Virus record (IMG/VR): IMGVR_UViG_3300049595_001589
Location: 1 to 36,748 of that record
Direction: 5' to 3' (one strand)
Origin: a virus
Length of the DNA stretch: 36,748 nt
Below, piece by piece: positions 1 through 36,748 of the stretch; position 1 is the stretch's first letter, and each line of letters opens with the position of its first letter. Position numbers and translations under genes: made by a program. The notes below the pieces were generated by a model, which did no database searches, was not told the DNA's origin, and was given only the letters and a program-made list of their open reading frames with translations.

Positions 1-158
1 ATTTGAAGCTACTAAAGGATTATTATGCCAATACTTTTATCCATCGTTAGACATTTGCTTACCTTAGGTGCTGGTAGTTTGCTTACTATTGGAGTATCTG
101 AGAGCGATGCTGAAGGCTTAGTTAGAGCTGCGGAGCCGGTTGTAGCCGGTGCTATCAT
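1..158. repeat. Terminal direct repeat, left copy (contig closure overlap)
   Basis: The first 158 bases recur at 36591-36748 with one difference: T at 32 against A at 36622. This is most simply the overlap left by assembling a circular or circularly permuted genome. It lies inside the end of the secreted Cys-rich gene and the start of the holin gene, so it does not look like a purpose-built terminal repeat. The mismatch changes residue 3 of the holin (Ile here, Lys in the right copy) and one residue near the end of the Cys-rich protein. Confidence 0.9.
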
Positions 159-210
159 GTACGGCGCTGCTCAGGCCTGGTCAGTAGTTGACAAGAAGAA
201 GAAGCGCTAA
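25..210 (+). CDS. Small phage holin, Pam3_gp28-like
   Basis: A 61-residue protein with an N-terminal stretch (LLSIVRHLLTLGAGSLLTIG), a short acidic linker, a second hydrophobic Ala/Gly-rich segment at about residues 36-53, and a strongly basic tail ending KKKKR. Two short membrane segments with a Lys-rich C-terminus fit a small holin. The RHxLTxxGG-like N-terminus is the pattern I associate with the Pam3_gp28 family of putative holins. On the circular map it is the last gene of the rightward late operon, and its start overlaps the Cys-rich gene by 43 bases. The family call is from memory of the motif; no search was done. Confidence 0.7.
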   Translation: MPILLSIVRHLLTLGAGSLLTIGVSESDAEGLVRAAEPVVAGAIMYGAAQAWSVVDKKKKR

Positions 211-572
211 CGAGTTTCTACTCTGCGTTTTGATCTGGCGATAACGTAGTAGTTGTTAGTCCTGCAATCTGGCGGCTGGTCTTTATAGCGCTCGGCCAGC
301 TCCACTACTCGTTTTCTAATCATAGGTACAGCATCAGGAAAATCAAAGAGATTCTCACAGATATAAACCAAGTTATGCTTTCTTGGTTTTTCATCAAAAA
401 AAAAGTTATTTAATGCTACAAAATTAGTCTTCGATAGGCTTGCAGTTCTGCCTATATAATCCATCATAGCTCTTTCAATTACTGCTAGCCAAAGAACGTG
501 TTCAGGCATAGCGAAGTTAGTTTCGCCCATTATAGATTCATCCAAAATTACTACTTCACTAGGTCTAGCCAA
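207..572 (-). CDS. Conserved phage hypothetical protein, 121 aa
   Basis: A soluble, mixed-charge protein of 121 residues with no signal peptide or membrane segment. It contains LWLAVIERAMMDYI and a FFFDEKPRKHNLVYICENLF segment followed by a helical, basic C-terminus; I recognise the general look from other phages but know no function. It is the last gene of the long leftward early operon, and its start overlaps the end of the PDDEXK nuclease gene by 22 bases. Its TAG stop shares bases with the TAA stop of the convergent holin gene, so there is no intergenic space between the two operons. Confidence 0.7.
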   Translation of the reverse strand: MARPSEVVILDESIMGETNFAMPEHVLWLAVIERAMMDYIGRTASLSKTNFVALNNFFFDEKPRKHNLVYICENLFDFPDAVPMIRKRVVELAERYKDQPPDCRTNNYYVIARSKRRVETR

Positions 573-910
573 TCTTTTTTATCCGTTAAAGATGCGTTAT
601 TAGGCACAGCTAATCTCACAAAATCATCTAAAAAAGTTACGGCAAGCCATGGCTTATTATTTTTGCGGCAAATAACAACAGGCGTTTTGTCCCCACAATC
701 TTGAACTGCTTGAGAAATGGCATCCCAGATATTGAGTTTTTCTACGTGCTTCACTTCTAAATGATATTCGTTTAGTTCATCACAAACAACATCGGGAGAG
801 TCTGGCGACCCAGAATATTGAACCCCTCGCCTTGCAGTTAGCCCCATTTCTTTTAAGATGTTTGCAACTTCTCTTTCCCCGCGATTTCCTTTTTGCTTAC
901 TGTTGACCAT
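551..910 (-). CDS. PDDEXK-fold nuclease, Hjc-like Holliday junction resolvase type
   Basis: A 119-residue protein with the motif order of small phage PDDEXK endonucleases related to archaeal Hjc. An early GNRGEREVANIL helix supplies the Glu; then come ARRG.QYSG, the PDVV aspartate at about residue 40, and HLEVKHVEK, which gives the E-x-K pair at about residues 52-54. A NIWDAISQAVQDC helix and TPVVICRKNNKPWLAV follow. Such enzymes cleave branched DNA or make single-site breaks during recombination and packaging. It follows the HNH gene by 12 bases. It could act with the RecT protein upstream in the operon, but whether it is a resolvase or a nickase cannot be read from sequence. Confidence 0.75.
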   Translation of the reverse strand: MVNSKQKGNRGEREVANILKEMGLTARRGVQYSGSPDSPDVVCDELNEYHLEVKHVEKLNIWDAISQAVQDCGDKTPVVICRKNNKPWLAVTFLDDFVRLAVPNNASLTDKKDWLDLVK

Positions 911-922
911 TGTTCGCTTGCC

Positions 923-1525
923 TTACATAACAGATTTTTCAATCGTCCATTTATATTTTACAATACGACTGTAAAGAAGAAAATAATTTTTGCCAGTTAA
1001 ATCAGCTAATTCTCCAATAGTAAGCTGCTTGCCGTTATAAGTAACGTGGCGATTTCTACGATTGTTATTGCATTGTTGTTTGCGTGAAGCCCAGCGACAA
1101 TTTTCGGGACTGTATGAACCGTTCACATCAATTCTGTCTATTGTGGCTTTGGGTGGACGTTCGCCCATATCTGCAATAAAATTGTTTAGATCCATCCATC
1201 TGTCACATATTGTGATTCCTCTACCTCCATATTGAGCATAGTTTGGGTTATCGGGATTAGTACATCTGGCTACCATAAGATACCAACTATTAGCTGCTCC
1301 GCTTCGTGCTTTACCATGTTTTACTCTAAAACACCCGCAAGATTTTGAGCGGCCATTTTTTAATGCTCTGCTTAAAATTACTCGTTGCACTCCACATTTA
1401 CATTCACATAAATGCAAAGACTCTCTCCATTTATTTGTAATTTTTAATTTTTCAATAACAGTCCAACGCCCGTATGTATGCCCTACAATTATATCTGCTC
1501 CTTTTGCTCTGCTATTTACCATCAC
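923..1525 (-). CDS. HNH endonuclease, free-standing homing-type
   Basis: A 200-residue protein. Residues about 38-64 hold CECKCG and KSCGC, an N-terminal zinc-knuckle common in phage HNH proteins. The HNH core at about 93-155 has YGGRGITICDRW, then TIDRIDVNGSYSPENCRWAS and KQQCNNNRRN. The last 40 residues (LTIGELADLTG) resemble a small DNA-binding helix-turn-helix. The start is either GTG at 1525 or the adjacent ATG at 1522; both overlap the TGA of the gene before it. The first residues, MVNSRAKG, closely resemble MVNSKQKG of the next gene, which suggests the gene arrived as a selfish insertion. It is probably a mobile endonuclease acting at a related phage locus. Confidence 0.8.
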   Translation of the reverse strand: MMVNSRAKGADIIVGHTYGRWTVIEKLKITNKWRESLHLCECKCGVQRVILSRALKNGRSKSCGCFRVKHGKARSGAANSWYLMVARCTNPDNPNYAQYGGRGITICDRWMDLNNFIADMGERPPKATIDRIDVNGSYSPENCRWASRKQQCNNNRRNRHVTYNGKQLTIGELADLTGKNYFLLYSRIVKYKWTIEKSVM

Positions 1526-2076
1526 TTCTCCGTACTAAAAATATAATCCTGCCTAGCTAATCCGCTGGGAAACTCAAGCTCGCCTTTAGTAAAGCTAGGC
1601 TCACTAAATACTACTTTATCTGTTGGCTGTACCGTTAGACGACCTATATCTAGCTTAATGAAGCAAAACTCTTTAGCTTGTTCTGGTACTGCTGAAAAGC
1701 CATCACCAATCGGAGCAGCGGTAAACAAGTATTCGCCTGTGTAGTCGCCATGCTTAGTCTTAGCCTTGCACTGTAAGCCTGATAGGTAGCTGTACTCTAG
1801 CAACGTAAAATCCTCTCCGTAACAGTCCCAGGTTTGAGCTTCATACGCCGACCAAGGTTGAGGCGGCTCTGGCACAAACGACATAGCATGAACTGGCACG
1901 TTCCTATATATGGCACCACACTCAAGCATGACAGTGCAGCCCCAGACTCTACCAGGATAAGATACCAGACCAAACCATACGCAAGGGATAAAGCCTATAG
2001 GCTTTTTGTGCGTGTAGGTGCTACTAACGTAGCAATAGATGTGGCGAGGTAGTTCGCCTACAAGAGAGTATTTCAC
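1522..2076 (-). CDS. Conserved hypothetical protein, 184 aa (GTG start)
   Basis: A 184-residue protein rich in aromatic residues and Cys, with no signal peptide and no domain I can name. Its start is GTG at 2076, in a GTGA overlap with the stop of the gene before it. The ribosome-binding sequence GGAGGAAGAG lies inside the last codons of that gene, which fixes the start. Its own end carries ACGGAG for the next gene. Segments such as PPQPWSAYEAQTWDCYG and LARQDYIF look conserved but do not suggest a function. Confidence 0.65.
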   Translation of the reverse strand: MKYSLVGELPRHIYCYVSSTYTHKKPIGFIPCVWFGLVSYPGRVWGCTVMLECGAIYRNVPVHAMSFVPEPPQPWSAYEAQTWDCYGEDFTLLEYSYLSGLQCKAKTKHGDYTGEYLFTAAPIGDGFSAVPEQAKEFCFIKLDIGRLTVQPTDKVVFSEPSFTKGELEFPSGLARQDYIFSTEK

Positions 2077-2255
2077 TCTTCCTCCAACTTGCTAACTGGC
2101 GTTATATTCAAGTCCTTTACATCAATGCCATTCTCTTTGGCTATTCGCTCAACCTCGTCAAGCGGAGCAACAATCCAATCAGGATGACCCCCGCCTATAA
2201 TTGCTAGAATTCTATCTGTAACAGGCGTTGCTTCTTTCTTTTTATTTTTACTCAT
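2073..2255 (-). CDS. Small hypothetical protein, 60 aa, paralog of the next upstream gene
   Basis: A 60-residue basic-to-acidic protein with ATPVTDRILAIIGGGHPDW in its first half. The 58-residue gene just upstream has the matching pattern PVTQAIREILKGAHPDW, so the two are diverged tandem duplicates. The start ATG overlaps the upstream TGA (ATGA), and AAAGGAGGAG sits 5-6 bases before it. The C-terminal LEEE codons contain the ribosome-binding site for the following GTG-start gene. No function recognised. Confidence 0.65.
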   Translation of the reverse strand: MSKNKKKEATPVTDRILAIIGGGHPDWIVAPLDEVERIAKENGIDVKDLNITPVSKLEEE

Positions 2256-2428
2256 TTCTCCTCCTTTGGTAACAACTCCAGTATCATCATATCTGGGCTG
2301 ACATTATTTTTATTTGCTAATCCTTTTATATAACTACGACACACAACCACCCAATCAGGATGAGCCCCTTTGAGTATTTCTCTTATGGCTTGCGTTACGG
2401 GATCTAGCTCTTTCTTATCGTCGCTCAT
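2252..2428 (-). CDS. Small hypothetical protein, 58 aa, PVT...HPDW paralog
   Basis: Reading leftward from ATG at 2428 gives 58 residues beginning MSDDKKELDP and ending LLPKEEK. The PVT..I.EIL.GAHPDW segment matches the neighbouring 60-residue protein. Its ATG overlaps the TGA of the gene before (ATGA), and its TGA overlaps the ATG of the gene after. AAGGAGGA precedes both starts. The perfect overlap at both ends and the paralogy make it a real gene despite its size. No function known. Confidence 0.7.
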   Translation of the reverse strand: MSDDKKELDPVTQAIREILKGAHPDWVVVCRSYIKGLANKNNVSPDMMILELLPKEEK

Positions 2429-2613
2429 TTTTCCTCCTTCGCCTCGTCAATTCCGTATGCTTTCTTTGCCGCTTCCCATCCTGCGGTAAACCCTGCTGGA
2501 AATGGTTGAATTGGACAAATGCCAACTTGCTTTTCGTAGGCTTTTTTCATGTCAATATAATGACACCACGCTTTTTCTAGTGTGTCTGTTTTTGAATCAA
2601 ACCAATCAATCAC
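2425..2613 (-). CDS. Small hypothetical protein, 62 aa (GTG start), AGxxAAK motif
   Basis: A 62-residue protein starting with GTG at 2613, inside a GTGA overlap with the stop of the collapsed DUF551 gene upstream. AAAGGAGGAG lies immediately before it. The central AGFTAGWEAAKKAYG resembles the AGYKAAQ helix that precedes DUF551 domains in the neighbouring paralogs, so this may be a shortened relative keeping only the helical middle. It ends AKEEK, which carries the next ribosome-binding site. No function known. Confidence 0.6.
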   Translation of the reverse strand: MIDWFDSKTDTLEKAWCHYIDMKKAYEKQVGICPIQPFPAGFTAGWEAAKKAYGIDEAKEEK

Positions 2614-2721
2614 TTCTCCTCCTTTGGCGGTGCTGGTAGCGGCATCCAGTGCGTAACATCAACTAGCGTATGACGCTGCTAAAAGCTCTAATCTGTCAAT
2701 CTCTTCAGGTGTTTTGCTCAT
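2610..2721 (-). pseudogene. Collapsed DUF551 gene: N-terminal and C-terminal ends only
   Basis: From ATG at 2721 the reading frame gives MSKTPEEIDRLELLAASYAS and stops at 2659. In the next frame, bases 2663-2610 encode VDVTHWMPLPAPPKEEK and a stop. Intact neighbours start (K)TPEEMAEEY and end in a THWMPLP-type motif, so this 112-base piece looks like a DUF551 gene whose middle was deleted, leaving both ends out of frame. The ATG still overlaps the upstream TGA, and the end still supplies AAAGGAGGAG and GTGA to the next gene. The truncated peptide may persist only for translational coupling. Confidence 0.7.
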
Positions 2722-2990
2722 AATCCTTCATCTCCGTGTATTGCATTGTGCTGCCAGTTCTCTAACTGTGTTTCTAGCTCTTGAATCTTAGCTTCGTACT
2801 CTTGCTGTGCCGCTTTGTAACCATCGATGAAGCCTTTAATAATCACCAATCGCTCGACGTAACTTAGCTGCTTACTGTCACAATACTTCTCTGCTATCTC
2901 TTCAAGTGTTCTTATACTGCTTTTTTGTTGCGGTATTATGTATGGGTCTGGAATGTAAGGCGGATTTGGTTTATGCGGAAACTTACTCAT
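2718..2990 (-). CDS. DUF551-neighbour paralog, N-terminal module plus coiled coil, 90 aa
   Basis: Starting at ATG 2990, just inside the end of the preceding DUF551 gene, this encodes 90 residues. A Pro-rich leader is followed by RTLEEIAEKYC (the array's TPEEMAEEY module), GFIDGYKAAQQ (the AGYKAA helix), and a short coiled coil (EYEAKIQELETQLENW). It has no DUF551 domain. The end overlaps the ATG of the collapsed copy (ATGA). An upstream in-frame start at 3074 would read through the neighbour and is unlikely. Function unknown. Confidence 0.65.
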   Translation of the reverse strand: MSKFPHKPNPPYIPDPYIIPQQKSSIRTLEEIAEKYCDSKQLSYVERLVIIKGFIDGYKAAQQEYEAKIQELETQLENWQHNAIHGDEGL

Positions 2991-3516
2991 AATTCTTTTT
3001 CCCGTACCACATTGATTCTGAATCTTCATAAGACGGCTGAATAGTTTCACTGCCATTTGCTCGAAGAAAATCAATCAAACTATGATTGTGCCTTCCTGAA
3101 CATAATTTAGTTTTAACGTATTGGCGTTCATTAGCTGTCATTGTTGAACGGCCATCCACTTCAGGAAGCACCGCAGGCAACTCTGGCAACTCCATCCAAT
3201 GCGTTACAAAGTGTGTAAATCCCTCGTTTTTGTCATCGCCCTGATGAAACGTAAAATCTCCGCTTTCATCTTTTGAAAAGAGATAATAAATCTCGGCCAT
3301 GTAACTTCTTATTGGTGGAGCTGGATTACGCACAGCGCAAAGCACTGGCTTGCCTAACTCTGGTAATTCTTCGTCTACGCTGATCCATTGCTGTGCCGCC
3401 TTGTAGCCAGCGATAAACGCATCTTTGACTAAGTCTTCTGCGTCACGATTTATTGCGGCACAAGCAACTTCGTCTTGATTACAATACTCCTCGGCCATCT
3501 CTTCTGGTGTCTTCAT
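2983..3516 (-). CDS. DUF551 domain protein with C-terminal extension, 177 aa
   Basis: Starts MKTPEEMAEEYC at ATG 3516 behind GAAGGAGGAGAA. It has the full module order of this array: the TPEEMAEEY helix (1-12), FIAGYKAAQ (about 43-51), the DUF551 start QWISVDEELPELGKPVL (about 51-67), and FVTHWMELPELP (about 107-118) closing the domain. A tail of about 60 residues (TANERQYVKTKLCSGRHNH...) is unique in the set. DUF551 is a small domain common in phages and prophages, with no established biochemical role. The next gene starts inside its last codons. Confidence 0.75.
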   Translation of the reverse strand: MKTPEEMAEEYCNQDEVACAAINRDAEDLVKDAFIAGYKAAQQWISVDEELPELGKPVLCAVRNPAPPIRSYMAEIYYLFSKDESGDFTFHQGDDKNEGFTHFVTHWMELPELPAVLPEVDGRSTMTANERQYVKTKLCSGRHNHSLIDFLRANGSETIQPSYEDSESMWYGKKNYE

Positions 3517-3541
3517 TTCTCCTCCTTCGGTATATCTGCGT

Positions 3542-3871
3542 TCATTTATTCTCAATTTCCCTCATGTAATGCTTGCAAACGTTAGCTTTCATCCGATGAA
3601 TTGCATTATTCATCTTACCTTGTGCAATTTGCTCATCGGTTAGACCATGTATTTGTGTCCATGCCATGATGTAATCACCTTCTGCCAGTGGCTCCTCGCC
3701 GTACAAGACCCAAGCGTCCGTTTCGTGATTAAACCAGGTAATAAACTGCCTTCCATTTTTGGTTACTGCTAAGACTCTACTGATAAACATGGGTAGATGC
3801 GCTGGATAGTCTGGCGACTCATAATCGATAAATTGCCACGGATCTGCTATAACTGGTATTGGCGTTATCAT
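3542..3871 (-). CDS. Conserved hypothetical protein, 109 aa
   Basis: A 109-residue protein starting at ATG 3871 in an ATGA overlap with the DUF551 gene upstream, whose last codons hold AAGGAGGAGG. It contains WQFIDYESPDYPAHLPMFI and VLYGEEPLAEGDYIMAW, then a basic helix (MNNAIHRMKANVCKHYM). It sits between two DUF551 genes but lacks their motifs, so it is either unrelated or too diverged to place. No function recognised. Confidence 0.6.
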   Translation of the reverse strand: MITPIPVIADPWQFIDYESPDYPAHLPMFISRVLAVTKNGRQFITWFNHETDAWVLYGEEPLAEGDYIMAWTQIHGLTDEQIAQGKMNNAIHRMKANVCKHYMREIENK

Positions 3872-4230
3872 CCCTCCTCCTTTGGCGCTTCAGGTAGCGG
3901 CATCCAATGGGATATGCTTTCTACCCCACAAATTAAAAGTCCTGTTTTTGTTGAAGCATAAAAGCTAGGACTGTTATCTGAGCTTCTGTTTTGATATCGA
4001 CAGCAATTACAAACTTCTTTGTTTTCAACAAAAGCTATAAATTGTTGATTTATTTCCGGCAACCTATCCTTAACGCTGATCCACTGCGGCTCTACCAATT
4101 TCGTGGCGTCACGAAAATGGTTCTCAGCCGCCTTGTAGCCAGCGAGGAATCCAGCTTTTAATGGTGCATAGTAAGCATCTGACACACACAAGTCAGCATA
4201 CTCTTCCGCCATTTCTTCAGGTGTTTTCAT
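3868..4230 (-). CDS. DUF551 domain protein, 120 aa
   Basis: From ATG 4230 (MKTPEEMAEEYADLC), in an ATGA overlap with the preceding gene, this encodes 120 residues. It is a complete copy of the array's architecture: TPEEMAEEY, FLAGYKAAEN (about 31-40), PQWISVKDRLPEINQQFIAF (about 51-70) and SISHWMPLPEAPKEEG at the C-terminus. The last codons form the ribosome-binding site of the next gene. The longer in-frame extension to 4365 overlaps the neighbour entirely and is not supported. The role of DUF551 is not established. Confidence 0.8.
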   Translation of the reverse strand: MKTPEEMAEEYADLCVSDAYYAPLKAGFLAGYKAAENHFRDATKLVEPQWISVKDRLPEINQQFIAFVENKEVCNCCRYQNRSSDNSPSFYASTKTGLLICGVESISHWMPLPEAPKEEG

Positions 4231-4469
4231 TTGCCTCCCATCTTTGCCAATACACTTTTTAACGCATACTGTGCGGCTCCTAACCCTGGATATTCCGCTC
4301 TGTGTGCTTGCACTGCTTGTAGCTCCTCTTCGACTATGGCCTTTGCCGCCTTGTAGCCAGCGCAATAACCATGATCGAATCCGTCTTGATAATCTCGATT
4401 GGCTTGAATTAGCCTATCTTTTCTATACTCCTCCGCCATCTCTTCAGGTGTTTTATTGTCATTATTCAT
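4227..4469 (-). CDS. DUF551-array paralog lacking DUF551, 80 aa
   Basis: An 80-residue protein beginning MNNDNKTPEEMAEEY, with GYCAGYKAAKAIVEEEL at about residues 34-50 and a helical Ala-rich end. It keeps the first two modules of the array but not the domain with WISVKDRLP and HWMPLP. AAAGGACTCGTT precedes the ATG. It ends in an ATGA overlap with the following full-length DUF551 gene. Function unknown; it may be a truncated paralog or an adaptor made of the N-terminal module alone. Confidence 0.65.
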   Translation of the reverse strand: MNNDNKTPEEMAEEYRKDRLIQANRDYQDGFDHGYCAGYKAAKAIVEEELQAVQAHRAEYPGLGAAQYALKSVLAKMGGK

Positions 4470-4479
4470 AACGAGTCCT

Positions 4480-4737
4480 TTACGCTTCCCGACTTATTCG
4501 ACGGCGGCTCCGCGCTGCCGGATTCTTAATCAAATAAATAGTTCCTGTTGTCGAATCAAAACATCTGTATTGCTTCATCCTCTCTTCGCGAAGTACCACC
4601 TCGATGGGAACTTCTCTCGCACCCGCTTGCTTGATTAGGTCATCAATTTTTGGTGCGTTCTGGATTGATTCGTAGTACCAAAATGCGTCGTTATTCTCCG
4701 CGCACTTTTCCGCCATCTCTTCTGGTGTCTTGGTCAT
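4480..4737 (-). CDS. DUF551-array N-terminal module protein, 85 aa
   Basis: Starts MTKTPEEMAEKCAENNDAF behind AGGGGGTATT, giving 85 residues. Only the TPEEMAE module matches the array; the rest (EVPIEVVLREERMKQYRCFDSTTGTIY) is different and ends in an Arg-rich tail. It follows the 44-residue conserved gene by 16 bases and precedes the 80-residue paralog by 10. The recurring start module fused to unrelated C-termini suggests exchange of gene ends by recombination. Confidence 0.6.
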   Translation of the reverse strand: MTKTPEEMAEKCAENNDAFWYYESIQNAPKIDDLIKQAGAREVPIEVVLREERMKQYRCFDSTTGTIYLIKNPAARSRRRISREA

Positions 4738-4753
4738 AATACCCCCTAGTTAT

Positions 4754-4888
4754 TTACTTCTTATTTTTCTCAGCGCCTTTTATTTTGCCCTTGTTTACGC
4801 TTGCGTAAAACACTTCCTCGCCTTTGTCCTTTCCGTAAAACTTTTCCATCGCTTTTCTTATCTTTGATCCCTTTTTCGTAAGTGGCAT
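4754..4888 (-). CDS. Conserved phage small protein, MPLTKKGSKI family, 44 aa
   Basis: From ATG 4888, behind GAGAGGG, the minus strand encodes 44 residues starting MPLTKKGSKIRKAMEKFYGK, continuing GEEVFYASVNKGKIKG and ending KNKK. This pattern (MPLT.KG..I..AMEKFYGK.KGE.VFYA..NKGKIKG) is one I recognise as a very common small protein in many phages; no function is known. Most of the gene overlaps, in another frame, the basic C-terminal part of the ORF starting at 5048. The family resemblance makes this the better-supported frame here. Confidence 0.75.
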   Translation of the reverse strand: MPLTKKGSKIRKAMEKFYGKDKGEEVFYASVNKGKIKGAEKNKK

Positions 4889-5048
4889 AATCCCTCTCAA
4901 ATACTTGTTTACTTACCTCGACAAACGCAACTTCCAATAAGTCCTTCCAGACAATTAGAATTCCAGCATCATCAAAGCTACTGGTAAAGTATAGCATTTG
5001 CCGAAGAGCTTCTTCTGTTAATTTTTTAGCTTCAGAATGGCAGGTCAT
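4770..5048 (-). CDS. Hypothetical protein, 92 aa, overlapping a conserved gene out of frame
   Basis: An ORF from ATG 5048, eight bases after GAGG in the end of the SSB-like gene. Its first half (MTCHSEAKKLTEEALRQML, then DDAGILIVWKDLLEVAFVEV) looks like an ordinary helical protein. Its second half (KGIKDKKSDGKVLRKGQRR and so on) is very basic and is the shadow of the conserved 44-residue gene read in another frame. Either both frames are used over 119 bases, or the gene has lost its own stop. ATGs at 5054 and 5063 are alternative starts. Function unknown. Confidence 0.45.
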   Translation of the reverse strand: MTCHSEAKKLTEEALRQMLYFTSSFDDAGILIVWKDLLEVAFVEVSKQVFERDYATYEKGIKDKKSDGKVLRKGQRRGSVLRKRKQGQNKRR

Positions 5049-5454
5049 CGACATCTTCCTCACTTAACTCATAACCTTTCTTTGGTTGTACTGGTGCTGT
5101 GTAAACATGCGCCTCGTTCTCGTGCTCTTCTCTGCTTCCGCCGTAGCCTATCGCTTGCTTCAACAAGTCGATTAGTGCCTCCGCCTCTTCTTTGAATAGG
5201 CTCTTGGTTTCCTTCCACTCGCCGGTTTGCTTGTCCTTGTAGCGTTTGCTTATGCTGTAGCTGTAACCACCGTTTTTGGTTGGCCAAATTGTTACTTGTA
5301 ACCCTTTGTTTTTGAATGTTTCTACTGGTTTATTCATCTCTTTTCCTTGTTTATTGCTTAACTTAGTCATTATTTGTTGGAGTACTGTATTTACCCCTAC
5401 AAAGTTCCTAGATTTACGTTGATTGTTTTGATATCCTAAAGGTGGCGTCTTCAT
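5032..5454 (-). CDS. Putative single-stranded DNA-binding protein, PC4/YdbC-like core with SSB-type tail
   Basis: The core from residue 40 (MNKPVETFKNKGLQVTIWPT, then YSYSISKRYKDKQTGEWKET and SLFKEEAEALIDLLKQAI) resembles small proteins of PC4/YdbC-like fold that bind single-stranded DNA. The C-terminus ends EEDVDDLPF, the acidic tip with terminal Phe by which bacterial SSB recruits partner enzymes. Two starts compete: ATG 5454 behind a perfect AGGAGG (140 aa), and ATG 5337 behind AAGGAAAAG (101 aa), which is where the conserved region begins. The operon also holds RecT, so a role coating single strands during recombination is likely. The fold assignment is inference. Confidence 0.6.
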   Translation of the reverse strand: MKTPPLGYQNNQRKSRNFVGVNTVLQQIMTKLSNKQGKEMNKPVETFKNKGLQVTIWPTKNGGYSYSISKRYKDKQTGEWKETKSLFKEEAEALIDLLKQAIGYGGSREEHENEAHVYTAPVQPKKGYELSEEDVDDLPF

Positions 5455-5466
5455 GATGCCTCCTAG

Positions 5467-5655
5467 TTAGGCCCCATCAGCGGATTTATCAGCTGGTGGG
5501 GTTTTTATATCTTTAACAATCTGTTTTGCCCATTGTAAGCCGTCTAACTGCCCGCGCTCCCAATCTGACAAGTGATGCTCATTTCCAAAACTTTTTATCG
5601 CCTGGTTGAGCTGGTTAAGTATCTCCTTTTTTTCTGTATTCATCGACCATCTCAT
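5467..5655 (-). CDS. Small hypothetical protein, 58-62 aa
   Basis: A 62-residue ORF from ATG 5655; the in-frame ATG at 5643 (MNTEKKEILNQLNQAIKS) gives 58 residues and is equally possible. It is helical and polar with GQLDGLQWAKQIVKDI in the middle, reminiscent of the short A-G-x-x-A-A helices of the array genes downstream. It overlaps the end of the CopG-like gene. Its last codons form a strong hairpin (5472-5501). Function unknown. Confidence 0.5.
   Translation of the reverse strand: MRWSMNTEKKEILNQLNQAIKSFGNEHHLSDWERGQLDGLQWAKQIVKDIKTPPADKSADGA
5472..5506 (+). terminator. Possible plus-strand terminator hairpin at end of a minus-strand gene
   Basis: CCCCATCAGC (5472-5481) pairs with GCTGGTGGGG (5492-5501), ten pairs with one T-G wobble when read on the plus strand. 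A GTTTTTATAT tract follows. On the minus strand the same position is a C-A mismatch and no T tract follows, so the element looks built for plus-strand RNA. It would stop antisense transcription into the early operon. It may also be chance. Confidence 0.35.
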
Positions 5656-5824
5656 CTATAACATCAACCAAATACATCTTGCGTTTCACAGCTAGCTTCT
5701 TGAGCCATGTAACGTGCTCTTGCCTGTAGTACGTTGTAAATCTTTGCCAACCACTTCTCACGAATTTCTCTTGAGACGTTCTCTTGACTTGGAATCTCCT
5801 TCTGTTTAGTTGTTCTTTGGTCAT
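5615..5824 (-). CDS. CopG-like ribbon-helix-helix protein, putative regulator, 69 aa
   Basis: A 69-residue basic protein. Its second half, FTTYYRQEHVTWLKKLAVKR then YLVDVIDEMVDEYRKK, has the beta-strand, helix, helix pattern of CopG/Arc ribbon-helix-helix DNA-binding proteins. The N-terminal half is Arg/Lys-rich (EQLNRRRFQVKR). It starts at ATG 5824 in an ATGA overlap with an 11-codon mini-ORF that follows the RecT stop. It may regulate the leftward promoters, but no target is shown. A longer ORF in another frame here (5664-5888) is a shadow. Confidence 0.6.
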   Translation of the reverse strand: MTKEQLNRRRFQVKRTSQEKFVRSGWQRFTTYYRQEHVTWLKKLAVKRKMYLVDVIDEMVDEYRKKGDT

Positions 5825-5856
5825 TTATTACTGCCTTGGTTCTTAGTTTTAGCCAT
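5821..5856 (-). other. 11-codon mini-cistron bridging RecT and the CopG-like gene
   Basis: Directly after the RecT stop the sequence reads TAAATG. The ATG at 5856 opens an 11-codon frame (MAKTKNQGSNK) whose TGA overlaps the ATG of the CopG-like gene. It may serve for translational coupling or be a worn-down gene; a functional peptide is not implied. Confidence 0.35.
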
Positions 5857-6663
5857 TTACTCTTCAGTTTTAGGTTCATCGATAACATCCTCTGTTACTG
5901 CTTGCGTTAGTCTTTCTAGTCGAATTGGCGACCTCCAGATTGTCCCTGTAACGTGTTTAGCTTCACAGTCGCGGAGGTACTTCTCGGCCTTTTCGCGGTA
6001 CTCTTCTTCGACCTTGCTTACATCGTAGAAGGTAGGTATTCGCCTAGTCTTTTCAGGTGCCTTTATAGGCTCCAGGCCGTCGATAATGACGTTTTCACCC
6101 TTAAAGCCTAATAGTTCACCTGTCTTTGCACTAACGACCGGCTCCATACCCTCTGGGGCTTGTGGGATGGGTGCTGCAAACGATGACGGCATCTCTTCAG
6201 CGGTATAAAGCCCGCCAAGCTCTTGAATGAACGCTTCCCTTATGGCGAGACTCTTGGCGCACTTCGAGAGCATCACCGTTGGCATCTGCTTCCACACCGG
6301 ACTCGGTTTGCTGTACTCATTCCAGTACGCCGTAGCTACTGATGGAAACTTTCTATCCTTGCGGTATACCTTAGCCGTTGAGCTGACCAAGGTTTTGCCA
6401 TCCCATTCAAAAGTTACCTCCATCCCATCAAAAGCTGGATGCGAATTAGCTATTTTCAAGAATCCGTTGATCCCCGTCATTAGCTGCAATCTGCCACCGG
6501 CCTTAATAGCCCATATTTCCTTCGTTGCTGGGTTAAGTCCTGTAGCTCTGCACATCTCAGCGAATAGCATAAACTCAGGCTCTGTTAAGCCTGGTGCTAC
6601 TGTGTTGCGGAGCGCCTGAAGCATCTCTAAATTCATGTTTGTTGTTGTTAGTTCTTTAGTCAT
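5857..6663 (-). CDS. bet: RecT/Bet-family single-strand annealing recombinase
   Basis: A 268-residue protein. The N-terminal half carries the Bet/RecT signature: LTEPEFMLFAEMCRATGLNP (about 25-44), KEIWAIKAGGRLQLMTGING (about 48-67), FLKIANSHPAFDGMEV, VYRKDRKFP, and the PTVMLSKCAKSLAIREAF block near residue 135. The C-terminal third is charged and variable. These proteins anneal complementary single strands and promote strand exchange in phage recombination. No partner exonuclease of Exo or RecE type is visible; the candidate SSB lies three genes downstream. The start at 6663 follows GAGGTAAAA and is two bases after the upstream stop. Confidence 0.88.
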   Translation of the reverse strand: MTKELTTTNMNLEMLQALRNTVAPGLTEPEFMLFAEMCRATGLNPATKEIWAIKAGGRLQLMTGINGFLKIANSHPAFDGMEVTFEWDGKTLVSSTAKVYRKDRKFPSVATAYWNEYSKPSPVWKQMPTVMLSKCAKSLAIREAFIQELGGLYTAEEMPSSFAAPIPQAPEGMEPVVSAKTGELLGFKGENVIIDGLEPIKAPEKTRRIPTFYDVSKVEEEYREKAEKYLRDCEAKHVTGTIWRSPIRLERLTQAVTEDVIDEPKTEE

Positions 6664-6665
6664 TT

Positions 6666-6890
6666 TTACCTCTCAAATAATTCTGGCATTGCGCTGTAAA
6701 TTAGATCCTCGATGTCGTCATAAAGAGACTCAACATCTTGCTGGCAATCTTCTGAGACATCATTCCAGCCGTTATTAGGCTCAAAAATGTAGTTCCCTTC
6801 GCCTGTATATTTACCGGTGACGGTAAACTCGTGCCCGTTCCTGTGTTTCAGACGAAACTCAGGTAAGTCTATTTTTAGTATTTTCATCAT
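6666..6890 (-). CDS. Hypothetical acidic protein, 74 aa
   Basis: First gene of the recombination operon, about 26 bases downstream of the predicted start of transcription. It has 74 residues with a beta-rich first half (HRNGHEFTVTGKYTGEGNYI) and an acidic helical end (VESLYDDIEDLIYSAMPELF). AGGAG lies 8 bases before the first of two adjacent ATGs. Its position directly before RecT suggests a DNA-metabolism role, but no motif supports one. Confidence 0.65.
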   Translation of the reverse strand: MMKILKIDLPEFRLKHRNGHEFTVTGKYTGEGNYIFEPNNGWNDVSEDCQQDVESLYDDIEDLIYSAMPELFER

Positions 6891-6922
6891 TATTTTTTCT
6901 CCTAGTTAAAGAGTGTTTAAGC

Positions 6923-6951
6923 TGTATACAAGATTTCTGTTCAACTGTAAA
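6923..6951 (-). promoter_or_regulatory. Leftward promoter of the RecT operon
   Basis: Read leftward: TTTACA (6946-6951), a 17-base spacer, TATACA (6923-6928); a good sigma-70-type match. Both boxes sit inside copies of TGTNNACAG (6945-6953 and 6922-6930). The predicted transcript starts near 6916, about 26 bases before the first gene. The -35 box lies directly after the stop of the transglycosylase gene. Confidence 0.7.
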
Positions 6952-6955
6952 CAAT

Positions 6956-7435
6956 TTAATACAATTTACTTAAATTAATTACCTTAGCGGCGTAGCGTTG
7001 CCCTTCAGCGCATTTGACCTTACCGCAGTTGTAGACTGTCAGAGCCTTGTTTAAGTCCCCGTGTTGATCTAACTCCTCGCGTAATATCTGCGCTCCGCAG
7101 CGTACGTTATAGGTTGGATCAAATAAGTGCTTGGCATCTAGCCCACATCTAGCGGCGTTAAACGGCATAACTTGCGACAATCCACGCGCCCCTACCTTAG
7201 AGATAGCCTTCGGGTTATAAGCCGATTCTACGCGCACCAACGCCCGTAGAACCGACCGTTTTAGTCCGAACGCATCTGCCGCTCTATCTACCTCGGATTC
7301 CAACAATACTTTGCTAGGTTGTAGCGCAGTGCTAGTTAGTCTTGAGCCGTGATAGACAAGGCTTTCCGGTAGGGTAACGTGATAGGCAAGGGTGACTCCG
7401 GCTATTAACCAGAGCCACCCGCTACCCTCGCTCAT
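6956..7435 (-). CDS. Membrane-anchored lytic transglycosylase, SLT domain
   Basis: A 159-residue protein with a hydrophobic N-terminal segment (WLWLIAGVTLAYHVTL, about 7-22) and a compact SLT fold at 48-159. Features are ALVRVESAYNPKA with the probable catalytic Glu70, VGARGLSQVMPFNAARCGL, NVRCGAQILREEL and ALTVYNCGK. Such enzymes cleave the MurNAc-GlcNAc bond of peptidoglycan. Unlike the virion-borne copy in the late operon it is encoded with early-direction genes, after three small secreted or membrane proteins. It may be the endolysin, or it may remodel the wall earlier in infection. The start overlaps the preceding gene (ATGA). Confidence 0.82.
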   Translation of the reverse strand: MSEGSGWLWLIAGVTLAYHVTLPESLVYHGSRLTSTALQPSKVLLESEVDRAADAFGLKRSVLRALVRVESAYNPKAISKVGARGLSQVMPFNAARCGLDAKHLFDPTYNVRCGAQILREELDQHGDLNKALTVYNCGKVKCAEGQRYAAKVINLSKLY

Positions 7436-7590
7436 TTCCGCACCGTAGCAACAATCTTAGCTGGGTCTTCCCCTAGCACGTAGAGTTTAAATCCGACTGT
7501 GCAAGTTATTAACCCGACCAAGAAACAAACGTGGAGCGCTGTTACCATTAAGCCGGTTGCTGTAAATAATAGTTCTTTAACTGTTTTCAT
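7432..7590 (-). CDS. Small membrane protein, 52 aa, one or two TM segments
   Basis: From ATG 7590 the minus strand encodes 52 residues: MKTVKELLF, then a long hydrophobic stretch (about 8-38, with GLMVTALHVCFLVGLITC), then YVLGEDPAKIVATVRK. GGGAGC lies before the start. Its TGA overlaps the ATG of the transglycosylase gene (ATGA), so the two are translationally coupled. A holin- or anchor-like role beside a wall hydrolase is plausible but unproven. Confidence 0.65.
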   Translation of the reverse strand: MKTVKELLFTATGLMVTALHVCFLVGLITCTVGFKLYVLGEDPAKIVATVRK

Positions 7591-7592
7591 AA

Positions 7593-7796
7593 TTAGCTCC
7601 CTTGCTCTACAGATTTATTGCAATCGCTCCAAAGGTAGCACTTCAAAGGCACGTTGTGGGTTCTCTGTGACTCTTGGCGCTCATCCACGCGAGTAATCCA
7701 GAGCTTGCCACCGGCTTCAATGCCAGTGCAGCCGAGACAACTAGCGGCGATAGTTACTACTCCGGCGACATAGGCCAGATAAAAGACACTTTTCAT
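7593..7796 (-). CDS. Exported or lipid-modified small protein, 67 aa
   Basis: A 67-residue protein with an N-terminal hydrophobic export signal (MKSVFYLAYVAGVVTIAASC) followed by LGCTG; either Cys could be a lipidation site, though the lipobox is not canonical. The mature part is polar with two further Cys residues (LKCYLWSDCNKS) that could form a disulfide. It precedes the 52-residue membrane protein by two bases. Candidate spanin-like or periplasmic partner of the transglycosylase; no family recognised. Confidence 0.55.
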   Translation of the reverse strand: MKSVFYLAYVAGVVTIAASCLGCTGIEAGGKLWITRVDERQESQRTHNVPLKCYLWSDCNKSVEQGS

Positions 7797-7837
7797 TTTC
7801 CATTCTCCTAATTAGTGGGGATAATTCCCCGTTAAAA

Positions 7838-8164
7838 TTACCAGTTAAGAGGGTCAACACCCTTCATCGGTTGGCCGATAATGTTATTGGGTACGACTCT
7901 CTGCACAGTCTCCGAGCCAGTCATATCACGGTCCCATAGGTTTCTAGTTGGCCTAGTGGTGGTCACAATACTATACCCCGTACCGTTTGGGCCTCTATCC
8001 TGTGGTACTGGCAGAACCGGCTGAACAGGTAGCCCGTAGCTTGGGGCTACTTGTTGCGCCTGGTTACGCCCTAGCGCCTCATTGACTAGCCATTGATCAA
8101 AAGCGGCATCATCAGCTAGTGCGATACTCGGCATCAGAAACAAAGCTAAAACTATTTTTCGCAT
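7838..8164 (-). CDS. Secreted Pro-rich protein, 108 aa
   Basis: A 108-residue protein with a clear Sec signal peptide (MRKIVLALFLMPSIALADD, cleavage expected after ALA). The mature part is Pro- and Gln-rich (YGLPVQPVLPVPQDRGPNG) and probably extended, with DPLNW at the C-terminus. It begins the envelope-directed module 8164-6956. The sequence gives no enzymatic motif. Its start overlaps the upstream gene by 13 bases. Confidence 0.6.
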   Translation of the reverse strand: MRKIVLALFLMPSIALADDAAFDQWLVNEALGRNQAQQVAPSYGLPVQPVLPVPQDRGPNGTGYSIVTTTRPTRNLWDRDMTGSETVQRVVPNNIIGQPMKGVDPLNW

Positions 8165-8346
8165 AAATTTTCCTTTATTAATTGTTGGAACATAATCTTA
8201 TCGCTTCCCTGTTGGAAGGCGTCGTAAAGAGATCTTAGCATAACATCCCAAGCGCCCTCCCCTAAAACGTGCTCATAAGCATCGTAAAGGCTGTTTCCGG
8301 CTTCCATATTTGCCGCGATTGCTTCAATTATTTGTTTCGTGTTCAT
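8152..8346 (-). CDS. Small helical hypothetical protein, 64 aa
   Basis: A 64-residue, probably all-helical, acidic protein (TKQIIEAIAANMEAGNS, then YDAYEHVLGEGAWD). No domain recognised. It lies between an unknown soluble protein and the secreted Pro-rich protein, overlapping the latter's start by 13 bases, and starts two bases after the preceding stop. Confidence 0.55.
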   Translation of the reverse strand: MNTKQIIEAIAANMEAGNSLYDAYEHVLGEGAWDVMLRSLYDAFQQGSDKIMFQQLIKENLCEK

Positions 8347-8348
8347 TG

Positions 8349-8702
8349 TTATATCTCCACTCGATCATGAATTGGTAATGGATAACCAACAATTTCTCGG
8401 AAACCGTTTCCGCAACAATAGGCAAAATTACCTCCCATCATGCACCAACGAGTCTCATTATAAGGCTTGAGAAAATAATAAGGCTCAGAAAATATTATTT
8501 CTTTGCTCAAAACAACCCAATTATCGGCAGGGCGCAAATCCTCTAAGGTTTTTAATTTGCCCCCCACTCGCTCAATTATGTCGGACAAAGTGTCGGGAAT
8601 GAGCATCACAACTTTACTATGTTTTGATGAAACCCCGCCTAAAGTACAATCTGAACCGCTTGCATTTCTCAACACGTCCAATTCAACAGTAATATATTTC
8701 AT
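8349..8702 (-). CDS. Hypothetical protein, 117 aa
   Basis: A 117-residue soluble protein beginning MKYITVELDVLRNASGSD. The middle has VVMLIPDTLSDIIERVGGKL; the end is Cys- and aromatic-rich (RWCMMGGNFAYCCGNGFREI), which could bind a metal. No known family. It is the second gene of the unit driven from the 9.1 kb promoter. Confidence 0.55.
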   Translation of the reverse strand: MKYITVELDVLRNASGSDCTLGGVSSKHSKVVMLIPDTLSDIIERVGGKLKTLEDLRPADNWVVLSKEIIFSEPYYFLKPYNETRWCMMGGNFAYCCGNGFREIVGYPLPIHDRVEI

Positions 8703-8721
8703 ATATTTATTTCCTTAATCT

Positions 8722-9027
8722 TTAAGCTACAAATACACCGCCGCCGATTCTATCGCCTGATTTTGGCGTAGCGTCGACAATCGCTTGAATATCCTCCGGC
8801 GATAATTGGTGAATCTCGATATTTGGATGGTTTATCAGGTGTAAACTATTACAATAGGTTGATCCCGTCTTGTAATTGCAACGGGCTTTGCCTGTTACAA
8901 TGTCACAGATCAAAACCAAACGACCGCCCTGCACAAACCGGCGATTTGGTGCCGATGAATCGACCGGATACACCACACACTCGTCTGGTTTGCGCATTTT
9001 CCCAATTTTCAGTTTAACTTGTTTCAT
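8722..9027 (-). CDS. Hypothetical protein, 101 aa
   Basis: First gene of the leftward unit; its ATG is about 40 bases downstream of the predicted transcription start. The 101-residue product starts MKQVKLKIGKMRKPDECVVY and ends with a Gly-rich segment (GDRIGGGVFVA). A central QGGRLVLICDIVTGKARCNY looks beta-rich. No motif allows a function. TAATTAGGAAA precedes the start. Confidence 0.55.
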   Translation of the reverse strand: MKQVKLKIGKMRKPDECVVYPVDSSAPNRRFVQGGRLVLICDIVTGKARCNYKTGSTYCNSLHLINHPNIEIHQLSPEDIQAIVDATPKSGDRIGGGVFVA

Positions 9028-9074
9028 ATTTTCCTAATTAGTTATTCGCCCGTAGGCTACTGTGTACATTTACC

Positions 9075-9102
9075 ACTATACACTATAAGACGATACTGTC
9101 TA
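9075..9102 (-). promoter_or_regulatory. Leftward promoter for the 9.0-7.0 kb unit
   Basis: Read leftward: TAGACA (9097-9102), a 16-base spacer, TATAGT (9075-9080). The -35 box lies in TGTAGACAG (9096-9104), and a second copy, TGTACACAG (9060-9068), overlaps the expected start of transcription, a common operator position. The first gene starts at 9027. It is divergent from the replication-initiator promoter 30 bases away. Confidence 0.55.
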
Positions 9103-9132
9103 CACTATTTATTCGGTTATTTTAAAAATAAG

Positions 9133-9161
9133 TTGAGGAATTATTTCTAGGCGAGTATAAA
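9133..9161 (+). promoter_or_regulatory. Rightward promoter of the replication-initiator gene
   Basis: TTGAGG (9133-9138), a 17-base spacer, TATAAA (9156-9161). Transcription would begin near 9168, just before a 10-bp leader hairpin, with the ATG at 9228. Back-to-back placement with the leftward promoter makes 9060-9161 the control region between the two units. Confidence 0.6.
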
Positions 9162-9174
9162 TACCTGAAATAAT

Positions 9175-9213
9175 AAAAAAGGCGGGTCACTCGGAAAAGT
9201 TAAACCCGCCTTT
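9175..9213 (-). terminator. Intrinsic terminator (leftward) and leader hairpin of the rep gene
   Basis: AAAGGCGGGT (9178-9187) pairs perfectly with ACCCGCCTTT (9204-9213) around a 16-base loop. Read leftward, the stem is followed by a run of T (complement of A at 9175-9180), giving a classic intrinsic terminator for transcripts from the 10.5 kb unit. Read rightward it is the first structure in the replication-initiator leader, with only TTTG after it, so it could attenuate or stabilise that mRNA. Confidence 0.75.
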
Positions 9214-9227
9214 GAACAAAGAACTAT

Positions 9228-9752
9228 ATGAAAAAACTACCACCTACCCGACTCTTTTTCAAGGTTTATAACGATTTACTTGATCAAGGCTTAGACTGGC
9301 ACGAAGCCGGTCTAATCTTTTACTTGGAGCGTTTGCAATCTCGAAACCTCCCTTGTTTCGCTTCTGTTGAAACAATTGCCGCAGAACTGAGAATTCCCTA
9401 CCGAACGATGCGTCGAGTCATCGATGGATTGATTACAAAAGGGTTGGTGACCTCCACAACTCAAGGCAGAAAGCGCATCCTGTCCGTTGCCAATAATCCG
9501 AGTGCCAAGGTGTCCAAAATGGACAACGTCGAAACCTCAGTTAGTGTCCAAAATGGACAAGATGAAGGTGTCCAAAATGGACAACTACCTAGATCTAATA
9601 TACCTAGATTTAAATACCTAGATCTAAATATTAATAATAATAATAATAATAATCTAAATCTAGGTAATAATTATCTAGGTAATAAAAGTAAGTATGAAAT
9701 GGTGTGGGATGATAAAAGAAAGGTTATGGTTAGGAAGCGGATAGCTGTTTAA
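9228..9752 (+). CDS. Winged-helix replication initiator, origin-containing
   Basis: A 174-residue protein. Residues 1-85 form a winged helix-turn-helix typical of phage and plasmid replication initiators: DWHEAGLIFYLERLQSRN, SVETIAAELRIPYRTMRRV, and DGLITKGLVTSTTQGRKRIL as the wing. The rest is low complexity (LNINNNNNNNLNLGNNYLG) because the DNA beneath it is made of repeats (see the origin feature). It is the only plus-strand gene in the left arm and has its own promoter and leader hairpin. By analogy with lambda O it would bind the iterons and recruit host helicase. No helicase or polymerase gene is present, so host replication is needed. Confidence 0.65.
   Translation: MKKLPPTRLFFKVYNDLLDQGLDWHEAGLIFYLERLQSRNLPCFASVETIAAELRIPYRTMRRVIDGLITKGLVTSTTQGRKRILSVANNPSAKVSKMDNVETSVSVQNGQDEGVQNGQLPRSNIPRFKYLDLNINNNNNNNLNLGNNYLGNKSKYEMVWDDKRKVMVRKRIAV
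9511..9681. other. Putative replication origin inside the initiator gene
   Basis: Three exact copies of TGTCCAAAATGGACA (6-base palindromic arms around AAA) lie at 9511-9525, 9545-9559 and 9569-9583. Next come three direct repeats of TACCTAGATYTAA (9586-9598, 9601-9613, 9615-9627), an AT-only TAA-repeat tract (9628-9652), and two inverted copies of the CTAGGTA element (9655-9666, 9673-9681). Iteron 1 is read in a different codon phase from iterons 2 and 3, so the repeats are conserved as DNA, not protein. Iterons followed by an AT-rich melting region within the initiator gene match the lambda O plan. Confidence 0.75.
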
Positions 9753-9848
9753 AGCCTCTAGGATGGCCAAGGTTGAGAGATAATAGGTTGGGGTAGGGTA
9801 ACCCTAGGCTACGAGGTAGAACGCAACCTAGGGGGTTGTAGGGGGTTA

Positions 9849-10169
9849 TTACTCGATAGCGTTGTTAAGCTTGTAGGTATCGATCCAAGTCTTAGCCTCG
9901 AATCGATAGCCGATGCGAGCACACAGAGCCTTACTTTCCAAAGCTGCCATCAGTAATTTTCTTTGATCGTCATGATCAAGCAAGTAAAACGGCGGTAATA
10001 CCGTGTACAGTAATTCCGTCATAGTATCAAAATACCGATTAGTGCTCGCACTAGCTTTAATGGCAAAAACAATGATGCGCTTTAATCCACCTTTAAGCTG
10101 CCATTGGTGAGTCTTAGCATGAAATTTAATGTATTGGTCAGCTTCCAGTCTTAATTCATCGCTAATCAT
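9849..10169 (-). CDS. Hypothetical protein, 106 aa
   Basis: A 106-residue basic, helical protein (ELRLEADQYIKFHAKTHQWQ, LKRIIVFAIKASAST, YLLDHDDQRKLLMAALESK). No domain recognised. It is the last gene of the short leftward unit starting near 10.55 kb and converges on the replication-initiator gene. Its start follows AACTAAGGAGAATATAT, a leader type shared with the gene upstream. Confidence 0.55.
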   Translation of the reverse strand: MISDELRLEADQYIKFHAKTHQWQLKGGLKRIIVFAIKASASTNRYFDTMTELLYTVLPPFYLLDHDDQRKLLMAALESKALCARIGYRFEAKTWIDTYKLNNAIE

Positions 10170-10196
10170 ATATATTCTCCTTAGTTAGTTGGTTGG

Positions 10197-10406
10197 TTAT
10201 TTGACAAGCCTTCGGATCGATGGTGTGTCGCACAGCCTGACTACTTCACAGTATTGTGCGCGACTCATAGCTACATCATCACAATACGTGCTAACTAATT
10301 CAGCTAGTGTATCAAATTTGTCGGGATTAATGTTAATATCAAAATTCTCGCAAACACAGGTGTCAACGTAATCAGCTATTTCTTTAATTGTCTCAAATTG
10401 TCGCAT
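10197..10406 (-). CDS. Hypothetical protein, 69 aa
   Basis: A 69-residue protein (MRQFETIKEIADYVDTCVCE, then DKFDTLAELVSTYCDDVAMS) with four Cys residues and a helical pattern; no family recognised. The start follows ACGGAGAATAT, directly after a 24-base TAGT repeat. It lies between the 29-residue membrane peptide and the 106-residue unknown. Confidence 0.5.
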   Translation of the reverse strand: MRQFETIKEIADYVDTCVCENFDININPDKFDTLAELVSTYCDDVAMSRAQYCEVVRLCDTPSIRRLVK

Positions 10407-10416
10407 ATATTCTCCG

Positions 10417-10440
10417 TAGTTAGTTAGTTAGTTAGTTAGT
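10417..10440. repeat. Tetranucleotide microsatellite TAGT x6
   Basis: Six perfect TAGT units (ACTA on the coding strand). It overlaps the stop of the 29-residue peptide gene and ends just before the Shine-Dalgarno sequence of the 69-residue gene. A period of 4 puts TAA stops in every frame within 12 bases. Shorter versions (CTAACTAAG) precede several other leftward genes. Confidence 0.85.
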
Positions 10441-10525
10441 CGTTGTCAAAAATATCAGCTATCACGTCAATTACAACCGCTATGACGACTGCTGCCGGAA
10501 ATATTATCAATCCCTCGATCCCCAT
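10436..10525 (-). CDS. Single-pass membrane micro-peptide, 29 aa
   Basis: From ATG 10525, with AGGAG about 8 bases upstream, this encodes 29 residues: MGIEG, a hydrophobic helix (LIIFPAAVVIAVVIDVIA), and an acidic end (DIFDND). A single membrane segment with an acidic tail and a good ribosome-binding site supports a real gene. It is the first gene after the 10.56 kb promoter. Function unknown; membrane micro-peptides in early phage regions sometimes act on host envelope processes, but nothing here shows that. Confidence 0.55.
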   Translation of the reverse strand: MGIEGLIIFPAAVVIAVVIDVIADIFDND

Positions 10526-10558
10526 ATATTGATCTCCTAAGTTAGTTAATAGCTACAT

Positions 10559-10588
10559 GCTATAGTTACACCGTAGCACAACTGTATA
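10559..10588 (-). promoter_or_regulatory. Leftward promoter of the 10.5-9.8 kb unit
   Basis: Read leftward: TATACA (10583-10588), an 18-base spacer, TATAGC (10559-10564). The match is weaker than at the other two leftward promoters, but the -35 box again lies in TGTATACAG (10582-10590). The first ORF downstream starts at 10525. Confidence 0.45.
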
Positions 10589-10634
10589 CACTATGCAAGG
10601 GTAATTAGTAAGATTCTGCATTTTTTTTTTCGAT

Positions 10635-10706
10635 TCAAAGAAAACAGCATAAACCGACTGCAATCGCTACTAATCTAGCTACGATCTCAAGAGTAATAGT
10701 CTGCAT
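10635..10706 (-). CDS. Single-pass membrane micro-peptide, 23 aa
   Basis: From ATG 10706, behind AGGAGATCATCATT, this encodes 23 residues: MQTITLEIVARL followed by VAIAVGLCCFL, essentially one membrane helix. The stop is followed on this strand by ten A residues. It is the most upstream leftward gene, next to the divergent XRE-like gene. The ribosome-binding site and hydrophobicity are the only support. Confidence 0.45.
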   Translation of the reverse strand: MQTITLEIVARLVAIAVGLCCFL

Positions 10707-10774
10707 AATGATGATCTCCTATAGGCGTTATATAGTATTACTCGGCTGATTAGGGCTTGCACTGGAGGGGATAG

Positions 10775-11086
10775 ATGCATCATGCTGATATTATGTGGTC
10801 TACATGTCGCCATGTAAGGCAAGATGATTTACAGATGCGGGGCAAGGTGCAAGAGGGTTACCTGCACACGTTGCGCAATGCTCATGGCAATCTCTACCTG
10901 GCAGTAAGACGCTACCTAGGATTAAGCAGGGACCAATTCGCGCACAAGATAGGTATCAGTACGTACTCATTACGCTACCGCGAACGTGCTAAGCGTCTTT
11001 ATCACACGGCAGAGATAGCAGCATTGCATCAGGTATCAGGTATGACGTCTGATCAGTTTACACAATTACTTAATGATATCGCATAG
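10775..11086 (+). CDS. XRE/Cro-like helix-turn-helix protein, putative regulator, 103 aa
   Basis: A 103-residue protein. Residues about 45-103 match an XRE-type helix-turn-helix: RRYLGLSRDQFAHKIGISTY, then SLRYRERAKRLYHTAEIAAL and GMTSDQFTQLLNDIA. The first 40 residues are basic with no clear fold. GGAGGGGATAG directly precedes ATG 10775 and fixes the start. It is the first gene of the rightward arm, divergent from the leftward units, so it is the natural candidate for a switch regulator binding the TGTNNACAG elements; that link is inference. Confidence 0.65.
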   Translation: MHHADIMWSTCRHVRQDDLQMRGKVQEGYLHTLRNAHGNLYLAVRRYLGLSRDQFAHKIGISTYSLRYRERAKRLYHTAEIAALHQVSGMTSDQFTQLLNDIA

Positions 11087-11206
11087 TTACTGTGGAGTGA
11101 CACATAACAATACTTATCGGTCATTCAAAACCCAAACCAAAACCTAGCCTAACATGCTGAAAACACTAGCTATAAAACGCAATTCCAAAACGAAATCAAA
11201 AACGGA

Positions 11207-11241
11207 GCGGGTACCGGTTATATATATATCTCACCACCCGC
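11207..11241. other. Inverted repeat in the intergenic region before TerS
   Basis: The gap 11087-11295 (209 bases, no gene) is A/C-rich and includes GCGGGT...ACCCGC arms flanking ACCGGTTATATATATATCTC. Read leftward, the hairpin is followed shortly by TTTTTG, so it could be a terminator against antisense transcription. Its place just before TerS also makes it a candidate packaging-site or late-control element. I found no convincing sigma-70 promoter in the gap. Confidence 0.35.
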
Positions 11242-11295
11242 GAAAAAATCCCAATATGTTATTTAACCGATGTTCTACAAAAGTAAGGCTATAAA

Positions 11296-11775
11296 ATGGA
11301 AAGTGAGAGCGATTTAAAACAGGTTGAAGTTGATTCTGAGTTACCCAAATTATCCGAAATCGATAGTAGTTCAAACACTGTTGTAGAAATTTTACCTCCA
11401 ATAATGAGGGATATTCCGCAGACTCGGCATCACGTTAAGAATGAGCAGTTAGGGTTACAGATTCGGGATATGGGAAGGCTAGGATTGAGCAAGACGGCGA
11501 CTGCGTTAGCGGCTAGGGTATCGACTCACATTCTTGATAAGTATTACCTGGAGGAGTTTTTAGAGGGCCAGGCGGACATGCAGAAGGGGTTAGCTAGTGT
11601 AGCTGTATCTGAGGCTATGAATGGTAATACGCCTATCCTGCTTCACCTGTTAAAGACTAAGTTAGGTTGGAGCGAGCAGCATCAGATAGAGATATCTGGT
11701 GAGGTTAAGAGTGTGGTTAGTAACCGCCCTATGAGCAAAGAAGAGTTTATTGCTAAGTATTTGACCAATGAGTAG
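11296..11775 (+). CDS. terS: Terminase small subunit
   Basis: A 159-residue protein. After a 45-residue acidic leader comes a helix-turn-helix-like region (EQLGLQIRDMGRLGLSKTAT, then AALAARVSTHILDKYY). A central helical part follows (GLASVAVSEAMNGNTPILLH), then LLKTKLGWSEQHQIEISGEV, a motif typical of small terminase proteins. TerS recognises the packaging site and loads TerL. AAGTAAGG lies 8 bases before the ATG. The position upstream of TerL fits, although three small genes separate them. Confidence 0.72.
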   Translation: MESESDLKQVEVDSELPKLSEIDSSSNTVVEILPPIMRDIPQTRHHVKNEQLGLQIRDMGRLGLSKTATALAARVSTHILDKYYLEEFLEGQADMQKGLASVAVSEAMNGNTPILLHLLKTKLGWSEQHQIEISGEVKSVVSNRPMSKEEFIAKYLTNE

Positions 11776-11957
11776 TGATTAGGTCAAAACCAAAAACCTA
11801 TAAATTAGTTTATTACAAGTGTAACCATTGTTTTTATGTTGGAGTTTTAGCAAGTTGCACTTATTATGGCTATTGTGGTTTTAAGTGGTGTGGAAAGTTA
11901 ATGTATTTTAATCGGGTTGAAATAACTAAGGAGGCTTACGAAAAAGTATGGAAGTAG
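11775..11957 (+). CDS. Zinc-ribbon small protein, 60 aa (GTG start)
   Basis: Starts at GTG 11775, overlapping the TAG of TerS by one base. The 60 residues include KCNHC (about 15-19) and later C..CGFKWCGK, a possible four-Cys zinc ribbon, with many Tyr residues. The end overlaps the next zinc-ribbon gene by 10 bases. Function unknown; these small Cys proteins inserted between TerS and TerL look like accessory cargo. Confidence 0.5.
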   Translation: MIRSKPKTYKLVYYKCNHCFYVGVLASCTYYGYCGFKWCGKLMYFNRVEITKEAYEKVWK

Positions 11958-12130
11958 AAACCTGTCGATGTCCAAGTTGTGCTCATGTTAGCACCGTAAA
12001 AGTTGGTGATGACCTGCCCTATGTTAGTATGTACGCTGAGCCTAGCGGTAGTTATTTTATCTGCCAAAACCCTAAATGCGACGTTGAACGTATTTACAGT
12101 CCAAGCGCTGTCATGGTTAGTGGTAAATGA
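11948..12130 (+). CDS. Zinc-ribbon small protein, 60 aa
   Basis: A 60-residue protein with CRCPSC at residues 6-11 and CQNPKC at about 39-44: two Cys pairs about 30 residues apart, as expected for a zinc ribbon. The start ATG lies in the end of the previous gene after TAAGGAGGCTTACG, and its TGA overlaps the next ATG (ATGA). Probably nucleic-acid or protein binding; no partner is shown. Confidence 0.6.
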   Translation: MEVETCRCPSCAHVSTVKVGDDLPYVSMYAEPSGSYFICQNPKCDVERIYSPSAVMVSGK

Positions 12131-12540
12131 TTAAACTTTTAAAATATAAAAATTATATGAAATATCAAAAAGACCTTAGAACTTTAGCTAAAGAATGGGC
12201 ATACAAACGCACTCAAATTACCGGAAATAACGATACTTTTGAGAGTATTGCACGAGAAGCTTGGTTGGCTGGTAACGCTGTGGCTAATCAAGAATGGTTT
12301 AGCATCAAAGACTTTTTGCCAAATCCTAATGTTCAAGTGTTAGTTTACGGAAAAACAAAATCTAACTACAAAAGCAAAGTTCAACCGGCAAAACTGAAAA
12401 AAAATTGGACTGGTGGGTCAAACCCTTTTGAACCAGAATTTGTATGGGAAAGTTACGATATCATTGACTATGACGGTGAAGTTGATGAAATTGAATATGT
12501 AACTCATTGGATGCCAATGCCTCCAGAACCAACCAAATAA
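12127..12540 (+). CDS. DUF551 domain protein in the late operon, 137 aa
   Basis: A 137-residue protein with the same module order as the early-region paralogs: a helical start (LRTLAKEWAYKRTQ, FESIAREAWLAGNAVAN) and a DUF551 domain opening WFSIKDFLPNPNVQVLVYG (about 58-76) and closing EYVTHWMPMPPEPTK at the C-terminus. Its sequence is clearly diverged from the minus-strand set. ATGA overlaps link it to the zinc-ribbon gene, and its TAA overlaps the TerL ATG (TAATG). Role unknown. Confidence 0.75.
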   Translation: MIKLLKYKNYMKYQKDLRTLAKEWAYKRTQITGNNDTFESIAREAWLAGNAVANQEWFSIKDFLPNPNVQVLVYGKTKSNYKSKVQPAKLKKNWTGGSNPFEPEFVWESYDIIDYDGEVDEIEYVTHWMPMPPEPTK

Positions 12541-13949
12541 TGACTGAACCTTTAGACATAAACGTAATATGGTGCCCGCAAAGAGGCCCTCAGGAGGCGC
12601 TAGTAAACTGCCCTATTACACTTATCGGCTATGGCGGTGCACGAGGTGGAGGTAAAACCGACGGAGTTTTGGGTAAATTTGCAATTAAGCAAGAACAGTT
12701 AGGGCCAGACTTTAATGCTATCTTTTTTCGTAAAGAACTTCCTCAAGCTGATGACCTTATTGAACGTGCCAAACAAATTTACTTACCGCTTAAAGCGCAT
12801 TGGCAAGACCAGAAAAAACAATTTACCTTCCTCTCGGGTGGTCGCCTACGTTTTAGACCTTTAGCCAGTGACGCTGATGCTGAAAAATACCAGGGCCAAA
12901 ACCTCTCAGATTGCGCCATAGAAGAGGCGGGAAACTATCCTGACCCTTCCCCTATCTGGAAACTTTTCGGAGCACTACGAGGCAAAGGAGGCGGTCAGGT
13001 TATCCTTACATTCAACCCTGGTGGCGTCGGACATCACTGGCTGAAAGAAACTTTCATCAAACCAGCCCCAAAAGGATTAAAAGTTCTTACAAAGCAATTA
13101 CCCAATGGCAGTAGCTTTGATTACATTTACATCCCAAGCCGTGTTACCGATAACCAAATCTTGTTGGCAAGAGACCCTGAATACATAAACCGCTTGCATA
13201 TGGTCGGAAGTCCAGAACTTGTGCGAGCTTGGCTAGAAGGAGACTTTGAAATCCATGAAGGTAGTTACTTTCCTGAGTTTAGCTCTAAACATATTGTTAG
13301 CCCTTTTAACGTGCCCGAACATTGGCCCCGTTATATTGGGTATGATTGGGGTTATCACTCTCCTTTTGCCTGTATATGGGGTGCTGTTAGTTCTGGACGT
13401 GATGACGGAGGTAAGGAAGTACCATATCCTAAAGGGTCAATTATTATATATCGAGAAATGTGGGGTAAAGGAGTCGATAACGTCGATCAAGCCAACAGAA
13501 TCGCATCAGTCTCCGTGGGGGAAAATCCAGTAGGTTTTGCTGATCCATCCATTTTTAACCATGAAGGTGGCCCAAGCATCAACGACCAACTAACCCAAGT
13601 CTTTAGTAAGTACAAACACCCGTCCTTTAGGCGAGCAGATAACGACCGCCAATCTGGTTGGTCGCAAATTAGACAACGGTTGGTAGCTAACCCACCCTTG
13701 CTGTATATATTCGCCACTTGCCCATATTTGCTAGAAACCTTACCATCAATGACAATAGACAAAAGAAAGCCGGAAGATTTAGATACAACTGGTAATGACC
13801 ATGCCGTAGATGCCCTGCGTTATTTATGCAAAGGGCGTCTTGTCGATGCAAAATGGGATGAGCCAGCAGAAGTTACGGGTAAGGGAGTTATTAAACTGCA
13901 CAGTTATATTGCAAGATTAAAAGCGCGAGTAGCTAGACCATCAATATGA
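12540..13949 (+). CDS. terL: Terminase large subunit
   Basis: A 469-residue packaging motor. The ATPase part has Walker A GGARGGGKT (residues 32-40) and Walker B CAIEEAG (about 126-132). The nuclease part has YIGYDWGYHSPFACIW with Asp269 and GNDHAVDALRYL with Asp420 and Asp424. It uses ATP to translocate DNA into the prohead and cuts it. The start at 12540 (MTEPLDINVIW) overlaps the previous stop (TAATG); an in-frame ATG at 12507 would only add residues read from the neighbour. It ends in an ATGA overlap with the portal gene. Confidence 0.93.
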   Translation: MTEPLDINVIWCPQRGPQEALVNCPITLIGYGGARGGGKTDGVLGKFAIKQEQLGPDFNAIFFRKELPQADDLIERAKQIYLPLKAHWQDQKKQFTFLSGGRLRFRPLASDADAEKYQGQNLSDCAIEEAGNYPDPSPIWKLFGALRGKGGGQVILTFNPGGVGHHWLKETFIKPAPKGLKVLTKQLPNGSSFDYIYIPSRVTDNQILLARDPEYINRLHMVGSPELVRAWLEGDFEIHEGSYFPEFSSKHIVSPFNVPEHWPRYIGYDWGYHSPFACIWGAVSSGRDDGGKEVPYPKGSIIIYREMWGKGVDNVDQANRIASVSVGENPVGFADPSIFNHEGGPSINDQLTQVFSKYKHPSFRRADNDRQSGWSQIRQRLVANPPLLYIFATCPYLLETLPSMTIDKRKPEDLDTTGNDHAVDALRYLCKGRLVDAKWDEPAEVTGKGVIKLHSYIARLKARVARPSI

Positions 13950-16570
13950 AAACAAAAATTCCAAAACCGTTGGTCAAAAAGTATTCGGCTCAGTATTGGA
14001 AAGCTCAAATCCTTCAATCAAATCGCAGATACGAAAAGTTTATTAAGGCTTCAGAAGAGTCCATCAGAGTTTTTAATTCAGTCAAAAACATAGAAAGTTT
14101 AAAAGATGCGCCACGCCGTTTAAACGTTTGGTGGTACTGCGTCAATACTTTGCTTCCTGCTTACTACAGCTCCACTCCCAAGGCTGAAGTAAATCTCCGG
14201 AAGAGAGCAGGGGGCATTCCTTATGAGTTAGGTAGCGTTATTTTAGAGCGAAACGCTCAATACGCTATGGATTGCCACTTTGACTTTGATAAAGTTGGCT
14301 ACAACGCTGCTTTACAGTTTTTACTTACCGGTCAAGCCGTACTTTGGGCTAAATACGTTCCAAAATTTAAGAAAGTATTACAAGAAATTGCGATTATAAA
14401 AGATCCTAACGGAAATTTTATAACAGGTGATGGACAAGCGTATGCAGGCGATACTGAAGACTTTACGGAAAATACGCCTGGTATTTTTGTTTCTTCCCTC
14501 GAGATTGAGCAAAAAGTTGATGAAAAAGCCGTTCTCGACGTTGTTCAATACTCCGATTACAGATGCTCAGACGCTCGAAATGAATCAGAGATTGAATGGC
14601 AAGCAAAACGCGCTTTCTTGGCTAGGGAAGAAGCAGAAGCGCTATTTGGCGCAGAAAAAGCAGAATCGCTAAACTATGATTCAATCCCAGAAGTAAATAA
14701 ACAAGACGCTGCTAAAGAAGAACCAAAGTTTGAAGGCAAAGCCGAAATTTGGGAAATTTGGTGTGAAGCTACCGAAAAGGTTTATTGGGTACAAACCAGC
14801 AATCAAAACCCACTCATCGAAGAAGCAGAACCACCAATTAGATTTGAAAAGTTCTATCCCTGCACTGTTATCAGACAAACCCAAGATCCAGACAGTGTAA
14901 TTCCAGTCTCAGACTATACCCACGCAAAAGATCAAATCCTTGAAGTTGAGCGCCTCACAACTCGTATTCACGCTATAACCCAGGCAATACGCCCTAACTT
15001 TGCTTACGATGCTGGTATGACAGACATCATGGAGCAGTTGTTTCAAGATGACCTCAAAGGTATCGGAGTTAAAAACTGGCCGTCAAACAAAGGCCGAGGC
15101 GGATTACAGGGCGCTATTGAATTCCTGCCAGTAGAGCAGTTTGTAAACGTGCTCAATACCCTTCAGCAAGCCCGTCAGCAGGCTCTACAGCAGCTTTATG
15201 AAACCCTTAAGGTATCAGACTTACTTCGAGGCACATCAGAGCAATACAAGTCAGCTACGGCCAATAGGCTTGAATCCCAGTGGTCGTCACTTGGCCTCAT
15301 CGTAAGACAAAACATGTTCTGTAAGTTCATGTCAGACGCCATTATGCATCTTGGCACAATTATTGCAGAACAGTTTGATGAGGAAACCATTCTAGACGTT
15401 GGCGATGCAGACAGGCTAATATCGGAAACATTATTACCGCCGCCCGTACCAATGGCGCCTCCAGCCGCTCCAGAAATGCCATTTGGCGGTGAGCCAGTAG
15501 AAGAACCAGAAGGTATGCCAGAAGCTCCAGAAGGTATGGAAGCTCAAATGCCTGGCAATCCAGAAGCACAACTTGAGCAAGTCGAAGCAGAAATTATCGA
15601 TATTCTACGCGACACTAAAAAGCGTAACTATCGCATCCAGATAGCTTCAGATTCTATGGTTGCTATCGATCAAGCACAGCAACAACAGGAAGGCCAAGCG
15701 CTTATTCAAACCGCTGGAGCGTTCTTCGATCAAATGCGAGGTTTAGTTGATCAATACCCACCTCTCATCGAATTTAGCATCAGTCTATTCCAAAACATGA
15801 TTAAACGCTTCAAAGGCGGGAAAGAACTTGATGGAATCTTTACTAAAGCTCTGCAACAAATTGGTGAGATATCTAAAGCGAAAGAAGAAGCAGCAAAACA
15901 ACCGCCGCCGCCAGATCCAAAGACTCTTGAAATACAGGGTAGAATGCAGATAGCTCAAATTGAATCGCAAGCCCGTGTTCAAGCAACTCAAATGGAGATG
16001 CAAGATAAGGCAGTTAAAAACCAACTTGCTGCTCAAGAACAACAACTTAAGATGCAACGCGATCAATTAGAAGCTCAACTTGCAGTTCAAAAGCAGCAAA
16101 CAGAAGAATACTTCAAACAACAAGAACTAGCCCTAGCTCAACAAGAAGTTCAAGTTAAACAATCCGCAGTTCAAGTGGATATGCTCAAAGTTCAAGCATC
16201 GGCCCAAAGCGAGTCCGATAAGGCTTTAATTAAACAAGAAAGCTCTCAGATGCAGCACATTCTTGATATCCAAAGGCTAGAACTAGAGCAAATGCGAATC
16301 AGATTGTCGGAATCTGAAAAGTTAATGGAAGAGCGCAGACTTCAATCGCAAAACGAACTAGAGCGCATTCGCTTACACATGGAACAGTTAAACCAAGGCC
16401 CAAAACTAATGAACATGGGTGGTATGACTGGACGAAAGAAATCAGGAAAGATAATTACTGATGAAAACGGTAATCCGACTGCAATCGAAATTACCGAACA
16501 ACCAGAAGTAAAAGTACAACGTATAACACTTGATGAAGAGGGCAATCCCAGTGGGATTGAAATGGCATAA
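13946..16570 (+). CDS. Portal protein, long form with coiled-coil C-terminus
   Basis: An 874-residue protein immediately after TerL (ATGA overlap). The N-terminal two-thirds have portal features: LNVWWYCVNTLLPAYYSSTP, LLTGQAVLWAKYVPKFKK, YSDYRCSDARNESEIEW, and DLLRGTSEQYKSATANRLES. Residues from about 655 to 810 are Gln/Glu-rich coiled coil; a Pro-rich linker (about 510-550) lies between. P22 portal is 725 residues, so this is long for the class; an extended barrel would fit a short-tailed phage. It forms the dodecameric DNA entry ring at one vertex. Confidence 0.85.
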   Translation: MKTKIPKPLVKKYSAQYWKAQILQSNRRYEKFIKASEESIRVFNSVKNIESLKDAPRRLNVWWYCVNTLLPAYYSSTPKAEVNLRKRAGGIPYELGSVILERNAQYAMDCHFDFDKVGYNAALQFLLTGQAVLWAKYVPKFKKVLQEIAIIKDPNGNFITGDGQAYAGDTEDFTENTPGIFVSSLEIEQKVDEKAVLDVVQYSDYRCSDARNESEIEWQAKRAFLAREEAEALFGAEKAESLNYDSIPEVNKQDAAKEEPKFEGKAEIWEIWCEATEKVYWVQTSNQNPLIEEAEPPIRFEKFYPCTVIRQTQDPDSVIPVSDYTHAKDQILEVERLTTRIHAITQAIRPNFAYDAGMTDIMEQLFQDDLKGIGVKNWPSNKGRGGLQGAIEFLPVEQFVNVLNTLQQARQQALQQLYETLKVSDLLRGTSEQYKSATANRLESQWSSLGLIVRQNMFCKFMSDAIMHLGTIIAEQFDEETILDVGDADRLISETLLPPPVPMAPPAAPEMPFGGEPVEEPEGMPEAPEGMEAQMPGNPEAQLEQVEAEIIDILRDTKKRNYRIQIASDSMVAIDQAQQQQEGQALIQTAGAFFDQMRGLVDQYPPLIEFSISLFQNMIKRFKGGKELDGIFTKALQQIGEISKAKEEAAKQPPPPDPKTLEIQGRMQIAQIESQARVQATQMEMQDKAVKNQLAAQEQQLKMQRDQLEAQLAVQKQQTEEYFKQQELALAQQEVQVKQSAVQVDMLKVQASAQSESDKALIKQESSQMQHILDIQRLELEQMRIRLSESEKLMEERRLQSQNELERIRLHMEQLNQGPKLMNMGGMTGRKKSGKIITDENGNPTAIEITEQPEVKVQRITLDEEGNPSGIEMA

Positions 16571-16995
16571 TGGCAAACGCACTATATAACAAAGCAAAGT
16601 ACAAATGGATGGCTCCTGGTACGCTAGGAACTACATCGGGTGATAGTATCGATTTATTGGATGACACCATTAAAATCGCTTTAATTGATACCGGTACTTA
16701 CACGTTCTCGCAAACACATGAATACTGGTCGTCTGCATCAGCAGCAATCGTAGGAACCTCGGTAACCCTTGCATCCAAAACAGTAACAGACAACGTGTTT
16801 GATTCAGCAGACCCTACGTTTACATCAGTGTCCGGCGTAAGTGTAGAAGCTCTAATCATATACAAAGATACCGGCACCGCTTCCACATCGCCTTTAATAT
16901 ACTTTGTTGATGTAGCAGCAAGTGGACTTCCAGTTACTCCAAACGGAGGAAACATTACAGTTCAATTTAATGCTTCTGGAATTTTTGCGTTATAA
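16570..16995 (+). CDS. Virion structural protein, beta-rich, 141 aa
   Basis: A 141-residue protein beginning MANALYNKAKYKWMAPGTLG, with DDTIKIALIDTGTYTFSQTH and a Gly/Thr/Ser-rich beta pattern to the end. Proteins starting MANALYNK...IK.AL.DTG.Y are common among phage head and tail-completion genes, and I recognise the type but no exact role. The ATG overlaps the portal stop (TAATG). Likely a minor virion component. Confidence 0.65.
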   Translation: MANALYNKAKYKWMAPGTLGTTSGDSIDLLDDTIKIALIDTGTYTFSQTHEYWSSASAAIVGTSVTLASKTVTDNVFDSADPTFTSVSGVSVEALIIYKDTGTASTSPLIYFVDVAASGLPVTPNGGNITVQFNASGIFAL

Positions 16996-17003
16996 GGAGA
17001 ATT

Positions 17004-17456
17004 ATGTCAGCAAGATTTGTTATTTCAGGTAGTAAAGCAACCATCGCATCAGGCGATTGTGTAATTCAATTAATTGGCGGAACCACTAGACGTGTTTTTG
17101 TTCGAGAATTAACCGTTAGTTTTGGCGGTACTCCTGCTGATTATAATGTTGAATATCAACTTCGCCGCACAACTACAGCAGGATCAGGAGGAAGTTCTGT
17201 AACTCCACAAGCTTACGATCCAGCAGAGCCAGCAGCAGTTTCTACCGCACGAGCTGGAGATACAACCGCTCCAACCTTTACGTCAGGCGCAGATTTGCTT
17301 TACCTAGCTTGTAATACGCGAGTTACATACCGCTATCCAACCGCACCAGATTATCCTTGGGTAATTGCAGCTACATCAAACGCAGGACTTGGGCTTAGAG
17401 TCGATGCAGTCTCTACCTCAGCAAAAGCATTAGCAACTATTGTTTTCGATGAGTAA
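17004..17456 (+). CDS. Virion structural protein, beta-rich, 150 aa
   Basis: A 150-residue Thr/Ala-rich protein (VRELTVSFGGTPADYNVEYQ, RARAGDT-like segment, TYRYPTAPDYPWVIAA). It pairs with the preceding gene as in other phages where the two are adjacent. TAAGGAGAATT gives a good ribosome-binding site. Probably a capsid or head-completion accessory; no catalytic motif. Confidence 0.6.
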   Translation: MSARFVISGSKATIASGDCVIQLIGGTTRRVFVRELTVSFGGTPADYNVEYQLRRTTTAGSGGSSVTPQAYDPAEPAAVSTARAGDTTAPTFTSGADLLYLACNTRVTYRYPTAPDYPWVIAATSNAGLGLRVDAVSTSAKALATIVFDE

Positions 17457-17685
17457 AAACAATACTGAACACGGGGCGGTATTAGCAGACGGCGTACAAA
17501 TAGCGTCAACCCTACAATGTTGTCATTGTAATAAACATTTCATTTCCAGGCCAGGTAGCGGAGCAAGACGAGCCTTTTGTATGAAATGTATGCAAGTGAC
17601 ATGCGGCGATCCGCGATGCGATGAATGTACCCCTTTTGCAAAAAAATTAGACTTGTATGAGGCTGGCAAATTGACAGAATTATAA
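17449..17685 (+). CDS. Zinc-binding small protein, 78 aa
   Basis: Starting at ATG 17449 within the end of the previous gene, this encodes 78 residues with LQCCHCNKHF, AFCMKCMQVTC and GDPRCDECTPF: about eight Cys residues in CxxC pairs, enough for two zinc sites. Small Cys-rich proteins of this form recur near phage portal and structural genes; their function is unknown. The TAA stop overlaps the next ATG (TAATG). A TTG nine bases upstream is a less likely start. Confidence 0.6.
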   Translation: MSKNNTEHGAVLADGVQIASTLQCCHCNKHFISRPGSGARRAFCMKCMQVTCGDPRCDECTPFAKKLDLYEAGKLTEL

Positions 17686-17912
17686 TGGTTACAAACATCA
17701 GCATTTTTAATCTATGTGAAACTAATTGCCATGCTACGATAGCTTTTACCATTATTGATCAAAATTATTTATATTCAGGGCAAGAATACAATCAATTTTT
17801 TGACAACACTTGGGATGATGATTTACCACGAAAATTAGTAAAGGCAGAATTTAACAAACGACCACATACCGATTGGCAGTCGTTGCAACAAGAAATGCAG
17901 GTAAATGTATGA
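17685..17912 (+). CDS. Hypothetical protein, 75 aa
   Basis: A 75-residue protein overlapping both neighbours (TAATG before, ATGA after), which supports it as a real gene of the operon. The sequence (HATIAFTIIDQNYLYSGQEY, then DDDLPRKLVKAEFNKRPHTD) shows no recognised motif; N-terminal strands and a C-terminal helix are likely. Function unknown. Confidence 0.5.
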   Translation: MVTNISIFNLCETNCHATIAFTIIDQNYLYSGQEYNQFFDNTWDDDLPRKLVKAEFNKRPHTDWQSLQQEMQVNV

Positions 17913-19006
17913 GCTTTACAAACACTGGTCAGATTACATACGGAGAACCTTTTAATTATAGCACATCAGCTCCACTATTAAATACAAACATTTTAGATGC
18001 AGTGGGTGAATATGTTGCTGTGATTTTTAGAGCGCCTGTAACTACTACTATTACTCACATTGAAACATATATTGGAATTATTTCGGGAGCTTCTGGTTCT
18101 TCAACTTTAGATTGTAGGGTAGAAACTGTTAGCGACACTACCGGATTACCTACAGGGACTTTATGGGGAACTAATACAAATGGGTCGTTGTCAGTTGCTT
18201 TTAATGACGACAACAAATTTTGGAATGTAGCATTAACTTCAGCCGCTTCTATCACAAGAGGAGACGTAGTCGCTTTAGTAATAAAAGCAGACACATTAGC
18301 AACTGCTGCTGCGATTAACTTAAATCTAGATAATAGAAGCACTCAAATTTTTCCAAGTTATTCTGTTAGCGCACTTCCAACCGCAACAAAAGTTGCAAGC
18401 TCAAATATGATTGGTATTTGGCCGAGATTTACTGGAAGTACTTACAGCCCTGTTATTGGACTTGTGCCATTTAGTACTGTAACAACCAATGCTATGAACA
18501 CAGGAGCAGCAGTACGAAGGCAAGCTCTTAAATTTAGAGTTCCGGTCGCCATGACTTTAGTTGGATGTAAAGCTCGCGTTCTTACTTCGGCTGGTGGTAA
18601 TTTTGATGTAAAAGTTTATGAATCAAATGGAACTACTCAAGTAGGAACAACTTTGTCGATTGATGTAGATCAAATTGGTGCAACTGCAAACATTATTCAA
18701 AATTTTATCTTTCCAGCAGATGTTTCAATCAGCGCAAACACAGACTATTACATATCGTTTGAACCAACTACGGCAAATAATCTTACCATGTATTATTACA
18801 CAGCAGAAAGTAATGCTCGGTTAGATTTAATGCCAGGGTGCAAAGAATTGTTTGTAGCAACACACAACGGGACAAGTTGGACTGATAGAGATACTGGATA
18901 TGCGTTAATTTATCCCATTTTCAATCAAATAAGTTCCGGTTCAAACATAATTGTAAGCTCGCCACAAATAACTTTGCATGATTCGGTGTATGCCGTAGGA
19001 GTGTAG
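17909..19006 (+). CDS. Large beta-rich virion protein, possible head fibre or decoration, 365 aa
   Basis: From ATG 17909 (MSFTNTGQITYGEPF) this encodes 365 residues rich in Thr, Ser, Asn and Ala, with almost no helix. It appears to contain two similar beta-sandwich halves: EYVAVIFRAPVTTTITHIET and QALKFRVPVAMTLVGCKARV, each followed by ...D.KV/CRVE and ISxNTDYYISFE / ITRGDVVALVIK. The duplicated carbohydrate-binding-like fold suggests a surface-exposed virion protein. Exact location in the virion is not known. Confidence 0.55.
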   Translation: MSFTNTGQITYGEPFNYSTSAPLLNTNILDAVGEYVAVIFRAPVTTTITHIETYIGIISGASGSSTLDCRVETVSDTTGLPTGTLWGTNTNGSLSVAFNDDNKFWNVALTSAASITRGDVVALVIKADTLATAAAINLNLDNRSTQIFPSYSVSALPTATKVASSNMIGIWPRFTGSTYSPVIGLVPFSTVTTNAMNTGAAVRRQALKFRVPVAMTLVGCKARVLTSAGGNFDVKVYESNGTTQVGTTLSIDVDQIGATANIIQNFIFPADVSISANTDYYISFEPTTANNLTMYYYTAESNARLDLMPGCKELFVATHNGTSWTDRDTGYALIYPIFNQISSGSNIIVSSPQITLHDSVYAVGV

Positions 19007-19012
19007 TTAAAA

Positions 19013-19999
19013 ATGGCAAAGCTCTGGCTATACCAACAATCAGCGGGGCCAGTAGCGCCAATTTCGGCAACTCCGACACAAACGATTGTTCTTAATCGTT
19101 TTGATAACTCCAGCATTGTTTATGACCCAACAGTGGTGCCTGGAGATGTAAGTATAGTTTTAGACCAAACTGCTTCTACCACTACTGTTTATGATCCAAC
19201 AGTAATACTTGCAGGTGGCGCTCAAACTATTACGCTAAACCTGTTTAGCAACACCAACACTATTTATAACCCAACGGTTTTAGCTGGTGCGCTTTCTATT
19301 GTATTAGATCGACTTGAATCAACTACAACAGTCTATAACCCAACGGTTTTAGCTGGTGCTGTTACAATCTCTCTTAATCAAACCGCTTCAACAACTATAG
19401 TTTATAACCCGACTGTAATTCAGCCAGGTGCGTTACAAACTATTACGCTCGATTTGCTCGGCTCTACAACGCAGATATTTTTGCCAACAGTTCAACTTAT
19501 ATCTGCAACAACTGATACATCAGATATTCTAGACAGATATCGAAAGCGACGCTCTGAATCAAAAGAAGAAGAAGAAATTGCAGCTCAATTACTAAAAGCT
19601 AGGCAACAAAAACCAAAATTAGAAAAAGAACAAAAGGCTTTAGTTAGCTGGAAAAACCTACTTTATAAAGCTATTAACGGCGCTCAAAGCATAGAGGAAC
19701 TAGAAGCGATTGAAATACCAGTTGCTCCAGTTGAGTCAACTAAGTTAGCAATCTTAGCAACAGAAGAGCTACAACTAGCCAAAGAAAAAAAACGAGCACA
19801 ATTTATAAGTTCGTTAACACCTCTTGAAACAATAGCTGTTAAGCATGAGCAAGCTATTAAGGCAGCAGAACAAGCACAACAACAAGCGTTTCAACAATTA
19901 CAAGAAGCCGAACAAAAAGCATTTGAATTTACAACTAAGCGTAATAATCGTATTAAAAGACTTAAAGCCTTAATGTGGTTAGCAAAGTTAGATTTATGA
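19013..19999 (+). CDS. Repeat-containing virion protein with coiled-coil C-terminus, 328 aa
   Basis: Residues about 22-165 hold six tandem units of about 23 residues with the pattern (I/V)xLxxxxSTTxVYNPTV, a likely beta-solenoid or stacked-strand stalk. Residues about 180-328 are Lys/Glu/Gln-rich helices (QAIKAAEQAQQQAFQQLQEA). A stretch of 26 bases is identical at 19265-19290 and 19334-19359, exactly one 69-base unit apart, showing recent duplication. It may be a head fibre or another trimeric surface structure. Repeat number is probably variable between relatives. Confidence 0.6.
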   Translation: MAKLWLYQQSAGPVAPISATPTQTIVLNRFDNSSIVYDPTVVPGDVSIVLDQTASTTTVYDPTVILAGGAQTITLNLFSNTNTIYNPTVLAGALSIVLDRLESTTTVYNPTVLAGAVTISLNQTASTTIVYNPTVIQPGALQTITLDLLGSTTQIFLPTVQLISATTDTSDILDRYRKRRSESKEEEEIAAQLLKARQQKPKLEKEQKALVSWKNLLYKAINGAQSIEELEAIEIPVAPVESTKLAILATEELQLAKEKKRAQFISSLTPLETIAVKHEQAIKAAEQAQQQAFQQLQEAEQKAFEFTTKRNNRIKRLKALMWLAKLDL

Positions 20000-20319
20000 G
20001 TAAATATCAATTATATCAATACTGTCATAACCAAAAGAAAGTAGTGCCAGTAGACCAAGTCGAAAGAAACTATCAAAGCTACGCTAGGGATCTTTTCATT
20101 CAAGATGAAATGGCTCCAACCCGTAATCCTTTAAATCCTAAAGAAATCTATACCAGTAAATCAAAGCTCAGAGCTGCTTACCGAGCAGCAGGGGCGGTTG
20201 AGGTTGGTGATGCTTACGAACGCGGGTACATCCCAGAACGAGAGTCTGGCGCACCTGAACGAAGGCTAATCAACGAAATTAAAAACAAAATAATAGATAG
20301 GTATAGAAATGGAAGATAA
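19996..20319 (+). CDS. Conserved phage protein upstream of the scaffold, 107 aa
   Basis: From ATG 19996 (MSKYQLYQYCHNQKKVVPVD), in an ATGA overlap with the repeat protein. The 107 residues include ARDLFIQDEMAPTRNPLNPK, YTSKSKLRAAYRAAGAVEVG and a basic end. This type commonly sits directly before scaffold and capsid genes in related phages; its function is not known. Its end overlaps the scaffold start by 11 bases. Confidence 0.6.
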   Translation: MSKYQLYQYCHNQKKVVPVDQVERNYQSYARDLFIQDEMAPTRNPLNPKEIYTSKSKLRAAYRAAGAVEVGDAYERGYIPERESGAPERRLINEIKNKIIDRYRNGR

Positions 20320-21358
20320 CATAAATGACGTAGAAGAAACTGAGGTAAAATCAGAGCGTAAAGCAGCGGATCTTTCTATTCGTCAAAAGTTACGCCAACA
20401 GTTGCGTAGCGAGTCGAGTGAGCCAGAAGAGGACAATCCAAGCGAGGAACCCGCCCAAGAAGCCGAGGAAACAGTCGTAACTGATCAACCAGTGAGTGAA
20501 GCTACGCCTGAAGTCGTACAGCCTCAAGCGCCATTGATGGTACCTCCAGCCGATATGAACGCCGCTGAAAAAGAGGCGTTTCTCAATCCAACTCCAGCGA
20601 ATGCCCATGTTTTGCAATCCTATTTAAATAGGCGAGCCTATGAAACTCGCTCCGATTATAGTCGCAAAATGCAAGAGGTCGAGCAATTAAAAAAACAGAC
20701 CGCTGGCTTGTACGACACGATTCGGCAATATGAAGAGGAGTACGCTAAAGACGGTATATCAATCGCCGATGTTACTAAGCGAGCTATTGCTTGGGATAAG
20801 GCGATGCAGAAAGACCCAGTTGCTACAGCTATGGACTGGCTAGATGCTCATGGCGTAAACGTCAACGACCTTTTAAACCAGCAGCCAAATCAAGTTCAGC
20901 AGCAAAATTACTTAACCAGGGAAGAAGCCGAGAAGATTGCTGAGGAGCGATATAAAACTTTAACTCAGGAGCAGGAAAAAAAGGCAGTTGATTATTATAA
21001 CGAGCAGGTTGTAAACTTGTTTAAGGCTAATAAACCACTATTTAGAGATCCAGAAACCGCAGCTCAATTAGAGACGGAAATGGCTCCAGTAGTACAAGCG
21101 CTTAGTCAAACAGGGCGGTATTCCTCCCCTGAACAGGTGCTTGAGACTGCATACAACTATGTGGTGAACGGCAATCCGACCTTTTCCAGCCTGACTTCTA
21201 AAATGGCTGCGGGGCCGGTAGTACAACAGCAGCAAGCTACAGCTCAAAAAGCTAAGGCCGCTGCAAAAACAATATCTGGCTCCGCCGGTAGCGGGACTCC
21301 CAGGATACAAGCTCACAACTTACGGGATAACCTGCAACGTCGATTTGTCGGCGAATAG
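20309..21358 (+). CDS. Scaffolding protein
   Basis: A 349-residue, strongly acidic, helical protein directly before the major capsid gene. Residues 1-75 are Glu/Pro/Val-rich and disordered; about 115-150 is coiled coil (YSRKMQEVEQLKKQTAGLYD); Gln-rich helices follow. The C-terminus is basic (IQAHNLRDNLQRRFVGE), as expected for the capsid-binding helix-loop-helix of scaffolds. It would shape the procapsid and exit before DNA packaging. No protease motif is present, and no separate prohead protease gene is visible. Confidence 0.75.
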   Translation: MEDNINDVEETEVKSERKAADLSIRQKLRQQLRSESSEPEEDNPSEEPAQEAEETVVTDQPVSEATPEVVQPQAPLMVPPADMNAAEKEAFLNPTPANAHVLQSYLNRRAYETRSDYSRKMQEVEQLKKQTAGLYDTIRQYEEEYAKDGISIADVTKRAIAWDKAMQKDPVATAMDWLDAHGVNVNDLLNQQPNQVQQQNYLTREEAEKIAEERYKTLTQEQEKKAVDYYNEQVVNLFKANKPLFRDPETAAQLETEMAPVVQALSQTGRYSSPEQVLETAYNYVVNGNPTFSSLTSKMAAGPVVQQQQATAQKAKAAAKTISGSAGSGTPRIQAHNLRDNLQRRFVGE

Positions 21359-21396
21359 GCTATTAGGTTATCCCAGAAACTTAAAAGGGGATAACA

Positions 21397-22353
21397 ATGG
21401 CTAATTTAGAAGAAGCAATCGTAGCTACCCTTTTCGACCAATCGTCGGAGATAGCGGATCTTGTGTTGCATCACAATCCACTAACTTCTCTATTGGATGA
21501 GAAGGGTAAAATTAAGAAAAGTGAAGGTGGAAGCGAGTTCCGTAAGCCCGTTATGTATAACGATGCTGCGGTAGGAGGATTCTACCAGAATTATCAGTCG
21601 TTTGACCTTAGTTCAATCGATGACCTAACCGCTTTCCGTTTTAACATCAAGCAGTGCTATTAGCCTGTTGCGATTAGTGGACGTGAGCGCCGCGCTAACC
21701 GTGGAGATGCACAGCTCCTCGACCTAGCTGAAGCAAAGATGGAGGCCGCTATCGAGCGCCTAAAGAATACTGTTTCCACCTCCCTTCGTGGTGATGGAAC
21801 TGGTTCTGGTGGACTTGAGTTTGACGGTATTAAGAAGGCAGTTTCGACTTCGCCTTCCTCTGGTACTTACGGCGGTATTGATCGTGTTTCTAACTCTTGG
21901 GCTAGAAACTACGCTACTCAGGTAACACTGACAGCGGCAAACGTACAGGAAAACATAACCGATGTTATCAGCCGCCTAACCCGTGGTTCTGAGGCACCGG
22001 ATCTTGGTTTACTGGATCGTACTGCTTGGAAGTTCCTTCATAGCTCACTAACGGCAATTCAGCGTATTCAGCTTCCTACAAAGAAGGCTGTTGCTGGTTT
22101 CCGTACATTAGCTTATGACGGATGCGACTTTGTGTTTGATGGTGGTTACGGATCAAGCGTACTTGAGACAAATTCATGCCGATTGCTCAATACTAAGTAT
22201 TGGACTTTTGACATGGTTCGAGGAAGCGACTTCAAGCCACTAGCACCAACTATGGATCGCCCAATAGATCAGGATGCTTTCTTCACGGTTATTATCGTTG
22301 AAGGAAACCTCTGCTGCTCTGCTCCGGCTCTCCAAGGTGTTATTTACGCTTAA
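21397..22353 (+). CDS. Major capsid protein, HK97-type, interrupted by an in-frame amber codon
   Basis: A continuous frame of 318 codons with TAG at codon 89 (21661-21663). Before it: MANLEEAIVATLFDQSSEIA, SEFRKPVMYNDAAVGGFYQN, RFNIKQCY. After it, in the same frame: PVAISGRERRANRGDAQLLD, DGTGSGGLEFDGIKKAVSTS, and WTFDMVRGSDF near the end. Together these make a full-length HK97-type coat protein. AAGGGGATAACA precedes ATG 21397; no good start or ribosome-binding site serves the second part (an ATG at 21739 lacks one). TAG ends many other genes here. Readthrough, an amber mutant, or a base error are all possible. Confidence 0.85.
21661..21663 (+). other. In-frame TAG codon within the major capsid gene
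   Basis: The codon lies between TAT (Tyr) and CCT (Pro) in the sequence KQCY*PVAISG. One base change would make it CAG (Gln), TAT/TAC (Tyr), TCG (Ser), TGG (Trp), TTG (Leu), AAG (Lys) or GAG (Glu). The reading frame is intact on both sides, so only this base, not an indel, interrupts the gene. Confidence 0.9.
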
Positions 22354-22369
22354 TAAGGAGGAATAGAGT

Positions 22370-22876
22370 ATGTCACAGGTAGGATCATTTGGTGTTAATT
22401 ACAAAAAGACCTTTGCTGACCCATCAACATCGACAAGTGGAGTACCTTTGCCGGTACCTGCTGGCACTGTTGGTTCGTTAATAGAAGGGGACTTTGTGTT
22501 TGTTCAGGCTGATGGAGCTATTGATCAGTATGCTTTCGTGAAAATCGAAGCTGATGGTCAGGCTGCTATGCTGCAAACTACAAACGCTGGATCTAATGCG
22601 CTCTTAGTTGGCGTAGCTCAGGTAGCTGCGGCTGACAATGAGTACCTTTGGGTTTGGATTGGCGGGCCGATGGGCGGTGGTGTTGGTAAGGGAATTAGGG
22701 GCAAGGTTGCCGCTGGTTTTGTTGCCAAAGCAAACTTGAACACAACCTCTTCAGCCACTCCTGGAGTAGCTGATGATGCTTCAACAACGCTGATTAAGGG
22801 TGGTGTAGGGCTTGCCTCTACAACTCCAGCCGCAGCAGTTGAACTTGGTTCGGTAGACCATCTCCGAGTCAACTAA
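22370..22876 (+). CDS. Capsid decoration-like structural protein, 168 aa
   Basis: A 168-residue Gly/Ala/Thr-rich beta protein directly after the major capsid gene, where decoration or head-stabilising proteins usually lie. It has GSLIEGDFVFVQADGAIDQY, ALLVGVAQVAAADNEYLWVW and GKVAAGFVAKANLNTTSSAT. TAAGGAGGAATAGAGT is a strong ribosome-binding site. A hairpin follows 7 bases after the stop, which could limit expression of the genes behind it. Assignment is by position and composition. Confidence 0.6.
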   Translation: MSQVGSFGVNYKKTFADPSTSTSGVPLPVPAGTVGSLIEGDFVFVQADGAIDQYAFVKIEADGQAAMLQTTNAGSNALLVGVAQVAAADNEYLWVWIGGPMGGGVGKGIRGKVAAGFVAKANLNTTSSATPGVADDASTTLIKGGVGLASTTPAAAVELGSVDHLRVN

Positions 22877-22882
22877 CTAAAA

Positions 22883-22907
22883 GGGGGGTAGCAATACCCC
22901 CCATTTT
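22883..22907 (+). terminator. Hairpin with GCAA tetraloop after the decoration-like gene
   Basis: GGGGGGTA (22883-22890) pairs perfectly with TACCCCCC (22895-22902) around a GCAA tetraloop, followed by ATTTTAT. A stable GNRA-capped stem with a short T run acts as a terminator or 3' stabiliser. Genes continue on the same strand, so partial termination is more likely than a full stop. Confidence 0.7.
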
Positions 22908-22918
22908 ATGAGGATTTT

Positions 22919-23323
22919 ATGCCATTCTTAACTGATTTAATGGGATTGGGAATGCCTCCTGAGCATGCCTCGGTATTGTCTACTGAAACTGTTACGTCCG
23001 CTCCTGAGCGTTCCTCAAGCGGATCTCTTACAGCTACAGGCACAACAATCGCCGATGCTTTGGCTCTTACGTCTTTTGTCAACCTTGTTGGAACTACGGC
23101 AGCAAGCACAGGAGTTAAACTTCCTGATGCGCCTATAGGCACAATGGTGGTTGTTCAGAATAACGGAGCTAACGCACTAAACGTGTGGCCTCATGCTACT
23201 ACTGGAACGCTTAACGGCGGTACGGCAGGTGCAGCGGTAACATGTGCAGCGGCAGCCGGTAACATCTGTATTCGCCGGTCTACTACAGACTGGATCGTTT
23301 TCGTTGTTGCTAAGGAATCATAA
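22919..23323 (+). CDS. Small virion structural protein, 134 aa
   Basis: A 134-residue Thr/Ala/Gly-rich protein (FLTDLMGLGMPPEHASVLST, TTIADALALTSFVNLVGTTA, GTMVVVQNNGANALNVWPHA, IRRSTTDWIVFVVAKE). The middle and end form the strand pattern of small phage beta domains. It lies between two G/C-run hairpins in the capsid and spike region. Probably a decoration or spike-associated protein; no function recognised. Confidence 0.55.
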   Translation: MPFLTDLMGLGMPPEHASVLSTETVTSAPERSSSGSLTATGTTIADALALTSFVNLVGTTAASTGVKLPDAPIGTMVVVQNNGANALNVWPHATTGTLNGGTAGAAVTCAAAAGNICIRRSTTDWIVFVVAKES

Positions 23324-23328
23324 TTAAC

Positions 23329-23345
23329 GGGGGGCTAATCCCCCC
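23329..23345 (+). terminator. G6/C6 hairpin between small structural genes
   Basis: GGGGGG (23329-23334), loop CTAAT, CCCCCC (23340-23345), then AAATTTAT. It is the second of three stem-loops punctuating this operon. Without a clear T tract, an mRNA-processing or stabilising role is as likely as termination. Confidence 0.55.
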
Positions 23346-23362
23346 AAATTTATAGGTGATTT

Positions 23363-23623
23363 ATGCCAGATTTTACCCCTTCTAATCCTGGTGCCATGTT
23401 TCCGGCATATAAACTAACGGCAGTAACTCCAAGTAATAGTACTGAGCTAGTAGGCGTGAGGGCTTTATATGTAGGAACTACTGGGAATGTTGCGATTGTA
23501 GCTTGTAATGATACCGCAGCAGTTACTCTTACCGCAGTACCAGCAGGAACAGTTTTGCCCATTTTCGTTAGTAAAGTAATGTCAACGGGCACAACCGCAT
23601 CAAACATTGTAGCTTTTTATTAG
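23363..23623 (+). CDS. Spike-base-like protein (RCAP_rcc01079-type), 86 aa
   Basis: An 86-residue protein with LTAVTPSNSTELVGVRALYV, GTTGNVAIVACNDTAAVTLT and VPAGTVLPIFVSKVMSTGTT. The order VTPSDST..VRALYVGT...A.VT...VPAG..LPI.V..V..TGTTA matches the small spike base proteins of the RCAP_rcc01079 family known from gene transfer agents and phages. It would form part of a capsid or tail spike base. Identification is from the remembered motif. Confidence 0.65.
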   Translation: MPDFTPSNPGAMFPAYKLTAVTPSNSTELVGVRALYVGTTGNVAIVACNDTAAVTLTAVPAGTVLPIFVSKVMSTGTTASNIVAFY

Positions 23624-23630
23624 GGCAAGT

Positions 23631-23714
23631 ATGGGAATTGGAGTTGGAGTTTCCGTAGATGTAAAAGGTGGGATTCCAATAATGGAACCGGAGCCACCTC
23701 CGCCACCACCTTAA
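23631..23714 (+). CDS. Pro-tailed micro-protein, 27 aa
   Basis: From ATG 23631, seven bases after the previous stop, 27 residues: MGIGVGVSVDVKGGIPIM, then EPEPPPPPP. A Gly/Val beta start with a run of six prolines is not what random sequence gives. It lies between the spike-base-like gene and a strong terminator hairpin. Ribosome binding (AGGGCAAGT) is modest. Perhaps a structural linker peptide; function unknown. Confidence 0.45.
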   Translation: MGIGVGVSVDVKGGIPIMEPEPPPPPP

Positions 23715-23731
23715 ATTAGTGCTAAATTAAG

Positions 23732-23769
23732 AGTTAAGGGTTATATATGTCATATAACCTTTAACTTTT
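23732..23769 (+). terminator. Intrinsic terminator, 15-bp stem
   Basis: The arm 23732-23746 pairs with 23752-23766 over 15 positions (one G-U) around the loop ATGTC, followed by TTT and A. It is the strongest stem in the late region. It lies after the capsid and spike genes and before the tail and ejection genes, so it probably lowers expression of the latter. Confidence 0.75.
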
Positions 23770-23780
23770 AAGGGAATTTT

Positions 23781-24455
23781 ATGCCACATGTAGATTGGGA
23801 AAGTATTAGACAACAAGCCAATGGGGTAGTCGTTCAAAAGAAACGATACGCCGGTGCCAACGTCAAATTCTTTTATGCTTACAACGAAAACGAGGAAAAG
23901 TCGTTTAAAGAGGGAAGGCCGATATTTGATGAAATACCATCCATCAGTATTCAATGGCCTGGTATGGATGAGACCGTTAGACGTATAGAGCCACAAGATA
24001 TTCACGAATATCCAGAGGCCTATGCAAGGTTTAAAGCTAATTCTGAGCCGGTAACTGAAGGAACTCCGCTATCTGAATGGGCTATAATGAACGGTTCTGC
24101 TATGCGCGAACTTCAGTATTTAGGGTTCAAAACTGTTGAGCAGGTAGCAAATGCTAGTGATGAAGCTAAGCGCAAACTTGGAACATTATCTAAGTTTATT
24201 AAGCTAGCTCAGGAATGGTTAGCTGCTGCTAATTCAACTCAAAATGAAGTAGTTAAACTTAAAAATCAATTAGAGCAGGAACAAATTAGAACTGCTAAAC
24301 TGGAAAACAAAGTCGAACTGTTGTTGCAACGTATAAGTGCTAACGAAGGAACCGATCTTCGCGACGAACGAAAGGGGGTGATCCAGTCCATCGAGATCGA
24401 GGATGAACCAGATTTAGACGCTCCTAGACCACGAGGTAGGCCAAGAAAAGTATGA
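23781..24455 (+). CDS. Conserved phage protein with coiled coil and AT-hook-like tail, 224 aa
   Basis: A 224-residue protein. The N-terminal domain has VKFFYAYNENEEKSFKEGRP and IQWPGMDETVRRIEPQDIHE. The middle is helical (TVEQVANASDEAKRKLGTLS). A coiled coil spans about 150-190 (VVKLKNQLEQEQIRTAKLEN). The last residues, PRPRGRPRKV, match the R-G-R-P core of an AT-hook. It follows the terminator and precedes the tail adaptor. I recognise the N-terminal part as common in podovirus-like phages but know no function; the tail hints at DNA contact. Confidence 0.6.
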   Translation: MPHVDWESIRQQANGVVVQKKRYAGANVKFFYAYNENEEKSFKEGRPIFDEIPSISIQWPGMDETVRRIEPQDIHEYPEAYARFKANSEPVTEGTPLSEWAIMNGSAMRELQYLGFKTVEQVANASDEAKRKLGTLSKFIKLAQEWLAAANSTQNEVVKLKNQLEQEQIRTAKLENKVELLLQRISANEGTDLRDERKGVIQSIEIEDEPDLDAPRPRGRPRKV

Positions 24456-25309
24456 GCATAGCCACGGTTATACAGAATGTTGCAGATGAGGCCGGATATA
24501 CAATTGAATCAAATATCGTAGCCTCAACAGAAACTACAACTAAACAGTTGCTAGCGATTGCACAACGTATCAACCGTGACATATTTGAGGCGTACCCTTG
24601 GCCTAAGTGTTACGCCTCAAGCTCTATAACCCTAGTCGCTGGTCAGGCAACTTATGCTTTACCAGCCGCTTTTTCTTATTACCAATACGATACATTCTGG
24701 AATCAAAGTACTCGGTGGCGAGTCCTTGGGCCTATTTCTGAGCAAGACTATGCTCAGATTCAAGGCTATGGACTCATGCCTACAATCTATCAACGGTTTC
24801 AAATTAGAGGGTTATCTAATACCGAACTCGTAATTAGCCCTACGCCACAAACTTCTGGCCAGGTTTTAATCTTTGAATACATAGCAGAAAGGTGTGTTGT
24901 ACCTAAAACATGGACTACCTCTACAGGTTTTGCTGCCAATTCCTACTGCATTTACAACGGTAATTATTATCAAACCACAGCAGGAGGCACTACAGGGGGC
25001 ACAGAACCAACGCATACAAGCGGAAGCGTTTCTGATGGTGGTGTGACATGGACTTATTATAACGGCGCGTATACGACATTCTTAGCCAATACAGACACAA
25101 GTATATTTCAAGAGAAATTGCTAGAGCAGGGCATATTAGAACGCTTTGCGGAGATTCATGGGCTAGACAGTATTAAGCCGCGATTTGATTTGCAGCTCCA
25201 TGAGGAATTTAGCAAGGTAGCTGCTGGTAAGATAATTTATGCTGGTGGGATTAGTCGTCCTACTCAATTTGGCAAGAGTGGAGTAGTAGCATTTGGAACT
25301 TGGATATGA
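24452..25309 (+). CDS. Head-to-tail adaptor, P22 gp4-like, with inserted domain, 285 aa
   Basis: A 285-residue protein. The first 145 residues have the gp4-like adaptor pattern: VIQNVADEAGYTIESNIVAS, LLAIAQRINRDIFEAYPWPK, TLVAGQATYALPAAFSYYQY, and FQIRGLSNTELVISPTPQTS. Residues about 150-206 form an inserted Gly/Thr-rich beta domain (YCIYNGNYYQTTAGGTTGGT) of the kind found in phage tail proteins. The helical end (LEQGILERFAEIHGLDSIKP) resumes the adaptor. It would attach below the portal. The start overlaps the previous gene (ATGA). Confidence 0.65.
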   Translation: MSIATVIQNVADEAGYTIESNIVASTETTTKQLLAIAQRINRDIFEAYPWPKCYASSSITLVAGQATYALPAAFSYYQYDTFWNQSTRWRVLGPISEQDYAQIQGYGLMPTIYQRFQIRGLSNTELVISPTPQTSGQVLIFEYIAERCVVPKTWTTSTGFAANSYCIYNGNYYQTTAGGTTGGTEPTHTSGSVSDGGVTWTYYNGAYTTFLANTDTSIFQEKLLEQGILERFAEIHGLDSIKPRFDLQLHEEFSKVAAGKIIYAGGISRPTQFGKSGVVAFGTWI

Positions 25310-26835
25310 ACGGTCAGCAACCTAGAGATCCTGAATTAACGTATACCGATCCAAAAGCATATATTCTTTGGCTACGCACTCGTGGGTTAAACCCAGGTCA
25401 AATTGATAACTTGGTGCGTCAAAGATTTGGCGCAGGCCAGACCCCACAAGAGCGAGCAAAGCAACAGGCATCTGATGCCGAAAAAGCTGGTTGGGCGCAA
25501 GCTGGTGGTCAAGTAGCGGGCGTAGCTGGCGGTGCTTATTTAGGTAATCAATTATTCAATAGTAGTGCTCCACAAACGGCAAGCAAATTTGCGGAAAGTG
25601 GAACTGTGGGACTAACTAGAACAGCTCCATCAGAAGTTACAACAGTAAGTGGTGCAAATCCCGTTGTTGATCTAAATGCGCCAATGTCAGCGCCTAAAGT
25701 TATTAGTTCAGAAGGAGCAATGTCAACGGTTGAAACTCCTGTTGGAGTTCAAAAAGTTCCTACCGAATCACTGCAAGATTCTAATTTTTGGGGAAATGTA
25801 AATTGGTCGCAAGTTGCTCAAGGCGGACTTGGTTTGGCTCAAATGTATGGAGCTTACAAAAGTTATCAATCGGGAGACAACGTAGGAGCTGGACTTAGTG
25901 GATTAAGTGGCGCGGCAAATGTTGCTAGTGCGGCCGGTGCAAATTTAGGAAGTTCAGTTGTTCCAGGATTAAACATAGCGACTGGTGCCTATACTGGCTA
26001 TAAAACGGCTCAAGCTATAGGCGATATGGCAGCGGGTTCGCAGCGTACTAAAGCTGGAGTAATGGGCGGAACTGCGTCTGGCGCTGCCATTGGAGCTGGA
26101 GTTGGAAGCCTTGTTCCTGGTGTAGGAACTGCCATTGGTGCTGGAATTGGTGCATTAGTAGGGGCTACCGCTGGAGCAGTCGGCTCTTGGACTGGATCTT
26201 CTAAAGGCAAAGCTCAATTTATGCGAGATAACATTCGCGGAGTTTTGCAAAAAAATAATGTTCTTGATGAGAATTACCAAGGTACTTTAGCAGATGGTAG
26301 CAAATATGACTTTGGTAAAGACGGGAAAAGTCTTAAATGGAGTGAAATTGATAAAATAGTAGAAGGGCAACCTAAAGCATGGAACGCCGCAGTTCCTGCT
26401 GCTGATGCATTAGCCGCATCTTATGGATTTGTTGGCCAAAAAGCATCTGACATTGCTGCATGGTATGCAAAAGGAGCCGTTAGTAATGCGGCTGACGATC
26501 CCACAGTTGCACGAGCAAACATGCAACACTTTGCAAAACAGCAAGGTATTACAATGGATTTAATTACACAAAAATTAAATCAAGCTAAAGAAGAAAATCG
26601 CATCAATCAAACTCAATATGATTATTACACGCGTGGGGCAAATGATTTGTTAGGTGGGCAATCAACGAATGCAAAAAGCAACCAAACTACAACTCCCATT
26701 GCTCGACCAAAAAAAGGCGAGGTTGGGCGTCAATCTGCTGGATTATATAGAGATGACACGGGAAAACTAATTCAAGCATCTTCAATGAGAAAAGCATTAG
26801 AAAAAGCTTATAATAAACCAAAAGGTAAAAAGTAA
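25306..26835 (+). CDS. Glycine-zipper internal virion protein, putative DNA ejection, 509 aa
   Basis: From ATG 25306 (ATGA overlap), 509 residues. After a helical start (PKAYILWLRTRGLNPGQIDN) comes Gly/Ala-rich sequence with a hydrophobic glycine-zipper at about 248-290 (GAAIGAGVGSLVPGVGTAIG), able to insert into membranes. The C-terminus ends with QSAGLYRDDTGKLIQASSMR and a basic tail; the SxGxYRxxxGxL motif recurs in the next protein. Such proteins of podoviruses leave the head with the DNA and form a channel through the envelope. Assignment is by composition and position. Confidence 0.6.
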   Translation: MNGQQPRDPELTYTDPKAYILWLRTRGLNPGQIDNLVRQRFGAGQTPQERAKQQASDAEKAGWAQAGGQVAGVAGGAYLGNQLFNSSAPQTASKFAESGTVGLTRTAPSEVTTVSGANPVVDLNAPMSAPKVISSEGAMSTVETPVGVQKVPTESLQDSNFWGNVNWSQVAQGGLGLAQMYGAYKSYQSGDNVGAGLSGLSGAANVASAAGANLGSSVVPGLNIATGAYTGYKTAQAIGDMAAGSQRTKAGVMGGTASGAAIGAGVGSLVPGVGTAIGAGIGALVGATAGAVGSWTGSSKGKAQFMRDNIRGVLQKNNVLDENYQGTLADGSKYDFGKDGKSLKWSEIDKIVEGQPKAWNAAVPAADALAASYGFVGQKASDIAAWYAKGAVSNAADDPTVARANMQHFAKQQGITMDLITQKLNQAKEENRINQTQYDYYTRGANDLLGGQSTNAKSNQTTTPIARPKKGEVGRQSAGLYRDDTGKLIQASSMRKALEKAYNKPKGKK

Positions 26836-26837
26836 TT

Positions 26838-27398
26838 ATGGCACAAGGCAATAAACTCAAAAGTGCACTATCAAGAATGCCTCGTGAGAAAGCAGGGGAG
26901 CGATTGTCTCCAGGTGTTTATAGAGGCGCTAAAGGCAATCTTGTAACTCAGGGTGGGCGACAAATTCAGCGTCAACCACAAGCACCACAAGGCTCAATGC
27001 CATCCAGCAATTTATTACTTACAAATCAACCGTCGGGCCAGACTCAATGGCCGCATCCACAAAGTCAAGTTTGGGTAGGTAATATACGTCAAGCAGGGCA
27101 ATTTGGTGCTCAATTTGGCAATATGCCACAGGGCGATCAAGTTGGCGCTCAGCTAGGCAATATGCCACAGGGTAATTCGATCGGCGCTCAACTAGGTATG
27201 CTACAACAGATGCCGCAACCATCAGCAAACATGGGTGGCCAATATCGACTTAGCCCTGGTGTTTATGGCAATCGTGATCAAGCGATGCAGCAATATAATC
27301 AGCAAGCGATGCAGCTATATAATCAGCAAAAGCAGCAGTATGACGGGTTGTTACAGCAATACAATATGCAACAGGCAGTTCCATATAAGCAGGGATAA
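26838..27398 (+). CDS. Gln-rich repeat protein of the ejection cluster, 186 aa
   Basis: A 186-residue protein with SPGVYRGAKGNLVTQGGR near the start and LSPGVYGNRDQ near residue 137. It has tandem 13-residue units around 91-125 (GAQFGNMPQGDQV, GAQLGNMPQGNSI, GAQLGML...) and a Gln/Tyr-rich end (QQYNQQAMQLYNQQKQQYDG). Low-complexity Gln/Gly sequence suggests a flexible virion component. It lies between two larger tail and ejection genes with 2-3 base gaps. No enzymatic function. Confidence 0.55.
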   Translation: MAQGNKLKSALSRMPREKAGERLSPGVYRGAKGNLVTQGGRQIQRQPQAPQGSMPSSNLLLTNQPSGQTQWPHPQSQVWVGNIRQAGQFGAQFGNMPQGDQVGAQLGNMPQGNSIGAQLGMLQQMPQPSANMGGQYRLSPGVYGNRDQAMQQYNQQAMQLYNQQKQQYDGLLQQYNMQQAVPYKQG

Positions 27399-27401
27399 GT
27401 A

Positions 27402-28946
27402 ATGCCATTTCAAGGGTTCACAATGTCACCGCCCTATGGCGGGTTGGATGCAGTAAGTCCAATAGACAATATGGATCCAGCTTTTGCTCTGGAATTGGTA
27501 AACATATTCCCTGGAGCCGGAGCGCCATCGGTTAGACTAGGGTATACCAAGTTTAATAACAGTGGCACAACTATTCCAGCAACGCCAATTAACTTTATGC
27601 GGGAACTACCGCTAAAAACAGGTGTTAAGCACCTTATAGCGGCCACAGACAGCGCTATTTATAAGATACTATCTGACGGGTCGGTAAGCGCTGTTACTGG
27701 CACCACGGCGATTACAGACGGCAAATTTAACTCTGAAATCTTTGCCAATAACCTTTACCTTTGCAACGGCGCACAAACTCCACAGGTTTATACGGGAACT
27801 GGTAATGCAGCCGATGTTACGTTTACTTGCAGTGCTGGCCTATTAAACCTAATTACCTGCGCTACTTGGAAACGAAGATTATATTTTATTCAAAAGAACA
27901 GTACTTCAGTTTGGGTTCACGCTTCAGTAGATGTTCCAGGTACAGGCGGGTCGCCTAAGTTAGATGAAATTGTTGATATAACTTACGCCTTAAAAAAGGG
28001 CGGTTATTTATTATTTGCTGGAAGTTATACAAATCAAATTGCATCTACTTCTCAAGACTTATTTTTTGCTTGCAGTTCTGAAGGGGAGGTAGTTTTTTAT
28101 AGTGGAACAAGTCCTTCCGATTGGTCGTTAGTAGCGCATTTCTATATAGCCAAGCCAGTAGGTTATAGAGCTTTTATTCGGTTTGATGCGGATATCTGGA
28201 TCCTTACTCAAGACGGTGTTGTACCTGTTTCCAGTTTATTTCAGGCCGATGCTGCTACCGCTGTTAATATTGTAAGCGGTAAAGTAAATCCAATTATTTC
28301 CGCTGCCGCTGAAACTTTTCCATTTTCGCATGATTGGTCGGGTTTTGTTTGGCCTAGAGGTCGAAGAGTCTATATATCAGTTCCGCAATCAAGCACAGAA
28401 AATTATTTCTTGGTGTACTCAATGGACACTAAAGGTTGGACTACTTTTAAACTTTTTAGTGGCACCCATGCCAACTCATCTTGCTACGCCTTTGAGCAAC
28501 CGTTTTACGGCTCCCTTACAGGAGTTGTTTACGAAGGGGAGAGCGGCCAAGCAGATGCGGTGACACCTACGTCATCGGGAGAAGCTATTCTTTTTGCAGG
28601 TCGAACAGCTTTTAGCTTTTATGGTAGCCGAGGTAATTATAAAGCTTTCAAAGATATTAGACCTTTATTAAAAGTAAAGAGAGGGGTTACATTAAGTATA
28701 GGGTTAGATACTGACTTTAAGCGAAGTGCAGTAACAACCAATGTGACAGTTCCACCAAGTAATTTTACACCTTGGGGGAGTCCGTGGGGTAGTCCTTGGT
28801 CGGCTGATGTAACCTATACTTTTGATAGGTACGCTGTAAAAGGACAGGGCCATTGTGCAGCAGTAAGGTTTGGTGGTGCTATTAAAAACACTACGATGGA
28901 TATATACGGATTTGAAATTCGGTATGATTTAGGTGGACAGGTATAG
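27402..28946 (+). CDS. Tail hub / packaged-DNA stabilisation protein, P22 gp10-like, 514 aa
   Basis: A 514-residue beta-rich protein opening MSPPYGGLDAVSPIDNMDPA and NIFPGAGAPSVRLGYTKFNN, with many repeated blade-like segments: HLIAATDSAIYKILSDGSVS, TWKRRLYFIQKNSTSVWVHA, DADIWILTQDGVVPVSSLFQ and VYSMDTKGWTTFKLF. The N-terminal pattern and length (P22 gp10 is 472 residues) fit the propeller-like tail factor that plugs the portal below gp4. The SPWGSPWGSP region near the end looks like a linker before a C-terminal strand. Family assignment is inferred. Confidence 0.65.
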   Translation: MPFQGFTMSPPYGGLDAVSPIDNMDPAFALELVNIFPGAGAPSVRLGYTKFNNSGTTIPATPINFMRELPLKTGVKHLIAATDSAIYKILSDGSVSAVTGTTAITDGKFNSEIFANNLYLCNGAQTPQVYTGTGNAADVTFTCSAGLLNLITCATWKRRLYFIQKNSTSVWVHASVDVPGTGGSPKLDEIVDITYALKKGGYLLFAGSYTNQIASTSQDLFFACSSEGEVVFYSGTSPSDWSLVAHFYIAKPVGYRAFIRFDADIWILTQDGVVPVSSLFQADAATAVNIVSGKVNPIISAAAETFPFSHDWSGFVWPRGRRVYISVPQSSTENYFLVYSMDTKGWTTFKLFSGTHANSSCYAFEQPFYGSLTGVVYEGESGQADAVTPTSSGEAILFAGRTAFSFYGSRGNYKAFKDIRPLLKVKRGVTLSIGLDTDFKRSAVTTNVTVPPSNFTPWGSPWGSPWSADVTYTFDRYAVKGQGHCAAVRFGGAIKNTTMDIYGFEIRYDLGGQV

Positions 28947-28948
28947 TT

Positions 28949-29908
28949 ATGGCAAAGACAGGCGCACTAGCAAGAGATCCAAAAGCTCCATCATTTAAAT
29001 ACGCTGAAAACAAAGCTGCGTATGGCGCGTTAAATCCACAACAGCAACAGCGCTATCAGCGCATCCTACAAAATAAAGGTCGTGGCGCTGCAAACGCTTT
29101 TTTGGGTAAGACTTCTGGTCAAACAGTAAGACAACCAGGGCAGGGAGGTCAGGTATCAACTCAACCAGTTGGAGCTACACCGTTTGGCGAATTATCGCCT
29201 GAACAGCAGATGAATCAAATGGGTGATGTTAGTGGCGGAGTATTTAATCAGATGGGTGGTTATGCTCAGCAGTTTAACCCCCAAACTTTCCAACAGCAGT
29301 ACGAACCGCAGTTTCAACAGGCGATGGACAAAGCTAGGCAATCCGTAATGGGTCAGTTTGAGCAAAGAACAGGCCAAGCATTTGCTAAAGAGAGGCAAGA
29401 TTTTGAAACTGCTATGGCTAATCGCGGTGTCGCGCCTGGCAGCCAGCAGTATCAAACCGAATTGCAAGGCTTAACTGATAGGCAAGATAGAGCTCGTCAA
29501 GAAGCTATGAACGCAGCAGAGCAAGCGGCTCAGGGTATTCAAGCTCAAGGTTATCAGCAAGCTACAGGAGCAGCAATGTTGCCAGGTGAGATAGCCGGAC
29601 AGTTTTTACCGCCGTCAATGGCTCAGTATCAGCAAGCTGCAAACATGCAGACTATGACTCAACAGCAGCAATTTAACAAAGAACTTGCCGCACTAGAAAA
29701 CAAATACAGGTTGCAACAGATTAAAGCTACCCCTCGTGGTGGCGGTGGTGGTGGCGGCGGTGGGTTAGATCCGTATCAACAATATGATTTAGCTCAAACC
29801 ATGGGTCGATACAATGAGCAAGCTCCGCAACCGAATCCTTTGTCGCAAGCGGCTGCATCATTTGCGGGTAGTTTTGGAGCGGGCATGGCTAGTAGGTATG
29901 GAAAGTAA
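28949..29908 (+). CDS. Gln/Ala-rich internal virion protein, 319 aa
   Basis: A 319-residue protein: a helical start (YGALNPQQQQRYQRILQNKG), a long Gln-rich region with coiled-coil tendency (FQQAMDKARQSVMGQFEQRT, LQGLTDRQDRARQEAMNAAE), a run of nine Gly (GGT/GGC repeats near 29737-29764), and a small Ala/Gly end. The composition matches podovirus ejection proteins and its neighbours on both sides. No enzymatic motif. The stop of the previous gene is two bases before its ATG. Confidence 0.55.
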   Translation: MAKTGALARDPKAPSFKYAENKAAYGALNPQQQQRYQRILQNKGRGAANAFLGKTSGQTVRQPGQGGQVSTQPVGATPFGELSPEQQMNQMGDVSGGVFNQMGGYAQQFNPQTFQQQYEPQFQQAMDKARQSVMGQFEQRTGQAFAKERQDFETAMANRGVAPGSQQYQTELQGLTDRQDRARQEAMNAAEQAAQGIQAQGYQQATGAAMLPGEIAGQFLPPSMAQYQQAANMQTMTQQQQFNKELAALENKYRLQQIKATPRGGGGGGGGGLDPYQQYDLAQTMGRYNEQAPQPNPLSQAAASFAGSFGAGMASRYGK

Positions 29909-29913
29909 ACATC

Positions 29914-31506
29914 ATGGCAGATGGATTAGCAGAAGCATTACTTGGGTTAAATTTCTCACCGGCACAAGACCCTTACGGCTTGGCTCAACAGGCAGTAGCT
30001 ACCTCTACGCCTAGCCTTATATCGCCGTATGCTTCAACAGGAAAGGCCATTGGTATTGGGTTAGGTTCGGTATTGCTTCAATCATTATTAGGCTACCAAG
30101 CCCGTCAGAGTGCCTTACAAGATACTTTACAGGCTAATACTTTAGCTAATCAGATGCTTCAAATGCAAACGCCAGAGGAGCGTACTGCTTTAATCGGCCA
30201 AGAAGGAGTCCCATCGGCTATTGGTTCTAGGCTTTCTACTTTGGCTACTGCACTAACGGCTCAAGAAAAAACAAGGGAAAACGCCTTGGCACTAAGTGGC
30301 GGTCAGGAAGTAGCAAAATTAAAAGCTATGGCCGATTATTTTAATACGCCAGAAGGACAGCAAGCGAGAGAATTTGAACTTAATAAAATTAGAGAAGAAG
30401 CGGCAGCTCGCAGCAGCATTAGCCCAGAAACACGATTAGAATTAGCACGATTAAGAAATGAAGGAATAATTGCCGGAGCGGTAACTCGTGGTGGAGAAGC
30501 TCGAAGTTTAGAAGTTTTGCGACAAGCAGGTAAAGAAACACTGCAAACACAACGAGATGCTGCTGCTGATAAACGCACAATGATGTCAATTGAAGCGCGT
30601 TCAGGAGATGCAGAAAAACAGCGCGAATGGAAAGCTGAGCAAAATAAAATACAAACACAATATAGTAAAGAACTTGCTCAATATAAAGCTCAATTAGGAA
30701 TTGAAGCTGCTGGACAAAAAGAACAATTATTAAACGATATACGCATACAAAACATGAAAGAAGGCGATGATGCTGATACTGCATTGTTAAATGCAAAAGC
30801 AACTATCGCACAGCGAATGCAAAAAGAGTTGCTACAAGAAAAAGATCGCATGGGTCGAGAGCGAATGCAGGAATATAATCAAGCCATCATTGAACGCACA
30901 AAATTGCGTAAACAACTTGATGCAGAATATCCAACACTTACGGCCAAAGTAAAAGATGACGCTGCTAATGCCACGGCTTTTGGCAATCTAGCTAAAACTT
31001 TGGCTGGAGATATTCGCAAAATATCGTCTTATCCAGAATATAGAGCAATTAAGGCAATGTCTGCTCTAGGTGATGAGCAATTAAAAAGCCGAACTATTGA
31101 CATAGCAGACCGACTTACCAGATTGCGTTCTGGTATGGCAACTCGTGGCGCTGAAGATGAAAAGCTAGAAAAAATTGCATTGGGAGATCTAACTGTTGGT
31201 CCACAAGAAGCTGCAAGTATTCTTGAACGATTGGCAAACGATACTTTGCAATATGCTGCTGATAAAGTTGCTACGCAAACACAAAGTCCAACCAATTTAG
31301 TTAATATGATGCGCCAATCTGCTCAGTCAAATACGCAGGTTTCACTACAGCCGCGCATATATCAGGGAGGTAGTAGCGAACAAGGTAATGCCGCTGATAT
31401 ATTTGTTACAGAATTAAAATCCAAATACGGTGCAGATTGGAAAATTAAAATGAGCCCTGATGAAAAAGCCGCAGCAGCAGCGTTAATTAGAGCAGGGAGG
31501 CAGTAA
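29914..31506 (+). CDS. Coiled-coil internal virion protein, putative ejection protein, 530 aa
   Basis: A 530-residue protein. The N-terminus MADGLAEALLGLNFSPAQDP is followed by a hydrophobic stretch (about 40-63, TGKAIGIGLGSVLLQSLLGY) and a long charged helical body to about residue 470 (IREEAAARSSISPETRLELA, QYSKELAQYKAQLGIEAAGQ). Helical internal proteins of this size are typical of the ejection apparatus beside a transglycosylase-bearing partner, which here is the next gene. Stop and start overlap by one base (TAATG). Confidence 0.6.
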   Translation: MADGLAEALLGLNFSPAQDPYGLAQQAVATSTPSLISPYASTGKAIGIGLGSVLLQSLLGYQARQSALQDTLQANTLANQMLQMQTPEERTALIGQEGVPSAIGSRLSTLATALTAQEKTRENALALSGGQEVAKLKAMADYFNTPEGQQAREFELNKIREEAAARSSISPETRLELARLRNEGIIAGAVTRGGEARSLEVLRQAGKETLQTQRDAAADKRTMMSIEARSGDAEKQREWKAEQNKIQTQYSKELAQYKAQLGIEAAGQKEQLLNDIRIQNMKEGDDADTALLNAKATIAQRMQKELLQEKDRMGRERMQEYNQAIIERTKLRKQLDAEYPTLTAKVKDDAANATAFGNLAKTLAGDIRKISSYPEYRAIKAMSALGDEQLKSRTIDIADRLTRLRSGMATRGAEDEKLEKIALGDLTVGPQEAASILERLANDTLQYAADKVATQTQSPTNLVNMMRQSAQSNTQVSLQPRIYQGGSSEQGNAADIFVTELKSKYGADWKIKMSPDEKAAAAALIRAGRQ

Positions 31507-34310
31507 TGGCTGATGCTTTAGCTGAATTAGAAGATGCATTGGGGATAACCGCGACTCCAACGCCCACTCCTAATTTTACGCCTACTTCTACGCCTCAACC
31601 TGAACTGAGCTTTTTAGAGCGAATGCGACAAAGCTCCTATGGTATTCCACAACCGTTTAGAGCTCTTGGTGATATTGGTTTATCAGTAATAGAAAACCCT
31701 AGAGTTATTCCAGAAGAAGGAGCGTCGATTGCTGGTAGCATTGTTGGCGGTGCCGCTGGAACCGTATTGGGTGGGCCAGTAGGCAGCATATTAGGCGGGG
31801 CATTAGGTTCATACGCCGATGTGCCGGTACAAATGGGGCTTGATTATTTACTCGGAACAACTCCAACAAGCAGTCGTTTAAGTCAAGCAACGCAAGAGGC
31901 AGAATTAGGCGCTGTTATTGAAACAGGATTACGAGGTGCTGGAGCATTAGGACGAACAGTTGCGCCAATAGCTAAAAAAGCTACGGGATTAGTTAGCCGC
32001 TTTGTCGGCCCTTCAACGGAAGAAGCAGCGCAGCGTTTAGTTGGTCAAGAACTTGCAAAAGCTATTACCCCACAAAAATTAATACAAGCAGCAACAGAAA
32101 AAGAAGCGCTTGGGTCTGTAGGGCAATCTTTAACTACTGCTGATGTTACTGGCTCAAAACAATTAGCTCGTATGCAAGAGCTTTTATCTGGGCAAGATTT
32201 AGGCCAAGCAAACATTACATTTGCAGAGACAGCAGCAAAGCAATTAGATGATTTAGATCAAGCCGCACTTAATATGTCGGCATTAAAAGATCCAAACCCC
32301 AAACGAGCCGGAGAAGCTGCTAGGGAGTTATTAGAAAAAGCTAGAGAAGCACAAAATGCTAGTGCAGGGGGAAAGTTTACAAGCGATCTCCGAGAAATTG
32401 CAGCGCCGTCTGTAGGGTTGCGTAAAGCGGCAACAGAAGAAGTAGATAGAATCTACAAAGGCTCAGATGTTCTTGGGCCATCAGGAGAGTTAGAAAGTCT
32501 TGTTGAAAAAATTAAAGCGCTTGATGCCGCTCCTAAAAAGCAAAAAACACCTGCAGGGTTTGGCAGACAAGCCGCAGAACCAACTGCAAAGCTTACAAAA
32601 ACAAATGTTGGTGCTTTGCAAGACTTGCGCTCTCAAGCGTTAGAGTTGTCTCGTTCAGCTACTCGCGGTTCTCGTGATGAGCTTTTAGCAGATAGACTTA
32701 GCGAGATGCTTGCTAAGAAGATTGATGAAGTTCCTGGTACAGAGCGATTAAAGGATGCTCAACGGTCTTGGCGAGAATATAAGCAGCGTTGGTTTAGGAG
32801 CGAAGATGGCCAATTAAGCCCGTTAGCTAAATTACTTCGCAAACAAAACCCTGAAGATATTATTACTTCGGTTAGTAAAAAATCAGCAGTAGCAGATGAA
32901 TACGCAAAAGTATTAGGTGGTTTAGAACCTAATAAGTTAGCTACTGAAATGGCTGATTTTGTTCAGCAGCAAACTGTCGATAAAAAGTTAAAATGGTTGC
33001 GTAGTAAACGTGCGGTATTTGTAGATAGTCCAATAGCCCCAGTATTACAGCAATGGGAAGATGCGTTAGCTAAAATACAAAATACTGCTGAAGCTGCTGA
33101 TGTAAAAGGTTTGTCTGCTCAAAATATAGACACGCAAGCAACAAGTTTAATTCGTGCGTTAGGCGGCACAGGTAAAGAAGCAATAGCTTCTGGTGCAGAA
33201 GCAAGTGCACTATCTGCTATGCGCAATGTTGGGCGGTCTGGAATAACGTCAGCATTAGGCGGCAAATTGGCGGGTGTTACTGCTGGCGTTGGCGAAAGAT
33301 TGTTAAGTGGCACAATACAAGAAAGCACTGGAAGAACTGCTAGTGCATTAGCTCAAGCTTTAAGCGACCCAAGTACAGCTCTAAAATATATTAATGATGC
33401 TGCAATATACGGCAAAGAAGAGGCGGCAAGAATAGCTTTGCAAGATCAGCAAATAAACCAGGCTATGTCGTTAGTGCAATCTCTTACCCCACAAGCAGCG
33501 GCAGTAAGTCGTGGCGCTGGGTTATTTACGCCTAGATTTCAAACCGAACAACCTGTTGTTGTTCCGACAGCATCTCCCACGATGAGTCAGACAGAGGCTA
33601 GTCAATTAGATGCTTTAGATGAATTGAAAGCAGCGCTGGGAGATTTCACAGCAGAGCCTACGCCAGAACCTACCCCACAACCTGAAACCGTTCAGGTAGG
33701 CAAGCAAAACGTAAGCATACCTACAGGCGAAGAGTACAGCGAACCACGATTAGTTAAAGCAGTGATTGGCGCTGAATCTACGTTTAATCCTAAAGCTGTT
33801 AGTCCTGTTGGCGCTGCTGGTTTAATGCAACTAATGCCAGCTACGGCTAAGGATTTAGGTCTTACGTCAGAGCAACGATTTGATCCAGATAAGAATGTTG
33901 AAGCTGGTAGCAGATACTTAAAGCAATTAGAAGATGAATTTGGCGACAAAAAGGTAGCACTAGCCGCTTACAACTGGGGCATGGGCAACGTGTCTAAAGC
34001 TGTTAAAAAGCTAAAAGCAGAAGGTGAGCCAGTTACCTGGGAAAATATAAAAAGTGTTACAAGAGTTCCAAGTGAAACTAGAGAATATGTTAAAAAAGTA
34101 ATGTTGCTTCGTAAGTACGATGATTTTGATTTGGCAAAAATAGCCGTAAAGGTAGGCGAAGTTAAATTAGATGAAGTATTATCAAAATATAAAACCGCTG
34201 GTAAATTTACTGTTGGCGATGTGTTAGATGATTTAGGAATTGATGCAAAAGATGTGCGCGTAAAACGTGGCAATGTATTGCAAGCAGCAAATAATTTAAT
34301 AGAAGCGTAA
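31506..34310 (+). CDS. Virion-borne lytic transglycosylase, putative ejection protein, 934 aa
   Basis: A 934-residue protein. Residues about 75-105 are a glycine-zipper hydrophobic segment (IAGSIVGGAAGTVLGGPVGS). A long helical body follows to about 680, then Pro-rich linkers. An SLT domain lies at about 740-860: LVKAVIGAESTFNPKAVSPV with Glu757 as probable catalytic residue, GAAGLMQLMPATAKDLGLTS, EAGSRYLKQL and ALAAYNWGMGNVSKAVK. The domain would open peptidoglycan during DNA entry. In T7 gp16 the SLT domain is N-terminal; here it is near the C-terminus. The N-terminus resembles the preceding protein (MADxLAE). Confidence 0.82.
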   Translation: MADALAELEDALGITATPTPTPNFTPTSTPQPELSFLERMRQSSYGIPQPFRALGDIGLSVIENPRVIPEEGASIAGSIVGGAAGTVLGGPVGSILGGALGSYADVPVQMGLDYLLGTTPTSSRLSQATQEAELGAVIETGLRGAGALGRTVAPIAKKATGLVSRFVGPSTEEAAQRLVGQELAKAITPQKLIQAATEKEALGSVGQSLTTADVTGSKQLARMQELLSGQDLGQANITFAETAAKQLDDLDQAALNMSALKDPNPKRAGEAARELLEKAREAQNASAGGKFTSDLREIAAPSVGLRKAATEEVDRIYKGSDVLGPSGELESLVEKIKALDAAPKKQKTPAGFGRQAAEPTAKLTKTNVGALQDLRSQALELSRSATRGSRDELLADRLSEMLAKKIDEVPGTERLKDAQRSWREYKQRWFRSEDGQLSPLAKLLRKQNPEDIITSVSKKSAVADEYAKVLGGLEPNKLATEMADFVQQQTVDKKLKWLRSKRAVFVDSPIAPVLQQWEDALAKIQNTAEAADVKGLSAQNIDTQATSLIRALGGTGKEAIASGAEASALSAMRNVGRSGITSALGGKLAGVTAGVGERLLSGTIQESTGRTASALAQALSDPSTALKYINDAAIYGKEEAARIALQDQQINQAMSLVQSLTPQAAAVSRGAGLFTPRFQTEQPVVVPTASPTMSQTEASQLDALDELKAALGDFTAEPTPEPTPQPETVQVGKQNVSIPTGEEYSEPRLVKAVIGAESTFNPKAVSPVGAAGLMQLMPATAKDLGLTSEQRFDPDKNVEAGSRYLKQLEDEFGDKKVALAAYNWGMGNVSKAVKKLKAEGEPVTWENIKSVTRVPSETREYVKKVMLLRKYDDFDLAKIAVKVGEVKLDEVLSKYKTAGKFTVGDVLDDLGIDAKDVRVKRGNVLQAANNLIEA

Positions 34311-34319
34311 GGAGCATAT

Positions 34320-35198
34320 ATGTCTTGGTCGGGAGGAAGTTACACAAAAGGTAATTCAGCAACTGGTGGTTGGGCTGGCGATGCTAGTCTTGGCACTGGC
34401 ATAGAGCCTAGTCGTCACGATATACAAGATAATGATTTCCAAGATGGTATTAACAACTGCGTAGCGAAAGACGGCCAGAACTCCATGATTGCCGACTTGA
34501 ACCTGGGTGGATACAAGCCAGTAAACCTAGCTGCTGGTACTGCTGCTGCACCTGCTATTTGCGCTGGCAATGATGCTACCACGGGTATTTTCTCACCGGC
34601 TGCGTATAACATTGGTATTGCCACTAATAGTGTTGAGCGAGTTAGGGTTGATGGAGCTGGTTTAATTTATGTTAATGCCACAACCAGTGCTGGAGTTACG
34701 GCTCAAGTTCATTTGAGATCCACTACGGCAACAAGGCCAGCTTTGTTAGTTCATCAAGGAGTAGCGGATACAGCAGCAGCCTTTCAAGTATCTAAACAAA
34801 CCAATAGCAATACTCAAGATTATGTGTACTTTGTTTACAATAATGGGGCTAGTGGTAACGGTAAAATTGTTGGAAATGGCGCGGATCAAGCAGCCTTTGG
34901 CTCTTATTCAGACGAAAGATTAAAGGAAAATATACAAGAACTATCGCCACAACTTGCACATATACTTGCTTTAAGACCTGTAGAGTTTGATTACAAAAAT
35001 GGATCTGGACATCAAATTGGTTTTATTGCTCAAGAAGTGGAACCGATCTATCCGGATGTTGTTAGTACAGATGTAAGAACTGATATGCTAACTCTCGCCG
35101 GACTTGGCAAATGGGATGCGCGATTAGTTAAAGCCATCCAAGAACTAAACGCTAAAGTAGACGCCCTAGAAGCAAGAGTAGCTGAGCTTGAAGCATGA
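34320..35198 (+). CDS. Short tail spike with S74 intramolecular chaperone, 292 aa
   Basis: A 292-residue protein. The C-terminal part from about residue 199 is the S74 (endosialidase-type) chaperone: YSDERLKENIQELSPQLAHI, RPVEFDYKNGSGHQIGFIAQ, EVEPIYPDVVSTDV, then a coiled-coil end (LNAKVDALEARVAELEA). Autocleavage is expected just before the SDERLKEN serine after trimer folding. Only about 198 residues remain for virion attachment and receptor binding, short for a spike. TAAGGAGCATAT precedes the ATG. It is the receptor-binding candidate of this phage. Confidence 0.8.
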   Translation: MSWSGGSYTKGNSATGGWAGDASLGTGIEPSRHDIQDNDFQDGINNCVAKDGQNSMIADLNLGGYKPVNLAAGTAAAPAICAGNDATTGIFSPAAYNIGIATNSVERVRVDGAGLIYVNATTSAGVTAQVHLRSTTATRPALLVHQGVADTAAAFQVSKQTNSNTQDYVYFVYNNGASGNGKIVGNGADQAAFGSYSDERLKENIQELSPQLAHILALRPVEFDYKNGSGHQIGFIAQEVEPIYPDVVSTDVRTDMLTLAGLGKWDARLVKAIQELNAKVDALEARVAELEA

Positions 35199-35614
35199 AA
35201 CGGTTACGCTTAGTCAGAATATCAGAATACAATGGCGCAACTTTGGGTGTGCTTTGTATCGATGATGCTCCTGAGTTTGTAACCTTAGAAGATGCTTGGC
35301 GAGCTAATGAGCGTAGAATTAGCTGCATACCTGTAGGGCGGTATAAGGTTATGCCAAGGGTTAGTCCTAAGTTTGGCAAGACTTGGCAGGTTATGGACGT
35401 GGTAGAAAGGGACCATATCTTGTTTCATGCTGGAAATACGCACAAAGATACGCACGGGTGCATATTATTAGGCATGCAGTTTGGTACGATTGGAAATGAG
35501 TCGGCTATCTTAGCCAGTAAGTCAGCGTTTAATCGCTTTCTTGACTTAATGGCGGGTACTCCCGAAGCAGAGTTAGTAATAATTGATGCTTACGGTGGTG
35601 GGAGAGTACATTAG
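35195..35614 (+). CDS. DUF5675 family protein, 139 aa
   Basis: A 139-residue protein with the DUF5675 layout: LVRISEYNGATLGVLCIDDA, FVTLEDAWRANERRISCIPV, GRYKVMPRVSPKFGKTWQVM, ILFHAGNTHKDTHGCILLGM, and FLDLMAGTPEAELVI. The H-A-G-N-T-x-x-D-T-x-G-C-I segment resembles active-site loops of L,D-transpeptidase-like folds, but the family role is not established. It begins the lysis-region cluster, in an ATGA overlap with the spike gene, so a part in lysis or wall processing is plausible. Confidence 0.75.
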   Translation: MKRLRLVRISEYNGATLGVLCIDDAPEFVTLEDAWRANERRISCIPVGRYKVMPRVSPKFGKTWQVMDVVERDHILFHAGNTHKDTHGCILLGMQFGTIGNESAILASKSAFNRFLDLMAGTPEAELVIIDAYGGGRVH

Positions 35615-35854
35615 ATGGGCCATGATGTTACTGAAATTAAGTATTGGGTGGATATTGGTATTAAAGCCGCTATTGGCGTTTTGGTGTCTATTATCGGCAT
35701 GGATTACCGCAGTGTGAAGAATAGCTTGAGGGAGCTCGAGTCTCATAAGTATACGGTAACTGCGGAGGTGCAAGTTATTCAGGCGGAGCTAGCTTTTATC
35801 AAGAATCGCCTTGAGCGAATTGATGGTAAGCTAGATAAAGTATTAGAACGATGA
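35615..35854 (+). CDS. Membrane/coiled-coil lysis-region protein, 79 aa
   Basis: A 79-residue protein starting directly after the DUF5675 stop. Residues about 9-30 (YWVDIGIKAAIGVLVSIIGM) form one membrane segment; the rest is a charged coiled coil (VKNSLRELESHKYTVTAEVQ, LAFIKNRLERIDGKLDKVLE). One TM plus coiled coil is the plan of Rz-type spanin subunits and XhlA-like proteins. It precedes a signal-peptide-bearing Cys-rich protein with an ATGA overlap. The exact lysis role is unproven. Confidence 0.6.
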   Translation: MGHDVTEIKYWVDIGIKAAIGVLVSIIGMDYRSVKNSLRELESHKYTVTAEVQVIQAELAFIKNRLERIDGKLDKVLER

Positions 35855-36657
35855 GATTGCTGTTACTATTGCTGGTAGCTGGTAGCGTACAAGCTCAAGC
35901 CCCTAGCTTTTTAGCGCTCTGCCACAAAGACTGGAACTGCAAGGCTACTGTAAAGCTCTACGATGGCCAGGAATCAATTGTAACGGGTTGGTTAGAGAAC
36001 ACCTTCAGTGCTAGCTGTGATTGCGCTGAAACTCTTTTAAATGACCCCAGGCGCAAAGTAGCTAGGGTGCACCTAATACAGAGCCCATGCCTAAGAAACA
36101 AGCGCTGCGGTCGTTATGAGGCGTTATGGGGCTATACGGTAGCATCGGCTAGTCGGGCGGCGCTACAGCCTAACAGTCGGTTAAGGAAACGATTTGGTAG
36201 GATATTAGAAACCTTTAGGCGGCGTATCGAGGGTAAGAAGCTTACCTGTTATGTTAGCCCTTGTTTGGAGTGTGACTTATATGAGCCTGCTAGAAGAGTC
36301 CTTGCCGGTTTGGTATCTGCTGCTTTGCCTGGTTGTAGTATTGTGGATAATCCTTATCGCAGACGCTGCCTCCCAGGAACCATTTGTGAAAAGCATGGGG
36401 ATAAACCTACAATCTCTAAGCCGTGTATAGTGGATCTGGATGGCACTGATGGCAGCACTGTTGATCTCAAGAATTGGGTTGCTAGGTATAAGCACTGTGA
36501 TTTATCCTACTATTGGGAACCCTGGATGAATTGCAACAGGGGTGACTTTATTAATCCCAGGAGTCGTAACTGTAAATATAACGCTTCGGTATTTGAAGCT
36601 ACTAAAGGATTATTATGCCAAAACTTTTATCCATCGTTAGACATTTGCTTACCTTAG
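35851..36657 (+). CDS. Secreted Cys-rich protein of the lysis region, possible glycosidase-like fold, 268 aa
   Basis: A 268-residue protein with a clear signal peptide (MRLLLLLLVAGSVQAQ). The mature part has about 19 Cys residues and alternating strand/helix blocks: KVARVHLIQSPCLRNKRCGR, LTCYVSPCLECDLYEPARRV, KPCIVDLDGTD, and CDLSYYWEPWMNCNRGDFIN. The spacing of short hydrophobic strands ending in Glu/Asp/Trp suggests a TIM-barrel hydrolase, so it may be an exported wall or glycan hydrolase. I cannot name a family. The stop lies inside the terminal overlap and its end overlaps the holin start by 43 bases. Confidence 0.5.
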   Translation: MRLLLLLLVAGSVQAQAPSFLALCHKDWNCKATVKLYDGQESIVTGWLENTFSASCDCAETLLNDPRRKVARVHLIQSPCLRNKRCGRYEALWGYTVASASRAALQPNSRLRKRFGRILETFRRRIEGKKLTCYVSPCLECDLYEPARRVLAGLVSAALPGCSIVDNPYRRRCLPGTICEKHGDKPTISKPCIVDLDGTDGSTVDLKNWVARYKHCDLSYYWEPWMNCNRGDFINPRSRNCKYNASVFEATKGLLCQNFYPSLDICLP

Positions 36658-36748
36658 GTGCTGGTAGTTTGCTTACTATTGGAGTATCTGAGAGCGATGC
36701 TGAAGGCTTAGTTAGAGCTGCGGAGCCGGTTGTAGCCGGTGCTATCAT
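36591..36748. repeat. Terminal direct repeat, right copy
   Basis: Matches 1-158 except A at 36622 for T at 32. It joins the end of the contig to its start, continuing the Cys-rich gene into the holin gene. See the left copy. Confidence 0.9.
36615..36748 (+). CDS. Holin gene, partial second copy at contig end
   Basis: The same gene as 25-210, cut by the window end after 44 codons. It reads MPKLLSIVRHLL where the left copy reads MPILLSIVRHLL. A positively charged residue at position 3 is common in holin N-termini, so the Lys form may be the majority sequence. The difference is either population variation or a base error at a low-coverage contig end. Confidence 0.7.
   Translation, partial: MPKLLSIVRHLLTLGAGSLLTIGVSESDAEGLVRAAEPVVAGAI

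Follow-up and report, generated by a model that had tools for sequence, protein, structure and literature searches.

The question raised by this locus is whether a TAG codon inside the major capsid protein gene of a metagenomic phage reflects an unusual way of making protein or a flaw in the sequence as recorded. The window, i.e., the entire 36,748-nt stretch of IMG/VR record IMGVR_UViG_3300049595_001589 that was analyzed, carries this gene on the plus strand at positions 21397–22353, where 318 codons are followed by a terminal TAA and the sole internal stop is the TAG at 21661–21663 (codon 89). The translation agrees in this respect with a preliminary description of the sequence, which had called the frame otherwise intact. 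Both sides of the stop match PHROG 9953 (“major head protein”), residues 2–86 before it with an E value of 1.6e-11 and the 204-residue part after it with an E value of 5e-42, and capsid relatives align from end to end without indels. The earlier view that both parts belong to one HK97-type coat protein and that no indel is needed is therefore upheld by the family matches and the alignment, as well as by the model described below. Judged by these comparisons, the frame is a real, conserved gene, and the stop is not a chance one outside genes; no frameshift or pseudogene decay was seen. Upstream, an intact plus-strand gene at 20309–21358 ends in TAG. A family search with this gene gave no match, and it is putatively scaffold-like on the basis of its position. 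The same order, a scaffold-like gene and then the capsid gene, is found with the capsid proteins of the Myxococcus phage Mx8 type (PHROG 9953; about 34% identity), whose genes are uninterrupted, whereas that of the window has the TAG.

To view the stop in its structural context, we relied on a model of a relative's capsid protein that is 94% identical to that of the window. Modeling from close relatives alone reached a pLDDT of 36, and a model from 56 sequences, distant relatives included, raised it to 78.5. Foldseek matched this model to phage capsids and encapsulins, the best match being the cyanophage A-1(L) capsid (7f38, E value 1e-8), and the window's protein is accordingly modeled, through its 94%-identical relative, as having the HK97 fold. 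Codon 89 falls within a predicted strand (residues 85–93) ahead of a long helix (residues 104–131). A product ending at residue 88 (21397–21660, plus strand) would comprise the N-arm and the first half of the E-loop in this model, and would end before that helix and lack both the P domain and the A domain. Neither the family match nor the model gave any sign of an independent function for these 88 residues. We also considered an internal restart at the next in-frame ATG, which opens a plus-strand ORF of 204 amino acids (21739–22353), but no Shine-Dalgarno-like site was seen there by eye, unlike at the true start at 21397, and this candidate was rejected.

Glu occupies codon 89 in all of the best 80 of 283 IMG/VR relatives, none of which has a stop in the gene. 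Adding further loci gave 127 distinct full-length sequences, spanning about 70–94% protein identity to the window, and here too Glu was found in 127 of 127 (122 GAG and 5 GAA) with no stops in the gene, although across the same sequences only 121 of the 314 columns tested are invariant. The TAG is one substitution away from the relatives' codon. More distant family members, at about 35% identity, carry V, C, A, or S at the corresponding position in intact frames, a statement that covers 56 of the 59 loci, the script having picked the wrong neighboring ORF in the other 3; in two annotated phages the residue is N and G, respectively. The example that had been offered for a sense codon, CAG (Gln), thus does not fit, since the relatives have Glu. 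In addition, a degenerate motif scan across 2.9 million viral contigs, designed to detect a stop or TGG at codon 89, returned 7 matches, with no capsid homologue among them, whereas the Glu form of the same motif gave at least 120 matches. A lineage-specific DNA pattern with codon 89 left open revealed no sibling in the viral collection, a search from which nearly identical records may have been withheld, so that immediate siblings might share the stop; a search for prophage relatives as a route to the host found no homologue in genome contigs. Among the 127 distinct relatives at about 70–94% identity, the TAG at codon 89 is, from the alignment, private to this contig.

Since none of the 127 distinct relatives shares the stop, it is best read as an error or a rare broken allele. 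We consider, with a probability of about 0.84 for the two taken jointly, that the TAG arose as an isolated error in the consensus or entered it during assembly as a nonsense allele of minority frequency. Under this explanation, either base calling or assembly would have introduced the error, or the merging of reads from several strains would have carried a minority allele into the consensus, while the working phage population would make the HK97-fold capsid protein from an unbroken frame of 318 codons, with Glu at codon 89. A sense codon would then be expected to dominate in the source reads. Whichever of the two applies, the case is almost certainly ordinary, with no new way of making protein.

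What supports a consensus error or minority allele is the combination of a private, isolated single-base change with another discordant base in the same contig. That second base was found at the contig ends, where positions 1–158 and 36591–36748 form a 158-nt overlap with a single mismatch (position 32 versus position 36622). The end copy encodes Lys at 36622, and relatives have V, I, or F there. The overlap junction is continuous inside related contigs, so that the two ends are copies of a single locus on a circular map; given the mismatch and a residue found in no relative, the consensus has at least one demonstrably discordant base. End overlaps of related contigs also carry mismatches (2 in 211 nt and 14 in 538 nt), which indicates that these assemblies are strain-mixed or error-bearing, at least at their ends. 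Isolated private changes and mismatched end overlaps of this kind are likewise features of point errors and strain-merged bases in metagenomic contigs. The record itself is classed as linear, and the overlap indicates that the genome is probably complete, at about 36,590 bp; the single mismatch likely masked the overlap from an exact-repeat test.

The credibility of the base was further assessed in eight well-sampled genes, in which 2,124 nucleotide columns are invariant in relatives. The window departs from them at 4 columns, 3 of which lie in codons with further changes, as in natural divergence, which leaves the stop as the sole isolated change of one base. Away from the terminal overlap, no other isolated private change occurs in these 2,124 columns, which is a point against error. 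About 4.9% of random coding substitutions give a stop, and one such stop therefore does not need an error-ridden contig. A literature search on oxidative sequencing artifacts found nothing specific enough to bear on the TAG.

Among the alternatives, the one that fares best is a true nonsense mutation at high frequency, such that a defective genome is packaged with capsid protein supplied by a co-infecting wild-type phage. A single substitution in an otherwise intact gene is what a very young null allele would look like, and related contigs show evidence of strain mixing. Nevertheless, the genome is complete and shows no other damage, whereas defective interfering genomes usually carry deletions, and a null allele of the coat gene should be rare owing to strong selection against it. 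We therefore regard this explanation as unlikely.

Functional readthrough, in which a host amber suppressor tRNA or leakiness of UAG would yield full-length coat protein, is more doubtful still. The residues found at codon 89 in distant members (V, C, A, and S, with N and G in two phages) suggest that several inserted residues might be tolerated. However, suppression seldom reaches the efficiency that the most abundant virion protein would require, and the rest of the genome speaks against it. Among the matches listed in a comparison with eight related contigs, no other in-frame stop or frameshift occurs in conserved window genes, the remaining stops sitting on antisense or out-of-frame ORFs (sorted by frame, by eye). 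The reverse comparison, over about 394,000 aligned residues, found no stop with conserved flanks in the relatives' counterparts of window genes; the residue count is redundant, as the loci overlap. In-frame stop codons of this kind thus number one in about 11,600 window codons, and TAG serves as the terminator of 12 of the 59 window ORFs. ARAGORN found no tRNA in the window, and an Rfam scan of it returned no family and no tRNA. None of the eight related contigs encodes a suppressor tRNA with a CUA anticodon, the sole tRNA being that for Asn; this gene lies at L228:5421–5498, has the anticodon GTT, and is the only tRNA gene in the loci scanned. The RNA 3′ of the TAG folds no better than shuffled sequences (z = 0.33), although a stimulatory 3′ structure is not required at every readthrough site. 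With one TAG, no conserved stop, TAG terminators, no suppressor tRNA, and no 3′ structure, recoding or programmed readthrough would have to operate here with none of its expected signs.

The alignment of relatives at codon 89 that had been proposed as a check thus ran counter to readthrough, with Glu in 127 of 127 and no stop. Of the options put forward in the preliminary description, a base error (or a rare null allele) stands, while readthrough, a suppressor tRNA, and recoding lose ground to a stop that is private and unique, with neither a tRNA nor a structure to accompany it. Prokaryotic in-frame stops have been interpreted as readthrough from conservation around or of the stops among related genomes (Belinky et al. 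2021, PMC7918605). Those cases and the window have in common an in-frame stop with the downstream frame kept; unlike them, the window's stop is in no relative. A narrower version, to which we assign an even smaller chance, places the lineage in a naturally amber-suppressing host, with the coat gene, its most highly expressed, recently put under suppression, so that hosts unable to suppress would yield no full-length protein. A stop that proved real and suppressed would leave coat synthesis dependent on suppression by the host, for which natural examples are rare, but nothing in the analysis speaks for this.

The two weakest explanations are both very improbable. The suggestion that programmed readthrough or termination yields an 88-residue regulator of capsid assembly draws on the truncated part being a contiguous N-terminal piece (the N-arm and half of the E-loop), but it fails because the stop is in no relative, whereas conservation would be expected of a programmed recoding site, and no RNA structure follows it. 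As for genome-wide or late recoding, phages that recode TAG are well documented (PMC11210395, PMC10607447), and the window shares with them (Crassvirales, translation table 15; phAss-1, PMC10607447) a TAG inside a late gene for a virion protein; yet recoded genomes carry the codon in numerous ORFs (41 in phAss-1; PMC10607447), often with a suppressor tRNA (one with a CUA anticodon occurs in about half of known TAG-recoded phages; PMC11210395), in contrast to the one TAG, the lack of such a tRNA, and the 12 TAG-terminated ORFs here. Several late genes of the window end in TAG, including, as had been pointed out, those for TerS, the scaffold, the gp10-like protein (27402–28946), and DUF5675, and the earlier judgment that genome-wide recoding is unlikely was sound.

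Preferring a consensus error or minority allele over these alternatives rests on three kinds of evidence that can serve in judging lone in-frame stops in metagenomic phage contigs, namely, the relatives' codon, the uniqueness of the stop in the genome, and the contig's internal discordance.

Two further observations concern other genes. The terminase large subunit at L215:103–2544 (the contig behind L028) is interrupted in frame after residue 121 by an insertion of roughly 340 residues, which begins with Cys, ends with KN before a Ser, and shows weak Hint-domain matches (Vint, E value 0.0027; Hom_end_hint, E value 0.0048) that lie below Pfam cut-offs. These features suggest that the insertion is probably an intein; the window's terminase lacks it. 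In addition, several early ORFs on the minus strand of the window (2718–4737) contain repeated motifs of 28–32 nt encoding a shared “TPEEMAE...GYKAA” segment, and by sequence they appear to form a family of small duplicated proteins.
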